Source: Methanomicrobia archaeon (GTDB lineage Archaea > Halobacteriota > Syntropharchaeia > Alkanophagales > Methanospirareceae). Taken from it: DNA of 60,664 bases. Position numbers and translations under genes: made by a program. Positions 1-60,664 of the stretch are shown here, piece after piece. The notes under the pieces are model-generated. The model was given only the letters and a program-made list of their open reading frames with translations, did not search any database and had not been told where the DNA came from. Location: positions 1-60,664 of the forward strand of contig JAFGHB010000025.1 of assembly GCA_016930255.1 (NCBI GenBank), in the 5' to 3' direction. Position 1 is the stretch's first letter; each line of letters begins with the position of its first letter.

Positions 1-3000
1 GATATTGATGATTCAGGAAAGAACGGCTTGAACGTAGGAGATAGAATTACCTTCAGAAGTTATATGAACGGAACAGTTACGAGAACAGAATATGGTACCT
101 CTGACGATGTGATCGAGAGCTACATTAAACCTCACTATATGATAAGGCGGTGGATGACGGGAAATTATACGCCACCTGCATACTGGTCTTCTCCTTATGG
201 CCGTTTTAGGAACCAGGTTGCTGTTTATACCGACCCTGAATCCACGTTCAAGAACACGACATACGAGGTCGGTGCATGGATGGAGCCAAACTGGGGCACC
301 ATCAACTTCCCCTTTGCGACCCTGTTACAAGTTAATTATAAGATATTTTATACTGACAAGCGAGTGGAGTGGGATTTCTGGAATGGCTACAAATACACCC
401 GAATGAATAAAACAGATACAAGCACAAGTGAACTTGATGTCCTCTACTTCGATGTACTCCCTGAAAGTATCGACGATTTTGCGAAGTGGCGAGAGATTAC
501 CTCGCAGGACCACGATGGTGACGGGCTTACAAACGGCGAGGATAGCTGCCCCTGGAGCTGGGATTGCGATGGGGATGGATTGAGCGATAACTATGAACTG
601 CTTACCGGAACAGACCCCGAAAATTCTGATATGGATAGAGATGGGCTGAATGACAGAATGGAGGTTATTTACGGCACGGACCCATTATCCTGGGACACTG
701 ATGGCGATAATCTTTCGGATTACAAGGAGATTAATGGCTGGGTAATTGACTTCGATTACGGCAACCAGACCTTTAACATGAGTGTCCGGTCTGACCCACT
801 GATGCCAGATACTGACGGCGATGGCGTGGATGACCAGATGGAATACTGGAGTATCCTCAATCCACGGTCGAAGGACAGCGACGGCGATGGCGTTCTTGAT
901 GTCGCAGATCCCAAGTATATAACCTATGTTCGCTTTGAAAAAGAATGGGGAAGTTATGGCACCGGAGACGGGGAGTTTAAAGAGCCGAATGGGATAGCTG
1001 TGGACCACACTGGCTATGTCTACGTTGCCGATACTTTCAATGACCGTATCCAGAAGTTCGATTCCAACGGAACTTTTCTGACAAAGTGGGGCACCAGCGG
1101 CTTAGGAAATGGGTCGTTTTATTATCCCTGGGGGTTGGCGGTTGATGCAAACGGCTCAGTCTATGTTATTGACATAAGCGAGCGCATCCAGGTATTCGAT
1201 TCGAATGGAACCTTCATCACCTCGTGGAACGGTACGAGCTATGACTTTCATACTGATATAGCGGTTGCAAATGGCCATATCTACGTTCCCGGAGTGGCAT
1301 ATATTAACAATTCAACGTTTAAATGTATTCATAAAATCGATTCCAACGGAACCCCCATTACCCACTGGAGTATTGAGACCTTGACTGGTGTTACTGCGTT
1401 GGCTGCTGGTTCCGGCTATGTTTATGTAACCGACGGATTTGATGCACCAAATACCGGCCTTTATCAGTTCGATTCCAATGGAACGTACATCAACAAATGG
1501 GGTAGTGAGGGATATAATGTTTCTATTAAACCATTTTCATGGCCACGAGGCTTAGCTGTAGACAGCAGAGGATTTGTTTATATCGCCGATAGCGGGAACC
1601 ATCACATTCAGAAATTCGCTTCTGACGGATTTTTCATTACAAGATGGGGCCAATTGGGCTCTGACCAAGGGAATTTTACAGATCCATCAGGTATAGCGGT
1701 TGATTCGAAAAATTATGTCTATGTTACCGATGGAAGCTGGGATGATTGGTACCGCGTCCAGAAGTTCTCGCAGATAACCGAACTCCCACCTCGAAATGTT
1801 ACTAATACTACGGATACGGATGGCGATGGGTTGACCGATATAAACGAAACCACCGGCTGGAATGTGACCTTTATCAATGTAACAGGCACCTTCACGTTAC
1901 ATGCTACAAGCGAGCCCTTGGCGAATGATACCGATTTCGATGGACTCACGGATTATGGGGAGTTTAACCACTCATCCAATCCCCGAGATGTGGATACTGA
2001 CGATGATAGGCTCACCGATTTTATTGAATATTTGCTGGGAACGAATATAACCCATTATGATACAGATGGCGATGGACTCGATGATGGCACCGAAATCATC
2101 TTCGGCAGTGACCCCACACAAAATGATAGTGATAACGATGGACTTTCGGATTACGAAGAGTTCAAGTACTTATCTGATCCGAAAAACAACGATACCGATG
2201 GCGATGGGTTAAACGACTTGCTAGAAAAAGAATTTAACTCAAGCCTGCTCTCACCAGATTCCGATGGTGATTTAATGTTTGACGGTCTGGAGTATAATCT
2301 GAGCACTAACCCATGGAATCCAGATTCCGATGGTGACGAGCTACCAGATGGCTACGAGGTATTTTTCAACACGAGTCCATCGATTAATGATTCCGATTCC
2401 GACGGTGTTTTGGACGGTACGGAGGTAGACCGGCGTATGAACCCGCTGTGTAATGATACGGATGGCGATGGATTACCAGACGGAAAAGAGCTGGATTTGG
2501 GCACCGATCCACTGAACGAGGATTCCGACGGTGATGGCATACCCGACTCAGAAGATTTTGATAGCTTTACGACCTTCGAAGAGCCCGTTTTCCTCGCCTA
2601 CGACCCGGACCCAGATTCGGACGAGTTCGTTGAGAAGCTTAATGCATCCTTGTATAACAAATCCTTGAATTACACGTATCTCCATATCGTTTCCCTCGAT
2701 GAGCTGCTGAATAATCATGCAGATGCACCCTACATCGTACTGGTTGGCAGGCCGGATGCGGAGAACGGAACCATTGGGAGCCTTATTCACGATCTTTTGG
2801 CAGATTCCGGAGATGTTCTAGATCAGATGCTCGAATCGGATTATGACCGATTTGCGGTCAGGTATGGACTATGGAACAACACACAGACGGTCGTGATGCT
2901 CTCACATCCCTATCCCTCAGATCATTACAGTGTGCTGAACATTCTCAAAGGTATGAGGGTGACGATACGACCTGATTCGGCGAAGGTTGTCTATCCAGCA

Positions 3001-3900
3001 CCGCGCGATTTCTTCGAAGTAAATACCATTGATACGCTCAAAGAGACCGATTCGGTCATTACGGTGGGGCTTGACGAAACAGTAACGCCATGGATCTCGA
3101 TGAGCAGACATAACACCTTCACCACTCCGTTCGCACTTACTCATGTATCGGGCTTGGCACGTGATGAAGTAGCAGTGGGGAAATATCTCGAGATACAGCT
3201 GAGCGAAAATGTACAGAACGAGACGGGGGATATAATAACGGGAACATTGGTCAAGCTCTACTATACAGTATCAGATCTGGATAGAACGGGCGATGGCGAT
3301 GCAGATGATGCGGGTGATATAGATGAGCGCACGTTGCAACTCTACTGGTTTGATGAGTCACGTGACCAATGGACAAAACTTTCAGAAGATTTAGAAGGAG
3401 TGGTTGGAACCGGTGTTGATACCAGCAATGTTGAACTCTATGGTAAGAGCTACGAAGGCTATGTCTGGGCGAATGTCGCGCATTCCAGTACGTACGGACT
3501 CGCGGGTGAAACGAAAGCTTCATCGGTTATACGAAGACGTGGCGGCAGTATCTCGCGTGACTCAGATGGGGATGGGTGGAGTGATGTTGAAGAGATGATC
3601 AAGGGAACCGACCCGAATAATCCGGATACCGATGGCGATGGCCTTATCGATTCGGAAGATCCGTATCCGCTGGATCCCACGCGGCCTGTGCAACCCGCTG
3701 TTACGCCTTCACCTGAGCAACCACTGAGTGCAACACCACTCACCATACCGCCGATAACGCCGGCACCGACGCCTGTACAAACACCTGTGGCGAGGCCAAC
3801 ACCTGAAGAGCCGGGCTTTGAAGCGATTCTGTGGCTGCTGGCTGTCGCTTTTTCGGTGATTATCGTTTATCTGAGCGGGTTTAAGAGAAGGAAAGTGTAG
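1..3900 (+). CDS. Large PGF-CTERM surface protein with calcium-binding repeats and NHL propeller, 5' partial
   Basis: The reading frame is open from the first base, so the N-terminus lies outside the window. Visible domains in order: an unassigned N-terminal part; a block of DxDxDG thrombospondin type 3-like calcium repeats (about nt 510-905); six NHL-type beta-propeller blades with recurring 'GIAVD..GYVYVAD' and 'IQKFDSNGTF' motifs (about nt 930-1770); a second, longer DxDGDG block (about nt 1810-2560); about 300 residues of unassigned extracellular sequence; a short DxDGDG pair (nt 3555-3660); a Pro/Thr-rich stalk; and a C-terminal 'EEPGFEA' motif, hydrophobic segment and basic tail. That tail matches the PGF-CTERM signal, which archaea use for archaeosortase processing and lipid anchoring. 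Many N-x-S/T sites suggest N-glycosylation, consistent with AglB at 54304. Role inferred: adhesive or S-layer-associated cell-surface protein. Confidence 0.85.
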   Translation, partial: DIDDSGKNGLNVGDRITFRSYMNGTVTRTEYGTSDDVIESYIKPHYMIRRWMTGNYTPPAYWSSPYGRFRNQVAVYTDPESTFKNTTYEVGAWMEPNWGTINFPFATLLQVNYKIFYTDKRVEWDFWNGYKYTRMNKTDTSTSELDVLYFDVLPESIDDFAKWREITSQDHDGDGLTNGEDSCPWSWDCDGDGLSDNYELLTGTDPENSDMDRDGLNDRMEVIYGTDPLSWDTDGDNLSDYKEINGWVIDFDYGNQTFNMSVRSDPLMPDTDGDGVDDQMEYWSILNPRSKDSDGDGVLDVADPKYITYVRFEKEWGSYGTGDGEFKEPNGIAVDHTGYVYVADTFNDRIQKFDSNGTFLTKWGTSGLGNGSFYYPWGLAVDANGSVYVIDISERIQVFDSNGTFITSWNGTSYDFHTDIAVANGHIYVPGVAYINNSTFKCIHKIDSNGTPITHWSIETLTGVTALAAGSGYVYVTDGFDAPNTGLYQFDSNGTYINKWGSEGYNVSIKPFSWPRGLAVDSRGFVYIADSGNHHIQKFASDGFFITRWGQLGSDQGNFTDPSGIAVDSKNYVYVTDGSWDDWYRVQKFSQITELPPRNVTNTTDTDGDGLTDINETTGWNVTFINVTGTFTLHATSEPLANDTDFDGLTDYGEFNHSSNPRDVDTDDDRLTDFIEYLLGTNITHYDTDGDGLDDGTEIIFGSDPTQNDSDNDGLSDYEEFKYLSDPKNNDTDGDGLNDLLEKEFNSSLLSPDSDGDLMFDGLEYNLSTNPWNPDSDGDELPDGYEVFFNTSPSINDSDSDGVLDGTEVDRRMNPLCNDTDGDGLPDGKELDLGTDPLNEDSDGDGIPDSEDFDSFTTFEEPVFLAYDPDPDSDEFVEKLNASLYNKSLNYTYLHIVSLDELLNNHADAPYIVLVGRPDAENGTIGSLIHDLLADSGDVLDQMLESDYDRFAVRYGLWNNTQTVVMLSHPYPSDHYSVLNILKGMRVTIRPDSAKVVYPAPRDFFEVNTIDTLKETDSVITVGLDETVTPWISMSRHNTFTTPFALTHVSGLARDEVAVGKYLEIQLSENVQNETGDIITGTLVKLYYTVSDLDRTGDGDADDAGDIDERTLQLYWFDESRDQWTKLSEDLEGVVGTGVDTSNVELYGKSYEGYVWANVAHSSTYGLAGETKASSVIRRRGGSISRDSDGDGWSDVEEMIKGTDPNNPDTDGDGLIDSEDPYPLDPTRPVQPAVTPSPEQPLSATPLTIPPITPAPTPVQTPVARPTPEEPGFEAILWLLAVAFSVIIVYLSGFKRRKV

Positions 3901-3984
3901 AAAGCCGATTCACACAGGTATCCTCCGACTCTTCCCCTTACTCTTTTTCAGCACTGATACCCTTATGTAAAACGAAAAAGTGCT

Positions 3985-4725
3985 ATGACACAAAAGAGGA
4001 GCGAAAACATAGATTATAAAGTGGCGATCGTGCTTATCCTCGTAGCAGTAACTATCATTTCCACCCTTTACTATGCCACACATCGTGAAATCACCGATCC
4101 GCAGGTCTTAATCGCGAAAACGGTCGAGGCCTCTGAGGACATAGCAACCTATCGATTCGCTCTCTCTACTAGCCTCTCAATGCCGGAAGGCAGTGTCAAG
4201 ATGATGAGCAGCACGGGATCTGTCGATTATCCAAATAAGAAGATGCGGACAACGGTGACGGCGATGAATCGCTCACTGGAGATGATCATTATCGGTGATA
4301 CGACGTACGTACGAGAATCGTACGGCTCGTGGCAGACGCAGAACGTGAGCGATTATTCCCGCTCTCTCTGGGAAAGCGACCAGCTGGTGCAGCAACGCTC
4401 ACTCTTGCAAAATGCCACGAACGTCACGATGCAAACGGAAGAAACAGGGTGGGTATTGGATGTTATCCCGGATCATAAGGAAGTGATCGCGCAGATGAAA
4501 CGCAGCGGTATGGAAACGATCAAAGATGACGAGCTGATCGATTTTACGATCACCTATTGGATTGCGCGGGATACCTACTGGATAACGAAAATAGAGAACA
4601 GAATAGCGCTCGAGATGAATATTCAGGGATTGATGACGCCGATACAATTGAATAATTCCGTGTCGTTCTACGATTATAATACGGCAATGATAATAGAAGC
4701 GCCTGCACCATTTATTGATTTTTGA
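3985..4725 (+). CDS. Membrane-anchored extracellular protein, LolA/LppX-like fold suspected
   Basis: A 246-residue protein with a short basic N-terminus and one hydrophobic segment (about residues 12-30), followed by an entirely extracellular domain with several N-x-S/T sites. The pattern of long beta-strands separated by short turns, with 'ATYRFALS' early and paired 'YWI' strands late, resembles LppX/LolA-type lipid-binding or DUF6612-like lipoproteins; no lipobox cysteine is visible, so the N-terminal helix would be the anchor. It follows the large surface protein by 84 bases on the same strand. The fold assignment is an impression from the pattern, not a match; the function is unknown. Confidence 0.7.
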   Translation: MTQKRSENIDYKVAIVLILVAVTIISTLYYATHREITDPQVLIAKTVEASEDIATYRFALSTSLSMPEGSVKMMSSTGSVDYPNKKMRTTVTAMNRSLEMIIIGDTTYVRESYGSWQTQNVSDYSRSLWESDQLVQQRSLLQNATNVTMQTEETGWVLDVIPDHKEVIAQMKRSGMETIKDDELIDFTITYWIARDTYWITKIENRIALEMNIQGLMTPIQLNNSVSFYDYNTAMIIEAPAPFIDF

Positions 4726-4772
4726 TGTACAACTTCCATCTTACGTACTGTATACATTTAGGTAGACGTACA

Positions 4773-5483
4773 ATGCCGCGAACCAGGACCCTAACGCTCG
4801 ACCTGCACGTGCATACGAATTATTCGCATGATGGCCGGGCTTCCGTAGAAGAGGTGGTAGAAAGCGCGATTATGAAGAAGCTCGATGGCATCGCTATCTG
4901 CGACCACAACACGATGGAAGGCTCTCACGCTGCCCAGAAATACGTAGCGGATAGCGGTATGGATCTGATCATCATCCCGGGTATAGAGGTATCAACAGCG
5001 GAGGGCCATTTGCTTCTGCTCGGCGTTAAAGATGAAAAAGGGATAGAAAAAGGCTTGCCCGCGGAGGAGACGATACGAAGAGCGCGGCAGCAAGAGAAGG
5101 ACGAGAATTCCCCGGTTGTGATCATTGCGCCACACCCGTTCCATCCGTTTCGCCACAGTAGTGGCAACTTCTGTACCCACACGGGAGTAGACGCGATCGA
5201 AGTCTTCAACTCCCGCTCTTTCACGGGCATAGCGAATGAAAAAGCGAGAAAAACCGCAGTTCGCAACAAGAGTACGACCGTTTCGGGAAGCGATGCGCAT
5301 TCCGCGGACTGCGTTGGCCTCGCGACTGTTGTAGTGGCGGTTGACGTTAACGTTAACGCAGCGCAAAAACCAGAATGCAAAGCAATCCTGAGAGCGCTAA
5401 AAGAAGGGAAGGTACAGCTAAAAGACACGAAGCGAACGCCTTTTTGGCTCTATCTCTCGCAAATGTGCTTGAAGAAACGTTAA
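4773..5483 (+). CDS. PHP-domain metal-dependent phosphoesterase
   Basis: About 236 residues with the PHP (polymerase and histidinol phosphatase) signature: 'DLHVHTNYSHDG' at the N-terminus, 'AICDHNTMEG' next, 'PGIEVSTAEGHLL' in the middle, 'APHPFHPFR' and finally 'SGSDAHSADCVG'. These His/Asp/Glu residues form the trinuclear metal site of the family. Stand-alone archaeal members are usually annotated as phosphoesterases on small phosphorylated substrates; the substrate here is unknown. The start at 4773 (ATG just before 'PRTRTLTLDLHVHT') is preferred over the upstream in-frame ATG at 4722, which overlaps the preceding gene and adds 17 residues outside the fold. It converges with mobA, with 8 bases between the stops. 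Confidence 0.85.
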   Translation: MPRTRTLTLDLHVHTNYSHDGRASVEEVVESAIMKKLDGIAICDHNTMEGSHAAQKYVADSGMDLIIIPGIEVSTAEGHLLLLGVKDEKGIEKGLPAEETIRRARQQEKDENSPVVIIAPHPFHPFRHSSGNFCTHTGVDAIEVFNSRSFTGIANEKARKTAVRNKSTTVSGSDAHSADCVGLATVVVAVDVNVNAAQKPECKAILRALKEGKVQLKDTKRTPFWLYLSQMCLKKR

Positions 5484-5491
5484 AGCGTCTT

Positions 5492-6121
5492 TCAGTCTGT
5501 TCTCCGCGTCAGTGCTGCGAACTTCTCCAACTCCTCAGGCGTATTTATGTTTCGGAAGGTTGTTAACTCCGGGGCTATTTCCCGTATCTCGTTTACGGAG
5601 ATGAATTTAACGTTTTTGAGCTGCGATAGCACGTTAAACAGCTTCTTATCACCGCGTTCTATCGCATCCCGAACCGCCGCAAGCATCGGCTCTCTTTTAT
5701 ACACGGCGTGCAACGGTTCCACCATCCCGTTCTCCCACCGTGGCACCACGGCATCATAGTCCCCGCGCTTAGCAACCGCGAAGAGGAATTCGATCACCTC
5801 TTTGTTGATAAACGGCATGTCGCAGCCGACGATGAGCGAGAAGGGAGAAGAAGCTCGTTCTAAGCCTGATAGCACGCCGGCAAGCGGGCCAAAGCCCGTC
5901 AACGGGTCAAAAACCAAGACGATTTTATCCGGTATCAGGGTGCTGATTCGCGCCCCCTGCTGCTCGTCTCGCGCCGCCACTATGATTTCGTCCGCCGCGC
6001 TCGAGAGGTTATCAATCGCACGCTGAATGAGCGACTTGCCGTCCACCATGATGAAGCACTTATCGCGCGAGTGGAATCGTTGACCCTTGCCACCTGCCAG
6101 GATGAGCACCGTCTTTTGCAT
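5492..6121 (-). CDS. mobA: Molybdenum cofactor guanylyltransferase MobA
   Basis: A nucleotidyltransferase of 209 residues. The N-terminal 'ILAGGKGQRF' loop is the GTP-binding signature of MobA, followed by 'DK' and 'VDGKSLIQRA'; 'GPLAGVLSGL' and 'VGCDMPF' (metal-binding Asp) are further conserved blocks. MobA joins GMP to molybdopterin to make the guanine dinucleotide cofactor of DMSO reductase-family enzymes, including archaeal formylmethanofuran dehydrogenase and formate dehydrogenase. ATG at 6121 is chosen over an in-frame GTG two codons upstream. The gene is alone on its strand here, facing the PHP gene. Confidence 0.88.
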   Translation of the reverse strand: MQKTVLILAGGKGQRFHSRDKCFIMVDGKSLIQRAIDNLSSAADEIIVAARDEQQGARISTLIPDKIVLVFDPLTGFGPLAGVLSGLERASSPFSLIVGCDMPFINKEVIEFLFAVAKRGDYDAVVPRWENGMVEPLHAVYKREPMLAAVRDAIERGDKKLFNVLSQLKNVKFISVNEIREIAPELTTFRNINTPEELEKFAALTRRTD

Positions 6122-6240
6122 TTTCACTATTAGTTTTGAAGCAAAGAAGCCTTATATTTAAATAGGAACGGAAAGTTAGATAACTATGGTTATGAATTTC
6201 CAGCACAAGCAAAAATAGAGGGGGAAAAAGGGGGAGGAGT

Positions 6241-6552
6241 ATGGAAGCAAGAAATGTAATATTTTCGGTGGTGATGGTCTTCTCTACCTTCGTACTCACG
6301 TATCGGTTATGGAGCCGGTATCGTGACTCGGCGATTGCGCTTTCGGCTGTGATAATAGTCGGCATGTTAGCGCTCTTGTTCTTGAGCATCGATGAGCGAT
6401 TACGGAGGATAGAGAAGGATATAAGCGAGAAGGAGCGGTCTCTTCGGGTTAGTTTGCAATCCGTAGAAGAAGAGGTGAAGGAGAAAGTAGGTACGTCCAC
6501 GAGGCGATTGGAGGAGATACGAGAGGATATACTGAAAAGGGGGTATCGCTAG
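6241..6552 (+). CDS. Small membrane protein with C-terminal coiled coil
   Basis: 103 residues: two hydrophobic segments (about residues 5-21 and 30-48) followed by a charged heptad-like helix rich in Glu, Arg and Lys (about residues 50-98). The layout is that of a membrane-tethered coiled-coil protein with the coil in the cytoplasm. A purine-rich stretch (GGGGGAGGAG-like, ending directly before the ATG) is a strong ribosome binding site. No family is recognised. It is divergent from mobA across about 120 bases and lies upstream of an ACT-domain regulator on the same strand. Confidence 0.7.
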   Translation: MEARNVIFSVVMVFSTFVLTYRLWSRYRDSAIALSAVIIVGMLALLFLSIDERLRRIEKDISEKERSLRVSLQSVEEEVKEKVGTSTRRLEEIREDILKRGYR

Positions 6553-6678
6553 CTAGGTCTAGTTAGGACGAGCAGCCTTCTGCTGAGAAGCACCACCGAT
6601 AGTACGTACAGTACATCTAAAATTAATGAGCACCTCTTTTTACGCTGAAGAGGGCTACGCTACGGGAACGAGGAAGCG

Positions 6679-7191
6679 ATGTGGAAAGAGGTAATGGAGA
6701 AGTTCGAGGGTTCACCATCGCAAAAGAGGGTTATAGAGCTCTTACTGGAACGTGGCTTTCAGGTGAGCCCTGACGGTAAGGTGGCCTCAGGCGGGATTGA
6801 GATACCGCATACGCATATCGCGAGCGAGATAGGCGTGGATCGGCGGGTAGTTGATCTGACCGTGAAGCGGATCTTAGAGGAGCCCGAGTTGAAGCGGATA
6901 TTTGAGCATATGCGGTCGATTGCGTTTCTTGCTGAGGTTGCGCCACTGTTGGGACTCAGTGTGATTATCATTCATCCGATGGATGCGCGGGCAACGGGTA
7001 TACTTGGCGAGGTAGCCATGGTACTGGCGAGACGCGGCTTGAGCATACGACAGGCCGTAAGTGACGACCCTTATTTAGTAGACGCTCCCAAACTCACGAT
7101 CATCACAGATAAGAACATCCCGGGCGAGTTAATAGAGGAGATAGGAAGGCTGAAGAGCGTAAAAGGCGTGCAGATCCATCCACCAACGTGA
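6679..7191 (+). CDS. ACT-domain amino-acid-binding regulator (COG2061-like)
   Basis: 170 residues. The first about 75 resemble a DNA-binding helix-turn-helix region ('IPHTHIASEIGVDRRVVDLTVKRIL'-like segment, given here only in part), and the second half is an ACT domain ('SVIIIHPMDARATGILGEVA', then 'LTIITDKNIPGELIEEI'). This arrangement matches the archaeal family described as predicted regulators of amino acid metabolism. It probably senses an amino acid through the ACT domain and controls transcription, but the target genes cannot be read from the sequence. It converges with cobT. The ATG at 6679 follows GAGGAAGCG, a usable ribosome binding site. Confidence 0.78.
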   Translation: MWKEVMEKFEGSPSQKRVIELLLERGFQVSPDGKVASGGIEIPHTHIASEIGVDRRVVDLTVKRILEEPELKRIFEHMRSIAFLAEVAPLLGLSVIIIHPMDARATGILGEVAMVLARRGLSIRQAVSDDPYLVDAPKLTIITDKNIPGELIEEIGRLKSVKGVQIHPPT

Positions 7192-7240
7192 CGGCATGAA
7201 TTTTGGAATTCTAACAGTGAATGCGCTTATAAGAACGGGA

Positions 7241-8296
7241 TTAAGCACGATTTGAGACGCCTGCCTCTTCAAACGTCGCCATCTCGTTCAGGATTTTGCA
7301 CGCGGCCTCTACGATGCCCATGCCTAATGCCGCGCCCGTACCTTCGCCGAGTCGCATATCAAGGTCGAGCAGCGGCTTCAAACCAATGTAATCGAGAATT
7401 ACTGGATGCCCACGTTCTACCGACCGATGCGAGGCGATCATGTAATCCTTAACCGCAGGTGCCAGCTCGTACGCAACCAGCGCTGCGGCACCCGATACGA
7501 AACCGTCTATGACGACCGGAATCCGATGCGCTGCTGCCGCTAGCATAACTCCTGCCATGCCTCCGAACTCAAAACCACCAACTTTCGCGAGCACATCGAT
7601 CGGGTCTTTTTCATCAGGCTGATTAACGCGTATCGCGCTTTCTATCGTTTTTATCTTCATTTCGAGCGTTGCAGCGTCAATGCCCGCCCCTCGGCCTGTT
7701 ACCGCACTCACCGGTGCTCCGGTTATCACCGCTGCGATCGCACTGCTCGGCGTTGTGTTTCCGATACCCATATCACCGACACCAACGATATCCACGCCTT
7801 TCTCCGCAGCTTCGTGCTCAAAGACATCTATTCCCGCTTCGATGGCGCGCACCGCATCGTCGTACGTCATCGCTACGCCTTTTGTCATATCCGCGGTTCC
7901 ATACGCGATCTTCTTATCAACCAGCTGTTCGTGTTTTATATCCGCAGCAACGCCCATATCCACGACGACCACCCGTGCACCCACGTGTCGCGCCAGGACA
8001 TTGATCGCCGCACCACCGTTGATGAAGTTATAAAGCATCTGAGCGGTGATTTCCTTTGGGTACGCGCTCACGCCCGCATCCGTAACGCCGTGGTCACCCG
8101 CTATCGTGATAATTACCTTATCCTCGAGCTTCGGCCTGAGATCGGCCGTGATTCCTGCGATGCGTATCGAGAGCTCTTCCAGCGTGCCCAGGCTGCCCGT
8201 GGGCTTCGTGAGCTTGTTCTGCCGCTCCCTGGCGGTTCTCATTGCCGTTTCATCCAGCGGCTTGATACTTTCCCTAGTGATATTCATTCGCAGCAT
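7241..8296 (-). CDS. cobT: Nicotinate-nucleotide--dimethylbenzimidazole phosphoribosyltransferase CobT
   Basis: 351 residues matching bacterial-type CobT in length and motifs: '[16 protein letters not shown]' near the N-terminus, '[16 protein letters not shown]', '[13 protein letters not shown]', '[17 protein letters not shown]', 'GRGAGID', and the C-terminal '[11 protein letters not shown]' with the conserved Glu. The enzyme makes alpha-ribazole phosphate, the activated lower-ligand base of cobamides. With CbiS 2.5 kb away it points to remodelling or salvage of cobamides needed for the corrinoid methyltransferases and CODH/ACS. An alternative start is the ATG at 8287, three codons in. The opposite strand carries long open frames that are shadows. 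Confidence 0.93.
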
Positions 8297-8522
8297 GATC
8301 GGCCTCTCTTGGTTCCATTCTTCTTAGTGCTCAGCGACATAAATAATCTGCTATCCCTGAGAAAGCGTTTAAGGATTGGCGTATCGGATTCTTTTAGTTT
8401 TCTTTCGAATAGTTCCAAAAAAGAGCATTAAAGAGAACTTTTTATGAAGGAATAGCGTATCAAAGATACAAAGAAAAGACGACCTGATTATATCGTAGTG
8501 ATGCTTGGAAGGGCAGGGATAT

Positions 8523-10721
8523 ATGAAAATCTCCGATACATCCCCTCGTAGGAAGCGATATTATAGAGTTATGAGGTTTATGATGCATAAAAGTGGTCAG
8601 GATGCTTTCATAGGACTCTGTCTTGTTTGCCTTCTTTTAGTAGCGATTACAGCGGTTGCACATGCCACGACCGCAGAAGATGAACAATTGGCGGAGATAC
8701 AGAACGCAATAGAGGAAAAAGGCGCCCGGTGGACCGCAGGGAAGACGGCCGTTTCGGGACTTTCCACAGAGGAGAAAGAGCTGCTCTTTGGGTTGAAGAT
8801 TGATTCGCTGCCAGCGGATATCCCAGTAATAAGCCCTCCCACGCGATTGAGAGCAATCCCCTACGGAACCTTTGACTGGCGGAATAAAGACGGTCAAAAC
8901 TGGATAACGTCGGTTAAAAATCAAGGTAGTTGTGGCAGTTGTTGGGCATTTGCGGCATTGGGCGCTGTAGAAGCGGTGATCAACATCGAACGGAATGATC
9001 CTGATATAGACATCGACCTCTCCGAGCAGCATCTTGTCTCCGATTGCTGCACGTATTGTGGCAATTGTGGTGGCGGGTCTCCATGGAATGCTTTGTATTA
9101 CATTGAAGATAACGGCGTGCCTGACGAAGCATGTTTCTCCTATCAAGCTTCAAATAGTTCCTGTTCACCGTGTTCTGATTGGCCGGACAGAGCGTGGACG
9201 ATTGAAAATGCCTACTGGATAACGTCCCCGCTGGAGGAGAGGACAGAAGCATATAAATGGGGCCTTGAGACCTATGGACCCATGATCGTCGTGTTGCACG
9301 CAACCAGCGACTTCCTCTACTATACAGGCGGTATCTATGAACCCGTACTGACGGAAGACTGGGGAGCTGTACCCAACCATGCTGTAGTGCTTGTCGGCTA
9401 TAATGACACCGAGCAGTATTGGATAATCAAAAACAGCTGGGGCGTGTATTCCGGTTGGGGAGAAGAAGGATATGTTAAGGTTAATTATGGTGTCTTAGAA
9501 CAATATGATTACGCACTCGTGGTGGATAACACCGTAGGCCCGGCACCTTCAGCTCCTGTCGTCTCTTCTCCCACACACCCCATTGAGAGTGCGTGGTATT
9601 GTAGCGGAAATGTTACGTTTACCTGGACCACCCCTTCGGACCCGTCTGGAATCGCCTGTTATAGTTATACTCTAGACCAATCGCCCACGACAACTCCAGA
9701 CGAAACGTGCGATACTACCGGTAACTCCAAATCATACGCGAATTTATCAGACGGAACGAGGTACTTCCATGTTAGGGCGAAGGATAATGATGGTAATTGG
9801 GGGTCAGCAGGTCATTACAGGGTGATGATCGAGAGCTGCGATGCTCTTGACGGATGGTGCTGTAATGGAGATGTAAAGGAACTTAGAGATTATTACTGCT
9901 CAGGTGGCAATTGCACCTATACCGTTACGGAATCAGAGAACTGCAGTGCTTCTGATGAATGGATCGAGACCGGCTCGATCCGCTGGGTTGACGATACGGT
10001 GTGTACGGAGAAGGAACAGCAGGAGCAGGACTATCACGATTACTCCTGCGTTGAGGGTAACTGCTCCTTTACCGTTACGGGAACGAGGTGGATCGAGACC
10101 GGCGCGACACGGGCCAAGCCGGACGGCTCGAACTGCGGTTGCACCGCGAATAATACCCTGATGAAATGTTACAATGGGACCTGCTCTGACACGGGATTGT
10201 GCAATGCAACTATCTGTCAGGCAAACGCTGCTTGCGATGGTAAAGTGCCGAGAGAAGTATGTGGCACTGGTTCAATATGCAATTACAACTGCGAATGCCA
10301 AGAAGGATCAAAAGCGATCTTTGACACTGAACAAAAGGTTACTCCCTACCCTAGCATTTCGGGCACGTATACCGGAGTAATAAGGCCACGTGAAACACTT
10401 GTTGTTTCAACGCTCTATACCTATCCATGTCCCGGAACCGGTGGCCATACCGAATATGCACGAATATGGAACTCATCGTGGAAAGGAGCTGAAGCGCACT
10501 GGGAAGGCTATGTGGATGATTGGCATACCATCTCTTTCAACAAAACATTCACACTGCTCGAAGGTGAAACCTACTACTACATCATCCGCACCGGTTCTTA
10601 TCCACAAATGTACCATTCAGATGCGCTGCAGACACCAACCGGCTGGATCAACTGCACGATGTTCATTGACAGCAATGGAAACGCATACAATGACAGGGTA
10701 CCCGCGATAAGATTAGCTTAA
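8523..10721 (+). CDS. Secreted papain-family (C1A) cysteine protease with Cys-rich C-terminal domains
   Basis: About 732 residues. A hydrophobic segment near residues 22-42 is a signal peptide or anchor. A propeptide-like region follows, then a complete C1A domain: 'NQGSCGSCWAFAALGAVEA' with catalytic Cys at about residue 140, 'NHAVVLVGY' with His at about 286 and 'IIKNSWG' with Asn at about 304. Downstream are an Ig/FN3-like beta domain ('YSYTLDQSPTT', 'RYFHVRAKDNDGNWG'), two related Cys-rich repeats (about nt 9830-10140, each with 'GNC.(Y/F)TVT' and 'WIETG'), and a C-terminal beta domain. No C-terminal anchor is seen, so release or attachment through the N-terminal segment is possible. ATG 8523 is preferred to an in-frame TTG at 8505. 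Confidence 0.88.
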   Translation: MKISDTSPRRKRYYRVMRFMMHKSGQDAFIGLCLVCLLLVAITAVAHATTAEDEQLAEIQNAIEEKGARWTAGKTAVSGLSTEEKELLFGLKIDSLPADIPVISPPTRLRAIPYGTFDWRNKDGQNWITSVKNQGSCGSCWAFAALGAVEAVINIERNDPDIDIDLSEQHLVSDCCTYCGNCGGGSPWNALYYIEDNGVPDEACFSYQASNSSCSPCSDWPDRAWTIENAYWITSPLEERTEAYKWGLETYGPMIVVLHATSDFLYYTGGIYEPVLTEDWGAVPNHAVVLVGYNDTEQYWIIKNSWGVYSGWGEEGYVKVNYGVLEQYDYALVVDNTVGPAPSAPVVSSPTHPIESAWYCSGNVTFTWTTPSDPSGIACYSYTLDQSPTTTPDETCDTTGNSKSYANLSDGTRYFHVRAKDNDGNWGSAGHYRVMIESCDALDGWCCNGDVKELRDYYCSGGNCTYTVTESENCSASDEWIETGSIRWVDDTVCTEKEQQEQDYHDYSCVEGNCSFTVTGTRWIETGATRAKPDGSNCGCTANNTLMKCYNGTCSDTGLCNATICQANAACDGKVPREVCGTGSICNYNCECQEGSKAIFDTEQKVTPYPSISGTYTGVIRPRETLVVSTLYTYPCPGTGGHTEYARIWNSSWKGAEAHWEGYVDDWHTISFNKTFTLLEGETYYYIIRTGSYPQMYHSDALQTPTGWINCTMFIDSNGNAYNDRVPAIRLA

Positions 10722-10806
10722 AGGTTCTTCCTTCAAACTTTCTCTGGGAGAGCGGCTGGAGTAAAGCTTTTCTTATGATAAAATCGGTTTAGTAACTGAT
10801 AGGGAA

Positions 10807-11847
10807 ATGGAAATCGCGAGGACGAATGATTATATCGCCGTGTACGGCGATTTCAGCGTGCTGAGTTCCGCCGTTTATAACGGGGGTTTCGCGAGGGCAA
10901 AGACGATCCTGAATCTAACCGTAAGCAGCGGCTTTAATGGCAATCCGTTTGAACTTTTTGAGGCGTTCTTCAACGAGAATGGGTTAAGAGGCGATGAAAC
11001 CGTGGGCATGCTGACCGCGGTCGAGATGGAGCATGCACGGATCGTAGAGAACAAAGAGGTAACGGCGATTATAACGGCGGGCTTGGGAAAGCCACTGTCA
11101 CAAGTCGGTTCGACGGTGAACATAATACTGGTGATAAACAAGAACTTGTCACGATCCGCGATGGCGAATGTGATTATTGTCGCCACGGAAGCAAAGGCAG
11201 CAGCGTTCTTCGATCTCGATGTCCATTATCCAAACGGTGAGTTCGCCACCGGTGATGCCACGGATGCCGTGGTTGTCGCATGCTACGGACATACGAATGA
11301 GAAAGAGGAACTCTTCGCGGGTAAAGCCACCGAATTGGGGCAGAGGATCTATAAACTTGTAAGAGCGGGTGTTAAAGATGCCCTCTATAATTACAATGGC
11401 TTGCGAATGGACAGGCCGATTCTCGAACGGTTAGAGGAGCGCGGAATTTATCTCGATGAGATGGTCGCAACGGCTTTGGAGCTTTACGTGCCGGTGGCAG
11501 GCGAGGACGAAGATAAGGAAGCACTGAAGCCGAAAGTAGCAGCAATAATCAAAAAGGAATGCGCGGATGCGAATATAGCGTTACTGCTGGCCGCGGCGCT
11601 CCACGCGGAGGAGCAAGAGATACGAAAAGGACGAGCCGGCGCCGCAGGGAGTGAAGACGCAGCCTGTATCGTTGCGGACGAGCTCATCGGGATCGACATC
11701 GCGGAATACATCGGCGGTAAGAAAGCGCTCTTCAATTTCGTCTATTACGATACGCGGAAACCCGGCATTTTGAAAAAGTTGGGCGTGTTCATGGACGACG
11801 CAATCGGCGGGCTCATTGCAGGCTGTATGACGAAGCTGTTAGAGTGA
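10807..11847 (+). CDS. cbiS: Bifunctional adenosylcobinamide amidohydrolase / alpha-ribazole phosphatase CbiS
   Basis: 346 residues in two halves. Residues about 1-195 are CbiZ-like, with 'TAGLGKPLSQVGSTVNIIL', 'VATEAKAAAFF' and 'GEFATGDATDAVVVACYG'; CbiZ hydrolyses adenosylcobinamide to adenosylcobyric acid during cobamide salvage. Residues about 200-346 are CobZ/PgpA-like helical sequence ending in 'DDAIGGLIAGCMTKLL'; CobZ removes the phosphate from alpha-ribazole 5'-phosphate. The same fusion is known as CbiS from Methanopyrus. The ATG at 10807 follows a weak purine stretch. Together with CobT it covers base activation, dephosphorylation and removal of the aminopropanol arm. Part assignment of the C-terminal half rests on the fusion architecture and pattern. 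Confidence 0.82.
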   Translation: MEIARTNDYIAVYGDFSVLSSAVYNGGFARAKTILNLTVSSGFNGNPFELFEAFFNENGLRGDETVGMLTAVEMEHARIVENKEVTAIITAGLGKPLSQVGSTVNIILVINKNLSRSAMANVIIVATEAKAAAFFDLDVHYPNGEFATGDATDAVVVACYGHTNEKEELFAGKATELGQRIYKLVRAGVKDALYNYNGLRMDRPILERLEERGIYLDEMVATALELYVPVAGEDEDKEALKPKVAAIIKKECADANIALLLAAALHAEEQEIRKGRAGAAGSEDAACIVADELIGIDIAEYIGGKKALFNFVYYDTRKPGILKKLGVFMDDAIGGLIAGCMTKLLE

Positions 11848-11971
11848 AACACTGGGAGAGGAAAATTAATATGCTTATTATTTATGAAAAATATTTATTT
11901 TATATTAAAAATATATGGCAATAATCTACTAGCATCATCACTAACCGTTGGATTTATAAGTTAGTCCAGCT

Positions 11972-12037
11972 ATGATGACCCGGTGCTAAGGTGAGTTCCA
12001 CAACCACCCGTAGTTCAACACCCCGAAATAGAACTGA
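11972..12037 (+). ncRNA. Weak C/D-box-like small RNA candidate
   Basis: ATGATGA at 11972-11978 matches the C-box consensus RUGAUGA, and CTGA at 12034-12037 matches a D box, 66 bases apart, which is within the archaeal size range. A TATA-like TTTATAA lies just upstream. Against it: no convincing internal D' or C' box, no terminal stem, and the TATA element is rather close to the proposed 5' end. Reported only as a candidate. Confidence 0.2.
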
Positions 12038-12408
12038 ATCTTAAACCTCTTTGATTATTTAAGTTGTAGTAGCAGCTTTAATAACTAGTAATATCTTAAT
12101 TACCATAACAACACAAATATTGAAAATAAATATTTAGTACTTTGTAATCTAAGTAGTTTATGTTATTATAGTTTTAAAAGCAATTTTAATAGTTAAAGCT
12201 ATGCAACCCACACAAGAAGCTACGATAACTTTAGCGGTGAGGGGTGAAGTTCGAAAACGCACTATAACGCACGAAAAATGCACGCCGAATAGCAACTATC
12301 GCGGAACGACAAAAAAGTCGCTTAAAACGCGTGTGTGAGAGCTGAAGATTTTGTATACCTGTTTTATTTACAGTTATGGTAACAAAAAAGACCTCCGTCT
12401 GGCTGTGG

Positions 12409-12435
12409 CTTGAAGTTTTATTATAAAACTTCAAG
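12409..12435. repeat. Perfect inverted repeat, 12-bp arms
   Basis: CTTGAAGTTTTA, three bases (TTA), then TAAAACTTCAAG: a perfect 12-bp-arm inverted repeat. A degenerate copy beginning TTGAAGTTTTATTA occurs at 12523-12545. Both lie between cbiS and the 3' end of the tyrosine recombinase gene on the opposite strand. Possible roles are a recombinase or regulator binding site, or a bidirectional transcription terminator hairpin for the recombinase gene. Confidence 0.75.
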
Positions 12436-12604
12436 GTAATGCAAACGGGGCAATAAACGATGAGAGACATCATCAAAGCGATTTTAAGCGTCTGTTTCCA
12501 CGAAAGCACGCGCCCCATTATATTGAAGTTTTATTAAAATTTCATGCAAATTGTGGCCGTTACTTTGCATCACGAGCCTTCTTTGACCTATGGAATTAAT
12601 TTTG

Positions 12605-13222
12605 TTATAGCCACCCTTCGACCCACCTACCCATGTCTTTTCTATCTTCTTCGATGAACGGTAAATTTATATAATGCTGTAGTGATGTTAGCGTAGTATG
12701 GCCTTGGGAGAGATAAACTAAATTTGTTGCCTCAGGATAATAGAATATCAACCAGCTCTCGTACGTCTTCCGCAAACTTCTTGCGGATATGCCAGCAGGA
12801 TTTAGCCCGCCTCGCTCAGCCCATACAAGTAGGGAATAATCCCACGCCTGGATGGAAGGCAGACGTTTCTTGCTCTCAAAGAAATAGGGCAAAATTGCTT
12901 TACCCATCGAACTCAAGCGAATCCACCGCTCTATCTGCCTTCGCTTTACCTTCTTCTGGGCCTCTGAAGGAAGATGTATGAAATTACCGTCGAACCACCG
13001 GGGATTGTTCTGAATAGTCTGGCATTCCTTATACCGTGCCCCCAGCAATAAACAGCCGTCCAGGAGGGTTTTATTCTCAGTCTTCTTCGCGCCTTCTCGT
13101 AACAGTTCGAATTCCGAGGGCCGTAATATCCGCGTTTTTACCTTTTTACCCTTCAATATCGGGATCTTCTCAGCCATGTGTATCAGTACCACCCATGCAT
13201 CGAGAACCTTATCAGTAGGCAT
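12605..13222 (-). CDS. Tyrosine recombinase (phage-type integrase), catalytic domain
   Basis: 205 residues with the tyrosine recombinase catalytic pattern: Arg63 in 'GARYKECQ', basic residues around 91-97, Arg151 in 'SARSLRKTYESW' (the usual HxxR with Ser instead of His), His175 in 'SQGHTTLTS' and the nucleophile Tyr184 in 'LQHYINL'. It would cut and join DNA at attachment sites. The N-terminal core-binding domain is short or missing. In-frame codons continue upstream of the ATG at 13222 back to a stop near 13261 and still look coding ('TIEVDDAIKLS'), and a different frame holds a plausible N-terminus (13249-13308), so the gene is probably frameshifted. It lies downstream of a ribbon-helix-helix gene on the same strand. 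Confidence 0.75.
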   Translation of the reverse strand: MPTDKVLDAWVVLIHMAEKIPILKGKKVKTRILRPSEFELLREGAKKTENKTLLDGCLLLGARYKECQTIQNNPRWFDGNFIHLPSEAQKKVKRRQIERWIRLSSMGKAILPYFFESKKRLPSIQAWDYSLLVWAERGGLNPAGISARSLRKTYESWLIFYYPEATNLVYLSQGHTTLTSLQHYINLPFIEEDRKDMGRWVEGWL

Positions 13223-13248
13223 AGATAGCTTAATTGCATCATCTACCT

Positions 13249-13308
13249 CTATTGTTTTAGATGCTTAAATACTTTAGATGATTTTAGCACCGTTAATATC
13301 TTTGACAT
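13249..13308 (-). pseudogene. Probable out-of-frame N-terminal piece of the tyrosine recombinase
   Basis: A 19-codon frame starts with ATG at 13308 ('MSKILTVLKSSKVFKHLK') after a purine-rich AAGGGTGCAAGG and stops at 13249. One base of -1 slippage in the A-run near 13252-13257 would join it to 'TIEVDDAIKLSMPTDKV', the in-frame upstream extension of the recombinase at 12605. The joined protein would be about 236 residues. A mutation, an assembly error and a regulated frameshift are all possible; the heptamer is not a classical slippery site, so I favour mutation or error. Confidence 0.4.
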
Positions 13309-13375
13309 CCTTGCACCCTTTTGATACTTATAGTGTTTGAGCTTCACTTTGACGATTGATAACTTCGCAAGTGAA

Positions 13376-13561
13376 TTATTGTTTCGCCGTGCCGACTTCT
13401 CCACCTTCTTCTGATACTTCCGCTTCTTTCGCTCTAACACCAGTCTCAATAAGTTCAAGTAGGTACGCTTTCATCGTTATCCCTCTATCTATCGCTTCCT
13501 TCCTTATCGTTTTGTGTAAGCCTTCTCCTATATCTAAATTTACCTTCACCATTTTTGTCAT
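13376..13561 (-). CDS. Ribbon-helix-helix (CopG/Arc-type) DNA-binding protein
   Basis: 61 residues: 'MVKVNLDIGEGLHKTIRKEA' gives the short beta-strand followed by helix A, and 'GITMKAYLLELIETGV' gives helix B, the standard ribbon-helix-helix layout of small dimeric repressors and antitoxin-like regulators. ATG at 13561 (or 13552) is chosen; the longer frame from 13636 adds non-conserved residues. A T/A-rich stretch with TTAAATA upstream on the minus strand is a possible promoter. The recombinase follows on the same strand, so the protein may regulate or assist it. No partner toxin is visible. Confidence 0.7.
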   Translation of the reverse strand: MTKMVKVNLDIGEGLHKTIRKEAIDRGITMKAYLLELIETGVRAKEAEVSEEGGEVGTAKQ

Positions 13562-13703
13562 CACCGATATACCTAGTACTGTTGTTATATTTAAATGCTT
13601 CGATACGTCACCGCTCTGTCGCAGCACACTACACATACATTATACATACCCTATACTGTATCTATAAGAGGATGGGGCGTAAAGAGCAGGAGTGGTACTA
13701 ATC

Positions 13704-14876
13704 ATGCATCTTACCAGAGAGGAAGAACGGATATACGAAGGAGAAGAGGGCTGGGCACTGAAAAAGGCTATGGAGATCCTCGTTACCATCGGTGAGATAA
13801 ATAACGCGTCGCAGCTGATACCGATACAGAGCGCGCATATCTCCGGGGCGTCGTATAAAACGATCGGCGAGGCTTTGGAGTTTATAACCAGCCTCGAAGG
13901 CACGCGCGTGAAAGTCAAGAGCACCTTGAATCCCGCCGGCGTGGACCGGGCGAACTGGAAAGCAATGAACGTCTCGGAAGCGTTCGTAGCGAAGCAGCGG
14001 GGCGTGATAGACGCGTATGAGAAATTGGGCATCGCCGTGGAGTGCACCTGCGTTCCGTATCTCATTGGGAATACGCCAAAGTGTGGTGAGCATGTTGCAT
14101 GGGCAGAATCCTCAGCCGTCTTGTACGCGAATTCCGTGCTGGGTGCGAGGACAAATATGGAAGGGGCGCCGTCCGCGCTTGCCGCGGCACTCATTGGTAA
14201 AACGCCACTTTACGGGCTGCACCTGACCGAGAACCGAGAACCTAAGCTGCGTGTGCGTGTGCCCTGTGCACTGCGAGATTCAGACTACAGCGCGCTTGGA
14301 TTCCTGATCGGCGACTTAGTATGGAATAAAATACCGGTGATCGAGCTCACACCGGGTTCTTCACCGAACACCGACGAATTGAAGTATTTAGGCGCGGCGA
14401 TCGGTGCGACCGGCTCCGTTGGCATGTATCACGTAACAGGGATAACCCCTGAGGCTGATTCGTTTGAAGTGCCTGCAGAAACGGTGGAAATCGGTACGGA
14501 TGACTTACAAAGATTCTATGCAGAGACTGAGCGAGGCGACGTGATCGCGATCGGCTGCCCGCATTGCTCTGCGTCTGAACTCCGGCGCATCTGTGAACTC
14601 CTGAAGGCGGAAAGTGACGGGCGGAACGTGCGTAAGGATTTCTTCATATTTACTGCGCGCGCGATAACGGACCGCATGCCGGACGTGGTACGGAAGATAG
14701 AGGGGTACGGTGTGAAGGTGATCTGCGATACCTGTTTCGTGGTTTCGCCTGCGTTCGAGCAGTACCGGTGCGTCGTTACAAACTCGGGCAAGATGCTGCG
14801 CTACGTGCCGCTGCTCTGTGGTGGTGCGGACGTGCGGCTCTGCACGACGGAAGAGTGCGTGCGGCTGGCGTTTTGA
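13704..14876 (+). CDS. Aconitase X / phosphomevalonate dehydratase large subunit
   Basis: About 390 residues of the aconitase X (DUF521) catalytic family. Conserved blocks: 'MHLTREEERIYEGEEGWA' at the start, 'SAHISGASYKTIGEA', 'STLNPAGVD', 'CTCVPYLIGNTPKCGEHVAWAESSA', 'ARTNMEGAPSALAAALIGKTP' and the late Cys motifs 'IGCPHCS' and 'CDTCFVV'. In archaea this subunit, with a small swivelling subunit, dehydrates (R)-5-phosphomevalonate to trans-anhydromevalonate phosphate in the archaeal mevalonate pathway, and the cysteines hold an iron-sulphur cluster. The small subunit is not next to it in this window. ATG 13704 is preferred over the GTG at 13692 because the conserved family N-terminus begins there. 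Confidence 0.85.
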   Translation: MHLTREEERIYEGEEGWALKKAMEILVTIGEINNASQLIPIQSAHISGASYKTIGEALEFITSLEGTRVKVKSTLNPAGVDRANWKAMNVSEAFVAKQRGVIDAYEKLGIAVECTCVPYLIGNTPKCGEHVAWAESSAVLYANSVLGARTNMEGAPSALAAALIGKTPLYGLHLTENREPKLRVRVPCALRDSDYSALGFLIGDLVWNKIPVIELTPGSSPNTDELKYLGAAIGATGSVGMYHVTGITPEADSFEVPAETVEIGTDDLQRFYAETERGDVIAIGCPHCSASELRRICELLKAESDGRNVRKDFFIFTARAITDRMPDVVRKIEGYGVKVICDTCFVVSPAFEQYRCVVTNSGKMLRYVPLLCGGADVRLCTTEECVRLAF

Positions 14877-14888
14877 GTGCGGACGGAT

Positions 14889-14896
14889 TTTATATA
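14889..14896 (+). promoter_or_regulatory. TATA box of the ribosomal protein operon
   Basis: TTTATATA lies in an AT-rich patch between the aconitase X stop and the L3 start at 14946. Its distance of about 50 bases from the start codon allows transcription from around 14920 with a short leader. It is the only strong promoter-like element before the L3-S3 series. Confidence 0.6.
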
Positions 14897-14945
14897 TTTT
14901 TATAATCTTATCTCTAACAGTAACTAACCGAAATATAAGAGTAAG

Positions 14946-15923
14946 ATGGCTAAAAGACACAGACCAAGGCGGGGATCGCTTGCCTTTTCTCCGAGGAAGC
15001 GAGCACGAAGTGAGACGTGCAGGATAAAACGGGAAGAACGAGCCGTAGGCAGGAATTTACAGGGGTTTGCAGGCTACAAAGCTGGAATGACTCACCTCGT
15101 TCTGACTGATGATCGGCCTCATAGCCTGACCAAGGGGATGGAAATAGCCGTTCCTGCAACGATAATAGAGACTCCACCGATGCGGGTGGTGGGTTTCCGT
15201 CTTTATAAAGATACGAACTACGGTAAGCGGGCTATAACCGAGGTATGGGCCGGAGCAGCGACAGAAGAAGGTGGAGACCTGAGTGCAGTAGAGGATATAA
15301 TTACGAAGAGTGAGGATAATCAGGCGTTAAGCCTTCGTTTAATCGCTTCTACGGCACCTAAAGTTGTTAGCGGCGTGCCAAAGAAGAAGCACGACCTTAT
15401 GGAGATAAAAATGAGCGGTGAGGTCGATAAGGACCTTGGATATGCAAAAGAGGCGTTTGGTAAAGAGTTAAAGATAAATGACGTTATTAAAGAGGGCGAT
15501 TTTGTTGATGTTACCGCGGTGACCACGGGTAAGGGCACACAGGGTCCGGTGAAGCGCTGGGGAATTATGATCCAGAACGCGAAGGCCAAGCGGTCAGGAC
15601 GGGGCCGTCATGTGGGTGCAATCGGCGGCTGGCGACCCCGCAGAGTCCGGTGGCGTGTGCCTCAGCTCGGGCAGACGGGGTATCAACAGCGAACAGAGTA
15701 CAACAAGCGCATAATGAAGGTTGGGGGAAATGGCGAGGAGATAACGCCAAAAGGCGGGTTCGTGAATTACGGCATCGTGAGGAATGAGTATATCGTGCTC
15801 AAAGGCAGTGTGCCCGGCCCGAAGAAGCGGCTTGTACGAATCTCGCATGCGATTCGCCCACATCCTAAACTGGGCGTACCCGAAATTGATTATATAAGCA
15901 CGAAATCACAACAGGGAAGATAA
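14946..15923 (+). CDS. rpl3: Large ribosomal subunit protein L3 (uL3)
   Basis: 325 residues. The N-terminus 'MAKRHRPRRGSLAFSPRKRA' is the archaeal/eukaryotic L3 form, and 'GYKAGMTHLVL' and the long basic loop 'GRGRHVGAIGGWRPRRVRW' (the peptidyl-transferase-proximal extension) follow. It binds 23S rRNA early in large-subunit assembly. First gene of the S10-like operon; L4 follows after 37 bases. Confidence 0.97.
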   Translation: MAKRHRPRRGSLAFSPRKRARSETCRIKREERAVGRNLQGFAGYKAGMTHLVLTDDRPHSLTKGMEIAVPATIIETPPMRVVGFRLYKDTNYGKRAITEVWAGAATEEGGDLSAVEDIITKSEDNQALSLRLIASTAPKVVSGVPKKKHDLMEIKMSGEVDKDLGYAKEAFGKELKINDVIKEGDFVDVTAVTTGKGTQGPVKRWGIMIQNAKAKRSGRGRHVGAIGGWRPRRVRWRVPQLGQTGYQQRTEYNKRIMKVGGNGEEITPKGGFVNYGIVRNEYIVLKGSVPGPKKRLVRISHAIRPHPKLGVPEIDYISTKSQQGR

Positions 15924-15960
15924 TAAACAGGATAGGGGAGCACGAGAGAGAAGAAAAGCA

Positions 15961-16758
15961 ATGGTAAAAGAAGTAAAGAGCAAGGCAAAAGTTTTAGACT
16001 TATCAGGGAACGTTTCAAAGGAAATAACACTTCCTCAGGTATTTATGGAGGAATACCGACCAGACTTGATCAAGAGAGCCGTGCTCGCGATGCAATCTAA
16101 CCGACTGCAGCCGAAGGGCACGGACCCCTTAGCCGGGCGAAGAACCTCTGCAGAGAGTTGGGGGCCCGGAAGAGGCGTTGCACGAGTGCCTCGCATCACT
16201 GACGGCCGAAGAGCAGCGCGGGCGCCACAAACGGTTGGCGGACGACGCGCACATCCGCCAAAGACTGAGAAGATCCTGACGAAGAAGATAAACAAGCAGG
16301 AGCGTAGGAAAGCGATAAAATCCGCTATCGCCGCCACTATAAATCCCAAATTTGTAAGAACCCGTGGGCATAGGTTCAACGATGCCGTAGAACTCCCGAT
16401 CGTGGTAGACGATTCGTTCGCGAGCCTTGAAAAGACCTCTGATGTGGAGGGGTTCTTTAAGACCATTGGTGTGTGGGACGACGTGCTCCGTGCGAAAGCC
16501 CGGAAAGTACGGGCGGGTAAAGGGAAGATGCGAGGACGGAGATACAAGACTAAAAAGAGCATTTTAATCGTTATTCCCCGTGCAGAGGAGAAATCAACCG
16601 GGACTGAAAAGATAATGAAATCCGCGAAGAATTTGCCAGGTGTGGATATTTCCTATGCCGAAGAGCTCAATGCGGAAATGCTCGCGCCGGGCACGCATCC
16701 GGGCAGATTGACCATCTGGACGGAATCCTCACTGTCAAAACTTGCTACAATGGAGTGA
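15961..16758 (+). CDS. rpl4: Large ribosomal subunit protein L4 (uL4)
   Basis: 265 residues of the archaeal L4/L1e type. The central arginine/glycine-rich loop 'SWGPGRGVARVPRI', which lines the exit tunnel, and 'RGHRFNDAVELPIVVDDSF' are characteristic. The C-terminus 'GTHPGRLTIWTESSLSKL' matches the family. Second gene of the operon; L23 begins 10 bases after its stop, so the two are translationally close. Confidence 0.97.
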   Translation: MVKEVKSKAKVLDLSGNVSKEITLPQVFMEEYRPDLIKRAVLAMQSNRLQPKGTDPLAGRRTSAESWGPGRGVARVPRITDGRRAARAPQTVGGRRAHPPKTEKILTKKINKQERRKAIKSAIAATINPKFVRTRGHRFNDAVELPIVVDDSFASLEKTSDVEGFFKTIGVWDDVLRAKARKVRAGKGKMRGRRYKTKKSILIVIPRAEEKSTGTEKIMKSAKNLPGVDISYAEELNAEMLAPGTHPGRLTIWTESSLSKLATME

Positions 16759-16768
16759 AAAAGAAGAA

Positions 16769-17023
16769 ATGATAGAAAAGCTGAGGCATATCGTTCCAAG
16801 TGAAAAAGCAACGATGATGATCGACTCGGAGAACAAGCTCCAGTTTATTGTTGACTTACGGGCGAGCAAGACTGAGATAAAACGCGAGTTTGAGAGCGTG
16901 TTCGAGGCACCGGTGCGAAACGTGCGGACGATGATAACATTTAAAGGCGAGAAGAAAGCAATAGTAGAATTAGAGGAAGAAGGCAAGGCGAAGGAGATCG
17001 GAACCTCGCTCGGCATCTTATGA
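16769..17023 (+). CDS. rpl23: Large ribosomal subunit protein L23 (uL23)
   Basis: 84 residues, the usual archaeal length. 'LRHIVPSEKATMMIDSENKLQFIVD' contains the conserved N-terminal motif, shown here in shortened form as 'PSEKATMMIDSENKLQF'; 'VRTMITFKGEKKAIVEL' is the RNA-binding loop. It sits at the tunnel exit and docks the signal recognition particle. ATG 16769 is preceded by a purine run (GAAAAAGAAGAA); an in-frame TTG at 16742 would overlap L4 and is not used. Confidence 0.95.
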   Translation: MIEKLRHIVPSEKATMMIDSENKLQFIVDLRASKTEIKREFESVFEAPVRNVRTMITFKGEKKAIVELEEEGKAKEIGTSLGIL

Positions 17024-17057
17024 TCATATATACATACGTGAGCAAACAGAGAGAAAA

Positions 17058-17801
17058 ATGGGTAAAAGAATAATAGCGCAACGGAGAGGGAAAGGATCAC
17101 CCACTTTTACGGCGCCCTCGCATCGTTATAAAGGCAATCTCGAACACGTGCGGGTGGCTAAGGATGAAATGGTATCAGGACAAGTCGTTGAGATCGTGCA
17201 CGACCCTGCACGGAGCGCGCCTATCGCTCGTATACAAGTAGAGCGTGAGAACGGAGGCGGCGCAAAGAAAGGAGAGGAGCAATTCATAATTGTACCCGAA
17301 GGCGTTGGAGAAGGTGATACCGTCTCGTATGGCGAATCAGCAGCGGTAAAGATCGGAAATACCATCCCGCTTCGCCGTATACCGGAAGGCGTGATGGTCT
17401 GTAACGTAGAAGTGAGACCCAACGACGGTGGTAAACTCGTTCGGGCTTCCGGCAACGGTGCTACGCTGTTGGCGCATGAGCATGAGACGGGTCGATCCAT
17501 GCTGGTACTGCCGAGTGGCAAGAAGAAATGGCTGTCCTCCGACTGCTATGCCACCATCGGCGTTGTCGCAGGTGGCGGTCGTCCAGAAAAGCCGTTTGTG
17601 AAGGCCGGAAAGAAGTATCATAAGATGAAGGCACGCGCGGCGAAATATCCCACGGTGCGTGGCGTAGCGATGAACCCCGTTGACCATCCGCACGGAGGCG
17701 GCGGGCATCAGCATGTTGGAAAGTCGAAGACGCCAGGCCGAAATGCACCACCCGGGAGGAAGGTAGGGAGCATAGCGGCGAAGAGAACGGGAAAGAAATG
17801 A
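17058..17801 (+). CDS. rpl2: Large ribosomal subunit protein L2 (uL2)
   Basis: 247 residues. 'MGKRIIAQRRGKGSPTF' and 'PSHRYKG' mark the archaeal N-terminus; 'GRPEKPFVKAGKKYHKMKA' and 'VAMNPVDHPHGGGGHQHVG' include the conserved histidine segment near the peptidyl transferase centre. A (GGTA)n microsatellite begins directly after its TGA and runs to the S19 start region. Confidence 0.97.
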   Translation: MGKRIIAQRRGKGSPTFTAPSHRYKGNLEHVRVAKDEMVSGQVVEIVHDPARSAPIARIQVERENGGGAKKGEEQFIIVPEGVGEGDTVSYGESAAVKIGNTIPLRRIPEGVMVCNVEVRPNDGGKLVRASGNGATLLAHEHETGRSMLVLPSGKKKWLSSDCYATIGVVAGGGRPEKPFVKAGKKYHKMKARAAKYPTVRGVAMNPVDHPHGGGGHQHVGKSKTPGRNAPPGRKVGSIAAKRTGKK

Positions 17802-17840
17802 GGTAGGTAGGTAAGTAGGTAGGTAGGTAGGTAGGTAGGT
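17802..17840 (+). repeat. (GGTA)n tetranucleotide microsatellite between L2 and S19
   Basis: Nearly ten tandem GGTA units with one AGTA variant fill the L2-S19 spacer. The last units lie just before TATAAA and the S19 ATG at 17846, where the ribosome binding site belongs. GGTAGGT can pair partly with the 16S 3' end (GGAGGTGATC complement), so repeated weak ribosome binding sites are offered. Unit-number change would alter spacing in steps of four bases. Confidence 0.9.
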
Positions 17841-17845
17841 ATAAA

Positions 17846-18271
17846 ATGGCAAAGAAGAAGAAGGGTAAATCTAAAACAACGCTGAAGAAGAAGGAGGAGG
17901 AGTTCACGTATCGTGGCTATACACTGGCGAAGCTCAAGAAGATGAAGCTCGACGAGTTGGCCAACCTGATGTGTGCGAGGCAGCGGCGGAAGATAAAGAG
18001 GACTTTCCGTGCTGAGGAGGAGAAGCTGCTTGATGAGATAAAATCAGGTAAGGAAGGCATAAAGACTCATTTGCGTGATGCCATCGTCCTGCCAAGTATG
18101 GTGGGTACGAATGTCGGAATACACGATGGCAAGGGCTTCGAATTTATCGAGATCAAGCCGGAGATGATCGGGCACTATCTGGGCGAGTTGGCACTGACAC
18201 GGAAGAAAGTGGCACACGGTGCTGCGGGTGTCGGAGCGACGCGATCATCGAAATACGTACCACTGAAGTAA
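17846..18271 (+). CDS. rps19: Small ribosomal subunit protein S19 (uS19)
   Basis: 141 residues with the lysine-rich N-terminus and 'FTYRGYTLAKLKKMKLDELA' opening of archaeal S19/eukaryotic S15 proteins, then 'KTHLRDAIVLPSMVGTNVGI' and 'EIKPEMIGHYLGEL'. It contacts the decoding-site head of the small subunit. Its translation start lies immediately downstream of the GGTA repeat, an unusual initiation region. Confidence 0.96.
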   Translation: MAKKKKGKSKTTLKKKEEEFTYRGYTLAKLKKMKLDELANLMCARQRRKIKRTFRAEEEKLLDEIKSGKEGIKTHLRDAIVLPSMVGTNVGIHDGKGFEFIEIKPEMIGHYLGELALTRKKVAHGAAGVGATRSSKYVPLK

Positions 18272-18308
18272 ATAGGTAAGCACCTAACTAACGTGAAGCG
18301 AGGAAAAG

Positions 18309-18779
18309 ATGGGCAAGGTAAAATATAGCACGGGAAATGACGCTGATCCGGAAACGACAGCGAGAGCAATGGCTTATGAGCTCCACATCTCACCCAAGCA
18401 TGCGCACGAGGTGTGCAAGGCGATAAAAGGGAAGAAGGTAGAGGACGCCGAGGCGTATCTGGAAGAGGTGCTGGATATGAAGGCTGCAGTTCCTTTCAAG
18501 CGATATAAGAAGCGAGTTGCACACCGTCGGGGGCTCGAGAAGTGGTATGCCGGGAGATATCCCGTGAAGGCAACTGCGGAGATATTAAAATTACTGAGGA
18601 ACGCACGAGGCAATGCGGAATATAAGGGTTTGGATACCGAAGCGTTGCGTATCTGGCGTGTAGCCACGAAGCAGGGTCGCACGATACGCGGAATAATGCC
18701 GCGCGCTTTTGGACGTGCTACACCGAAGAATACCGAGACGGTCACTGTTGAGATAATTTTGAGAGAAGTAGGGAGTTAG
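18309..18779 (+). CDS. rpl22: Large ribosomal subunit protein L22 (uL22)
   Basis: 156 residues of the archaeal L22/L17e form. 'AMAYELHISPKHAHEVCKAIKGK' is the N-terminal signature (the first part quoted is the visible match 'ELHISPKHAHEVCKAI'); 'PVKATAEILKLLRNARGNAE' and the C-terminal hairpin 'RGIMPRAFGRATP' that lines the exit tunnel are present. It is followed by S3 after 9 bases. Confidence 0.95.
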   Translation: MGKVKYSTGNDADPETTARAMAYELHISPKHAHEVCKAIKGKKVEDAEAYLEEVLDMKAAVPFKRYKKRVAHRRGLEKWYAGRYPVKATAEILKLLRNARGNAEYKGLDTEALRIWRVATKQGRTIRGIMPRAFGRATPKNTETVTVEIILREVGS

Positions 18780-18788
18780 GAGTAGAAC

Positions 18789-19493
18789 GTGATAGAGAGG
18801 ATATTCGTAGAGGAAGGGATAAAGAAAGTACGGATGAACGAGTACTTCAGGACTGAGCTGGAGAGAGCGGGTTACGGCGGAATGGATATAAAGAGAACGC
18901 CGATGGGCACGCAGATAACCGTAAACGTTGAGAAACCCGGGATGATCATAGGGAAGGATGGCAGGAGAATAAAGCGGCTAACCGATGATATAGTACGGCG
19001 GCAAGAGCTGGATAACCCGCAAATAGATGTGCAACCGATCGCGGTGCCGGAACTGAATGCGCAATTGATGGCTAATAGGCTTGCAAAACTCATCGAGCGC
19101 GGCTGGCACTTCCGACGGGCCGGGCGATCAACCTTACAGAGGATAATGGATCGGGGTGCACTCGGTTGCGAAATTATCATGTCCGGGAAGCTCAAGGGGC
19201 CTCGTGGTCGGATGGAAAAAATGGTTGCCGGCTATATAAAGCACTGTGGCTCTATGGCGGAGGAAATAGTGGATAAGGGGTATGTAATAGCACATAAAAA
19301 GGCCGGTGTCATTGGTGTACGGGTCTGGATCGTACGGCCTGATTCCGGGATACCCGACACGTTTCGTATGAATGTTGTTCCAAAAATCAAGGAAGTAAAA
19401 AAGGAAGAGAAGCTAGAAGAGGTTAAAGAAGCGGAAAAGGAAGTAAAGAAGGAAGCAGTAGAGGTTAAAGAAGAGAAGGAAAGCAAAGAATGA
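18789..19493 (+). CDS. rps3: Small ribosomal subunit protein S3 (uS3)
   Basis: 234 residues with an N-terminal KH domain ('PGMIIGKDGRRIKRLTDDI') and the S3 C-terminal domain ('SGKLKGPRGRMEKMV', 'GVIGVRVWIV'). The last about 45 residues are a repetitive Lys/Glu tail, common in archaeal S3 and presumably flexible. It starts with GTG and overlaps L29 by four bases (ATGA), indicating translational coupling. Confidence 0.95.
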   Translation: MIERIFVEEGIKKVRMNEYFRTELERAGYGGMDIKRTPMGTQITVNVEKPGMIIGKDGRRIKRLTDDIVRRQELDNPQIDVQPIAVPELNAQLMANRLAKLIERGWHFRRAGRSTLQRIMDRGALGCEIIMSGKLKGPRGRMEKMVAGYIKHCGSMAEEIVDKGYVIAHKKAGVIGVRVWIVRPDSGIPDTFRMNVVPKIKEVKKEEKLEEVKEAEKEVKKEAVEVKEEKESKE

Positions 19494-19711
19494 GCATATT
19501 TAGAATTGAAGAATTAAGAAGGATGAGTGAGAAGGAGCGGAACGGAGAGCTTGAGAGTTTAATGAAGGATTTGCTGCGCGAACGCGGGGTAATAGCCACG
19601 GGCGGATCTCCGGATAATCCCGGGCGAGTGGGTGAGATAAAGAGGACAATCGCACGGATAAAAACGGTCCAGAGGGAAGCTGCGACGACCGAAGCGCGAG
19701 GAGGCACGTAG
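19490..19711 (+). CDS. rpl29: Large ribosomal subunit protein L29 (uL29)
   Basis: 73 residues. 'IEELRRMSEKERNGELESL' and 'DNPGRVGEIKRTIARIKTV' give the two-helix L29 fold, with the archaeal insert 'ERGVIATGGSPDNPG' between them. It starts inside the S3 stop (ATGA overlap). The protein sits next to L23 at the tunnel exit. Confidence 0.93.
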   Translation: MSIFRIEELRRMSEKERNGELESLMKDLLRERGVIATGGSPDNPGRVGEIKRTIARIKTVQREAATTEARGGT

Positions 19712-19715
19712 GCAA

Positions 19716-20015
19716 ATGGAAATCTGCGATAAATGTGGATTGCCAACTGATTTATGCATTTGCAAGGAAATAGCGAAAGAACAGCAATTAGTGAAGGTAT
19801 ACACGCTCAGAAAGAAGTTCGGAAAGATTGTCACGTTTGTCGAAGGGATAGACGAGAAGGAAGTGGATTTAAAAGCGCTGTCAAAAGAGTTGAAGTCGAA
19901 ATTCGCGTGTGGCGGCACGGTAAAAGACGGCTGCATACGATTGCAGGGCAATAACAAGGAATCGGTGAAGAAGACGCTTCGGGAGATGGGCTACACGTTA
20001 GAGGGCGAAGAATGA
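19716..20015 (+). CDS. Translation initiation factor aIF1 (SUI1 family)
   Basis: 99 residues. A small Cys motif opens the protein ('CDKCGLPTDLCIC'), a normal feature of archaeal aIF1, followed by the SUI1 domain with 'LRKKFGKIVTFVEGID' and 'FACGGTVKDGCIRLQGN'. aIF1 monitors start-codon selection on the small subunit. Its place between L29 and the RNase P protein is the usual archaeal order. Confidence 0.93.
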   Translation: MEICDKCGLPTDLCICKEIAKEQQLVKVYTLRKKFGKIVTFVEGIDEKEVDLKALSKELKSKFACGGTVKDGCIRLQGNNKESVKKTLREMGYTLEGEE

Positions 20016-20016
20016 A

Positions 20017-20289
20017 ATGAGATTGACACCGAGTAACCTGCTGCGGCATGAGCTGATCGGATTGCGATTAAACGTGGAGGAGAGCAGCAATAGTACGGTT
20101 CGCGGACTCCATGGTACGGTGATTGATGAGACGCGGAATTTGCTGATTATAGAGAACGAGCGAAGTACTGAGAAGCGCGTGCCAAAAGCCGGAAACCAGT
20201 TCATTTTCGAGTTGGACGACGGAAAGCTCGTGCGAGTAAAAGGAGATCGGCTCATTTCAAGACCGGAAGATCGGATAAAGAAGGCGTAA
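20017..20289 (+). CDS. rnp1: Ribonuclease P protein component 1 (Rpp29/Pop4)
   Basis: 90 residues forming an Sm-like barrel: 'LLRHELIGLRLNVEES', 'GLHGTVIDETRNLLIIE' and 'RVPKAGNQFIFELDDGK' are the typical blocks. It binds the RNase P RNA specificity region and helps 5' processing of tRNA. The ATG lies one base after the aIF1 stop, so the two genes are co-translated. Confidence 0.92.
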   Translation: MRLTPSNLLRHELIGLRLNVEESSNSTVRGLHGTVIDETRNLLIIENERSTEKRVPKAGNQFIFELDDGKLVRVKGDRLISRPEDRIKKA

Positions 20290-20411
20290 GTCTGTTGTAG
20301 TACATAAGTAGGCAGGCAGGAGTAGGTGGAACTGCGCTTATTATTCAAACTTAATTAAGTATAGAGATTAGAGGGTTTTTATAGGATATGCGGATACGGG
20401 AAGAGAGATAG

Positions 20412-20750
20412 ATGAGAGATATAGGGATAAATGTCAGGGTACCTGAGAAGGAATGTGAAGACGTCGACTGCCCGTTTCATGGTACATTGCCAGTACGGGG
20501 TCAGATATTAGAAGGCGTGGTGGTAAGCGACAAGGCGCCGAAGACGGTCGTTGTGCTGCGATCGTATCTGAAGAAGATCGCGAAATACGAGCGCTATGAG
20601 CGGCGGGAATCGAAGATACACGCTCACAACCCGCCCTGTATACATGCGAAAGTGGGCGATACGGTGAAGATCGCGGAATGCCGACCGCTCAGCAAGACGA
20701 AGAGCTTTGTGGTGATCGAGAAGAGGCAATCGGACCACACCGAGTCTTAA
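20412..20750 (+). CDS. rps17: Small ribosomal subunit protein S17 (uS17)
   Basis: 112 residues. '[24 protein letters not shown]' is the archaeal opening with two cysteines (matched part '[14 protein letters not shown]'), followed by the OB-fold core '[18 protein letters not shown]' and '[19 protein letters not shown]'. An AT-rich 122-base gap separates it from Rpp29; TTTATAGGATATG inside the gap could be an internal promoter. Confidence 0.94.
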
Positions 20751-20796
20751 ACGGTTGTTAAAGAACTGTATTGTAGTGAAGAGAGGAGCATAGGAA

Positions 20797-21195
20797 ATGA
20801 AGGGCGTAAAAGCGAAGATAACAAAGGCGTTGCCAACCGGAGCACGGTTAGAATGCGTGGATAATAGCGGTGCGAAGGTATTACAGATAATCGCGGTGAA
20901 AGGTTACCGGGGTGTGAAGAACAGGTATCCCAAGGCTGGTGTTGGGGACATGGTGATCATAACGGTGAAGAAAGGCAGGCCAGAGATAAAGAAGCAGATT
21001 TTGAAGGCCGTGATCGTGCGGCAGCGTAAGGAGTATCGAAGACCGTCCGGGCTGCGAGTGAAGTTCGAGGACAACGCCGCAGTGATCGTGGATGACAAGG
21101 GCACGCCAAAGGGCTCTGAGATACGAGGGCCAGTGGCACGCGAGGCTGTGGAACGGTTCTCGAAGATAGCTTCTGCCGCATCGATAATCGTGTAG
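20797..21195 (+). CDS. rpl14: Large ribosomal subunit protein L14 (uL14)
   Basis: 132 residues, archaeal L14/L23e type: '[20 protein letters not shown]', '[18 protein letters not shown]', '[20 protein letters not shown]' (shortened match '[17 protein letters not shown]') and the C-terminal '[17 protein letters not shown]'. It is the last ribosomal protein gene here. In many archaea L24, S4e and L5 come next, but here a tRNA follows, so the operon is split at this point. Confidence 0.96.
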
Positions 21196-21236
21196 GGTAC
21201 GTTGTTATTCGGGACAAGAGTCAATCAAAAGCCAAA

Positions 21237-21319
21237 GCGGGGGTTACCGAGTGGACAAAGGTGGCAGACTCAAGATCTGCTCCCGCAGGGGTTCGCGGGT
21301 TCGAATCCTGCCCCCCGCA
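21237..21319 (+). tRNA. tRNA-Leu, anticodon CAA
   Basis: Acceptor strand GCGGGGG (21237-21243) pairs with CCCCCGC (21312-21318), with discriminator A at 21319. The anticodon stem GCAGA/TCTGC encloses CTCAAGA, giving anticodon CAA, which reads UUG (Leu). A variable arm longer than usual (class II) and the T-arm GCGGG-TTCGAAT-CCTGC support tRNA-Leu. CCA is not encoded, and there is no intron. Confidence 0.95.
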
Positions 21320-21627
21320 TGAATTCAACTGTAACCCATCGATTTCGTTGTATTTAACATTTGAAGTAATAGTACGAAGAGTATGCTTACACTGTTTCAA
21401 CCTCTTTCCGGCTGATAGGCAGGCGAAAAAAGTTGCCGTACAGTTTCGTTCGCATGGAACGTCCGTGTCGCCTGAATTCGCGCCCATAGCACAAACAGGA
21501 AAATTTATATAGCGCGGTAGCCATTTAAAGGACAGGAGAAGGGGCCTGAGCAGGTAACCGGGCACATTTGCGGTGGTAAATAGCTACTTGTCTTCCCTCT
21601 TCGTTGTAACAGGATAGCGATCGATCC
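21320..21627. other. tRNA-Leu to AMMECR1 spacer with structured leader
   Basis: No coding frame is convincing. AAATTTATATAG at 21501-21512 is a strong TATA-like element. Downstream, GAAGGGG (about 21538-21544) can pair with CCC-T-CTTC (21595-21602), and inside it CAGGTA (21551-21556) can pair with TACTTG (21585-21590). The stretch would form a folded leader or small RNA ahead of the AMMECR1 start at 21628. Confidence 0.4.
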
Positions 21628-22206
21628 ATGCTCACGGAAGAAGAAGGTAAAGCGGGGTTACGGCTTGCACGAGCCGCGATAGAGAAATACCTGAATGAGC
21701 ACGCCAAGCTCAAAGCGCCTGACGATTTACCTGCAATCTTTGACGAGCAGCGGGGCGTTTTCGTCACGTTGAACGAATTTGGAGCGTTGAGAGGCTGCAT
21801 TGGCTATCCGTATCCAGTCTTCGCGCTGAAAGAGGCGATCATAGACGCTGCGATCTCCGCTGCAGTGAGGGATCCCCGATTCCCGCCGGTCACCCGGGAG
21901 GAATTCAAAGAGGTGAGCATCGAGCTCACGGTACTTACCCTGCCGCAGGTATTGCACATAAAGCCCGCTGAGTTGCCTAACCACATCGAGGTGGGCAGGC
22001 ATGGCTTGATCGTGAAGAAAGGGCTGTATCAAGGGCTTTTGCTGCCTCAGGTGGCTACCGAGTACAACTGGACCGCAGAGGAGTTCCTGTGCCAGACCTG
22101 CTGGAAAGCCGGCTTGCCGCAGGATGCCTGGCTGGAATCAGACACCGCGGTCAGCACATTTGAAGGCCAGATATTTAAAGAAGAGGAAGAGGATGAGGAG
22201 GAGTAA
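21628..22206 (+). CDS. AMMECR1 domain protein
   Basis: 192 residues with the AMMECR1 core: 'FVTLNEFGALRGCIGYP' containing the invariant RGCIG motif, 'AAVRDPRFPPVTREEF', 'IEVGRHGLIVKKG', and 'GLLLPQVATEYNWTAEEFLCQTCWKAGL'-type C-terminal block (visible part 'LLPQVATEYNWTAEEFL'). AMMECR1 proteins are widely conserved, and some co-occur with Memo and radical SAM enzymes; their reaction is unsettled. An acidic tail follows. A ferredoxin gene starts 12 bases downstream, suggesting one transcript. The radical SAM gene at 38251 is a possible functional partner. Confidence 0.92.
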   Translation: MLTEEEGKAGLRLARAAIEKYLNEHAKLKAPDDLPAIFDEQRGVFVTLNEFGALRGCIGYPYPVFALKEAIIDAAISAAVRDPRFPPVTREEFKEVSIELTVLTLPQVLHIKPAELPNHIEVGRHGLIVKKGLYQGLLLPQVATEYNWTAEEFLCQTCWKAGLPQDAWLESDTAVSTFEGQIFKEEEEDEEE

Positions 22207-22218
22207 GTAGAAAAGACG

Positions 22219-22389
22219 ATGATAGATATAGATCGATACAAATGCGGATACTGTGGTGCGTGCGTTTCCGTCTGCCCCACCGATGCGATCGAGCTGGTAG
22301 GGACGTGGATAAAGATAGATGAGGAGTTATGCAACAACTGTAAAGCGTGTGTGAACATCTGCCCCGTAGGCGCGTTGGAGCTGCGTTGA
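22219..22389 (+). CDS. Short 2[4Fe-4S] ferredoxin
   Basis: 56 residues with two complete cluster motifs: 'CGYCGACVSVCP' (residues 9-20) and 'CNNCKACVNICP' (residues 39-50), each CxxCxxCxxxCP. The gene is too short for common cutoffs. It is an electron carrier or an electron-transfer subunit for an oxidoreductase. The ATG at 22219 lies 12 bases after AMMECR1 with an upstream GTAGAAAAG. Partner enzymes are not adjacent. Codon pattern and the motif pair make it a real gene. Confidence 0.93.
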   Translation: MIDIDRYKCGYCGACVSVCPTDAIELVGTWIKIDEELCNNCKACVNICPVGALELR

Positions 22390-22460
22390 GTAAGCACGAA
22401 CCGAGACTGACTTGAGTGTCACGTCACGGGTTATTTAGCGTTTACGTTACGGAGCGAAGC

Positions 22461-22916
22461 TCAGATCGTCTTTGCGTACACGAATGCATCCTCGCCATCT
22501 GCGTAATATCTCTTTATGCTACATGACGGCTGGTAGCCTTGCGTTTCGTAAAATCGTATCGCATCCCGGTTGCTTACCCTGACTTCCAACGTGACGGTAT
22601 CGAACGTAGCGGTACGAAACTCGTGCTCGACAACTTTTATCAATGCTTCACCCACTTTTCGCCTTCGGTGTTCCGGATCCACGGCAATCCCCGAGATATG
22701 CCCGTGCCCGGCTCGTACTGCACCGCCGACAAAACCAATGAGCTTCTCTCCCGTGCCCTCCAACGTCTGAACGGCCACGAAGTAATACTGTGCGAACGGA
22801 TGGAACAAATCAGCGATATCGGATGCGGTATTGACCGTCTTTATGTTCTGCTTCCACAGTCGAATAATCGCTTCCAAATCTGACTCTACTGCTTTCCTCA
22901 GGCTAAACTCCGCCAT
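22461..22916 (-). CDS. GNAT-family N-acetyltransferase
   Basis: 151 residues. The acetyl-CoA binding loop 'ISGIAVDPEHRRRKVGEALIK' (core 'VDPEHRRRKVGEALI') and the C-terminal 'NRDAIRFYETQGYQPS' are typical of RimI-like acetyltransferases. Substrate unknown; candidates are a ribosomal protein N-terminus or a small amine. ATG at 22916 ('MAEFSLRKA') is preferred over 22937, which adds seven unconserved residues. Confidence 0.85.
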   Translation of the reverse strand: MAEFSLRKAVESDLEAIIRLWKQNIKTVNTASDIADLFHPFAQYYFVAVQTLEGTGEKLIGFVGGAVRAGHGHISGIAVDPEHRRRKVGEALIKVVEHEFRTATFDTVTLEVRVSNRDAIRFYETQGYQPSCSIKRYYADGEDAFVYAKTI

Positions 22917-23056
22917 GGAATACTCTCCGTTATACACGTTGTTCCCTTCACTACTTTAAGGCAGTTTCGGTTTTTCTCGCTCAGCCCGCAGTTTGCACTG
23001 GCGTGTGTGTGATCGCCGGAATTTTTTATGTGTGCCCGGTTATTGATACTTACCGG

Positions 23057-23314
23057 ATGACCGAAACCAGCCACCTGAGCGAATCAGACCGGATAACAAA
23101 GGACATAGCACTCTTTGAGGAAAGCCTAATCGAGTTTGATTCGGTATCACTCGCAGACGACGAGGCTGACGTGGTGGAGCAGGCGAAGCGCTATTACGAA
23201 GATACGAAGTATTATCACGAAAAGGGCGATTACTTTACGGCGTTCGGCTGTATTAACTACGCGCATGGGCTGGTTGACGGAATAAGGATGCGAAGAGGTT
23301 TATTGAAGTGGTAA
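23057..23314 (+). CDS. DUF357 family protein
   Basis: 85 residues from the ATG at 23057. The helical sequence with 'VEQAKRYYEDTKYYHEKGDYFTAFGCINYAHGLVDG' (quoted in part: 'YEDTKYYHEKGDYFTAFGC') matches the archaeal DUF357 family, small all-alpha proteins with TPR-like packing and no known function. The longer frame from 23003 adds a hydrophobic, non-conserved extension and is not used. Confidence 0.8.
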   Translation: MTETSHLSESDRITKDIALFEESLIEFDSVSLADDEADVVEQAKRYYEDTKYYHEKGDYFTAFGCINYAHGLVDGIRMRRGLLKW

Positions 23315-23355
23315 TTATCGCTCCTTTGCAGCTTTCTTTTTTATAGTTGCGCCAC

Positions 23356-24255
23356 TCAAAGCATCAGCGCCAGATAGCCAATGGCAAATCCCAATATCGC
23401 ACCTGAATTGAGGAACGGCAGACCGGCATGTGGTTTCCCTCTCCCTGCGATACGGCTCAGCACCGCGTAGCCCGCCAGCGTGCCGATGAGCGCGCCCAGC
23501 GCGGGTGCGTTTATCAATCCAAAGTAATACACGAATCCTGACATGTAATTCGCGGACACCACCAGCACGGTGGGAATAATCGCGTCGCCAAGCCCCATGT
23601 AAAAGCCGTCTTCCATCGCGTCGCCACGCAACAACGAGAAGCTCCACTTTCGCGGCAGCACAAAAAGAACGGGCATGTGCAGATCAATGACCGATTCCGC
23701 TAACGTAACCATGTGCTTCGTCTTGTAAACGGCAATGGCGTCGTAGACCATTAGAATGCCCAGTAAGAGCAGCACGGGTAGTATGCCGAGCGAGATGCCG
23801 AAGATCGCCGCTGCGCCACCGCCTAGTATCAAACCGGTCGCATCGAGCACGTACCATTCAGGATATTTGTAGAGGAGCAGCACGAGTGCGAGCGTGATGA
23901 TGAGAGGGATAGCGACATCAGGGTAGAGAAGCGCATACGGCACATAAAAGATCGTCATCGTGACCGCACCGAGCATAACGAAATAGACGAGCTTCTCGCC
24001 CAGATGTTTGAAATATTTGAGCACGATAAGGATGAACGCGGTAAACGCGATGATAAAGACGAAGAAGATAAGTGGATTGAGTGGGTCATTCTTATCCTCG
24101 AACGCGATGATACCCGCGACGTCAAAAGGCGTCGCGAGCAGTACGGCGAGCAGTTGCGTAATCAGGATGAAACAGCCCATGCCAATAAACAGAACGCTGC
24201 CCGTGCTCCTTTCTTCCTTTTCTTCTTTCGGTCCTTCTTCGGTCTCTTCCGGCAT
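23356..24255 (-). CDS. Presenilin/signal peptide peptidase homologue (A22 intramembrane aspartyl protease)
   Basis: 299 residues with about nine hydrophobic segments. The three signature motifs are all present and in order: 'YD' at 171-172 ('LMVYDAIAVYKTKHM'), 'GLGD' at 221-224 and 'PAL' at 251-253. The two aspartates cleave peptide bonds inside the membrane; archaeal members of this family are the models for presenilin structure. The charged Glu/Lys-rich N-terminus is cytoplasmic. It may process remnant signal peptides or anchored surface proteins, of which several are encoded nearby. It is followed downstream, convergently, by DUF357. Confidence 0.9.
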   Translation of the reverse strand: MPEETEEGPKEEKEERSTGSVLFIGMGCFILITQLLAVLLATPFDVAGIIAFEDKNDPLNPLIFFVFIIAFTAFILIVLKYFKHLGEKLVYFVMLGAVTMTIFYVPYALLYPDVAIPLIITLALVLLLYKYPEWYVLDATGLILGGGAAAIFGISLGILPVLLLLGILMVYDAIAVYKTKHMVTLAESVIDLHMPVLFVLPRKWSFSLLRGDAMEDGFYMGLGDAIIPTVLVVSANYMSGFVYYFGLINAPALGALIGTLAGYAVLSRIAGRGKPHAGLPFLNSGAILGFAIGYLALML

Positions 24256-24400
24256 GGTAGATGGTGATCACTAAGATACATAAAGGGCAGAGTCATATAA
24301 GATTGCGGTGGTGCGGGAACGTGCTTCTTTTAAAAACCGTGCAGGACGTAATCTAATCGTGTAATCCAGCCTAAAAAATAAAAGTAAGAGGAGTGTTTAT

Positions 24401-27262
24401 TCACTCCTCCCTCGTTCGCCTTCTTACGATGTTCAGTACCACGATTGCCGAAAGCACGCCGACCAGCGTTATCAGTCCCACGGGCGTTAGCGCAGGCAGT
24501 TGTGCTGGCGCTGATGGCCCTTCTCCCCGCCGACACTCGTCCAGTGGATTCGCGTCTGAATTATTTGCGGTACCATAGATCTCGTAAGCGCCTGATCCAT
24601 CCCAATCATTCCAGAAGTTGCTCGTAAAGATGTTGTTTGTCCCGTTATCCACCGCCTGATAGGGCGTGTTGCCAATGAAGCAGTTTTCGTAGATCTCGTT
24701 ATCCGCGGATCCTGAGTTAAGATCCACGCCAGAATCAGCCGAGCCGGTGTTGTTCACGATCATGTTCCTCCTGATCGTGGCATTTTCAACGTCCTCGAAG
24801 TCAACCCCGTCGCCGCAGTCGCTTATAGTGTTCTCCTCGATCAGGGGATCGCCCAGATTCACCGTCGCACCGCTAGCGTTGTAGAGATCCATGTAGAGAT
24901 AGACGCCCGCCCAGCCGCATGCATCGATCGTGTTCCCCTGTATCAGTGCCCGGCCGATGGTCTGCGTGGAGTTGCCAGAGGCGTCGAAGTAATAATAGAT
25001 TTTGACCCCGTCTTCGGATACATTACTGATCTCATTCCTGAGGATGTCCAGCATACCCATCGTTAACCTGCTCTCGTCATAACTGTAGACGTTATCGGCA
25101 ACATCAATACCATCGCCGTCGGTGAGGTTATCTATCACGTTATCGGCAATGAGCAGGTCTCCGAACTCCAGCGTGGAATTGTAAATGAGGTCATAGCCAA
25201 TCTCGTCATAGTAGATACGGATGGCATAATAGTCTACGTCATAGAATCGGTTATTGGTTATGATAACATCGTCGAAGGTGATGATGACATTGCTGTAGTA
25301 AGAGTCACCCAAGTCGATCTCATAGGGTGTTTCATAGTATTCGAGGTATATGCCATATTCGCAACTGAAGGTGTTGTCATCGATGAAGAGTTCCCCGAAA
25401 TAGAAGGTGGCGTTGTTATCCATAGAGTAAGGAGTCTCATAGACATAGAGATATATCCCATCACCGTCTACATCAAAAGTGTTTCCGGTTACGGTGATAT
25501 CGCCGATTATGGTTGCGCTACTGTCGTAGTTTTCATGGCATACGACCTCGTAGAAGAGGTATATGCCGTCGCCGCCGCACTCGAAGGTGTTGTCATCGAT
25601 GAAGAAGCCGCCAAAGTCGATTAAGGTGTCGTCATAAGCGCCATGGGGATTTCCATAGTTGTAGAGGTAAATCCCGTTTAGGCTGACGTTGAAGGTATTG
25701 CCCGTGATTACGTAACTGGGCAGCTCCGCAGAGGCGTTGCCGTGCATATCGTAGCCGACCCCTGAATCGTAGTAATAAAGATATACGCCGTCATCGTCGC
25801 CCGATATGTTGTTGTTATCCCGGACATAAATGTCGCCCATGCTGAGATTCGCGTTCTCCTCCATCTCGTAGGCAACATGGTTGTAGTAAACGTAGATTGC
25901 GTCGAAATAGGCATTGATTGCGTTCTCTTCAATGTGCACCTCGTCGGTCGTCACCTCAGAATTGCCATCCATGTCATCACCGAAATCATTATACTCTAAC
26001 TCGATACCATAGCCCTCCCTCGAAACGATCGTGTTGTTGTTAATAAAGACGTCGCCCAGGGCTATCGACGCGTTGTTGTATAGGTACTCCGCCAGGTAGT
26101 AAACATATAGGCCATAGCCGCTGACGTTTATCTCGTTACCCTCGACATAAAGATTACCTACGGTTAACGAAGCTTCATCTTCGAAAGTTTCAAAGTAGGC
26201 GTAGGCGTCAATGTAAATGGCATCAGTGGTCACGGACGTTATCGTGTTACCGTTGATCACCAGGTCGCCACAGGTTCCCGTGGTCGTGCCATACCACTCC
26301 GTGGCTCCGTAGTAGTCAATATACATAGCATAGCTCGTCTGGTTCTCGAAGGTGTTGTCATTCACGACGACGTCGCCAGCGGTCACGGTGGTATTGGTAA
26401 GGGTGAAGAAACCACCATAAAAGTCAATGCCCTTTTCGCCACCGTAGAACTTGTTCCCGGAGATATTCACGTCGCCCATTGAGATGCTTCCGCCAGTGAG
26501 ATCCGTCACCCAGATGTCTTCTATATCAACGCCATCGGTCGTTACCATATTGAAGACGTTATCCAGGATATCAAAGTCGCCGATGGTGACGGTGTAGCCA
26601 GTTACGGTGGCGTCGTAATCCAGTCTAACACTAAAATAAAACCCGTTGTCGCTGATGTTAAAGGTATTGCCCCTGATGCATATGTCGTCAATCGTGTAAT
26701 TGTCGTTTGCAGAGTCTCCAAAGCCCTTGTCAATACCAAAGTGAACCCCGTCGCTCAGATTGGTGAAGGTGTTGTCTAAAATAGTGAAGCCAACGAAGTC
26801 ATCGGAAAAGATTCCATTGGTGCCGTTGGTAATCGTAAAGCCCTCGATGGTTATGTTGCTTGCGTTGATGTCCAGTATCTCAGTTGCGCCTCCGCCGTCG
26901 ATAATGGTGGTCGCCGCACCTGCGCCGATGAGGCTGATGCTGTCGTTATTAAAAGTGATGGGAAAGGTCTCGCCGTTAGTCGTGTTGTCATAGAGTCCCG
27001 CAGACACATTGATGATATTGGGGTCCGCGAGGCTGGCGCCCGCAGGGACGGTAGCCACCGCGTGCGTTATGGTCTTCCAGGGAGTGGCTGGATTCTGCGC
27101 CGCCACAGCATTGCGGGTATCGTCCCCCGTGCCATCATCAACATAGTACGTCGTTCCCGGGCTGGCCGCTACCGTTCCTGCCAGTACTAACGTCAGAAAG
27201 AGAGTAATCACGCCAATCGCCGTTACTTCGAGTAAAATCGCTTTCTTCTTTTCAGCTTTCAT
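24401..27262 (-). CDS. Large secreted right-handed beta-helix surface protein with C-terminal anchor
   Basis: 953 residues. An N-terminal signal peptide (hydrophobic run 'VTAIGVITLFLTLVLAGTV', cleavage near 'AAS') is followed by 'YYVDDGTGDDTRNAV' and 'PWKTITHAVATVP', the standard opening of pectate-lyase/NosD-like beta-helix proteins. Then come more than a dozen coils of about 45-50 residues, each with a 'DNTF' or 'GNTF/ENAI' turn, a 'DGIYLYYY' strand and an 'Asn/Thr-Ile-Gly-Asp' return. The C-terminus has 'LTPVGLITLVGVLS', a hydrophobic helix and 'RRRTREE', an anchor or sorting signal. The tyrosine- and aspartate-rich coils suggest calcium or carbohydrate binding. Likely an S-layer or adhesion protein; enzymatic activity is not evident. 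Confidence 0.85.
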   Translation of the reverse strand: MKAEKKKAILLEVTAIGVITLFLTLVLAGTVAASPGTTYYVDDGTGDDTRNAVAAQNPATPWKTITHAVATVPAGASLADPNIINVSAGLYDNTTNGETFPITFNNDSISLIGAGAATTIIDGGGATEILDINASNITIEGFTITNGTNGIFSDDFVGFTILDNTFTNLSDGVHFGIDKGFGDSANDNYTIDDICIRGNTFNISDNGFYFSVRLDYDATVTGYTVTIGDFDILDNVFNMVTTDGVDIEDIWVTDLTGGSISMGDVNISGNKFYGGEKGIDFYGGFFTLTNTTVTAGDVVVNDNTFENQTSYAMYIDYYGATEWYGTTTGTCGDLVINGNTITSVTTDAIYIDAYAYFETFEDEASLTVGNLYVEGNEINVSGYGLYVYYLAEYLYNNASIALGDVFINNNTIVSREGYGIELEYNDFGDDMDGNSEVTTDEVHIEENAINAYFDAIYVYYNHVAYEMEENANLSMGDIYVRDNNNISGDDDGVYLYYYDSGVGYDMHGNASAELPSYVITGNTFNVSLNGIYLYNYGNPHGAYDDTLIDFGGFFIDDNTFECGGDGIYLFYEVVCHENYDSSATIIGDITVTGNTFDVDGDGIYLYVYETPYSMDNNATFYFGELFIDDNTFSCEYGIYLEYYETPYEIDLGDSYYSNVIITFDDVIITNNRFYDVDYYAIRIYYDEIGYDLIYNSTLEFGDLLIADNVIDNLTDGDGIDVADNVYSYDESRLTMGMLDILRNEISNVSEDGVKIYYYFDASGNSTQTIGRALIQGNTIDACGWAGVYLYMDLYNASGATVNLGDPLIEENTISDCGDGVDFEDVENATIRRNMIVNNTGSADSGVDLNSGSADNEIYENCFIGNTPYQAVDNGTNNIFTSNFWNDWDGSGAYEIYGTANNSDANPLDECRRGEGPSAPAQLPALTPVGLITLVGVLSAIVVLNIVRRRTREE

Positions 27263-27448
27263 AATGTATCACCAATAGTACACATACCAAATGGAAGGTG
27301 GAAGTACTATAAAAAGTTTGCTATTTCTCGTCAATTCGGCTTAGATGGCATATTACCTTAGCTATACAAAAATTCCTTTAGATGAAAATGGTGGCACTCT
27401 CGATATTCTCATTCAAATAGTCTCGATCCGTTCGTTCCTGATTCCGTT

Positions 27449-28372
27449 CTACACGGTTACATTATCGCGCAAAAAGGTCGCTAATCGTTTGCTGTCTCTA
27501 TCCTTTTTTAGCATAATATCTGTTTTGAGCACGTCCACCCCTTCGTCTGCAGGACACGCGTCACCCTTATCGATGACCAGCACGTCAAGGAAATCCCGGT
27601 AGCACGAGTACACACCATAGGGGGAGACGTCAAACCCTTTTGCACGCATGAATTTGCCCGCAGGGCCGCTCACTGCTTCCGTACCCACGATCGGTGAAAT
27701 CGCGATCACGATCTTCCACCTTAACAGATCTCGTATCCCCTTCAGGCTGAGTATCGGCCCGACGCTCGTAATCGGATTGCTCGGCCCGATGAGCACCAGC
27801 GCTTCTGATTCTTTCTCGAGCACCTCGACAACCGCCTCTGACGGGTTCACCACATCTATGCCCTCGAACTGGACATCGAGCACGTCCGGCTCGCCTTTGC
27901 GGACCACCCAGAACTCCTGGAAATGGAGCTCCCCCTCAGGAGTCCGGATCGTCGTGCGTACCGCTGCGGGCTCATCAGTCATCGGCAGTATCTTTATGCG
28001 ATCGGGTATGCCGAAATTCCGTGCGAGCACTGCCGTCGCCTCGGTCAGGCTCTTCCCCTGCCGCAGCAGCTCTGATCTTGCGATGTGCGTTGCGCGGTCC
28101 TTATCGCCGATCATCAACCGTTCCGGATTCTGAAACCGCTCCAGCGCCTCGTGCGTGGTAAACGTATCGTCCTTGACGCCCCACCAGGTCTTCTTATCCA
28201 TGACGCCCCCCAGGGTGTATAGGACCGAATCGATATCCGGGCAGAGTAAATTGCCGGAAATCCAGATGTCTTCCGCCGTATTCACGATGATGTTCAGCTC
28301 TTCGTCCTTGAATACCTTCTCCAGTCCCACCAGCAGCTTCGGCGTGCCCGTACCGCCTGAAAGGATAATCAT
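27449..28372 (-). CDS. cofD: 2-phospho-L-lactate transferase CofD (coenzyme F420 biosynthesis)
   Basis: 307 residues. 'MIILSGGTGTPKLLVGL' begins the family N-terminus; 'EDIWISGNLLCPDIDSVLY', 'GDKDRATHIARSELL', 'LIGPSNPITSVGPIL' and 'VIAISPIVGTEAVSGPAGKFM' are conserved CofD blocks. It transfers the phospholactyl-type group to Fo, giving F420-0, so the organism makes the deazaflavin used by the FrhB-like protein at 32298. ATG 28372 is selected because the family N-terminus starts there; the open frame continues 28 codons upstream without similarity. Confidence 0.93.
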   Translation of the reverse strand: MIILSGGTGTPKLLVGLEKVFKDEELNIIVNTAEDIWISGNLLCPDIDSVLYTLGGVMDKKTWWGVKDDTFTTHEALERFQNPERLMIGDKDRATHIARSELLRQGKSLTEATAVLARNFGIPDRIKILPMTDEPAAVRTTIRTPEGELHFQEFWVVRKGEPDVLDVQFEGIDVVNPSEAVVEVLEKESEALVLIGPSNPITSVGPILSLKGIRDLLRWKIVIAISPIVGTEAVSGPAGKFMRAKGFDVSPYGVYSCYRDFLDVLVIDKGDACPADEGVDVLKTDIMLKKDRDSKRLATFLRDNVTV

Positions 28373-28537
28373 ACTCTGATAAAAAAGCGAGGTGAAAAGA
28401 TAAAGCCTTTGAGAATTTCGAAAAACACCCGAAAACGTGCAAAGGATGGCAGGCACAAACAGAACGGGAAGTAACTCAAAATCCTCTAATCTAAAGATTT
28501 TATATAAATGACCTGAGCGAGAACGGAAGAAACTACG

Positions 28538-29068
28538 TCATTTTGCTCGCTCGCCGTGTAACATACTTCGCTTAAGCTTGAGATGGCAATCCATCCACAG
28601 ATAATACATGAGGACGAACGGTATACTCGCCATACCAATGAAGACGTGTGCGTTTAATTCCCCGGTACGAAAAAAGGTTATCAGAAACATACCGCCCGCG
28701 AAGATGCCGGTTAATACGACCGCAGGAATTAGATACGTCAACACCTTTTCACGGAACGTAAACTCTTCGACTTCTCTAAACCCTCGAGAGCTCTCTGCCA
28801 AGGTACATCGACATTGATATATCATTCTAATTGAGTCCATAGCTATGACACTCAGCCACGCACAACCCGCAAGCATCAAGAGGACGAGCGGGATATCGTA
28901 GTGATTCTGAGTGAAGAAGTAGAGGAGTACAATGTAAACCGGAATGAGTAAGGGTCGCACATACTTCTCCACAGTACGTAAATCCTCCGAGAGCCCAAAT
29001 TTCTTCCGCACTTGATACACAAATACCACTTTAAACGCCGCTAAAAATTCCGCATGTTTCCGTTTCAC
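28538..29068 (-). CDS. Conserved-looking integral membrane protein, function unknown
   Basis: 176 residues with four predicted hydrophobic segments (about 42-59, 63-80, 112-132, 141-158) and basic ends. Cysteines 'YQCRC' lie in the central loop. No family is recognised. It is divergent from cdhA with about 240 bases between their starts and about 80 bases from the cofD start on the same strand. Confidence 0.7.
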   Translation of the reverse strand: MKRKHAEFLAAFKVVFVYQVRKKFGLSEDLRTVEKYVRPLLIPVYIVLLYFFTQNHYDIPLVLLMLAGCAWLSVIAMDSIRMIYQCRCTLAESSRGFREVEEFTFREKVLTYLIPAVVLTGIFAGGMFLITFFRTGELNAHVFIGMASIPFVLMYYLWMDCHLKLKRSMLHGERAK

Positions 29069-29312
29069 CCTTACTACCTCTTCATTATCTTCAGTCCGGT
29101 GGTACTTAAATAAGATGCCGGGAAGGAGGGTTGTTCTTTTTAGTTACCACGGCTTCGTATTTTCGACAACCGCCCCTGTACCTCGGCTGCCGCTGCTGAT
29201 AGTTTCACTCCGAAACGACTTAAAGCCTGGAGCCCTTTTGGCACGGTATGCCATAGATAAAAGGCTTAAATATCTCGAAAAGAAAGGGAGAACTGAGATA
29301 ACAAAGGTAAAA

Positions 29313-31709
29313 ATGGATGAGATAAAGAAGGGTGATTTGTTCTCGATTGCCGGCCTGGAAAACGTGAAGATAAGCATTGGTGAGATAGTAGAGGAAGAAG
29401 GAGGAAAGGACTGGGAGCCGATGGGTCCCCATCCAATGCCACGCATAGCAACGCTTCGAGACTGGGATTTCAAGCTATTGAACCGGTATAAGCCGTTTTA
29501 TGCGCCGTTGTGCGACATGTGCTGCCTGTGCACGTACGGCAAATGCGACCTCACGGGCAACAAGAAGGGCGCGTGCGGGATACGAATGGACGCACAGCAC
29601 GGCCGAATTGTGCTTCTTGCGTGTTTGGTGGGTTGCAGTGCTCATTGTGGCCATGGACGACATCTTTTGCACGATATGATAAAGAAATTCGGCCGGGACG
29701 TTCCCATCGATTTCGGGCCCGAGGTGGATGTAGAAGCGCCTCTTACGAGATTGATCTGCGGCATAAAGCCGAGGACAATAGGCGATTTTGAGCAGGTATT
29801 TGATTACATTGAAGAGCAATTAGTTCAATTGGCCGACGCACTTCACACGGGCCAGGAGGGTTCATACATGGACTTCGAATCAAAAGCGCTCCACATGGGT
29901 ATGCTCGATTCACTGAGCAAAGAGGCCGCTGATATCATTCAGATCGCCTGTTATGGCATGCCAACGAGCCATGAAGGCGGCGGTCCGAATGTTCCGCTCG
30001 TCGACGTGGGGATAGGAACGATCGATACTGATAAACCTGTTGTGCTTGTTATAGGTCATAATGTGCCTCCGGCTGCGGATATAGGTGACTACCTGACGGA
30101 CAACGATCTCGAGGACAACGTGGAACTCGCAGGTATTTGCTGTACTTCTATTGACACTACGCGCGTGTATAAGAAAGCGAAGATAGCCTCTGCGCTTGGC
30201 AGGCAATTGCGTGTGATACGAGCGGGAATCGCAGATGTCGTCGTGATAGATGAGCAATGCATTCGTGCGGACATCGTGGAGCTTTGTCAACGAACTCACT
30301 CGCCGGTGATCGCGACAAATGACAAGGCAATGCACGGTTTGGTGGACAGAACTGATGATGATCCTGATGCAATCGTGGCCGATTTGGTGAACGAGCGCGT
30401 GCCCGGTGTAATCATACTCGATCCCGAGCAGGTGGGCGAAGTAGCAGTGAAGACCGCGCTACAGATGGATAAGAAGCGGAGGAAGCTGCGTTTTATTCTT
30501 AGCGATGATGAATTCAAGCAGTATGTAAATGAGTGTACCCAATGTGGCAATTGCACGCTTGCATGTCCGAACGGGATGAGGATTGGAGAAGCGATGGCAA
30601 GTGCCGCGTCAGGGGATATAAAGCCTCTTGCTGATATGTTCGACCTCTGTGTCGGCTGTGGCCGGTGCGAGCAGGTTTGTAAGAAGCAGATGCCGATTGT
30701 CGATGTGATCACCAAGGCGGCATATCCGCAGCTCCGAGAGGAGAAAGGGCGGATGCGAATAGGGCGAGGCCCGATCTGGGACAGTGAGATACGGGAGGTC
30801 GGTGCTCCTATTGTTCTCGGGACCATTCCGGGCGTGATTGCGCCGATCGGCTGTGGCAATTATCCGCAAGGGACGAAGGACGCGTGGCTCATCGTCAAGG
30901 AGTTCGCGGAACGGAATTACATCGTTACGCTGACGGGCTGCATGGCGATCGATGCCGCGCTGTGGAAAGACGAGGACGGGAAAACACTGTACGAGCAGCA
31001 TCACGGCAGATTCGACGGCGGTGGCGTGCTCAACATCGGCTCGTGCGTCTCCAATGCGCATATCCACGATGCAGCAATAAAGATAGCGAGTATCTTCGCA
31101 GGGAGAAAGCTGCGCGGAAATTACGAAGAGATCGCAGATTACATTCTGAGTCGAGTCGGCGCCTGCGGTGTTGCGTGGGGCGCGATGTCACAGAAGGCGG
31201 CCTCGATCGCGACGGGCTTTAATAGACTTGGTATTCCCGCGGTCGTTGGCCCGCATAGTACGAAGTACCGACGAGCGTTCCTCGGTCGCGCAGACGTGCA
31301 AGACGATTGGAAGATAATAGACGCCAGTGATGGCTCTGAGCTTTATTTCGAGCCGGGCCCGCAACATTTACTCGTAGCCTGTGAGACGGTGGAGGAAGCT
31401 TTGCCGATGATCGCGAAACTGTGCTTCCGGCCCTCGGACACAGATCGTGGACGGTCCATAAAACTGACGCATTACATTGATCTCAGCCAGAAATATCTCA
31501 ATACGTATCCAACGGATTGGCACCTCTTCGTCCGGAGTGCCACGGACCTGCCCATTGCGAAGAAGACCGAATTGCTGAAGATACTCGAGGACAAGCATGA
31601 GTGGAAGATCGACTGGAAGACGAAACGGATATTAGAAGGGCCTATTCGTGGATACGACCCCTCATTCAACCCGACGAACTTGAAACGGCTGGTACGGGAG
31701 AGGAAATAA
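29313..31709 (+). CDS. cdhA: CODH/ACS alpha subunit CdhA (carbon monoxide dehydrogenase)
   Basis: 798 residues, normal CdhA length. 'CDMCCLCTYGKCDLTGNKKG' near the N-terminus binds the B/D-type clusters; 'CTQCGNCTLACPNG' and 'CVGCGRCEQVCKKQ' are two extra [4Fe-4S] motifs typical of the archaeal alpha subunit; conserved His/Cys residues in 'GCSAHCGHGRHLLHDM', 'AGICCTSIDTTR', 'LTGCMAIDAA', 'GSCVSNAH' and 'GVAWGAMSQKA' form the Ni-Fe-S C-cluster region. It interconverts CO and CO2 within acetyl-CoA decarbonylase/synthase. ATG 29313 ('MDEIKKGDLFSIAGLENV') fits the family start; the frame from 29115 adds 66 unrelated residues. CdhB follows after 22 bases. Confidence 0.95.
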   Translation: MDEIKKGDLFSIAGLENVKISIGEIVEEEGGKDWEPMGPHPMPRIATLRDWDFKLLNRYKPFYAPLCDMCCLCTYGKCDLTGNKKGACGIRMDAQHGRIVLLACLVGCSAHCGHGRHLLHDMIKKFGRDVPIDFGPEVDVEAPLTRLICGIKPRTIGDFEQVFDYIEEQLVQLADALHTGQEGSYMDFESKALHMGMLDSLSKEAADIIQIACYGMPTSHEGGGPNVPLVDVGIGTIDTDKPVVLVIGHNVPPAADIGDYLTDNDLEDNVELAGICCTSIDTTRVYKKAKIASALGRQLRVIRAGIADVVVIDEQCIRADIVELCQRTHSPVIATNDKAMHGLVDRTDDDPDAIVADLVNERVPGVIILDPEQVGEVAVKTALQMDKKRRKLRFILSDDEFKQYVNECTQCGNCTLACPNGMRIGEAMASAASGDIKPLADMFDLCVGCGRCEQVCKKQMPIVDVITKAAYPQLREEKGRMRIGRGPIWDSEIREVGAPIVLGTIPGVIAPIGCGNYPQGTKDAWLIVKEFAERNYIVTLTGCMAIDAALWKDEDGKTLYEQHHGRFDGGGVLNIGSCVSNAHIHDAAIKIASIFAGRKLRGNYEEIADYILSRVGACGVAWGAMSQKAASIATGFNRLGIPAVVGPHSTKYRRAFLGRADVQDDWKIIDASDGSELYFEPGPQHLLVACETVEEALPMIAKLCFRPSDTDRGRSIKLTHYIDLSQKYLNTYPTDWHLFVRSATDLPIAKKTELLKILEDKHEWKIDWKTKRILEGPIRGYDPSFNPTNLKRLVRERK

Positions 31710-31731
31710 GTAAGTAAGGGGGAAAGTAAAG

Positions 31732-32274
31732 ATGGGAGCGGAAATACCTTTTGACGTGGCGAATATCCCCGGTCCTGAGACAGGCGAAGTGGTCGCACCG
31801 AAAGTAATAGGGAGTTACATCTCAAGCGCGAAGCGGCCGTTGCTCGTTGTGGGCTCTGAAATTTTGCGTGATGAGTTCTTTGTGGAACTCGCGATTGAGC
31901 TGGGTAAGAAGGGGATCCCGATAGCCGCAACGGGCCACAGCATAAAGGGCTTTGTAGAAAAGGGCTACTGCGAGAACGTGCAGTATTACAACTTGCACGA
32001 CCTCACGAACTGTTTACGAGACCCGAACTGGGCGGGCCTGGACGGTAAGGGCAATTACGATTTCGTGATCTTCTTCGGCATCACGTACTATTACGCGTCG
32101 CAGATGCTGTCCTGCATAAAGAACTTTGCAACCGATCCCCTGGTTCGTGCGGTTTCGATTGATCGTTATTACCATCCAAACGCGCGAATGGGCTTTGCAA
32201 ACATTACGCCGCGGCAGGAGGAGGAGTATAAGGCGATGCTGAATCGCGTAGTGGGGAGCATAAAGCGGAGGTAA
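31732..32274 (+). CDS. cdhB: CODH/ACS epsilon subunit CdhB
   Basis: 180 residues. 'RPLLVVGSEILRDEFFVELA' and 'GIPIAATGHSIKGFVEKGY' match the DHS-like Rossmann fold of the epsilon subunit, which forms the alpha2-epsilon2 CODH module with CdhA and has been proposed to help electron transfer through a flavin. The C-terminal 'DRYYHPNARMGFANI' segment is also conserved. It lies between cdhA and the FrhB-like gene, with 22- and 23-base spacers; all three look like one operon. Confidence 0.93.
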   Translation: MGAEIPFDVANIPGPETGEVVAPKVIGSYISSAKRPLLVVGSEILRDEFFVELAIELGKKGIPIAATGHSIKGFVEKGYCENVQYYNLHDLTNCLRDPNWAGLDGKGNYDFVIFFGITYYYASQMLSCIKNFATDPLVRAVSIDRYYHPNARMGFANITPRQEEEYKAMLNRVVGSIKRR

Positions 32275-32297
32275 GAGGGCAGAAACGGAACGGAACC

Positions 32298-33419
32298 ATG
32301 GTAAAAGAAAAAGGTAATCTAACGGATTTAGAGGCGGAAGTGATATATAACGGGCTCTGCTGCTACTGCGGGACGTGCGGCGCGTTTTGCAAGGAGTACA
32401 TAACGTACGAGGATGGACTGCCGAAGACAAAGAAGAAGTGCTATGAGATCTGCGGCGCGTGTTACGATTTCTGTCCACGGACGTTCTTCGCTCCTTTCAA
32501 GGTAGACCGAGCGGTATTTGGCGAGGTGAGAAAGGACGGTTTGTTAGGCTATTACCAAGGAGATATAATCACCGCACGTGCCACCGATAAGGCCGTTATG
32601 GATAAAGCACAGGATGGCGGAGTTATATCCGCATTGCTTCTCTTCCTGATCGAGCAGGGCGAGATCGATGCAGCAGTTGTCACAAAGACTTCTGAGGAGA
32701 AGGCGTGGCAACCGGAACCGTGCATTGCAACAACGAAAGAGGACATATTAGCTGCGGCTGGCTCGAAATACACGCAATGCCCGGCGGTACTAGGAGTGGG
32801 TGACGCGTTCGAGCAGGGCTACCAGAATATCGCCCTTGTCGGATTGCCATGCCACATAGAGGGCATGAGAAAGGTTCAGTTGTCAAAAGGCTTTGACGTC
32901 GGCGCTGACCGCGTGAAACTCCTTATCGGGCTCTTCTGCACGGAAACGTTTGATTCCACGATGCTCATCACGGTTTTGGAGACGTTAGGCACGAGTTTCG
33001 AGGACGTCAAGAAATTCAATATACGGAAGGGGAGCTTCATCGTTTATACAAAGTCTGGCGAAACGCTGAAGATGCCGGTTCGAAAAATGAGGGCGTATGC
33101 ACGAGAAGCGTGCAATTACTGCTACGACTTTGCATCAGAGTTCGCTGACGTTTCCGTGGGATCAATAGGCTCCGATGACGGCTGGTCAACGGTGATCGCG
33201 CGAAGCGACGCGGGTAAGGACTTGCTGAAGCGCGCGGAGGCCGCGGGATTAATAGAAACGAAGAAGCTCTCGAAAGAGGGGATAGCGACCGTAAAGAAGC
33301 TCGCATCGTTCAAGAAGCGGGAGAACCTGAAGTGGATTTACGAGAAGACCGAGCCCTTGAGCTTCCTGAATATGCAGGTCGAGCCAGAGCTGCTTGAACG
33401 GTTCTTGTGCGGGGATTGA
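32298..33419 (+). CDS. FrhB/FpoF-like F420-dependent oxidoreductase subunit linked to CODH
   Basis: 373 residues of the coenzyme F420 hydrogenase/dehydrogenase beta family. An N-terminal cysteine pattern ('CCYCGTCGAFCKEYI', then 'CYEICGACYDFCPRTFF') binds [4Fe-4S] clusters; 'AQDGGVISALLLFLI', 'GLPCHIEGMRKVQL' and 'ACNYCYDFASEFADVSVGSIG' are the FAD/F420-domain blocks. Family members pass hydride between F420 and iron-sulphur clusters through FAD. Placed directly after cdhA-cdhB, it suggests that CO oxidation/CO2 reduction is coupled to F420 here; this is inference from gene order. Confidence 0.9.
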   Translation: MVKEKGNLTDLEAEVIYNGLCCYCGTCGAFCKEYITYEDGLPKTKKKCYEICGACYDFCPRTFFAPFKVDRAVFGEVRKDGLLGYYQGDIITARATDKAVMDKAQDGGVISALLLFLIEQGEIDAAVVTKTSEEKAWQPEPCIATTKEDILAAAGSKYTQCPAVLGVGDAFEQGYQNIALVGLPCHIEGMRKVQLSKGFDVGADRVKLLIGLFCTETFDSTMLITVLETLGTSFEDVKKFNIRKGSFIVYTKSGETLKMPVRKMRAYAREACNYCYDFASEFADVSVGSIGSDDGWSTVIARSDAGKDLLKRAEAAGLIETKKLSKEGIATVKKLASFKKRENLKWIYEKTEPLSFLNMQVEPELLERFLCGD

Positions 33420-33483
33420 ATAGCTTCGTGCATCTTCATGATTGGCGGCCTTTTGAGCACGCACAGAGAGCACTGACTATGAG

Positions 33484-33745
33484 AGGCGTCACTCTAGTAA
33501 TTCCTCCGTGTTTCGTAATCAGGAGTCTTTCCTCAACTCTTGGTGATCTGCCAGACAAGATCGTAGTCCAATGCTAAATCTTCGGCAACTTCGTGTGGAT
33601 AAGCCTCTATGTACGAGCATAGCCTATCACTTCTTGCTACACCTCGTTATACGCCATATTACGCACCTTAACGATCTTAATAGCTCGCAACTTATCCCTG
33701 CGGTCTTTCGCACACATGAGCTCACAGTAACACTCTCGGTGGATT
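33484..33745 (-). pseudogene. Decayed gene fragment with stops and a frame change
   Basis: On the minus strand a coding-like stretch ('ECYCELMCAKDRRDKLRAI', then 'IVKVRNMAYNEV') meets TAG stops, and the next frame continues with 'YIEAYPHEVAEDLALDYDL' and 'VWQITK' before a stop and 'GKTPDYETRRNY'. Residue texture in these pieces is protein-like, unlike random frames. No family is recognised. The remaining part of the 33420-33891 gap shows nothing else that I can support. Confidence 0.35.
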
Positions 33746-33891
33746 TTTAACGTGTAACAGCCTCAGGAAATCAACTCGTTCGAAACCGGGATCGGCAGCA
33801 GCTAGTTCTCAACCCCGTAGCTGCAGCAACATCTCCCGCCTGAATTGATCGCGATCGATGCTCTTCTAACCGCAACACTGCGTATTCCGCG

Positions 33892-34107
33892 TTATTCGGC
33901 CGTTTCTATCGCCACGATCTTCTTCCTGCTTGTCGCGCCCGAAACGATCCGCACGTCGGCATTGAAGTATTTTGATAGCACCGTAACCACCGCTTTATTA
34001 GCCTTACCTTTCGTCGGCGGCGCTTTTACTCGCACCACGAGCGGATCGCCTTCGATTACTTCATCCGTATTCGAATTGGGGACGACTTTGATCTCAATAG
34101 TCTTCAT
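33892..34107 (-). CDS. DUF167/YggU family protein
   Basis: 71 residues from the ATG at 34107. '[24 protein letters not shown]' (core '[19 protein letters not shown]') and '[14 protein letters not shown]' are the hallmark segments of the small alpha/beta DUF167 fold, found in all domains, of unknown role. Upstream extension to 34134 is not conserved. It is divergent from the acylphosphatase gene across about 90 bases. Confidence 0.87.
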
Positions 34108-34200
34108 ACGCCACAAATGACTTGTAGTAGGCATAGGTATTTAAATGATAATACGTTTGAGTGCTTTGAGTACGAACGAAAGGCAAGCGACAAAGTGAAA

Positions 34201-34485
34201 ATGGAAACAAAAGTAAGAGCGCACGTGGTTGTCACCGGACGCGTGCAAGGCGTTTACTATCGCTATGCGACACGAGAAGAGGCGGTCATGCGCGGTGTGA
34301 AGGGCTGGGTACGGAACCTGAAGGATGGCCGCGTGGAGGCGGTATTCGAAGGCGAGAAGTCGAAAGTAGAGGAGGTGATAGACTACTGCCATTACGGGCC
34401 GCCTGCCGCGAAGGTTTCTTCCGTGGAGGTTACCTGGGAGGAGTATACCGGTGAATTCAAGGGTTTCTCCATCCGCTATCGGTAA
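34201..34485 (+). CDS. acyP: Acylphosphatase
   Basis: 94 residues, the standard length. '[18 protein letters not shown]' holds the phosphate-binding loop and catalytic Arg, '[20 protein letters not shown]' the catalytic Asn (match quoted within 20 residues). It hydrolyses acyl phosphates such as acetyl phosphate or carbamoyl phosphate. ATG 34201 sits after an AT-rich leader; the longer frame from 34117 overlaps the promoter region and is not used. Confidence 0.92.
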
Positions 34486-34569
34486 GTTTAGTTGAGCTTA
34501 GTTGAGTTGCGTTGTACGCAATAGTTCTAAGGCCTCTTTCATAGTGCATTTCTTCAGGATGAGAGTGCA

Positions 34570-34914
34570 TCAACAGGTCAAATGTAACGCCGCAACGACT
34601 TTTTTAACATTTGAGACTTCGTTATACACTTTGCACGCATGATCGGTCGACGCAACAATTAATTCTATCCCCTGTGATTCGATCCATTCGCGCGTTTGCG
34701 ATGGCACAGTCATCACTCCGTATTTGCCCGTGCCGACAATGAGCACCTCAGGCTGCTCTTTAACGATCGATTCGATGTCCTCTATGTGGAGGACATGCCC
34801 GTCTTTCCGCCACCAATTATCTTCAACGCGGTCAGGGAAGATGATTACATCGCTCGTAAACGTCTTAGCATCGATAACGATCCGGCCGAAGTCGTAAGCG
34901 TCAATCATTGCCAC
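34570..34914 (-). CDS. Mth938-like domain protein
   Basis: 114 residues. 'DVIIFPDRVEDNWWRKDGH', 'EVLIVGTGKYGVMTVPSQT' and 'GIELIVASTDHACKVYNEV' are the blocks of the Mth938/DUF498 family, a small alpha/beta fold also seen as NDUFAF3 in mitochondria. Function in archaea is unknown. An alternative start is the ATG at 34908. It stands divergently from the AT-rich nuclease-like gene. Confidence 0.85.
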   Translation of the reverse strand: MAMIDAYDFGRIVIDAKTFTSDVIIFPDRVEDNWWRKDGHVLHIEDIESIVKEQPEVLIVGTGKYGVMTVPSQTREWIESQGIELIVASTDHACKVYNEVSNVKKVVAALHLTC

Positions 34915-35010
34915 ACCTCGTCTTTTTTATAGGTTGAGTTTAATGTTTATAAATTATGTGCACAAGATTTCCCAATTCGAGAAGATCCTAGCGGAAAAAG
35001 CGCGATATGG

Positions 35011-36813
35011 GTGGTAATGATGTTTAGCACAGACGCAAGAAATGTAGAATCCGTAAATTTGAATGAAAAAATACGAGAGACAAAAAAAGAATTCGGTTTT
35101 AGACAACTCTCAATCATGCTATTCAAAATTGAAGGCACACTTGATTTAAGTCACATAGATAAATTTGTAAAAACCCATTATATTAAGAGAGAGAAAATAT
35201 CCACCGAAGGTTTTCAAAGAACTCCTACTATCAACAAAAACGTCTTAACCGCCTACTACGCAAAGGAGGGTATAAGAACATTAAGGTTTACAGATCAATA
35301 TTCTAACATAGTTCCCTGTTCAATCGAGATGGTGCCGGATCTAGTTAAAATACAGTTCATTAAGTACAATGATTTTGTGGAAATTCGTGTGATTGGAGGC
35401 AGTGAAAAGTTCATAGAAAAGAAGGTCTACCCAATGTTACGTATCATGGCAAATACCGCTGGTGGCCGGCTCTATATACCTACGGTGTCTCAAGAGTTTA
35501 TACGAAAACTCTGCTTGTTTATTCACAGAAAAAATGTGGACTATATAAAGATTGATCCTTCGAAATCAAAAAATTATGCTAAGGTGATTGAAGAAGAAAT
35601 CAAAAAGGAGAATATCAAAAAATATGAATACGTTGTTGAAGAGGGGATTTTTAAAGGAAGTGGAATATTGGAATCAGGCGCATTAAAGGCCCTATTTGAA
35701 AAAGAGCAAGATATTATAATCCAAGAATTTAAGTCTAAAATGAACTATCTTCTAAAAGGTGAATTTCGAGAGATTAACTATCAAATGGACTCGGGTGGGA
35801 AAATAAAATTTTTTGTTGATGGATCTTTTGTCGACTCATTTGAGGATGAATCTGAAGCTGGAAGTTATTTGCTAAAAAGGTTGGAGGAGGATGCTCAGAA
35901 GCAACTTATTTTGACAGAAGAAATCGGGATTCAGAAAAATAACGCCCAGAGGACATTAATTGATTTTGTCCCGTCGAAAGAATATCTACTTGACTTATTT
36001 ATAAACCACATGGATACCAGGGATTACAAGGCTCTTCCTAGTATATTAAAAGATTTAAAAGATACCAATGTAACTTTAGAGGAAAAAGGTGAAATATTAA
36101 AGGGCTATATTTTTCTTCTAGAAAACGATTTGTTTTCAGCTTATGAATATATTGGCCCGTTTTTGCCATTTTTTGAAAGCGAGTTGATTAGAGCTAATGA
36201 GGAAAGATTGACAGGAATTTTTAAAAATATGGAGCCTGAAACTTTTTTCAGATTCGTTAAAAAAGGTGTAGAACCATTTGCGGAAATAATAAATCCAATA
36301 ATTTCAGAAAAGGAGGTAAAAAGGTATCATCTCCAGAGGTTATGGGGAAATGTTAAAAATGAAATGGATAAAATAAAAAAAGGAAAATTATTGGAAGATT
36401 TTGCTAGTCTATTGTTTAGTTTTGATGAGGGATTAAAAGTAGATTCTCAGAATTTCAGAACGAAAGATGAGGAAATAGACCTCTTATTAAAAAATAAATT
36501 TGAGGACCATTTTTGGGTTCAATTAAATTCTCCATATATTTTCGTAGAATGTAAAAATTGGAGTTCCAAAGTTGGCAGTGATGAAATAAAGAAGTTCAAG
36601 GGAAAATTAGAAGATCACAGAAATTTGTGTAGGGTTGGGTTTTTCATTTCTATTAATGGATTTACAAAAGGTGATGATATTGCGCTAATTAGAGCTGCTT
36701 CACAAGATAAAATTCTTAGTCTTATTGCAGGTGAGGATATACAAGAATTTTTATATTCCCAGTGCTCTCTAAAAGAATTCTTAGAGAGGTTAATAAAAGA
36801 TTCAATACGATAA
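35011..36813 (+). CDS. Unrecognised protein with C-terminal PD-(D/E)XK nuclease-like domain
   Basis: 600 residues, visibly AT-rich against its neighbours, suggesting recent transfer. The first about 450 residues are of no family I recognise, with many charged helices. The last about 150 hold a restriction-endonuclease pattern: 'KGKLLEDFASLLF' (Glu near 463), 'DEEIDLLL' (Asp490), 'YIFVECKNWSSKV' (Glu513, Lys515) and 'VGFFISINGF', as in Mrr-like DNA-cleaving domains. Solitary nucleases of this kind often act in defence, but no partner gene is adjacent. Start may be GTG 35011, ATG 35017 or ATG 35020. SepCysS begins 22 bases after its stop and may share its transcript. Confidence 0.75.
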   Translation: MVMMFSTDARNVESVNLNEKIRETKKEFGFRQLSIMLFKIEGTLDLSHIDKFVKTHYIKREKISTEGFQRTPTINKNVLTAYYAKEGIRTLRFTDQYSNIVPCSIEMVPDLVKIQFIKYNDFVEIRVIGGSEKFIEKKVYPMLRIMANTAGGRLYIPTVSQEFIRKLCLFIHRKNVDYIKIDPSKSKNYAKVIEEEIKKENIKKYEYVVEEGIFKGSGILESGALKALFEKEQDIIIQEFKSKMNYLLKGEFREINYQMDSGGKIKFFVDGSFVDSFEDESEAGSYLLKRLEEDAQKQLILTEEIGIQKNNAQRTLIDFVPSKEYLLDLFINHMDTRDYKALPSILKDLKDTNVTLEEKGEILKGYIFLLENDLFSAYEYIGPFLPFFESELIRANEERLTGIFKNMEPETFFRFVKKGVEPFAEIINPIISEKEVKRYHLQRLWGNVKNEMDKIKKGKLLEDFASLLFSFDEGLKVDSQNFRTKDEEIDLLLKNKFEDHFWVQLNSPYIFVECKNWSSKVGSDEIKKFKGKLEDHRNLCRVGFFISINGFTKGDDIALIRAASQDKILSLIAGEDIQEFLYSQCSLKEFLERLIKDSIR

Positions 36814-36835
36814 CCCAAAAATTTCAGGAGTGAAA

Positions 36836-38191
36836 ATGGACATACGAGTACGGAAGCTATACGAGGCGTTGTTCGCGCTCGAAGAGCTGCGCGAGCTTTA
36901 TCGGCACGCGTTACCGTCTGGCCTTGACGAAGAGGAAGAAGCGCACTTTGCAGACGGTGTAGCTCGCGTCGAGCGTCTCGTTGAGGAATTGAAAGCGGGT
37001 AAGGGCAACCCCGTTAAACAGATTACCACAACGCTTGAACTGAGGACGAGAGAGGAAGAGTTCATCAATATCAATCCTATTCAGGCGGGAGGCAGATTAA
37101 CGCTTGAAGCACGGAAAGCGCTCATTGCCTACGGCGATGGCTATTCGGTCTGTGATCAGTGTTTAACGGGCAGGCTTGATCAGATCAGGAAACCGCCGGT
37201 CGATGAATTCCATGCGGAATTGGCGGCATTTGTGGGCATGGATGAAGCACGGGTGGTGCCGGGTGCGCGACGCGGCTTTCAGGCTGTTACGTCCTCGCTC
37301 ATTGAGAAAGGCGATGTCGTGATCGTCTCGGATTTAGCGCATTATACCGAATTCTTAGCGGTCGAGATCGCAGGCGGTATTGTCAAAGAGGTGCCGACGG
37401 GCTCGAACCACCTCGTGACCGGCGATGCCGTCGCGGAGACCGTAGAGCGGGTGAAGGAGGATACTGGAAAGCTGCCAAAGCTCATCATGATCGAATATGT
37501 CGATTACAGTTACGGTAACGTCCACGACGTTGCAGGCGTGGGAAAAGTTGCGAAGGAGTATGACATCCCGTTTCTCTGCAACGGTGCGTACGCCGTGGGC
37601 ATGATGCCGGTGAACGGTAAGGAGATGGGCGCGGATTTCGTGGTCGGCTCCGGGCACAAGGGCATGGCTGCGGTTGCACCCTCCGGCGTCCTCGCCACGA
37701 CAGAAGACTGGGCGTCCACGGTGTTCAGAAGCAGCCGCATCCGGGGCGATCTTACCGCCAGGAGCTTCGAGAACAAAGAGCCGGAGATGATGGGCTGTAC
37801 GCTGATGGGCGGCACGGTCGTCTCCATGATGGCTTCGTTCCCCGCTTTGAAAGAGCGTGTGCAGCACTGGGACGAGGAGGTAAAGAAATCAAATTATTTC
37901 ATCACCGAGTTCCTGCGCATTGCCGGCAACAGAATTATGAGCGAATATCCACGTCAGCATACGCTTTCGAGGATTGACACGCGCGAGAGCTTCGATCAGA
38001 TCGCGAAGACGCACAAGCGAAGAGGCTACTTCCTCAGCGACGAATTGAAGAAGAGGAAGATTGTGGGTGAATTTGCGGGCTCGACGCGCGTGTGGAAGCT
38101 CAACACCTACGGACTGAGCTGGGAGCGGATAAAGTACCTCAGCGAGGCGTTCATAGCAATCGCGGAGAAATACGAGTTGGCGGTACACTAG
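36836..38191 (+). CDS. pscS: O-phospho-L-seryl-tRNA:Cys-tRNA synthase (SepCysS)
   Basis: 451 residues. The PLP enzyme blocks 'INPIQAGGRLTLEARKALIA', 'GYSVCDQCLTGRLDQI' with its conserved cysteine, 'VPGARRGFQAVTSSLI', 'PFLCNGAYAVGMMPVNG' and 'VVGSGHKGMAAVAPSG' (PLP-binding Lys) identify SepCysS. It converts Sep-tRNA(Cys) made by SepRS into Cys-tRNA(Cys), the indirect cysteine route of methanogens and relatives. ATG 36836 lies 5 bases after AGGAG and is preferred over a GTG at 36830. A radical SAM gene follows after 59 bases. Confidence 0.95.
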   Translation: MDIRVRKLYEALFALEELRELYRHALPSGLDEEEEAHFADGVARVERLVEELKAGKGNPVKQITTTLELRTREEEFININPIQAGGRLTLEARKALIAYGDGYSVCDQCLTGRLDQIRKPPVDEFHAELAAFVGMDEARVVPGARRGFQAVTSSLIEKGDVVIVSDLAHYTEFLAVEIAGGIVKEVPTGSNHLVTGDAVAETVERVKEDTGKLPKLIMIEYVDYSYGNVHDVAGVGKVAKEYDIPFLCNGAYAVGMMPVNGKEMGADFVVGSGHKGMAAVAPSGVLATTEDWASTVFRSSRIRGDLTARSFENKEPEMMGCTLMGGTVVSMMASFPALKERVQHWDEEVKKSNYFITEFLRIAGNRIMSEYPRQHTLSRIDTRESFDQIAKTHKRRGYFLSDELKKRKIVGEFAGSTRVWKLNTYGLSWERIKYLSEAFIAIAEKYELAVH

Positions 38192-38250
38192 TCTCAAACA
38201 AGCCTCTTTAAAGCTTTTCTCTGTTTTGATGAGTTACGGGAAAATTTTAG

Positions 38251-39309
38251 GTGGCAATGAGAGAATGTGCGCTCTGCGGTAAAGGAAACGCATCTGAATC
38301 GTTGCAGGTCTGTGTCGACTGCATCCGCAGCGGCCGAGCAGAGGCGCTGAATTATGCAACGGCGGCTCACAAGCAGATACGATCAAAGTACGGACTTCCT
38401 GCGGAACCGCCAAAGAGTGAAGGGGGTATACGATGTAACCTGTGCTCGAACGAGTGCATGCTGAAGGACGGTGAGCGCAGCTACTGTGGCCTGAAAATGA
38501 ACGTCGACGGCAGGTTAACGTCATTGGTGCCGCCCCACCAGGCGTTATTGTATTCTTATATCGATCCGCTGCCGACGAATTGCTGCGCGGCATGGTTCTG
38601 TCCCGGCTCTGCACAATTCGGCAAGGAGAATGTAGCGGTCTTCTTCTTCGACTGCAACTTCGATTGCCTCTTCTGTCAGAACGCTTCGCATAAGGACTTC
38701 CGAGCGGTTAAGGCAGTGAGTGGAACGGACTTCGTTGCACGCGTGACTCACAATGAAAACGCATACTGTGTCTGTTTCTTCGGTGGCAGTCCCGAGCCGC
38801 AGCTGCCGTTTGCGATTCGCGCTTCTGAGGCAATCTTAGCTGAGAAAGACGTAAGGATCTGCTGGGAGTGGAACGGCTGTGGCAACAAAGCGCTCGTGAA
38901 GCGCGTGGCTTCATTATCGTTTAAAAGCGGCGGTATCGTCAAATTTGATCTCAAAGCCTTTGATCCGAACCTCAGCGTTGCATTAAGTGGTGTCCCTAAC
39001 AAGAGAGCATACGAAAACTTTGAGATGATTGCGACCGAATTCTTCGAAAAATCGGAGCCGCCCGTGCTCACCGCGACGACCTTGCTCGTGCCGTATTACG
39101 TCGACGAGAAGGAAGTAGAGCAGATCGCACAATGTATCGCGGGCATTAATCCAAACATTCCGTATTCATTGCTGGTGTTCCATCCTTCTTTTTACATACA
39201 GGATCTGCCGATCACGCCGAGAGAGCAGGTATTCAAATGCTACGAAACGGCGAAGACATACCTGAACAAGGTGAATATCGGGAATCAGCAGTTGCTCAAA
39301 ACATTTTAG
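38251..39309 (+). CDS. Radical SAM protein, PflA/AmmeMemoRadiSam-like
   Basis: 352 residues. N-terminal cysteines ('CALCGK', 'CVDCIRSG', then 'RCNLCSNECMLKDGERSYCG') resemble the extra Cys-rich region of PflA-like activases; 'FFFDCNFDCLFCQNASH' holds the CxxxCxxC motif for the SAM-binding [4Fe-4S] cluster; 'FFGGSPEPQL' is the GGEP-type motif. Substrate unknown. The AMMECR1 gene at 21628 makes an AmmeMemoRadiSam relationship attractive, but a Memo gene is not seen here. It follows SepCysS on the same strand; a link to cysteine or sulphur metabolism is only a neighbourhood guess. Confidence 0.88.
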   Translation: MAMRECALCGKGNASESLQVCVDCIRSGRAEALNYATAAHKQIRSKYGLPAEPPKSEGGIRCNLCSNECMLKDGERSYCGLKMNVDGRLTSLVPPHQALLYSYIDPLPTNCCAAWFCPGSAQFGKENVAVFFFDCNFDCLFCQNASHKDFRAVKAVSGTDFVARVTHNENAYCVCFFGGSPEPQLPFAIRASEAILAEKDVRICWEWNGCGNKALVKRVASLSFKSGGIVKFDLKAFDPNLSVALSGVPNKRAYENFEMIATEFFEKSEPPVLTATTLLVPYYVDEKEVEQIAQCIAGINPNIPYSLLVFHPSFYIQDLPITPREQVFKCYETAKTYLNKVNIGNQQLLKTF

Positions 39310-39587
39310 ACTGAAAAGATTGTAATGCCCGTGAAAAAAGCCGCCAAAGAAGCAAGAAGGAAACCCAGCATATCTGTTTGTGATAGCTTACGAAAAGCCT
39401 CAGCTATACCTACTTTTCCAAGTTCCTTGTTTCCAAATACGTATTGACCAGTTTCTGACAAAGAGCGTGTTACATCTATATCCTTAATTTTTTCATAAAA
39501 TTCCCGTGATATTAAGAATAAGCAGAAATAAAAAGCTGCTAATAGGCACCAGAACATAAAGAAAGAGATTTTTATCAGCTCAGTCAT
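39306..39587 (-). CDS. Small two-helix membrane protein
   Basis: 93 residues with a hydrophobic segment at each end (about 6-26 and 74-91) and a charged middle containing 'FYEKIKDIDVTRSL'. AT-rich and of no known family. Its stop overlaps the stop of the radical SAM gene by four bases on the opposite strand. The clean layout of two helices favours a real gene, but with low family support. Confidence 0.5.
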   Translation of the reverse strand: MTELIKISFFMFWCLLAAFYFCLFLISREFYEKIKDIDVTRSLSETGQYVFGNKELGKVGIAEAFRKLSQTDMLGFLLASLAAFFTGITIFSV

Positions 39588-39771
39588 CTATTCGTACCAC
39601 TTCAAACAAATTTAAGATTACCCTTGCTTTAATTGATCTATTGCCACTACTTTGACGGTTCAATTTTATTTTTTTAACAAAACATCTTCCCTACATCAAC
39701 TTGAATCCACCTGTTCTTTTCGGTCTCACTGACTCTTCTTCTGAGCAATATCTGAAAAGATATAAAAATCC

Positions 39772-41106
39772 TCATAACACCGACAAATACTCTTCCAACT
39801 CCCATTCCGTCACGTTCACGCGGTACCGATCCCATTCCACCTGCTTGGACATGATGAAATTCCGGAAGGTGTGCTCGCCTAACGCTTCCCGCACCAGGTC
39901 GCTCTGTTCTGTTAGCGTTATGGCCTCGATCAAGCTTCCCGGTAGCGTCTCTATTCCCTCGCGCTCACGTTCCTCAGCACTCATCAGGTACACATCCTTT
40001 TCCGTCGGTGTGGGCAACTCGTACTTGCCCTTCACGCCCGCCATACCCGCAGCAAGCATCACGGAAAACGCAAGATACGGATTACATGCTGGGTCGGGGC
40101 TGCGGAATTCCACCCGTGTCGCTTTCTCCTTTCCCGGCTTGTACATCGGGACTCGTACGAGCGTCGACCGGTTCCGCCGCGCCCAGGTAATATACGCCGG
40201 TGCTTCATAGCCCGGCACCAACCGTTTGTACGAATTGATCCACTGGTTGGTTATCGAGGTTATCTCCGGCGCATGGCGTAACAATCCCGCGATATAGCTC
40301 TTACTCATATCAGACAGTTGGTATTCCTCGTTCGGGTCGAAGAATGCGTTTCGCTCGCCTTTAAAGAGCGATTGATGCACATGCATGCCCGAACCATTCA
40401 CCCCGAAGATTGGCTTTGGCATGAATGTGGCATAGCAGCCGTGCTGCTGCGCGATCTCCTTTACCACGATTCGATAGGTCATCACCTGATCTGCCATCGC
40501 CAGTGCATCGGTGTATCGGAGATCTATCTCGTGCTGCGAGGGCGCAACTTCGTGGTGGCCTGCTTCCACTTTGATGCCCATCGCGCCGAGCATGACGATC
40601 GTATCCCGTCGTATGTCGCTTCCTGCATCCAAAGTCATCAAGTCGAAATAGCCACCCTCATCCAGCACTTCCAGGCTCTTATCGTCCTCCAAGTAGAAAT
40701 ATTCAAGCTCCGGACCGACATAGAACGTGTACCCCTCGTTTTGCAATTGCGCCAAGTTCCGCTTCAATACATACCGTGGATCGCCCTCGTACGGACTGCC
40801 ATCAGGCTGTAGAATATCGCAGAACATCCGCGCAACGACATCATCCGTCTTCTTCCATGGGATGAGCTGAAAGGTGCTGGGGTCTGGTTTTGCGAGCATG
40901 TCGCTCTCGTCAATCCGCGCGAATCCCTTTATCGACGAACCGTCAAAGCCCATACCCTCCGCAAACGCCGCTTCTAATTCACTTACTGAAATTGAAACAC
41001 TCTTTAATCTGCCCAGGATATCGGTGAACCAAAGTCCGATGAACTTCACACCGTGCTTCTCTACCGCTTCAAATACGGTTTCCTTCTCGTCTACTTTTTC
41101 CCCCAT
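39772..41106 (-). CDS. glnA: Glutamine synthetase type I
   Basis: 444 residues, GSI-alpha size. 'LGRLKSVSISVSELEAAFAE', 'GFDGSSIKGFARIDESDM', 'GPELEYFYLE', 'EVAPSQHEIDLRY', 'NGSGMHVHQSLF' and 'RRNRSTLVRVPMY' are the ATP, glutamate and metal-binding blocks. It makes glutamine from glutamate and ammonia. The short adenylylation-loop region points to feedback control rather than adenylylation. An AT-rich stretch with TTTAAATTAG upstream (minus strand) is a plausible promoter. The long opposite-strand frames are shadows. Confidence 0.96.
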   Translation of the reverse strand: MGEKVDEKETVFEAVEKHGVKFIGLWFTDILGRLKSVSISVSELEAAFAEGMGFDGSSIKGFARIDESDMLAKPDPSTFQLIPWKKTDDVVARMFCDILQPDGSPYEGDPRYVLKRNLAQLQNEGYTFYVGPELEYFYLEDDKSLEVLDEGGYFDLMTLDAGSDIRRDTIVMLGAMGIKVEAGHHEVAPSQHEIDLRYTDALAMADQVMTYRIVVKEIAQQHGCYATFMPKPIFGVNGSGMHVHQSLFKGERNAFFDPNEEYQLSDMSKSYIAGLLRHAPEITSITNQWINSYKRLVPGYEAPAYITWARRNRSTLVRVPMYKPGKEKATRVEFRSPDPACNPYLAFSVMLAAGMAGVKGKYELPTPTEKDVYLMSAEEREREGIETLPGSLIEAITLTEQSDLVREALGEHTFRNFIMSKQVEWDRYRVNVTEWELEEYLSVL

Positions 41107-41256
41107 AGATCTACGGACTATTATTAGCGCACGTTCTATTTAAATTAGAGGTACGATTCGCAGCTTTAACGTTATCCCGTACGTAAATAGAGTATCATCG
41201 ATTTTGTCTTCTATTGCTATTCTGTTTAGATCGCCGTGCCGCATTCACACGACCCG

Positions 41257-41649
41257 TTACAACTGCTGCGCCTCTAACCTTCGTTCTATGGTATTTCGCC
41301 ATTTCCGCATCGTGCTCATGACCGCACGGGCTTCTATCATGGTGAAGGGTATTATGCAGCGATCCTCTCTGAAGACGATCTCTCTGTATCGTGCTATTTC
41401 CCGTGCAAGATCATCGAAGCGGCCGTCTCTTCTCAGAAGCTCCGCCATCACCGTTAAGATCTCACCCATCAGCTCCACCCGAGAAAGCCCGGTCTCGATC
41501 AGCGATTCCACGGCTTCTTTTAAATCCCCCGGCAGCGGCGGGGCATCCACTATAAAAAACAGCTTCGCCCGCTTCTCGACGCTTAATACAAGGTCGTCCT
41601 GAACCAGCACGAAGGGCACTTGTATGGTGGAAGATAGACTATCCGTCAT
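41257..41649 (-). CDS. Hypothetical protein, helical
   Basis: 130 residues. After an N-terminal beta-like part ('IQVPFVLVQDDLVLSVEKRA' in its core, 'FFIVDAPPLP'), the rest is helical and charged ('GEILTVMAELLRRDGRF', 'LAREIARYREIVF'). No family recognised. Same strand as glnA and the glycosylase-like gene, with a 45-base gap to the latter, so possibly one transcript. Confidence 0.6.
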   Translation of the reverse strand: MTDSLSSTIQVPFVLVQDDLVLSVEKRAKLFFIVDAPPLPGDLKEAVESLIETGLSRVELMGEILTVMAELLRRDGRFDDLAREIARYREIVFREDRCIIPFTMIEARAVMSTMRKWRNTIERRLEAQQL

Positions 41650-41694
41650 AGTAGTTATAACTAATACTTTGTTGCACGCACCTTTAAAAATACG

Positions 41695-42357
41695 CTAAAA
41701 TCCTATTGCATCCATCAGCAACTTGATATGCTCGCCTATCTCGTGATATTTACGATGCCGTTGCGTGGGCCAGTACGAAGGAATCAACGCGACGTTATGC
41801 TTACCTGAAATCTCAACCTCTAACACGCTTCCTGCCACTTCGGATACGGTACCACGCAGGCCTACGGAATCGTGCACCTGCACGGCCCCCAGATCGCGCA
41901 GGCATGACAGCCCCTGAAGCGCTGTTCTTCCGAGCAGGCAAATACCGTCGGGCCTGATACAGGCTATCTCTCGTTTGAGGTGCTGTGCAGCACAGAGCTT
42001 TATAACTCGGCCACTTGGTGCTGTGTTGCATCCATCTCGCGCCGAGGGGCACTTCACCGTAGGTAGGAGAAAGAAGCCTGCGTCGACGAAATCCTTTATC
42101 GTACTGATCTCATAGCCCATGTCGCGTAAAATACCGAATAGCCGGTTTCGCAGTCGATCTTTCGAATTCTCATTGTAAAAGTAGAACAGGGTATTCAGCG
42201 GCGGCGCTTCGGAGATAAAGAGGAGCTTAACATTCTTCGGCTCTACCGTTGGCACGCGTACGTCAGGGCATTTGACGCCGGAAAGCCCCGCCGCTCTGCA
42301 CTTCGTACATCGTTTTATGCTCTCTTGTAACTCCTTCCAGTTCATGGTCTCAGGCAT
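41695..42357 (-). CDS. Uracil-DNA glycosylase superfamily protein
   Basis: 220 residues. Four cysteines typical of Fe-S family 4/5 enzymes appear: 'CTKCRAAGL' at the N-terminus, 'TVKCPS' and a later 'KLCAAQHLKREI'. 'LLFISEAPPLN' matches the glycosylase motif 1 position and 'ALIPSYWPTQRHRKY' the C-terminal motif. The superfamily excises uracil or other damaged bases; strict motif residues are altered ('SEAPP' instead of 'GEAPG'), so substrate or even activity is uncertain. Confidence 0.75.
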   Translation of the reverse strand: MPETMNWKELQESIKRCTKCRAAGLSGVKCPDVRVPTVEPKNVKLLFISEAPPLNTLFYFYNENSKDRLRNRLFGILRDMGYEISTIKDFVDAGFFLLPTVKCPSARDGCNTAPSGRVIKLCAAQHLKREIACIRPDGICLLGRTALQGLSCLRDLGAVQVHDSVGLRGTVSEVAGSVLEVEISGKHNVALIPSYWPTQRHRKYHEIGEHIKLLMDAIGF

Positions 42358-42554
42358 TGATCGATTCTTCGTTCGCTCGCTCGTTTTCTACTCTATGTTA
42401 GTTCCATAAACTTTTTCATGGAGTTTTCAGTGTTTGCTGCTTTTAGCACAGGTTTCTTTTCTGCGAAGCTGCAAAACATCTCTGATCAAACGTTTCCTGA
42501 AGTTCGTGATAAACCGTTTCTTTAAAGTTTCAAAAAGAAACAGTGTGTATAGAG

Positions 42555-43103
42555 ATGGAAATCGTCGTGTTGAGAGTGGGACACCGTTTGGAGCGCGATA
42601 AGCGGGTGACAACGCATGTCGGCTTAGTCGGACGCGCATTGGGCGCACGAGGCATGCTGCTCACCTCCGAGGACAAGGGCGTGGAGCGAAGTCTCAATAG
42701 CGTTACGAAACGCTGGGGCGGTGATTTCTTTGTTCAAACCGGTGTGAACTGGCGCGACGTGATGAAGACCTGGAAGCACGAAGGCGGAAAGGTATGTCAT
42801 CTCACGATGTACGGTGAGAACCTTCCATACGTGATCACTGAGATACGCGCGGCTGCGGAAAAAGAGAAGGCGCGTATACTGGTGGTCGTCGGTGCGGAAA
42901 AGGTCCCTTATGAGGTTTACGAAGCTGCGGACTGGAACATAGCAGTGGGTAACCAGCCGCATTCGGAAATAGCCGCTTTGGCGCTGTTCCTTGATTACTT
43001 ACAGCAAGGTAACGAACTTAAATCAGAATTCGAGCACGCTGAATTAGAAATAGTGCCAACGAGGAAAGGTAAAGAAGTGATTGCACGGGTAAATGGAGAA
43101 TGA
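42555..43103 (+). CDS. tRNA (cytidine-56) 2'-O-methyltransferase aTrm56
   Basis: 182 residues of the archaeal SPOUT methyltransferase Trm56: 'VLRVGHRLERDKRVTTHVGL' opening, 'LTMYGENLPYVITEI', 'ILVVVGAEKVPYEVYEAADW' and 'NIAVGNQPHSEIAALALFL'. It methylates C56 in the T-loop of archaeal tRNAs using SAM and a knotted fold. ATG 42555 is chosen over a GTG at 42543 that adds four residues. An AT-rich leader with TTTAAAG sits upstream. Confidence 0.9.
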   Translation: MEIVVLRVGHRLERDKRVTTHVGLVGRALGARGMLLTSEDKGVERSLNSVTKRWGGDFFVQTGVNWRDVMKTWKHEGGKVCHLTMYGENLPYVITEIRAAAEKEKARILVVVGAEKVPYEVYEAADWNIAVGNQPHSEIAALALFLDYLQQGNELKSEFEHAELEIVPTRKGKEVIARVNGE

Positions 43104-43158
43104 ACGTTTGCTTGCTTGTAAATTGCACCATGCACTGCTAATCTGAAAAACAACAATT

Positions 43159-43326
43159 CTACGTCTCCGGAACTTGTTCCAGTGCATCACGGCATGCAGG
43201 CCGCAACATCGGCAGCATAACCAAACAAACCTTCGTCTCCGAGGAGAGGTTTCCTGCCGTAAGAATGGTAAAAAATCCGGGACCACATTCAACCGTGAGC
43301 GGGCGTGACTTTAGCGTCAAAGCCAC
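43159..43326 (-). CDS. Possible small protein in the aTrm56-MoxR spacer
   Basis: A GTG-initiated frame of 55 codons with protein-like texture ('LTVECGPGFFTILTAGNL', 'KVCLVMLPMLRPACRDAL'). It is convergent with aTrm56 and reads away from the same AT-rich promoter patch as the MoxR gene. No family recognised, and the TATA-to-start distance is short, so this may be a remnant or a chance frame. Confidence 0.3.
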   Translation of the reverse strand: MALTLKSRPLTVECGPGFFTILTAGNLSSETKVCLVMLPMLRPACRDALEQVPET

Positions 43327-43339
43327 CGCACAAGAAAAA

Positions 43340-43347
43340 TTTAAATA
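43340..43347 (+). promoter_or_regulatory. TATA-like element upstream of the MoxR-VWA genes
   Basis: TTTAAATA within AAAAATTTAAATAAC, about 50 bases before the MoxR ATG at 43397, fits an archaeal promoter. The near-symmetric sequence could also serve the opposite strand. Directly downstream lies a run of AATTAATT-type repeats. Confidence 0.45.
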
Positions 43348-43396
43348 ACTGCGAGTCAATTTAATCAATTAATTAATCAGTATCAGGCGAGTGGCA

Positions 43397-44224
43397 ATGT
43401 TAGAGCGATTGGACTCGATATACGAGAACGACAGCTTCGAAATAAAGGAGGAGCCGTTTTACTTACCGCAAGGTAATGAGATCGAACTGTTTGAAGCCGC
43501 GCATGAGAACAAACTACCCGTTATGCTGAAGGGGCCTACAGGCAGTGGTAAGACGAGATTGATTGAGTATATGGCCTGGAAGCTGGGTCGACCGCTCTAT
43601 ACAGTTGCCTGTCATGACGGGTTAAGCGGCAACGACTTAACGGGTCGGTATATCATCAAAGGTGACGAAGTCGAGTGGATTGATGGCCCGCTCCTTATGG
43701 CGATCAAGAATGGCGGAATCGTTTATTTGGACGAGATCGTGGAAGCGCGAAAGGACACCACGGTTGTCATTCACCCCTTGACCGATTACCGACGATATTT
43801 GCTGGTTGAGAAACTCGGGAAGATATTCTATGCTCCCGATGATTTCATGCTGGTCATCAGCTATAATCCCACGTACCAGAGCATTTTAAAAGAGTTGAAA
43901 CCGAGCACGCGACAGCGGTTTGTCAGTATCAATTTCGGCTGGCCGAATGAGGACCTGGAAACGCAGATAGTGCAACAAGAGACGGGTATTGAAGAAGAGA
44001 CCGCGAGAAGGCTGGTAAAAGCGGCGAATAAGATACGAAATCTCGTTCAACAAGGGCTCGAAGAAGGCGCTTCCACCCGGGAGCTTGTCTATGCTGGCAC
44101 CTTGCTCAAGAGTGGCGTGCCCATGCGTGATGCGCTCCATTCAACCTTAATAGAGCCGTTAACGCACGATAGCGATCTAAAGAGGAGCATAGAAGAGATT
44201 CTCAAAAATTACTTTACTCTGTGA
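43397..44224 (+). CDS. MoxR/CbbQ/NirQ-type AAA+ ATPase
   Basis: 275 residues. Walker A 'GPTGSGKT' at 46-53, Walker B 'IVYLDEI' at 108-114, sensor region 'VISYNPTYQ' and 'ELKPSTRQRFVSINFGWP' place it in the CbbQ/NorQ group of MoxR ATPases. These hexameric ATPases work with a VWA partner to remodel or insert metal centres, as in Rubisco activation (CbbQ-CbbO) or NO reductase maturation (NorQ-NorD). The next gene encodes exactly such a VWA partner, overlapping by four bases (GTGA), so they are translationally coupled. Confidence 0.93.
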   Translation: MLERLDSIYENDSFEIKEEPFYLPQGNEIELFEAAHENKLPVMLKGPTGSGKTRLIEYMAWKLGRPLYTVACHDGLSGNDLTGRYIIKGDEVEWIDGPLLMAIKNGGIVYLDEIVEARKDTTVVIHPLTDYRRYLLVEKLGKIFYAPDDFMLVISYNPTYQSILKELKPSTRQRFVSINFGWPNEDLETQIVQQETGIEEETARRLVKAANKIRNLVQQGLEEGASTRELVYAGTLLKSGVPMRDALHSTLIEPLTHDSDLKRSIEEILKNYFTL

Positions 44225-47200
44225 TCGGTCGGTCGGTTAAATCATTGAGGGTTGTTCTGAAAATGGCGGGGAACTCAATCAAGAGGATCCGTGGAGAGCG
44301 AAGAATAAAGAACCTACTGAGGGATGATTACGAAGGTGCAGTGCTCGAGCGACTCGTGAGTGACCTGTATCCATTACTTGATAGCATTGGTCTTGATGGC
44401 CTGGAAGAGGTCGCGGGCCTTCGTAATCAGATCGCCAGGTATAGCGGGAAGACCGCTGTACGGGTGCTTGATGAGAGTCCAGAGCTCGTTGCGCGATTAC
44501 TAACGTACGGTGATAAGAACCTGGTGATGGCGGTTTATGGGCTCTGTCGTCAGGTCGCCCGGGATACTATATTCGTCGCTGCCCGGTTGCTTGATGAGAG
44601 CCCGGATATCGTTGAACGATTGCTCATGCAGGGCGATAAAGAACGGGTGATGAGGGTTTACGGGCTTTGTTCCGAGATCGCCAAAGATAGCTGGCGAATT
44701 GGCGCTCGACTGTTAAGCATGAGCCCGGATCTCATTGATAGCGTTGGATATGAGACTTTGGAGAAAATTGCGGGCCTTTGCAGTCAGGTTGCACAGGATC
44801 ATCCTGCAGTTGCCGCGCGGTTGCTTGAGCTGAGTCCGGAACTCCTTGCCAAAGTCGGGTACGAAGGTTTCGAAGAGGTTGCGGGTCTTGCTCGTCAGAT
44901 CGCCTGGGAGCATCGTGAAGTTGCCGTTAGTTTGATCGAGATGAGTCCGGAACTCCTTGATCGTGTTGGGTATGAGAATCTGGAGAAGATCGCGGCACTG
45001 AGCAGCCGTGTTGCCGCGTATAGCTGGAAAACGGCCGCGCAACTGCTTGGAACGAGTCCGGAGCTTATTGATCGTGTGGGTTATGAATATCTAGAGCGCG
45101 TAGCGGATTTCAGCATTCAGGTCGCCCAGAAGGACAGTTTCGTTGCCGCGCGGTTGCTTGAGCTGAGTCCTCATCTTATCGATAGCGTCGGTTATGATTG
45201 CCTGGCGAAGATTGCGGATCTGAGCAGGCTGGTCAACGAGGATGATGGTTTTATTGCTGCCAAATTACTTGATGATAGCCCTGATCTGATTACGAGATTG
45301 CTACGGTACGGCGATGATAAGGAGTTAGTTACGGGTGTTTACGATCTCTGCTGCCAGGTTGCCGAGGATTATAATTGGAGAACGGCTGTTCGGTTACTGA
45401 CTGAAAGTCCTGACCTCTTCAAGCGATTGCACGAATACGGCGATAAAGAGTTAGTGAAGGCCGTTTTCGGCCTTTGCACTCCGGTGGCTGGGTATAGTGG
45501 GATTACCGCGGTCAGTTTGCTTGAGGAGAGCCCAACCCTCATTGGCCAGGTAGGCATTGACGGTTTTGAGAAGGTCGCAGCCGAAGCTACTGAGCTGGCA
45601 ACGCTGGGCGAAGGAAGAGCAACGTCGTTCGTGCGGGGCGAGTCGTCGGAATTCGCCGCGTTTATCGAGGCACATACGCAGGGGCTCGAACTGAGGAAAG
45701 TAAAGCCCATTCTGGCACATTATCTGAACGCGTTATTGGGCTACCGGATCGAGCTTGCGGAAGCTGAGGAGCCTTCAACCGACGGCATGCGGATCTTTCT
45801 GCCGGAACGGATTCAGGAGTTCAAGGAGGAGGGGAGAAACTTCACGCTGTATAAGGTTATGGCGACGCACGAAGAAGCCCATCTGGAATACGGCAGCTTC
45901 GATTTCGAGCTTATGAATGTTCCGGACGTTGCCGGAAGCATAAGAGCGAGATATGGTAGTGAGCGTGCACAACTGAATGGGACAAGCGAGCTGGAACAGT
46001 TTTATGAACTCTTTCCAGAGCCCGCGTTAGCAAAGGACCTCATCACCGTGCTCGAGGATTATCGGATTAATTCGCGGCTGCACGCGGAATACCCGGTTCT
46101 TGGCGAGCAGATAGCGGCTATGAACGCGCATATGGTTTCGAAACGGCCTTTGCTCGAGGATTTAGCTACGGATAAGCAACGAGCGGTAGAACTCATAGCA
46201 CAGCGACTCATTGCAGGTAGAACGAAAGAGCACGTTCCAGAGCATTTAGAAGAAACACTTGAGCGCGCGCTCACGATAAGCCACAAGTTATCCGCTCCGC
46301 ATGTCGATATCCACGAGACTGCACGAGTTGCTGCTGACGTCTATTTCCAGATAGATGACTCGTTTCAGGAGCCGTATCAGCCAGTACCCCCGTTTTCATC
46401 TCCGTTAGATCAATCGCACGTCGACCAGAACGTCGGCAATTTCGGCAGGACCGCGCGAAAGATACAGGAAAAATTAGACGGTCACGATAGCCAGAATGCG
46501 CCGGATAGCACCCAACCGCAGCCCTTAAAACAGTCGCAGCTGTCGACTGAGGAGCAGCGCGTTTCCGAGGATACCTTAAAAACGCTGCTACGAACGCTGT
46601 TCAAGGAGAAAGGAATCAAGCCCATAGAGGTCGAGTCGCGAATTGAGGCGCTCGAGCCGAGCGAAGTGAAGGTTTATTTGAGCGATCTGGAGACGGTAAT
46701 TCGGGATGAGAACGGGCTTCAGCGCGAGCACGGTACCTTTCTGTATCACGAGTGGGGCAGTGACATTAGCGATTATCGCCCGAACTGGACGCGTGTGCGG
46801 GAACGGCGGTTGGAGGGTGGCTCGAATGCATTTTATCAGAGCACGTTTGGGAAGTACAAGGGCCTGATAAAGAGCATTCGACGCGAGTTCCAGATGCTGC
46901 GGCCTGAGGGTCTGGTGAAACTGCGGGAGCAATTTGACGGGAATGACATCGACCTCGATGCCGCGGTACAGTATTTCATTGATAAACGGCTGAGGCTCTC
47001 GCCGTCCGAGCGGAACTATATGCGAACGGAGAAGAGGTCGCGCGACATCGCCGTGGCGTTCCTCGTTGACGTGAGCGGGAGCACGGGCGGCGCGACGATC
47101 GCGTGTGAGAAAGAGGCGTTGATCGTGATGTCGGAAGCCCTGGAGGAACTGGGCGATGCGTTCGCCATCTACGGCTTCTCGGGCTATGGCCGCGATAACG

Positions 47201-47601
47201 TGTTCTTTTACACCATTAAGGACTTCGAGGACACGTACGATCGGCGGGTGCAAACCAAGATCTCGATCCTGACGAACGAGCAATCGACACGGATCGCGCC
47301 GGCGATCAGGCACACGACGACGAAGTTGAAAGGTCGAGAGGAGAATACGAAACTGATTATTCTGCTGAGCGATGGTAAGCCGCTCGATCACGATTATCAC
47401 GGCGATTACGCGATCGAGGATACGCGCATGGCGTTGCGGGAAGCGCAGCGATACGGGATCAAGTCGTTCTGCATTACCGTGGATCGCGAAGCGGCGGCGT
47501 ATCTGCCGCGCATGTACGCGAACAGCCGCTGGGTCGTGATCGATGACGTGCTGAAGCTGCCGAATAAGATCACGCGGATCTACAAGCTGTTTACGACGTG
47601 A
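44221..47601 (+). CDS. CbbO/NorD-like VWA protein with N-terminal helical repeats
   Basis: 1126 residues. Residues about 35-430 consist of some ten to twelve degenerate repeats of about 30-38 residues, e.g. 'GYETLEKIAGLCSQVAQ' then 'AARLLELSPELL', forming a HEAT-like solenoid. The middle holds CbbO/NorD-type sequence ('TLYKVMATHEEAHLEYGSFD', 'EDYRINSRLHAEYPVL'). The C-terminal VWA domain has the MIDAS 'DVSGSTGG' at about 950 and 'LSDGKPLDHDYHGDYAIEDT'-type block (core 'DYHGDYAIEDTRMAL'). MIDAS-bound metal would contact the MoxR partner or client. GTG 44221 overlaps the ATPase stop; ATG 44263 is an alternative. The extended repeat array is the unusual part. Confidence 0.9.
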   Translation: MIGRSVKSLRVVLKMAGNSIKRIRGERRIKNLLRDDYEGAVLERLVSDLYPLLDSIGLDGLEEVAGLRNQIARYSGKTAVRVLDESPELVARLLTYGDKNLVMAVYGLCRQVARDTIFVAARLLDESPDIVERLLMQGDKERVMRVYGLCSEIAKDSWRIGARLLSMSPDLIDSVGYETLEKIAGLCSQVAQDHPAVAARLLELSPELLAKVGYEGFEEVAGLARQIAWEHREVAVSLIEMSPELLDRVGYENLEKIAALSSRVAAYSWKTAAQLLGTSPELIDRVGYEYLERVADFSIQVAQKDSFVAARLLELSPHLIDSVGYDCLAKIADLSRLVNEDDGFIAAKLLDDSPDLITRLLRYGDDKELVTGVYDLCCQVAEDYNWRTAVRLLTESPDLFKRLHEYGDKELVKAVFGLCTPVAGYSGITAVSLLEESPTLIGQVGIDGFEKVAAEATELATLGEGRATSFVRGESSEFAAFIEAHTQGLELRKVKPILAHYLNALLGYRIELAEAEEPSTDGMRIFLPERIQEFKEEGRNFTLYKVMATHEEAHLEYGSFDFELMNVPDVAGSIRARYGSERAQLNGTSELEQFYELFPEPALAKDLITVLEDYRINSRLHAEYPVLGEQIAAMNAHMVSKRPLLEDLATDKQRAVELIAQRLIAGRTKEHVPEHLEETLERALTISHKLSAPHVDIHETARVAADVYFQIDDSFQEPYQPVPPFSSPLDQSHVDQNVGNFGRTARKIQEKLDGHDSQNAPDSTQPQPLKQSQLSTEEQRVSEDTLKTLLRTLFKEKGIKPIEVESRIEALEPSEVKVYLSDLETVIRDENGLQREHGTFLYHEWGSDISDYRPNWTRVRERRLEGGSNAFYQSTFGKYKGLIKSIRREFQMLRPEGLVKLREQFDGNDIDLDAAVQYFIDKRLRLSPSERNYMRTEKRSRDIAVAFLVDVSGSTGGATIACEKEALIVMSEALEELGDAFAIYGFSGYGRDNVFFYTIKDFEDTYDRRVQTKISILTNEQSTRIAPAIRHTTTKLKGREENTKLIILLSDGKPLDHDYHGDYAIEDTRMALREAQRYGIKSFCITVDREAAAYLPRMYANSRWVVIDDVLKLPNKITRIYKLFTT

Positions 47602-47602
47602 G
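47568..47602 (+). repeat. 35-bp direct repeat, copy 1 (3' end of the VWA gene)
   Basis: GATCACGCGGATCTACAAGC followed by 15 more bases to position 47602 is identical to 49003-49037. It encodes the last residues 'ITRIYKLFTT' plus the TGA stop. Sequences flanking the two copies differ immediately outside the 35 bases. Confidence 0.93.
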
Positions 47603-47688
47603 GGCTGGCATATTATACCCGGGGGCACAAGCTATAACTACCCTGATATGTAATAAGATAAAGGTAAGCTAAAAAGGCGGTAACCAGC

Positions 47689-47847
47689 TTGGTTGAGCAA
47701 GAGCATGCATGGACGATGGTAAAAAATATGAAGGGATTGGAAATCAAGGGGATAGGTGGTTCATCCAGAGGGATGTATATCCGCAATATTGCGGATATAC
47801 CGGAGTTATACGCAATCACTGGCTTTGGCTTTGGTGAAGGCATATAG
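47689..47847 (+). other. Small open frame or gene remnant containing the 26-bp palindrome
   Basis: A frame open from 47668 to the TAG at 47847, with TTG 47689 or ATG 47716 as possible starts, reads 'EQEHAWTMVKNMKGLEIKGI' and 'RGMYIRNIADIPELYAITGF'. It is less AT-rich than the gene after it. No family recognised; either a small protein or the end of a lost gene. Confidence 0.35.
47776..47801. repeat. Perfect 26-bp palindrome
   Basis: GTATATCCGCAAT is followed without spacer by its exact reverse complement. It lies 170 bases downstream of the VWA gene within the repeat-bounded insert, and inside a small open frame. A perfect palindrome of this length is a candidate protein-binding or recombination site. 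Confidence 0.9.
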
Positions 47848-47868
47848 ATTCCTCTTAACATAGTTATT

Positions 47869-48738
47869 ATGAAAAAGATTTACATATTTTTTTATCTCGT
47901 TTTTCTCGAATTGAAGAGAATTGTTTTTGGAGTTAAGTATTTTGCCGAAGTTGATGTGACAGATAACTGTAACCTCAGGTGTAAACATTGCTATCATTTT
48001 TTTGGTAAAGACGATTTCAAAACAAAGGAATTGCCTCTTGAAGTCTGGAAAAAAAGATTCGACGAGCTTCACAAAAAAGGTGTAAGATTTATTCTTTTAG
48101 TTGGTGGAGAACCTGCGCTTAGGAATGATGTTCTTATGCTCGCAGATAAGATTTTTCCTTTCATTTATGTTACCACAAACGGGACAATAAAGATACCAAA
48201 AGAATTTAATCATCGATTGTTTGTTTCCTTGGATGGTACGCAGGAAAGAAACGATTCAATCAGAGGAAAAGGTGTTTTTTCAAAGGTAATGAAAAATTAT
48301 TCGGGTGATAAACGTGTTGTTATCAATATGACAATAACAAAGGATAATTACAAAGAACTCGGAGATGTTGTCAAGATAGCAAAAGAAAATTATTTCCGTG
48401 GTGTTGTTTGCAATATTTATACCCCTACTATAGGTGAAAGAAATCACTTATTTATAGAAAAAGAAAAAAGAAAGCTAATCATTAATGAATTAAAACGAGT
48501 AAAATCAGAATATCCTAATCATTTTCTCTTGACTAAATCAATGATAAAATGGTATGAATTTCCAAATCATGTTGGATTTTGTCACTGGGGCGATGAAGTA
48601 TTACATTTTGATGTTTCATGGAACAAAAGGAGGTGCTTTGCAAATGCGGACTGTTCCAATTGTGGGTGTCTCGCAGGTTCCGTTCAAAATCCTCTTAAAT
48701 TGTTAAGATATCCACTAGTGGGTGTGAAATTGATATAA
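47869..48738 (+). CDS. AT-rich radical SAM enzyme with C-terminal Cys cluster (SPASM-like)
   Basis: 289 residues, markedly AT-rich compared with the genes on both sides. The N-terminal 23 residues are hydrophobic/basic ('IYIFFYLVFLELKRIVFGVK'), then 'VDVTDNCNLRCKHCYHFFG' holds the CxxxCxxC cluster motif, 'LLVGGEPALRNDVLML' the GGEP motif, and 'LFVSLDGTQERNDSIRGKG' a typical strand-4 motif. C-terminal cysteines ('GFCHWG', 'CFANADCSNCGCLAG') resemble an auxiliary cluster site of SPASM-type peptide- or lipid-modifying enzymes. No precursor peptide gene is obvious. It lies between two direct repeats and is likely acquired. Confidence 0.85.
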   Translation: MKKIYIFFYLVFLELKRIVFGVKYFAEVDVTDNCNLRCKHCYHFFGKDDFKTKELPLEVWKKRFDELHKKGVRFILLVGGEPALRNDVLMLADKIFPFIYVTTNGTIKIPKEFNHRLFVSLDGTQERNDSIRGKGVFSKVMKNYSGDKRVVINMTITKDNYKELGDVVKIAKENYFRGVVCNIYTPTIGERNHLFIEKEKRKLIINELKRVKSEYPNHFLLTKSMIKWYEFPNHVGFCHWGDEVLHFDVSWNKRRCFANADCSNCGCLAGSVQNPLKLLRYPLVGVKLI

Positions 48739-48799
48739 TATGAAGAACGATAATAAATGCCTCAGCCAGCGACTACGGCACAAGCAAGCGTGCCTGCGT

Positions 48800-48896
48800 A
48801 TAACAAGCGGTTATCAGGTTTCGCTCCACTTCTTAGAGTGTCGCTTCCCCCATATTTTGAGCAAACTCAAAACATCTGATAACCCAATGTTATCAG
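48800..48896. repeat. Three-copy alternative hairpin (GTTATCAG / CTGATAAC / GTTATCAG)
   Basis: GTTATCAG at 48810-48817 and 48889-48896 and its reverse complement CTGATAAC at 48876-48883 allow two mutually exclusive stems: a long-range one (extended by G809/C884 and by ATAACA 48800-48805 with TGTTAT 48888-48893) or a local one with loop CCAAT. Inside the long loop is a perfect TTTTGAG-CAAA-CTCAAAA hairpin (48855-48872). The set lies downstream of the radical SAM gene. Confidence 0.8.
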
Positions 48897-49002
48897 AGCT
48901 TGATCCACTCGTCTAGTTTAGCATAATCTCAACGATTCAGGATTGCTTCAACCTCGCGAATCATCATCCGGAGTTGAGGCCGGCGTATTTGGCACCAGAG
49001 GG

Positions 49003-49037
49003 GATCACGCGGATCTACAAGCTGTTTACGACGTGAG
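49003..49037 (+). repeat. 35-bp direct repeat, copy 2
   Basis: Identical to 47568-47602. Here it is not part of a complete gene. The interval between the two copies (47603-49002, 1400 bases) contains the palindrome, the radical SAM gene and the alternative hairpins. Confidence 0.93.
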
Positions 49038-49109
49038 CACCGGAAGGATAGCTGAATAGGATCACTCCGCAGAGAAAATCGTCTATTTGGTGATGACAAA
49101 TGCACGCAC

Positions 49110-49118
49110 TATAAATAA
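49110..49118 (+). promoter_or_regulatory. TATA-like element of the SEFIR-STAND gene
   Basis: CTATAAATA about 55-60 bases before the ATG at 49171. It lies outside the repeat-bounded insert, so the gene probably has its own promoter. Confidence 0.45.
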
Positions 49119-49170
49119 CCCTTTCTCTATACGTAGGAGATAGTGTCGTGTAAAAAAGGTGAGCTAAGGG

Positions 49171-52116
49171 ATGAGCACGCCGAAGGTTTTCATCAGTTAC
49201 AGTCATGATTCCCGGGGACATGCCGACCGGGCTCTGGCGTTAGCCGATCGTCTCCGGGAGGATGGCATTGACTGCATCCTTGACCAGTATGAAGAGTCAC
49301 CGCCAGAGGGCTGGACCATGTGGATGGATCGGCACATCAAGAACGATGATTTTGTGCTGATGGTCTGCACTGAAAAGTACTATCGCCGCGTTATGGGAGA
49401 AGAAGCGCCGGGCGAAGGGCTGGGCGTGAAATGGGAAGGTAAATTGATCTATCAGCACATTTATCGTGCGGATTCGACCAACACTCGATTTATTCCAGTT
49501 TTGTTGGCTGCCGATCAGGTATCGTGTATCCCCACGCCCTTGCAGGATGCGACCTATTATCGTGGGGATACCGAAGCTGGTTATGAGACGCTGTACCAAC
49601 GCCTTACCCACCAGCCTGCAACCATCAAACCTGAACTGGGTAAATTGCGTACACTGCCGCCACGAGAACGCAAACAGGATTTTTTCCAGCCCAAAATTAT
49701 GCTCGCCAAACTCCCGACCACCGGCAAAAACCTCTTTGGTCGTGAAGACGAACTCAAGATGCTGGACGACGCCTGGATCGATCCTCACACGAATATCCTC
49801 AGCCTCGTCGCCTGGGGCGGTGTGGGCAAGACGGCGCTCGTGAACGAATGGCTGAACCAACTGGAACGAGACAATTACCGCGGCGCCGAGTGCGTTTATG
49901 GCTGGTCGTTTTACAGCCAGGGCACTCGGGAAGATAAACAGGCGTCTGCCGATACCTTCTTCGAGGATGCTCTGGCATGGTTCGGCTACGAGGGCGAACC
50001 GTTAAAATCCCCGTGGGAAAAAGGGAAAGAACTTGCGCAGTTAATCAAACAGCGCAGAGCACTCCTTGTCCTTGACGGGCTGGAGCCGCTGCAGTATCCG
50101 CCCGGAGAACAGGAAGGCGTCTTACGAGATCAAGGGTTACAGGCACTGCTCAAAGATTTGGCGCGATTTAATCCCGGGTTATGCGTAATCACCACGCGCT
50201 ATGCGATAGCGGATCTTGAACTTTTTGTTGACAAATCGACCAAAAGAATCGTGCTCGAAAATCTTTCACCGCAAGCAGGTAGAGAGCTATTGCGGGAAGC
50301 AGGCGTGACAAAAGGAACGGATAAAGAATTGGAAAGCGCCTCCATAGAATACGGAGGACATACACTGGCGCTTACTTTACTGGGCAGATATATCGCTGTT
50401 CGGTTCGGCGGTGAAATACGAGAACGTGACAAGATTAAAAAACTGACGTACGAAAAAGATAAACAGGGCAAACATGCTCGAAATGTGATGCATTCCTATG
50501 AGATCTGGTTACAGGGAAAACCAGAACTCGACCTATTGTATATCATGGGTCTGTTTGATCGTCCCGTCCCGCAGGCAGCTATTGAAGCATTGAAAAAGAA
50601 ACCCGTGATTAAAGGCTTGACCGCCAACTTGCAGCGGCTTTCGGATGAAGATTGGGATTTTACGCTCCAGCACTTGCGAGACCTGCGTCTACTTGCCGAA
50701 AAAGACGAACATCGTCCTGATATTGTGGACTGCCACCCGCTGATCCGTGAGCATTTTGGTGAAAAGCTGAAAGCTAAAAATCTAAAAGCCTGGCAGGAAG
50801 CGCATAGTCGACTGTACGACTATTACAAGAATGTGCCAGAGAAAGAATTGCCCGATACGCTGGAAGAGATGGAGCCGCTGTTTGCGGCAGTGGCGCATGG
50901 GTGTCAGGCGGGAAAACATCAAGAAACAGAAATTGAAGTGTTTTTTAATAGGATTAGAAGAAAAAATGAAGGATATACAGCACATAAACTTGGTGCTTTT
51001 GGTGCTGATTTAGCAGCCTTAGCAAATTTTTTTGAAACCCCTTGGAGTAAGCCAGCTTCCGAATTATCTGATGAAAAGAAAGCCGTTGTCCTGAGTTGGG
51101 CAGGCTTTTGTCTGCGGGCGTTAGGACGGCTGCGTGAGGCGGCGCAACCCATGCAGGCAGCTACTGAAATGGTAACCAAAAACAAAGATTGGGTAAATGC
51201 TGCATCTGGTGCAGGAACTATCAGCGAGCTCTATTTGACGATGGGTGACATGTCAAAGGCGGTAGAGTATGCCCGTCAGAGCGTGGACTTCGCCGATCGT
51301 AGCGGAGATTTGTTTCAAAGAAAAGGGGCAAGGATACGTCTCGCAAATTCATTTACTCATACGGGAGATTTATCAGATGCTTTGTCCGTGTTCTTAGAAG
51401 CAGAACAGTTGCATCGAAAAGATGAACCCAATTACCCGACTATGTATTCGATTGCGGGCTTTGAATTCTGCGATCTGCTGCTGAGCCAAGGGAAGTATCC
51501 TGAGTTGCTGGAGCGAGCGAAAAAGACGTTGGAATTGGTTACACAAGAACAGTGGCTTTTGGACATTGCGCTGGACAAACTCTCTTTGGGATGGGCGTAT
51601 TTACTGGAAATGCTGCTAGAGGATCAGCGCCCTTCGATGTCGCTCAGGGCGAAAGACTACCTGAATGCAGCGGTGGCGGGCTTGCGGGAAGCCGGAATAC
51701 AGGATCATCAACCTCGAGCCTTTTTAGCAAGAGCAACCTTGTATCGTGTCCAAAATGAAATTTCACTGGCGTGGGACGATCTGGATGAGGCACGGGAGAT
51801 TGCGGAGCGGGGTGGAATGGAGCTGTGGCTGGCGGATTATCATCTGGAGGCGGGGCGGCTGTGCCTGGAAGACAGAGAAAGGAAGACGGAGGACGCAGCA
51901 GGGCATTTGGCTGATGCGAAACGATTGGTTGAGGAAACAGGCTATCACCGGCGTGATCCCGAGGCGCTCTTGCTGGAGGCGCAGGTTTGTTTCGCTACAG
52001 GAGATAAAGGACAAGCGCGGGAGTGGTTGGAGAAAGCGAAGAAACGGTTTAAAGAGATGGGGATTCGGCAGTGGGATTTTGAGGTGGCTGAGTTAGAAGA
52101 ACAGTTGCACGGGTGA
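49171..52116 (+). CDS. SEFIR-STAND NTPase-TPR protein, immune-type sensor
   Basis: 981 residues in three parts. Residues 1-150: SEFIR (TIR-like) domain, 'VFISYSHDSRGHADRALALA', 'DGIDCILDQYEESPPEGW' and 'NDDFVLMVCTEKYYRRV'. Residues about 180-560: STAND/NB-ARC-like NTPase with 'GREDEL', Walker A 'GGVGKT' (216-221), Walker B 'ALLVLDGLEPLQY' (about 298-310), 'VITTRYAI' sensor and a winged-helix-like segment. Residues about 600-981: TPR-like helical repeats ('AVEYARQSVDFADRSGDL', 'LAWDDLDEAREIAERGG', 'ARLAD'-type returns). Such proteins bind a trigger through the repeats, oligomerise and activate the effector domain, often in antiviral defence. Whether the SEFIR part is enzymatic cannot be told. 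Confidence 0.9.
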   Translation: MSTPKVFISYSHDSRGHADRALALADRLREDGIDCILDQYEESPPEGWTMWMDRHIKNDDFVLMVCTEKYYRRVMGEEAPGEGLGVKWEGKLIYQHIYRADSTNTRFIPVLLAADQVSCIPTPLQDATYYRGDTEAGYETLYQRLTHQPATIKPELGKLRTLPPRERKQDFFQPKIMLAKLPTTGKNLFGREDELKMLDDAWIDPHTNILSLVAWGGVGKTALVNEWLNQLERDNYRGAECVYGWSFYSQGTREDKQASADTFFEDALAWFGYEGEPLKSPWEKGKELAQLIKQRRALLVLDGLEPLQYPPGEQEGVLRDQGLQALLKDLARFNPGLCVITTRYAIADLELFVDKSTKRIVLENLSPQAGRELLREAGVTKGTDKELESASIEYGGHTLALTLLGRYIAVRFGGEIRERDKIKKLTYEKDKQGKHARNVMHSYEIWLQGKPELDLLYIMGLFDRPVPQAAIEALKKKPVIKGLTANLQRLSDEDWDFTLQHLRDLRLLAEKDEHRPDIVDCHPLIREHFGEKLKAKNLKAWQEAHSRLYDYYKNVPEKELPDTLEEMEPLFAAVAHGCQAGKHQETEIEVFFNRIRRKNEGYTAHKLGAFGADLAALANFFETPWSKPASELSDEKKAVVLSWAGFCLRALGRLREAAQPMQAATEMVTKNKDWVNAASGAGTISELYLTMGDMSKAVEYARQSVDFADRSGDLFQRKGARIRLANSFTHTGDLSDALSVFLEAEQLHRKDEPNYPTMYSIAGFEFCDLLLSQGKYPELLERAKKTLELVTQEQWLLDIALDKLSLGWAYLLEMLLEDQRPSMSLRAKDYLNAAVAGLREAGIQDHQPRAFLARATLYRVQNEISLAWDDLDEAREIAERGGMELWLADYHLEAGRLCLEDRERKTEDAAGHLADAKRLVEETGYHRRDPEALLLEAQVCFATGDKGQAREWLEKAKKRFKEMGIRQWDFEVAELEEQLHG

Positions 52117-52456
52117 GTCAGGTGGAAAGTGAGGGAGCACGATGCAAAGGATTCCCTGGAGAAGTAAAATTCTCAATTCAGGATCATGTGATCGCGGAAA
52201 TAAAAAAGAGAAAGGAGGGTGGGTTTAACTAACCTCCTCTTTTCACGATATATGCAATTGCGAGCAAGCCTGCGATTGCGAATGCTACTTCGAACCCGGG
52301 CGGTGTCGGTGTGGGCGTTGGTGTGCGATGCGATTGCTATTTATGGAGTGTTTATTTAACCCTTAGCCTGAGGTTCACCTGTTCCTCGAAGAAGCGGGAG
52401 AAAAGAGCTAACTTTTTTATCTTCGATAGTTATAGGCGTAAGAGGGAAAGGCGGAC
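52117..52456. other. Spacer between SEFIR-STAND gene and tyrS
   Basis: Apart from the orphan PGF-CTERM tail on the minus strand (52229-52336) I see no gene. GGAGGTTAGTTAAACC and its near-complement around 52215-52238 (GGAGGGTGGGTTTAAC / CTAACCTCC) give a partial inverted repeat that could terminate transcription from either side. Confidence 0.5.
52229..52336 (-). pseudogene. Orphan PGF-CTERM surface-protein tail
   Basis: A minus-strand frame bounded by stops encodes 35 residues without a start codon: a 'TPTPTPTP' stalk, 'PGFEVAFAIAGLLAIAYIV' and a basic 'KRGG' end. This is a textbook PGF-CTERM archaeosortase signal, the same kind as at the end of the first gene (3805-3897). The upstream body of the gene is missing (TAG at 52337-52339), so this is the remnant of a deleted surface protein. 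Confidence 0.8.
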
Positions 52457-53431
52457 ATGAAAGACAGCGAAGCGTTGAAGAGGTTAGAACTGAACGTAGA
52501 GGAGATAATAACGAAGGACGAATTCGTGGCGTTGTTGGGTTCAAAATCAGAGCGCCAGCCACGGGCGTACGTCGGTATTGAGCCGAGTGGCAACGTGCAC
52601 ATCGGGCATTTACCGTTCTTAAACACGTTGCGGGAGCTTCAACGTCTTGGCGTGCATATCATCGTGCTGCTCGCCGATCTGCATGCGTACCTGAATGAGA
52701 AGGGCAATTTCGAGCAGATTGGTGAGACTGCAGAGTACAACAAGCGCTGCTTTGCCGCCTCTGGCCTGACTGATGAGACGGAATTCGTTTATGGCTCTGA
52801 TTATCAAATGGAAAAGGAATACACGATGAATGTCTTACGGCTGGCCACGATAACGACGGAGAAGCGAGCGCGACGGAGCATGGACGAGGTCTCGCGAAGC
52901 ACGGAAGACCGGAAAGTCTCGCAAGCGATCTATCCACTGATGCAAGCGGTTGATATAGCTCATCTTGAGGTAGACATTGCCGTAGGCGGGATCGACCAAC
53001 GGAAGATCCACATGCTTGCGCGGGAGAACCTTCCAAAGTTGGGGTTTAAAGCGCCTATTTGCATCCATACACCACTCTTAATCGGGTTAGACGGCGATAA
53101 GATGTCCTCATCCAAGCAGAATTTTATAGCCGTGGACGAGCCTGCGGAAAGTGTAAAAAAGAAGCTCGTGAGTGCGTTCTGTCCTCCTGAAATCGCAGAG
53201 GGCAATCCCGTGCTCCAGATCTATAAGCATGTGATATTTCCAAGCCCTGAGCTGAGTGGTGAGGTAACGATAGAGCGAAGCGAGAAATACGGCGGAAATG
53301 TCAGTTACGAGCGCTATGAAGAGCTCGAGCGCGATTATGTAGCGGGCACGTTACATCCCTCGGATTTGAAGGCAAATGCGATAAGATCGCTCAATGAGGT
53401 GCTGGAGCCTATTAGAAAGCTGAAGCAGTAG
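52457..53431 (+). CDS. tyrS: Tyrosyl-tRNA synthetase (archaeal type)
   Basis: 324 residues. 'GIEPSGNVHIGHLPFLNTL' contains the HIGH motif (48-51), 'YPLMQAVDIAHLEVDIAVGG' and 'DQRKIHMLARENLPKLG' are the tyrosine-site blocks, and 'DGDKMSSSKQNFI' the KMSKS motif (about 216-220). The compact length without an S4 domain is the archaeal/eukaryotic form. It charges tRNA-Tyr. ATG 52457 follows GGGAAAGGCGGAC. Confidence 0.96.
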   Translation: MKDSEALKRLELNVEEIITKDEFVALLGSKSERQPRAYVGIEPSGNVHIGHLPFLNTLRELQRLGVHIIVLLADLHAYLNEKGNFEQIGETAEYNKRCFAASGLTDETEFVYGSDYQMEKEYTMNVLRLATITTEKRARRSMDEVSRSTEDRKVSQAIYPLMQAVDIAHLEVDIAVGGIDQRKIHMLARENLPKLGFKAPICIHTPLLIGLDGDKMSSSKQNFIAVDEPAESVKKKLVSAFCPPEIAEGNPVLQIYKHVIFPSPELSGEVTIERSEKYGGNVSYERYEELERDYVAGTLHPSDLKANAIRSLNEVLEPIRKLKQ

Positions 53432-53493
53432 TGGTTATCCACGATTTTGCTAGGTAGAGCTGCTCTAAGCATTTTGCACGCAGAAAAAGCCTG

Positions 53494-54111
53494 CTATCGT
53501 TCAGCATAGCGGCCTCGGCGTTCGATTTCCACTGCTCGTTTGAGCACCTGCGCGGCCTGTGGGAACGTGCGCTTGTAGCCCTTTGTAAAAGCCGTTTTCA
53601 ATTCCTCGTGCGATTCGTGCGTGCCCTGAAGGCTTTGGAAAAAGACGTGAACGTCAACGCCGCGTGCTTCGGTGTTCGATTCGATAAAGGCCAGCCCGAA
53701 ATCGATGAAGTAGATGCGATCATCCCCGCCGACGATGATATTGGACGTGGTCAAATCGCCATGAATGATCCCGTTCTTGTGCAGAATGCCCACGAACTCG
53801 CCTATTCGCTCGCTTATAGGCTCCGTAATCACCTCTTTTGCGAGCACTCCGTCTATCCGCTCCATTACCAGTACGTACTCGTTAACGTCGAAGATGATAG
53901 GTGTGGGCACGCCTTTTCGCCTCGCTTCCGAAATGAGCTTCGCTTCGCTCTTCGTCCGTTCCTTCCGCAGTCGCGTGTCTAACTCGTTTACCCGATACTG
54001 CTTCTCTATTCTCCGCTTGTAGACGAGGTCGCCTTCGATCTCGACGATCGCTTCAGCGCACTGGAACCATTCCTTTTCCCTAGCAGCGTGAGCCTCACGT
54101 ACAGTATTCAT
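53494..54111 (-). CDS. bud32: KEOPS kinase/ATPase Bud32
   Basis: 205 residues. A small atypical protein kinase: 'GDLVYKRRIEKQYRVNELD' N-lobe, 'RTKSEAKLISEARRKGVPTP' (alphaC Glu), 'IIHGDLTTSNII' catalytic loop and 'YFIDFGLAF' metal loop. Bud32 supports Kae1 in making t6A on tRNA. Here it is a separate gene, whereas several euryarchaea fuse it to Kae1. It converges with tyrS. Confidence 0.94.
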   Translation of the reverse strand: MNTVREAHAAREKEWFQCAEAIVEIEGDLVYKRRIEKQYRVNELDTRLRKERTKSEAKLISEARRKGVPTPIIFDVNEYVLVMERIDGVLAKEVITEPISERIGEFVGILHKNGIIHGDLTTSNIIVGGDDRIYFIDFGLAFIESNTEARGVDVHVFFQSLQGTHESHEELKTAFTKGYKRTFPQAAQVLKRAVEIERRGRYAER

Positions 54112-54303
54112 TGTTACCTGATCTCTTCTTGATTAAGAAAAAGTATGGCGGTGAGTGAACGCATTCGTAACAAAATCCGTGTATGCTGCTTCTAATCGTT
54201 AAATTAGCACTAGTTGTACGTGTGTGCCTACTTACTTGGCGTGAGGGTTCACATAAGACCGCACCTCTTAAATACGATCGCAGACAAACGTTACTGTACT
54301 GCC

Positions 54304-56052
54304 ATGCTGCCATTCTCGAAGAGTGTCGGGCGGGAGAGGTTTATCAGAGAGCTGCTTCCTCTTATCGTGCTGTTTGTCTTGGCCTTTACAATACGCTTCA
54401 TGGGTGGCGCGTGGGAGACTAAATGGGATAACGATGCGTACATGGCGCGTCAGGCTGAGCATATCTATTTGTTCGGACATCCGGCAGTTCCGGACCCGTT
54501 CAGCTCCGCGCCCTTATACCAGCCCGGTATGGCCTATCTCCTCGCGGTCATAGGTTGGCTCATCGATTGTATCCCCGTCGAATTCTCGCAGCCGAGCATG
54601 AGTATTGCCGAAGGATTGATGCCCCCCTTGCTCGGGGCGGCCACCGTGCTGGTTATATACTGGTTTGCAAAAAGCCTGTTTAACACGCCTGCGGGGATCA
54701 TTGTGGGAGTGCTCGCTTCATTCTCTCATTTCCTGATTTACCGAACCATGAAGGGGTTTGTCTTCCACAACGCGCTTTCTCTTTTTCTCATCATTTTAAC
54801 TGTGGTAGTTGCCTGGAAAGCGTTCAAAATGCTTGACAATACCGTTCCACGCAATACCATAGATCGATCGCGCTATATAGCTATGATCCTCGCTCCGGCA
54901 GTTCTTATCGGCCTTACGGGTTTCACGTGGGGCGGATATTTTATCCTGCATGCGATACTGATTTTTTACGGACTGCTTCTCACCGCTTTCATCGTGCTCA
55001 ACCGCAATTCTCTAAATAGCGCTAAAAATTATCTGTTGAAGACATGGGTGTTTATCTGTTCTACGCTGCTTTTAGGCTCTCTGCTAGCGTTAATGCTTTA
55101 TTCGGTACGTGGACCCTCGGAGCTACTAAGAGCGGCACAGATGCTGCGATTTGCCGAAGGGCCGCTGGTCTATAAATTCACGGCTGACCTCCAAGCGCCA
55201 CGACTTAGCAGCTTTGACGCTCTTTTCGGATCTTTCCTGATGGTTGGAATTGCTCTGACCGCAGTTGGAGCATATGGTCTTTACAAACGCGATGAAAAGA
55301 GCGGTATATATCTCATTGCCGCACCGCTCGTGACCATGGTTCCAGCAGTAAGAGCCCACCATTTCATAGATATATTCTCACTGTTTGTGTACATAACCCT
55401 CGGCATCGGTGCCTCGTTCATCGTGGAAAGAGCGAAAAAGAACGAGCAAAAAGTAGCATGGAAAAAGCCGGTGGCGGTAGCTGTTCTCATAATCTTAGGC
55501 ATCGCCTTCGTCAATCCACTTATTGGTTCTTTACAGAATGAGGTGCAGTATTCCTATACTATTAAACCCGAATGGAAACAGGCATTCTTGTACATCAGAA
55601 ATAATACGGACCAGGATTCACTGTTCATCAACTGGTGGGACTATGGCAACTCACTGGCGTATTACGCGCAACGGCGGTCGGTAATCGACCAGATGTACTT
55701 CCCCGACGATGAGGTAACGGCGGTCTCATCGATCATCATGGCAACGGACTCTGAGGAAGGATTGCAGATAGCTCGAACGCTCAAACAGCAACACAATAGC
55801 TCAGAAGTATATCTGATGCTTTTTCTCAATGATGCGTTTATAGCTCCCGTAATAGGTTATGCTGCGGGGTACAAGCAAACATCTTTTAATGAGTCTATCG
55901 TGATGATTCTCGATGAGCATGGGCGATTGGTTGGGATGAATGATCTCACCAATCAAACTATTTACTACCGACTTTGGACTAACCAGTCTATTGCGGGATA
56001 CACGCCGGTCTATGTGAGCAACGAGGTAAAAATATACCGGTTAAATGTATAA
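54304..56052 (+). CDS. aglB: Oligosaccharyltransferase AglB/STT3 (short form)
   Basis: 582 residues with about a dozen membrane segments in the first 400. 'WDNDAYMARQAEHI' holds the first-loop acidic (DxD) metal motif, 'FVFHNALSLFLIIL' and later loops are typical, and 'NWWDYGNSLAYYAQRRSVID' carries the WWDYG peptide-acceptor motif (about 444-448). It transfers the lipid-linked glycan onto Asn of N-x-S/T in exported proteins such as the surface proteins here. The soluble C-terminal domain is short, so it is a compact AglB. ATG 54304 is preferred over 54214, which adds 30 residues outside the fold. Confidence 0.92.
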   Translation: MLPFSKSVGRERFIRELLPLIVLFVLAFTIRFMGGAWETKWDNDAYMARQAEHIYLFGHPAVPDPFSSAPLYQPGMAYLLAVIGWLIDCIPVEFSQPSMSIAEGLMPPLLGAATVLVIYWFAKSLFNTPAGIIVGVLASFSHFLIYRTMKGFVFHNALSLFLIILTVVVAWKAFKMLDNTVPRNTIDRSRYIAMILAPAVLIGLTGFTWGGYFILHAILIFYGLLLTAFIVLNRNSLNSAKNYLLKTWVFICSTLLLGSLLALMLYSVRGPSELLRAAQMLRFAEGPLVYKFTADLQAPRLSSFDALFGSFLMVGIALTAVGAYGLYKRDEKSGIYLIAAPLVTMVPAVRAHHFIDIFSLFVYITLGIGASFIVERAKKNEQKVAWKKPVAVAVLIILGIAFVNPLIGSLQNEVQYSYTIKPEWKQAFLYIRNNTDQDSLFINWWDYGNSLAYYAQRRSVIDQMYFPDDEVTAVSSIIMATDSEEGLQIARTLKQQHNSSEVYLMLFLNDAFIAPVIGYAAGYKQTSFNESIVMILDEHGRLVGMNDLTNQTIYYRLWTNQSIAGYTPVYVSNEVKIYRLNV

Positions 56053-56323
56053 GTCAACTTAGATTGTTATCGTCTAACCGGGCTTAAATCCCTCAATCTG
56101 ATTTTCAAAGTCCTCTAAAGACGGTGGAGCAATAGTGCAGGTAACCCCTGATGAATGGGAAAGAGCTAGGCATTTCATCGGCTCGGACAACATCAAAGTC
56201 GGTGATGAATATTATGAGATCAGGTTTATGCTTGCATAAAATAAAATGGGCTAATGTTCGCACTAAATCTGCCCATACGGCATTTGAAATCTTCCGATAG
56301 GCAATTACGGGCTTCAAAGACCT
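56053..56323. other. AglB-Hef spacer with a short coding-like fragment
   Basis: On the plus strand 56102-56239 a stop-bounded frame reads 'VTPDEWERARHFIGSDNIKV' and 'DEYYEIRFMLA'. The texture is protein-like but there is only a possible GTG start (56135) and no family match. Probably a gene remnant. The rest of the spacer shows nothing. Confidence 0.3.
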
Positions 56324-58657
56324 TCATTCCTCATACTCACTGCTCACCACCTTCTTGATGTGCTCGGCGGTTTTCTCGCCCACGTGCTCCACGTCCATCA
56401 AATCCTCCTTCGATGCCGTTACAACGTTTTCAGCCGTTTTAAAGTGTCTTAACAGGTTCCGGGTGGTTACGATACCGATATTCGATAATGCAGAGATGAA
56501 ATATTCCTGCTGCTCTTTCAGCGATGCCGCCGGCTTCTTACCGTGCGGATTGATCTCCGTTTTGCTCGGCTGCTGCTCCCGCTTCGCAATGATATAGAGT
56601 AACGATGCAGTGTCCGCTTCGTCCCTGGTCTGGATTATGGGCACGCTGAGGTCAAGAGCGATGGTTGCCATTACCGCCCGGACCACATTGGGATGTATGT
56701 TCCGCTGCCCGTAGAGTGATTCGCCCTCGATGACGAGCACGGGCTTCTCATACTCCTTCCGCATACGAAGAACTTGCTCCAGCAGATTTCTGCGTTTATT
56801 GATCAAGGAATCTAAGAAATCGGTCGTGGTTTTGCGCTCGATACAAACCTTATCCGAAACGACGTAGTCGCCAATCCCTAAATTCCGTAATTTCAGGTCC
56901 ATGCCCGCTTTCTCAAGGAACCGTGCCACGCCCGATTTCGTCTCCCGTGGATCCACGAAGATGGTTAAGTTCAATCCGTTTTCGAAGTCGGTTATCCGTC
57001 TTTGCTCCTCATGTTCCTTACCGCGCGGCTTGGCTGCCAATTCAGCTTCATTTACCGCTTCTTCGCGCTCTTCGCCGGCGTATTCGTTATCCGTCCTCGG
57101 CGCGCCCATCTCGCTTATCCGCTGCCGCATCGCGCGTTCCTTGCTCCTGCTGAGCCAGTAATACGCTTCGTCCTTCGTACCTTTCGCGATGAGAACGATA
57201 ACCTTGCCCACTTTTCGGCGCGCAGTCCGTCCTTTCCGCTGTATGCTCCGTATCGCGGAGGGAATGGGCTCGTAGAAGAGCACGAGATCGGTAGCTGGAA
57301 TATCAAGCCCCTCTTCAGCCACCGAAGTAGCAACCAAAACGTTGTAAACACCTTCTTTGAACTGATCTATTATCTCTACCTGCTCCTTTTGTTTCAAGCC
57401 CTTATCAGCATCCTTTGATGCCTGGCCAATGAACTTAACCGCCCGTATCCCGGCCATTTCCGCGTTCATGCCGTGCAACGCCGAAACGATCATCTCTGCG
57501 GTATCCCGGTAGTTCGTGAACACAATGATTCGCGTATCAGGGTTCTCGCGTATCTCCTGCTGCAGTATCTCGATCAACGCGTTCAGTTTGGGATGCTCGC
57601 CCTCGTATGAGGCTATTGCACGCACGGCCTCCACGAACTTCTCGTCCTTCAGCAACCGTTTGGCCGCTTTGCTGCCCTCCTTTGAGATCGCTTCGGCACG
57701 CAAGCGCTCGAAATACCGTTTCACCGCGAAAATACCCTGCGTCTCTATCAAGTCGATCGCATGCTTTATCTTCAATACCTCCGCTTGGAGTGAGAGTGCT
57801 TTGTAAAGGTCCGCGTGCTTCTGAGTCGCTAATTGCGCCACGATTATCTGCCGTAACGCCAGGATCTCCGTTTTTGAGATCTCCTTGCCCTTCTTCTTCC
57901 TTATAAAGCCGAGCTTCCGTAATTCCTCTATCCGTTCCGCTAATACCTCGTCTAATACGCGTTTCTGACTCCGTATTTCAACAGGAACGTCTATACCGCG
58001 CCATTCAAACCCCTTCTTGAAGATGAACGGCGCCACGTCGTGGTCATATTCCGTCCGGCTTTCTACACGCTCCACACCCAGCACCGTGCAGATCTCCTGG
58101 ATCTTCTCCCTATCACTACCCGGAGAGGCGGTCATACCCAATACCAACGGCGCTTTCGCCTGTTCCGCATACTTCTCCGCGATGTACACGTACGAGTAAT
58201 TGCCTACCGCACGATGGCATTCGTCGAAGATAATGAGAGCAACATCGCTGAGCGTAATCCGGTTGCTCAACAGATCGTTCTCTATTATTTGCGGTGTGGA
58301 GACCATTATCTGAGCCTCGTCCCACAGCTTGCCGCGCTTATCTGCCAGGATAGAGCCGGTGAACGTTTGAATACGTGATTCATCGACGTTCAAGACTTTT
58401 TTCAGAAATGCCGAGTGCTGCTCGACCAGCGGTCTGGTAGGCGCCAAAAAGAGGATCTTTCCGATCGCCAGTCGATTAACCAGAACCAGAAGTGCTATAG
58501 TGGTCTTACCCAGGCCCGTAGGCAAAACGACCATTAACGAGTTCTTCGTGGCCTCCTTTGCTATATCCAGTTGATACTTTCGCCGCTCTACCACGCCAGC
58601 TTTCAAAAGCGGGTGCAATATGAATTTTGATGCGGTCGTGGAGGCAGGATTGTGCAT
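56324..58657 (-). CDS. hef: Hef helicase-nuclease (XPF/FANCM family)
   Basis: 777 residues. N-terminal SF2 helicase: Walker A 'VLPTGLGKTTIALL' (about 44-57), 'DECHRAVGNY' (145-154), and motif VI 'QRKGRTARRKVGKV'. The C-terminal XPF-type nuclease has 'VDPRETKSGVARFLEKAGMD' and the catalytic 'IERKTTTDFLDSL' motif, followed by tandem helix-hairpin-helix ('LSNIGIVTTRNLLRHFKTAE', 'DVEHVGEKTAEHIKKVV'). Hef processes stalled replication forks and branched DNA in euryarchaea. Full length, all motifs intact. Confidence 0.95.
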   Translation of the reverse strand: MHNPASTTASKFILHPLLKAGVVERRKYQLDIAKEATKNSLMVVLPTGLGKTTIALLVLVNRLAIGKILFLAPTRPLVEQHSAFLKKVLNVDESRIQTFTGSILADKRGKLWDEAQIMVSTPQIIENDLLSNRITLSDVALIIFDECHRAVGNYSYVYIAEKYAEQAKAPLVLGMTASPGSDREKIQEICTVLGVERVESRTEYDHDVAPFIFKKGFEWRGIDVPVEIRSQKRVLDEVLAERIEELRKLGFIRKKKGKEISKTEILALRQIIVAQLATQKHADLYKALSLQAEVLKIKHAIDLIETQGIFAVKRYFERLRAEAISKEGSKAAKRLLKDEKFVEAVRAIASYEGEHPKLNALIEILQQEIRENPDTRIIVFTNYRDTAEMIVSALHGMNAEMAGIRAVKFIGQASKDADKGLKQKEQVEIIDQFKEGVYNVLVATSVAEEGLDIPATDLVLFYEPIPSAIRSIQRKGRTARRKVGKVIVLIAKGTKDEAYYWLSRSKERAMRQRISEMGAPRTDNEYAGEEREEAVNEAELAAKPRGKEHEEQRRITDFENGLNLTIFVDPRETKSGVARFLEKAGMDLKLRNLGIGDYVVSDKVCIERKTTTDFLDSLINKRRNLLEQVLRMRKEYEKPVLVIEGESLYGQRNIHPNVVRAVMATIALDLSVPIIQTRDEADTASLLYIIAKREQQPSKTEINPHGKKPAASLKEQQEYFISALSNIGIVTTRNLLRHFKTAENVVTASKEDLMDVEHVGEKTAEHIKKVVSSEYEE

Positions 58658-58726
58658 AAAAGAAAATATAGAGTGAGGAGCATAAATAATTACGTTCGCC
58701 CGTATGGTAGAACCGGAACTCGGGCT

Positions 58727-59296
58727 TCACGTCCTCTTCACAATTATCGTCAGATTCGAGTTCTTTTCTACCAGCTTCTCGTAGTCGCCCTTTATATACG
58801 GCGTTATCAGCTCCAAATCGCCTATCCGTGGAATTATCTCAGCAACCAGCTCGCCGTCGTCGAACACTCGTACCACGCCGTCGCTCTCTGAAACTACTAC
58901 TGCTACGGCGTCGGTTTCTTTAGAAATAGAAGCAGCCGCCATGTGTCGGGTGCCCAAGCCCATAGGGGGGTCTACATGACGAGCAATCGTTTCTATGTAG
59001 CGTGCTGCGGAAAGCGCGTAGCCATCGCCACTGATAATAAACGCGCCGTCCATTCTCGCCAATTCTTTCAACGTTCCCTGGACGTTCGCGTCACGTATGT
59101 TCTTTGCTTCCTTGGGGTAATTCTCAAGCGGGTCCAGGATCAATGGCTTTGACCGCTTTAGCACTCTCGCCTCGTCACCGACCACAAATAATGCGCCGAG
59201 ACGCGATCCCTCGGCGATTCCCACGGCTATTTCGAGCACCGTCTCGAGCACTTCAGGATCGCAATTCCGCTCCGCCCTGCAGATTCTCCGTAGCAT
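58727..59296 (-). CDS. dacZ: Diadenylate cyclase DacZ (c-di-AMP synthase)
   Basis: 189 residues with the DAC (DisA_N) domain: 'GALFVVGDEARVLKR', 'MDGAFIISGDGYALSAARYI' with DGA at 83-85, and 'GLGTRHMAAASISKETDAVA' with RHxxA at 117-121. It makes c-di-AMP from ATP, a signal for osmotic and potassium control in archaea. ATG at 59296 matches the family start; the open frame to 59371 would overlap the pantoate kinase promoter. It lies on the same strand as hef and is divergent from the pantoate kinase. Confidence 0.92.
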   Translation of the reverse strand: MLRRICRAERNCDPEVLETVLEIAVGIAEGSRLGALFVVGDEARVLKRSKPLILDPLENYPKEAKNIRDANVQGTLKELARMDGAFIISGDGYALSAARYIETIARHVDPPMGLGTRHMAAASISKETDAVAVVVSESDGVVRVFDDGELVAEIIPRIGDLELITPYIKGDYEKLVEKNSNLTIIVKRT

Positions 59297-59369
59297 TTTT
59301 ATCTCCGCAGCTTTATGACTAATTGTTCTTCGCGCTTTATAAAATGAGACCGTGGACGAGGGGATAATC

Positions 59370-60287
59370 ATGAATCAAGGGCACGAATCAGAGCGATCTT
59401 ATTTTGGTGACGCTTTTCTTTCCCGGAAAGGGGTTGTAAGAACGTACTCACCGTCGCACATCACCGGCTTCTTTGCCATTCACGAGGATAGAAATCCGTT
59501 GCATAAAGGGTCTCTTGGCTGTGGCATCGTGTTAGAATCTGGCTGCGTCACCGAGGTCGCGCTCAGTCCGAATCGTCGGGTGAAGGCACGGGTAAGAATA
59601 GATGGGAAAGAGGAAGACGCGCATACCACCCGGTACGTTATCGAGCGGCTGGCAGGCGAGTCGGAGGTCAGTGTAGCAACGGATTTCGAAGTGCCGGTCG
59701 GCTGCGGATTCGGTGCAAGTGCTGCTGGTGCGCTCAGTACCGCTCTTGCCTTAAACGAGCTTTTAGCGCTGGGTATGACGCTCAACGAGGTGGCACAGAT
59801 AGCCCACTGCGCGGAGGTGGAGAACAGCACGGGCCTGGGTGACGTCATTGCGGAGACGTACGGTGGGGTCGTAATCCGAACGAGGCCGGGTGCTCCGGGA
59901 ATAGGCGTGGTGGATCGGATACCGCATAGAAACGAGAGGATAAGCTACGTAGTGCTGGGTACGAAACTGACGAAATCGGTATTAGTGGATGGCGGTGCGG
60001 AACTGAAACGGCGAATCAGCGATGCGGGTAGGGAAGCGCTGAAAGCGTTGACACAGAAGCCTACGTTAGAAACGTTCATGCGCGTATCACGGGAATTCTC
60101 GTTACGAATCGGATTGATCAGCGACACCTGCAAGGATGCGATCGAGGCAGTGGCTGCCGAGGGCAAGGTCGCCAGTGTGGCAATGTTAGGCGAGACAGTT
60201 TTTGTCATCGGCGAGAGCGAAGCGTTATGGGAGTTCGGCGACGTGAAAGCGAGTAGAATAGCCGATACCGGAGTGCGAATTATTTAG
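59370..60287 (+). CDS. Pantoate kinase (archaeal CoA biosynthesis, GHMP family)
   Basis: 305 residues. 'YSPSHITGFFAIHEDRNPLH' and 'KGSLGCGIVLESG' open the fold; 'PVGCGFGASAAGALSTALAL' is the GHMP phosphate-binding loop; 'ENSTGLGDVIAETYGGVVIR' carries the catalytic region. In archaea pantoate kinase phosphorylates pantoate before condensation with beta-alanine to make 4'-phosphopantothenate for CoA. The ATG at 59370 follows GAGGGG; a GTG at 59352 is the alternative. TTTATAAAA at 59336-59344 is a likely TATA element. Confidence 0.92.
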   Translation: MNQGHESERSYFGDAFLSRKGVVRTYSPSHITGFFAIHEDRNPLHKGSLGCGIVLESGCVTEVALSPNRRVKARVRIDGKEEDAHTTRYVIERLAGESEVSVATDFEVPVGCGFGASAAGALSTALALNELLALGMTLNEVAQIAHCAEVENSTGLGDVIAETYGGVVIRTRPGAPGIGVVDRIPHRNERISYVVLGTKLTKSVLVDGGAELKRRISDAGREALKALTQKPTLETFMRVSREFSLRIGLISDTCKDAIEAVAAEGKVASVAMLGETVFVIGESEALWEFGDVKASRIADTGVRII

Positions 60288-60320
60288 GCAGCAGCACCCC
60301 TGGCTGAACAGTTTGAAGGG

Positions 60321-60566
60321 TTATTCCAAGCACGTTTCCTTTCTCACGGCCGCTACGTTGCCCTCGTCATCCAACTCGATTTCCACCAGAATTCTATCGA
60401 CTTTGCACGTCTTAGGATTCCAGGTCCGTCCGCACACACCGCATTCAACGTCGCTGCCAAGTTCCAGGGCGTACCAGCTCGCATCGGCGTAGGGTGCGCC
60501 GCAATGTGGGCAAATGCTGACCGTCACATCCAGATAAGCCTTCTTTGTTTTAGACAGTGGACACAT
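60321..60566 (-). CDS. Small zinc-ribbon protein
   Basis: 81 residues. 'CPHCGAPY' and 'CGVCGRTWN' supply two CxxC knuckles for one zinc, and the C-terminal 'ILVEIELDDEGNVAAVRKE' is a beta-hairpin. No named family; such ribbons bind nucleic acid or protein partners. It converges with the pantoate kinase gene. The last about 100 bases of the window upstream of it show an AT-rich leader (TTTATC) and nothing else. Confidence 0.75.
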   Translation of the reverse strand: MCPLSKTKKAYLDVTVSICPHCGAPYADASWYALELGSDVECGVCGRTWNPKTCKVDRILVEIELDDEGNVAAVRKETCLE

Positions 60567-60664
60567 ATTCTTTATCTTCTTGTTAAGTAAACTTTGAAAC
60601 TACCCGGTATAAAGTGATGCTGGTATGGCTTTGATCCCTCTATGATACCTTTTAGTGTTGAACC

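What the first reader, a model, noticed from the sequence alone, without database searches (positions are those of the whole stretch)
29313..33419. cdhA-cdhB-frhB operon: F420-linked CODH module without the other ACS subunits
The alpha2-epsilon2 CODH module genes are followed, not by cdhC/D/E, but by an F420 dehydrogenase-type subunit with tight spacing. This suggests a CO:F420 oxidoreductase arrangement, in which electrons from CO oxidation go to F420 rather than only ferredoxin (or the reverse).
Basis: partly seen in the sequence, partly recalled or inferred. Interest (0 to 1): 0.6.

Follow-up and report, generated by a model that had tools for sequence, protein, structure and literature searches.

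The report
F420-linked CO dehydrogenase operon, ANME-1-family archaeon
Three adjacent genes encode an archaeal carbon monoxide dehydrogenase whose attached third subunit probably swaps electrons with the cofactor F420, a kind of complex already crystallised from an ethane-eating archaeon and already noticed in methane-eating relatives; what remains open is which way it runs in this group.

Summary
In detail: cdhA (29313-31709), cdhB (31732-32274) and an frhB-type gene (32298-33419) sit on one strand, 22 and 23 bases apart. The title is half right: cdhC, cdhD and cdhE are not adjacent, but all three are in the same genome (contig C76), and this is its only full CdhA. So the triad is the CODH module of the genome's acetyl-CoA synthase, not a separate CO oxidase. 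All three proteins find the chains of PDB 8RIU as best match, the F420-reducing CODH of Ca. Ethanoperedens, for which CO-dependent F420 reduction was measured (Lemaire 2024). Chadwick 2022 had already reported the ANME-1 cluster (FrhB7 with CODH alpha/epsilon) and proposed CO-to-F420 flow. Hence: mostly supported, already known. New here: FrhB7 lies beside cdhA in 22 of 29 genomes of the order that have it, but not in G60ANME1 from Guaymas; the published negative test on ANME-1 extract used a Guaymas culture, so may not cover this arrangement. In eight genomes another CODH cassette (HdrC-FrhB fusion plus two HdrA) is found instead, in five behind the same upstream neighbours. Direction (CO oxidation or F420H2-driven CO2 reduction) is undecided.

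The parts
29313..31709 (+). cdhA: CODH alpha subunit (798 aa); only CdhA over the cut-off in the genome
   Evidence: TIGR00314 1260 bits; best PDB match 8RIU_A 1178 bits, then Methanosarcina-type ACDS alpha 911 bits; 24 cysteines shared with the Ethanoperedens alpha; only one match over the cut-off in G000
31732..32274 (+). cdhB: CODH epsilon subunit (180 aa)
   Evidence: TIGR00315 172 bits; best PDB match 8RIU_C 216.8 bits
32298..33419 (+). frhB7 / zeta-type F420 reductase subunit (373 aa): N-terminal 2x[4Fe-4S] ferredoxin domain, F420/FAD domain with a third cluster, C-terminal extension
   Evidence: PF04422 and PF04432; best PDB match 8RIU_B 449.9 bits, next 214.6; cysteines 21, 22, 24, 27, 31, 48, 55, 59, 185, 214, 272, 275 present in every one of 35 FrhB7/zeta rows that has the column; domain identities to zeta
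27449..28456 (-). cofD (F420 biosynthesis), divergent neighbour; upstream flank shared by loci of both CODH cassettes
   Evidence: TIGR01819 381.6 bits; flank comparison

Best explanation
The three genes encode an F420-linked CO dehydrogenase module (alpha2 epsilon2 zeta2) that serves as the CODH of this archaeon's acetyl-CoA synthase, the rest of which is encoded on another contig. [quoted passage not shown] Shown here: gene content, homology of all three subunits to the three chains of 8RIU, retained cysteines, conserved linkage, presence of the remaining ACS genes. Shown elsewhere, for the ethanotroph only: the assembly and CO-dependent F420 reduction. Inferred: that this protein assembles likewise. 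Direction is my weakest step. I lean to reversible, mainly assimilatory use (F420H2 + CO2 to CO, handed straight to the ACS; about 0.5), against CO oxidation during breakdown of acetyl-CoA (about 0.35). The confidence given is for the F420-linked module, not for the direction.
For: 8RIU chains A, B and C are the top solved matches of CdhA, FrhB and CdhB. The Ethanoperedens locus (G387; zeta 369 of 370 residues identical to 8RIU_B) has alpha, then zeta, then cdhC, D and E (L156). Window FrhB7 against zeta by domain: N 48/82, middle 146/266, C-terminal 5/21 identical; the pyruvate-synthase-linked FrhB paralogue of the same genome has N 31/82 and nothing aligned to the C-terminal extension. Linkage in 22 of 29 genomes. 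FrhB7 occurs in 27 of 35 genomes with the window's kind of CdhA and 0 of 8 with the divergent kind (Fisher p = 9e-5, not corrected for kinship), and the divergent kind carries its own FrhB-type gene directly downstream. Energetics from published potentials: CO to F420 -34.7 kJ/mol; whole acetyl-CoA synthesis with F420H2 about -35 kJ/mol (inputs), so neither direction is excluded.
Against: Extracts of ANME-1 and ANME-2 enrichments showed no detectable CO-dependent F420 reduction, and the authors call the coupling specific to ethanotrophs (PMC11493965). FrhB7 is unlinked to cdhA in 4 genomes and present without a close CdhA in 2 (G009, G011), so it may have another partner there. Eight genomes keep the window's kind of CdhA without a detected FrhB7 (several are cut contigs, but G007 and G046 show other genes after cdhB). 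C-terminal identity to zeta is low (5 of 21). No interface residues could be tested. CO2 reduction by F420H2 is uphill unless CO is kept at roughly 1e-6 to 1e-4 of CO2.
Confidence: 0.8

Rival explanations
1. The same complex works only in the oxidative direction, sending electrons from CO (from acetyl-CoA breakdown or carbon stores) to F420.
For: Proposed for FrhB7 in PMC9012536 and measured for the ethanotroph enzyme. Standard CO to F420 is -34.7 kJ/mol. No McrA was found in the window's genome, so methanotrophy is not shown for this very genome.
Against: It is the only CdhA over the cut-off, and ACDS is the source of acetyl-CoA for biosynthesis (passage of PMC9012536), so an oxidation-only enzyme would leave no CODH for assimilation. 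The net synthesis with F420H2 is still exergonic. McrA is present in 5 of 8 genomes of the genus, so its absence here may be a gap in the assembly.
Confidence: 0.35
2. FrhB7 is a free ferredoxin:F420 oxidoreductase (FpoF-like), merely co-transcribed with the CODH that makes reduced ferredoxin.
For: It aligns over its length, N-terminal domain included, with FpoF models (residues 13-357); FrhB7 is unlinked in several genomes and present without close CdhA in G009 and G011. A negative CO:F420 test in ANME-1 extract.
Against: FpoF models score 175-179 bits against cut-offs of 444-475; 8RIU_B is by far the best solved match; the subfamily sits beside cdhA in three separate places of the tree.
Confidence: 0.13
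3. A stand-alone CO:F420 oxidoreductase separate from acetyl-CoA metabolism.
For: cdhCDE are not adjacent.
Against: cdhC, D and E are in the same genome and there is one CdhA only; CdhA is the ACDS type, not CooS (TIGR01702 58.8 bits against a cut-off of 478).
Confidence: 0.05

Closest known systems
F420-reducing CODH component of ACDS, alpha2 epsilon2 zeta2, Ca. Ethanoperedens thermophilum (PDB 8RIU; PMC11493965)
   Same: All three subunits homologous, best solved match of each; zeta gene downstream of alpha; retained cysteines; C-terminal extension of like length
   Different: There zeta is followed by cdhC, D and E in one region (L156); here cdhCDE lie on another contig. Zeta is about 54% identical. 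Ethanotroph versus ANME-1-family host. Activity untested here.
FrhB7 clusters of ANME-1 (Chadwick et al. 2022, PMC9012536, Fig 16)
   Same: FrhB paralogue in a cluster with CODH alpha and epsilon in ANME-1; same proposed electron flow
   Different: No essential difference seen.
FrhB of F420-reducing hydrogenase, FwdI (8RJA), Fsr N-terminal domain
   Same: F420/FAD domain with a [4Fe-4S] cluster
   Different: Different partners; the window protein scores up to 215, 199 and 160 bits against Frh, FwdI and Fsr-type chains, versus 450 for 8RIU_B

Membership tests
F420-reducing CODH (alpha2 epsilon2 zeta2, 8RIU type) | alpha, epsilon and zeta homologues encoded together | tested here: met
F420-reducing CODH (alpha2 epsilon2 zeta2, 8RIU type) | zeta N-terminal ferredoxin domain with cysteines for two [4Fe-4S] clusters | tested here: met
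   Cys 21, 22, 24, 27, 31, 48, 55, 59 shared with zeta; that the domain holds two clusters is from PMC11493965
F420-reducing CODH (alpha2 epsilon2 zeta2, 8RIU type) | F420/FAD domain with third cluster | tested here: met
   PF04422, PF04432; Cys 185, 214, 272, 275 conserved; which of them bind the cluster was not read from coordinates
F420-reducing CODH (alpha2 epsilon2 zeta2, 8RIU type) | C-terminal extension used for the zeta dimer | tested here: inconclusive
   All 21 positions aligned but only 5 identical; absent from the Por-linked paralogue
F420-reducing CODH (alpha2 epsilon2 zeta2, 8RIU type) | CODH metal-ligand cysteines in alpha | tested here: met
   24 cysteines shared with the Ethanoperedens alpha; ligand identity not read from coordinates
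F420-reducing CODH (alpha2 epsilon2 zeta2, 8RIU type) | Genes in the same region as the other ACDS subunits | tested here: not met
   cdhCDE on contig C76. The source gives it as a reason for calling zeta an ACDS subunit, not as a property of the complex.
F420-reducing CODH (alpha2 epsilon2 zeta2, 8RIU type) | Physical complex and CO-dependent F420 reduction | not testable with these tools
   needs protein; negative in an ANME-1 enrichment extract (PMC11493965)
FrhB7 of ANME-1 | FrhB paralogue clustered with CODH alpha and epsilon in ANME-1 | tested here: met
   definition
FrhB of F420-reducing hydrogenase (TIGR03289) | Score over the family cut-off | tested here: not met
   251 bits against 331.5
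Monofunctional CooS CODH (TIGR01702) | Score over the family cut-off | tested here: not met
   58.8 bits against 478

The most novel reading that the evidence does not exclude
In the ANME-1 family the electron partner of the acetyl-CoA-synthase CODH is a swappable module. In most genomes it is a zeta-type F420 reductase that lets F420H2 drive CO2 reduction for carbon assimilation. In eight genomes the cassette is a different one, cdhA - HdrC/FrhB fusion - HdrA - HdrA/MvhD fusion - cdhB, which would be a flavin-based bifurcating or confurcating F420-linked CODH, a kind I found described in none of the papers searched.
Probability: 0.3. Interest if true: 0.75.

Novelty: already known. Interest (0 to 1): 0.4.

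Why it matters
Two papers disagree in effect: one places FrhB7 beside CODH in ANME-1 (PMC9012536), the other says F420-coupled CODH is specific to ethanotrophs and found no activity in an ANME-1 extract (PMC11493965). The gene maps here offer a reason: linkage varies inside the family, and G60ANME1, a Guaymas genome by its published origin (recalled), is one of those in which FrhB7 and cdhA lie apart. If linked ANME-1 have the activity, F420 rather than ferredoxin is the currency at the CO/CO2 step in a much larger group of methane-oxidising archaea.

Tried and rejected
Rejected: a CooS-type or stand-alone CO oxidase; loss of the ACS; FrhB7 as a hydrogenase beta subunit. McrA as evidence on the organism's way of life: none found in the window's genome, but 5 of 8 genomes of the genus and 34 of 53 of the order have it, and presence does not go with FrhB7 (16 of 29 against 18 of 24, p = 0.16), so I draw nothing from it. 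RnfC: 8 matches, none over the cut-off. Conserved linkage cannot be read as one gain: the tree needs at least 3 changes and does not tell gain from loss. Not tried: structure prediction and fold search (sequence matches to 8RIU made them unneeded), promoter scans (the tool covers only sigma-70 types).

Papers: PMC9012536 sections 15 and 31 and passages; PMC11493965 abstract, Results parts 1 and 2 of 3, Discussion, section 12 and passages; PMC11543930, PMC13079737 and PMC12054007 passages; all others in search listings only. Figures and supplements were not seen. 'FrhB7' occurs in one paper of the library. For a CODH-HdrA-FrhB cassette I searched and looked for Cdh, carbon monoxide and acetyl-CoA in PMC12054007 (none); supplementary figures of PMC9012536 may show it.
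Full report
What is there. On the + strand, cdhA (29313-31709, 798 aa), cdhB (31732-32274, 180 aa) and an frhB-type gene (32298-33419, 373 aa) follow each other with 22 and 23 bases between them. NCBIfam and Pfam name them without doubt: CdhA TIGR00314 1260 bits, CdhB TIGR00315 172 bits, FrhB_FdhB N and C domains 87 and 153 bits. The frame of cdhA opens at 29115, but homologues align from the ATG at 29313.

Genome context. The window is contig C25 of a 2.23 Mb, 87-contig assembly, 95.5% complete. Close relatives of the FrhB gene are in records named Methanophagales (ANME-1) and related Methanosarcinales or Methanomicrobia MAGs, so the host belongs to the ANME-1 family. The genome has one CdhA over the cut-off. 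cdhC, cdhD and cdhE lie on contig C76, with GGPP-synthase-like, UbiX-like and kinase-like genes between cdhC and cdhD (named by eye; CdhC also; CdhD and CdhE by eye, and as homologues of cdhD and cdhE in the operons of G002 and G387). So the locus lacks the other ACS genes but the genome does not. The genome holds nine FrhB-family matches; their neighbours include PorA/PorB and an Fqo-type NuoBCD/NuoI set, so F420-linked modules are many here.

What it is. In the PDB the best matches of FrhB, CdhA and CdhB are chains B (449.9 bits), A (1178 bits) and C (216.8 bits) of one entry, 8RIU: the F420-reducing CODH component of Ca. Ethanoperedens thermophilum. That enzyme was purified, crystallised at 1.89 A and shown to reduce F420 with CO; ferredoxin was reduced eight times more slowly (PMC11493965). 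Genome G387 encodes that zeta (369 of 370 residues identical to 8RIU_B), so zeta could be used as a reference row. Window FrhB7 keeps the cysteines of zeta's N-terminal domain and four more in the F420 domain, as do the other rows. By zeta's domain borders it is identical at 48/82, 146/266 and 5/21 positions; the Por-linked paralogue of the same genome reaches 31/82 and 110/258 and has nothing aligned to the C-terminal extension. Window CdhA and the Ethanoperedens alpha share 24 cysteines.

How conserved. In 53 genomes of the order, 29 have FrhB7 (55% identity or more). It adjoins cdhA-cdhB in 22: 20 as A-B-F, 2 as F-A-B (G032, G033). In three of the 20 the gap before frhB7 is wider (130, 434 and 440 nt; G040, G026, G024). 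G043 is cut by contig ends; in G001, G002, G008 and G012 cdhA is on another contig; G009 and G011 have no close CdhA. In a tree of 35 FrhB7/zeta proteins, linked and unlinked rows need at least 3 changes; zeta of Ethanoperedens groups with unlinked copies of two genomes of the window's class (100/100 support). Thus this subfamily has come to lie beside CODH genes in at least three parts of the tree, or has left them repeatedly; either way CODH is its recurring partner.

A second cassette. Eight genomes (G003, G004, G006, G022, G023, G025, G044, G052; five genera) have a CdhA only 56-59% identical to the window's (G025: 63% over a fragment), followed by an FrhB-type gene with an HdrC-like N-terminal part, two HdrA-type genes, the second with an MvhD-like part, and a distant cdhB (the cassette is complete on the contig in six of the eight). 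FrhB7 is in 27 of 35 genomes with the window's kind of CdhA and in 0 of 8 of these (Fisher p = 9e-5, uncorrected for kinship; the 35 include fragments). In 22 loci compared, upstream neighbours are shared across the two kinds: cofD and its neighbours in G000 and G016 against G003, G004 and G006; an ABC-transporter-like set in G024, G040, G042, G048 and G049 against G044 and G052. The cassette therefore seems to have been replaced in place, and both versions carry an FrhB-type gene. Among 392 genomes of the phylum the HdrC/FrhB gene was found at E <= 1e-85 only in these eight.

How it probably works. By homology with 8RIU: C-cluster, CdhA clusters, two clusters of the FrhB7 N-domain, third cluster, FAD, F420. 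Direction is open. CO to F420 is -34.7 kJ/mol under standard conditions. From the published +66.1 kJ/mol for acetyl-CoA cleavage with ferredoxin at -500 mV (table passage), synthesis with F420H2 at -340 mV comes to about -35 kJ/mol. So F420H2 can pay for acetyl-CoA synthesis as a whole if CO passes directly to the ACS at 1e-6 to 1e-4 of the CO2 level; the argument in PMC9012536 that F420H2 cannot donate looks at the CO/CO2 or pyruvate step alone. As the only CdhA must serve assimilation in an ANME, I lean to reversible, mainly assimilatory use, without proof.

What is known. Chadwick et al. [quoted passage not shown] Lemaire et al. 2024 gave structure and activity for the ethanotroph, found no CO:F420 activity in ANME-1 and ANME-2 extracts, and held the coupling to be specific to ethanotrophs. 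Their culture AOM50 is from the Guaymas Basin (that it is the ANME-1 one follows from AOM20 being described as ANME-2), and their operon survey used contigs of assembly PQXC among five ANME-1 records. PQXC is G60ANME1, where FrhB7 and cdhA lie on different contigs (L010 and G008 share contig length and coordinates). That the AOM50 ANME-1 is of this kind is my inference. The negative test therefore may not speak for genomes with the linked triad, like this one. Equally, FrhB7 in the linked genomes may be inactive with CO; I found no test of it.

Verdict. The open and testable points are direction, the conflict between the two papers, and the second cassette.

Noticed in passing
L105:6515-14328, L162, L163, L164, L165, L106 (cut: L166, L167): A divergent CODH cassette, cdhA - HdrC/FrhB fusion - HdrA - HdrA/MvhD - cdhB, without an HdrB gene seen, in place of cdhA-cdhB-frhB7.
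   Followed up: partly
L104:1658-5725: CdhA of G013 holds an intein (TIGR01445 match); its neighbouring cdhB is of the divergent kind, as in G046 (L099), suggesting mixed cassettes.
   Followed up: no
L107, L126, L127, L128: A third, about 35% identical CdhA-like protein; beside a second CdhC in L107 and L128; the two aligned copies (L126, L127) lack several conserved cysteines.
   Followed up: no
window genome (all contigs searched): No McrA match at 95.5% completeness, while 5 of 8 genomes of the genus have one. Assembly gap or loss not settled.
   Followed up: partly
L119:4355-7618 (G000:C35): Pyruvate synthase PorA-PorB followed directly by an FrhB paralogue, matching the FrhB6 clusters of PMC9012536.
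   Followed up: no
24401-27262: 953 aa open frame on the - strand with many repeated GNTF-like units and a C-terminal hydrophobic stretch, by eye a beta-helix surface protein.
   Followed up: no
36830-38191: Sep-tRNA:Cys-tRNA synthase (SepCysS) gene, 428 bits to TIGR02539.
   Followed up: no

Follow-up and report, generated by a model that had tools for sequence, protein, structure and literature searches.

A probable stranded integron fragment of the Methanophagales (ANME-1) type at the 3' end of an archaeal VWA-domain gene

The segment inserted at the 3' end of the VWA-domain gene studied here is very probably a stranded integron fragment, of a type that pervades the Methanophagales (ANME-1), and would have been left at the gene end by a later and separate event. 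Integrons are the textbook gene-capture machinery of bacteria, and ANME-1 are the main methane oxidisers of the sea floor. The window, by which we mean the whole stretch of DNA that was analysed, has 60,664 nt. Archaeal ribosomal-protein genes are present on its contig, which excludes bacterial contamination. The insert consists of an attI-like site, one complete cassette and the attC of this cassette, and both of its ends are broken, leaving the tail of an integrase gene on the left and the tail of a toxin gene on the right. The features are as follows, with positions numbered in the window.

44221-47601, + strand: intact VWA-domain gene, the 3' end of which is the duplicated sequence
47568-47602, + strand: copy 1 of the 35-bp direct repeat, in situ at the VWA 3' end
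47647-47702, + strand: decayed 3' end of an integron-type integrase gene with in-frame stops, from blastn to locus L114 (G027:C181)
47703-47810, + strand: attI-like site, with the palindrome at 47776-47799 and the core CGGAG^TTATACGC, the G being at 47805
47806-48889, + strand: complete integron cassette of 1084 bp, from the TT of the attI core to the G of the attC R' box
47869-48738, + strand: cassette gene, coding for an intact 289-aa radical SAM protein with a CNLRCKHC motif and a C-terminal Cys cluster
48796-48897, + strand: attC, with R'' at 48796-48804, L'' at 48809-48817, L' at 48876-48884 and the recombination point after G48889
48893-49000, - strand: HicA-like toxin gene reduced to the part for its C-terminal 35 aa, which contains one stop, and cut short at copy 2
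49003-49037, + strand: copy 2 of the 35-bp direct repeat
49171-52116, + strand: gene for a TIR-STAND(NACHT-like)-TPR protein, a putative defence gene, the right neighbour, outside the insert

The exact 35-mer GATCACGCGGATCTACAAGCTGTTTACGACGTGAG is found at 47568-47602 and at 49003-49037. It is the longest exact direct repeat in the window, and no third copy exists in the 60,664 nt at up to three mismatches (shuffled sequences gave 0). The VWA stop codon falls within copy 1, and the 1126-aa frame of the gene is whole. An initial annotation, made from the sequence of this window, had described an exact duplication around this stop codon with the target gene left intact, and both points were confirmed, the pair being the only one in the window. 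The same holds for the three elements that it placed between the copies, namely a palindrome (TATATCCGCAATATTGCGGATATA, 47776-47799), an AT-rich radical SAM gene (47869-48738) and a hairpin, the predicted fold of which is real (z = -5.2). The GC content of the insert falls to about 32-36% at the radical SAM gene, while the flanks have 50-58% (about 55%). A CbbQ-type AAA ATPase gene, located upstream, is the partner of the VWA gene.

The left part of the insert could be identified by comparison with relatives that carry it. A DNA search showed the palindrome region repeated in dozens of Methanophagales loci, and segment 47647-47799 aligned by blastn with 77% identity to L114 (G027:C181), in which positions 4012-4146 code for integrase residues 198-252. 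In the aligned loci, the C-terminus of a tyrosine integrase (...HVSNKDIGKIKSPLDSLFEK) is followed by one to three palindromic repeats and by a core like CCGAAG^TTATACGCAAT, and the sequence past the core varies from locus to locus. This succession is the anatomy of an integron attI. In many Methanophagales loci the palindrome and the GTT core lie directly 3' of the integrase gene, so that relatives have an attI beside the gene of its integrase, and in the window the attI adjoins a decayed integrase tail, which stands in place of an IntI gene in cis. The statement of the initial annotation that no recombinase lies inside the insert was correct for a complete gene, but it overlooked this tail at about 47647-47702.

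The right part of the cassette ends, as expected of an integron cassette, in a hairpin-folding attC with R'', L'', L' and R' boxes. Insertion of an integron cassette splits its circular attC, so that the first bases of a cassette correspond to the R'' box of its own attC. Here, GCGTATAAC, the R'' box at 48796, agrees in nine of nine positions with the reverse complement of GTTATACGC, with which the cassette begins (47805), and the attC, when virtually re-circularised, folds into R and L stems. The rule is also obeyed in relatives, among them L102, L110, L112, L120, L158, L184 and L186. A covariance model made from 14 attC sites, with the site of the window left out, gave a single match in the window, at 48796-48897 (39.9 bits, E 1.1e-6). 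With a threshold of E <= 0.1, the model gave nine attC in the host genome, distributed over seven contigs, and six of these also passed E <= 1e-3. At the latter threshold, 44 of 59 relatives had attC, with up to 31 in one genome, and 12 other genomes from the phylum, mostly 99% complete, had none.

These data bear on a reading without any integron, in which the radical SAM gene would have been acquired horizontally, the palindrome would serve in its regulation and the hairpin would be a terminator or the end of a transposon. Both elements are indeed palindromic and close to an AT-rich gene, but this reading is hardly credible given the covariance-model match, the 9/9 agreement of R'' with the cassette start, the same attI after the integrase genes of relatives and the zero matches in the 12 same-phylum genomes. 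An Rfam scan of the insert returned nothing significant. We also considered whether the radical SAM protein could mature a RiPP whose precursor peptide would be encoded by the upstream repeat; this was ruled out, the repeat being the attI.

The cassette protein matches PF04055 (E 5.6e-14), and a homologue at 75% identity was found only in G020 among 51 genomes of the family, which is consistent with a mobile gene. The idea of a small mobile cassette without its own recombinase was essentially right, but the unit is 47806-48889, with ends at the attI core and the attC, and not the segment between the 35-bp repeats. The intact cassette could be moved only by an integrase acting in trans. For this role the reading frame at 12605 had been put forward, a suggestion that does not survive: the frame has a weak similarity to a PHROG integrase (E = 3.6e-7) and no Pfam or NCBIfam match, and it is at best a divergent tyrosine recombinase outside the cognate family. 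The host genome, which is 95% complete, has no intact cognate integrase, the only long-frame match being 28% identical, and viral contigs contain only distant tyrosine recombinases (24-35% identity).

At the other end, roughly 105 bp separate the attC from copy 2, and this interval has the remnant of a small protein on the minus strand, with 56-64% identity to proteins of 76-81 aa in relatives. The small protein has no Pfam match of its own and is called HicA-like because its homologues in relatives come after a UPF0150 (HicB-like) gene. The sequence before copy 2, which looked coding in the initial annotation, is not VWA-like but the minus-strand end of this gene. The insert had also been proposed as what is left of a tandemly duplicated VWA gene, an idea that could draw on the 35 bp of the gene end present again downstream and on decayed VWA C-terminal copies in relatives. 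It is nevertheless very improbable and finds no support: no similarity to VWA extends upstream of the 35 bp at copy 2, the opposite strand there coding for the HicA-like C-terminus, and the copies match each other fully and have abrupt borders, which would not be expected of a decayed paralogue. An assembly artefact, in which the 35-bp repeat would bridge two unlinked places or two strains of the metagenome bin, is improbable to a somewhat lesser degree. The genome is fragmented into 87 contigs and the contigs of many relatives stop near integron sites; attI, cassette and attC form, however, one coherent unit with the anatomy of the family, which would limit any artefact to the outer junctions.

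The following history would account for the insert. A tyrosine integrase would have recognised the attI, through the palindrome repeats and the GTT core, and taken up a circular radical SAM cassette via its folded attC. The integrase gene would later have decayed to its last 20 or so codons, leaving an attI, a cassette, an attC and part of a HicA-like gene. This fragment, with both ends already broken, would then have been placed at the VWA 3' end in a later, separate event, in which 35 bp were duplicated. The 35-bp duplication would most plausibly be the trace of the step that brought the fragment to the VWA end. No comparable flanking repeat was found at the six other attC loci examined in the host genome, apart from one unrelated 23-bp pair at L311, nor at the other ANME-1 platforms with enough flank, and the duplication is thus not a product of the integron. 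A 37-bp repeat in L186 was examined separately as a possible general flanking feature of integrons and was found to be the 5' part common to two cassettes.

How the duplication arose can be inferred only, and the weights that we give here are judgements and not measurements. Our tentative preference, at somewhat less than an even chance, goes to a staggered break that took up the fragment and was filled in, over site-specific integration between attL and attR. In the latter case, the 35-bp repeats would be the attL and attR of a small integrative element at the VWA 3' end, with a recombinase acting in trans and the integron piece as cargo. Integrative elements in gene 3' ends resemble the insert in that a direct repeat, the att core, crosses the end of the gene, here exactly, and the target gene stays intact. 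Moreover, G029 (about 140 bp, 79%) and G066 (63 bp, 76%) have decayed copies of the VWA 3' end downstream of their VWA genes. The attL/attR reading is still unlikely. The insert has no recombinase gene inside, the integrase tail being a decayed 3' end, and it is bounded by broken genes on both sides; neither a VWA C-terminus nor an attP-like VWA end was found in 2.9 million viral contigs; and the G029 and G066 copies are decayed, enclose different cargo (a nitroreductase-like gene, a nucleotidyltransferase) and may be one old event. The comparison with relatives for an empty site gave VWA genes without the cassette, but the right flank is common to no relative and no empty site with this flank was found among them. 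Recombination with an older copy of the VWA end is quite unlikely as the origin of the duplication, and any other origin has a very low probability. The decayed VWA-end copies, seen in loci L137 and L145, speak for keeping site-specific integration as an alternative, and lone VWA 3'-end fragments occur in G001 and G018. The VWA gene end may be a recurrent target, since the decayed copies in other ANME-1 genomes suggest that it was perhaps struck repeatedly.

The integrases of the relatives differ from known integron integrases. They score above the cut-off of NF040815 (223-255 bits, cut-off 220) and below that of the integron integrase model TIGR02249 (207-237, cut-off 265). The spacing between conserved patches, counted in those loci of the genome collection where both motifs could be placed, is 58-62 residues, compared with 100 in IntI1, and in the alignment to VchIntIA (2a3v) the step from residue 146 to 170 of the query corresponds to 174-240 in IntI. 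Judged from these comparisons, the cognate integrases of the relatives lack the IntI-specific I2 domain. The same probably applies to the integrase of the window, of which a DNA-level tail is left, by analogy with the relatives. The anatomy of the junctions in turn suggests a past capture of the cassette by an I2-less integrase. In a tree of the integrases with IntI1 and Xer rows, IntI1 was not securely placed because of long branches.

Differences can also be noticed in the attC. For 45 of 51 aligned ANME-1 attC, ungapped pairing of the L stem is the best, a count obtained with a covariance model trained on ungapped stems, and the spacers usually have 1 and 5 nt. Among attC picked by the R'' rule, 16 were ungapped and one was bulged, and 23 candidates had no resolved stem, some of these being chance matches on the minus strand. 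At the level of the family, attC stems mostly lack the extrahelical base that characterizes the L'' arm of integron attC and that I2 is held to read. The attC of the window belongs to the six of 51 in which the gapped L pairing is clearly better in the alignment; it has spacers of 4 and 4 nt, as opposed to the usual 1 and 5, and its gapped L stem is slightly better than the ungapped one. It is therefore not a textbook example of the ungapped-stem trait.

Compared with the I2-containing IntI integrons (class 1, Vibrio) and with archaeal integrons (PMC9668308), the Methanophagales system has in common an attI by the integrase gene, attC of the R''-L''-L'-R' type, G^TT recombination and an R'' box that matches the start of its own cassette. 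It departs from I2-containing integrons in the mostly ungapped attC L stems with 1/5 spacers, in an additional N-terminal stretch of about 80 residues in the full-length integrases and in the palindromic repeats, one to three in number, of its attI; the window itself has lost the integrase. The IntIs of the archaeal integrons of Ghaly et al. 2022 bear the IntI-specific domain, through which IntI was detected (PMC9668308), and integrases of the Methanophagales type are without this domain. The fragment resembles a CALIN (IntegronFinder, PMC9024848) in having an attC cassette without an integrase gene. However, a CALIN has at least two attC within 4 kb and no integrase; the window has one attC, below this threshold, together with an attI and an integrase remnant, and the missing integrase does have relatives, which are without the domain by which IntI is recognised. 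With XerA and NF040815 ("site-specific tyrosine recombinase/integron integrase"), the cognate integrases share a score above the model cut-off and the absence of an I2 domain, but attI and attC arrays come after them, and they have an IntI-like "SPLD" motif at the end. Archaeal XerA acts in chromosome resolution at dif.

Since the integrases of the relatives lack I2 and the attC stems mostly lack an extrahelical base, the Methanophagales system would be, as far as sequence comparison can tell, an integron variant and not the textbook form. The window fragment can be described as integron-cassette-like, its integrase apparently placing it outside the strict, IntI-defined integrons. I2, an added helix of the integron integrase, has been reported as necessary for cassette capture, with a lack of intermediates noted (eLife 2020, PMC7790495). 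The extrahelical base of L'' was described as "absolutely conserved", and attC x attC recombination fails without extrahelical bases (PLoS Genetics 2009, PMC2727003). We consider it slightly more probable than the opposite that the fragment is part of a class of integrons that has been overlooked in archaea and bacteria. In this class, attC would mostly lack the extrahelical base, and the integrases, without I2, would use another mode of recombination or represent an intermediate between Xer and IntI. In the open-licence literature, we found no earlier report of integrons in Methanophagales, nor of I2-less integron integrases tied to attC arrays. The family of the stranded fragment bears on integron evolution, as its recombinases are without a domain thought essential, and I2-less integrases upstream of attC arrays are natural material for testing the origin of single-strand recombination. 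They may also explain arrays of Bacillota and archaea that were scored as integrase-less, perhaps because the usual search demands the IntI-specific domain; with IntegronFinder 2, Firmicutes had one complete integron and few CALIN (PMC9024848). For ANME-1, the up to 31 attC per genome would amount to a genome-wide gene-capture system.

The spread of this class would comprise Methanophagales, Altarchaeum and GoM-Arc1 in archaea, and Nitrospirota, Bacillota, Bacteroidota, Spirochaetota and others in bacteria. The attC model, trained mainly on ANME-1 sites, gave 37 sites over 40 loci with I2-less integrases, a few of which (L198, L227 and L268) had provided training sites. Downstream of these integrases, 41 attC hairpins in the right orientation were found in 220 kb, compared with six in 389 kb upstream and six minus-only in 608 kb. 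The arrays also obey the rule that R'' matches the cassette start, for example in Peptococcaceae (L226) and in Paenibacillus (L242).

The integrases of the extracted loci L103, L106 and L109-L111 are full-length, lack the IntI-specific I2 domain, and carry an additional N-terminal stretch of about 80 residues with the motif GYRWHPxxKYWxxP; no Pfam family matched this stretch above threshold. Comparison of the family loci shows that, upstream of many ANME-1 attI sites, the integrase is represented only by its last 30-60 codons. These partial genes often begin around residue 215-222, which could represent either decay or a recurrent boundary. Locus L104 (G047:C1), from an archaeal genome of 1.07 Mb in one contig, has two integrase/attI units arranged head to tail (locus positions 7432-8790). 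The first unit is composed of a solo integrase tail and an attI, while the second consists of an integrase broken across two frames, its own attI and two downstream attC sites.

Cassettes are also found elsewhere in the host genome, G000, in which no intact cognate integrase was found. The array L310 (G000:C21:17700-23752) contains a gene for a 1504-residue Hsp70/TPR/protease-like protein with an attC after it; a pair of methyltransferase-like genes comes next, and another attC follows these. On the Chryseobacterium plasmid NZ_CP041688.1 (L289), an integrase of the I2-less type precedes a run of small co-oriented genes, which are possibly cassettes.

In loci L137 and L145, a decayed second VWA 3' end lies downstream of the intact VWA gene, separated from it by a nitroreductase-like gene. 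Locus L138 has a lone VWA end adjoining a nucleotidyltransferase-like gene.

Two other genes of the window can be described.

12605-13222, minus strand: ORF with weak similarity to a PHROG integrase (E 3.6e-7) and no matches in Pfam or NCBIfam; it may encode either a divergent tyrosine recombinase or a fragment of one.

49171-52116, directly right of the insert: gene for a TIR - STAND NTPase (NACHT-like) - TPR protein, a putative defence gene.
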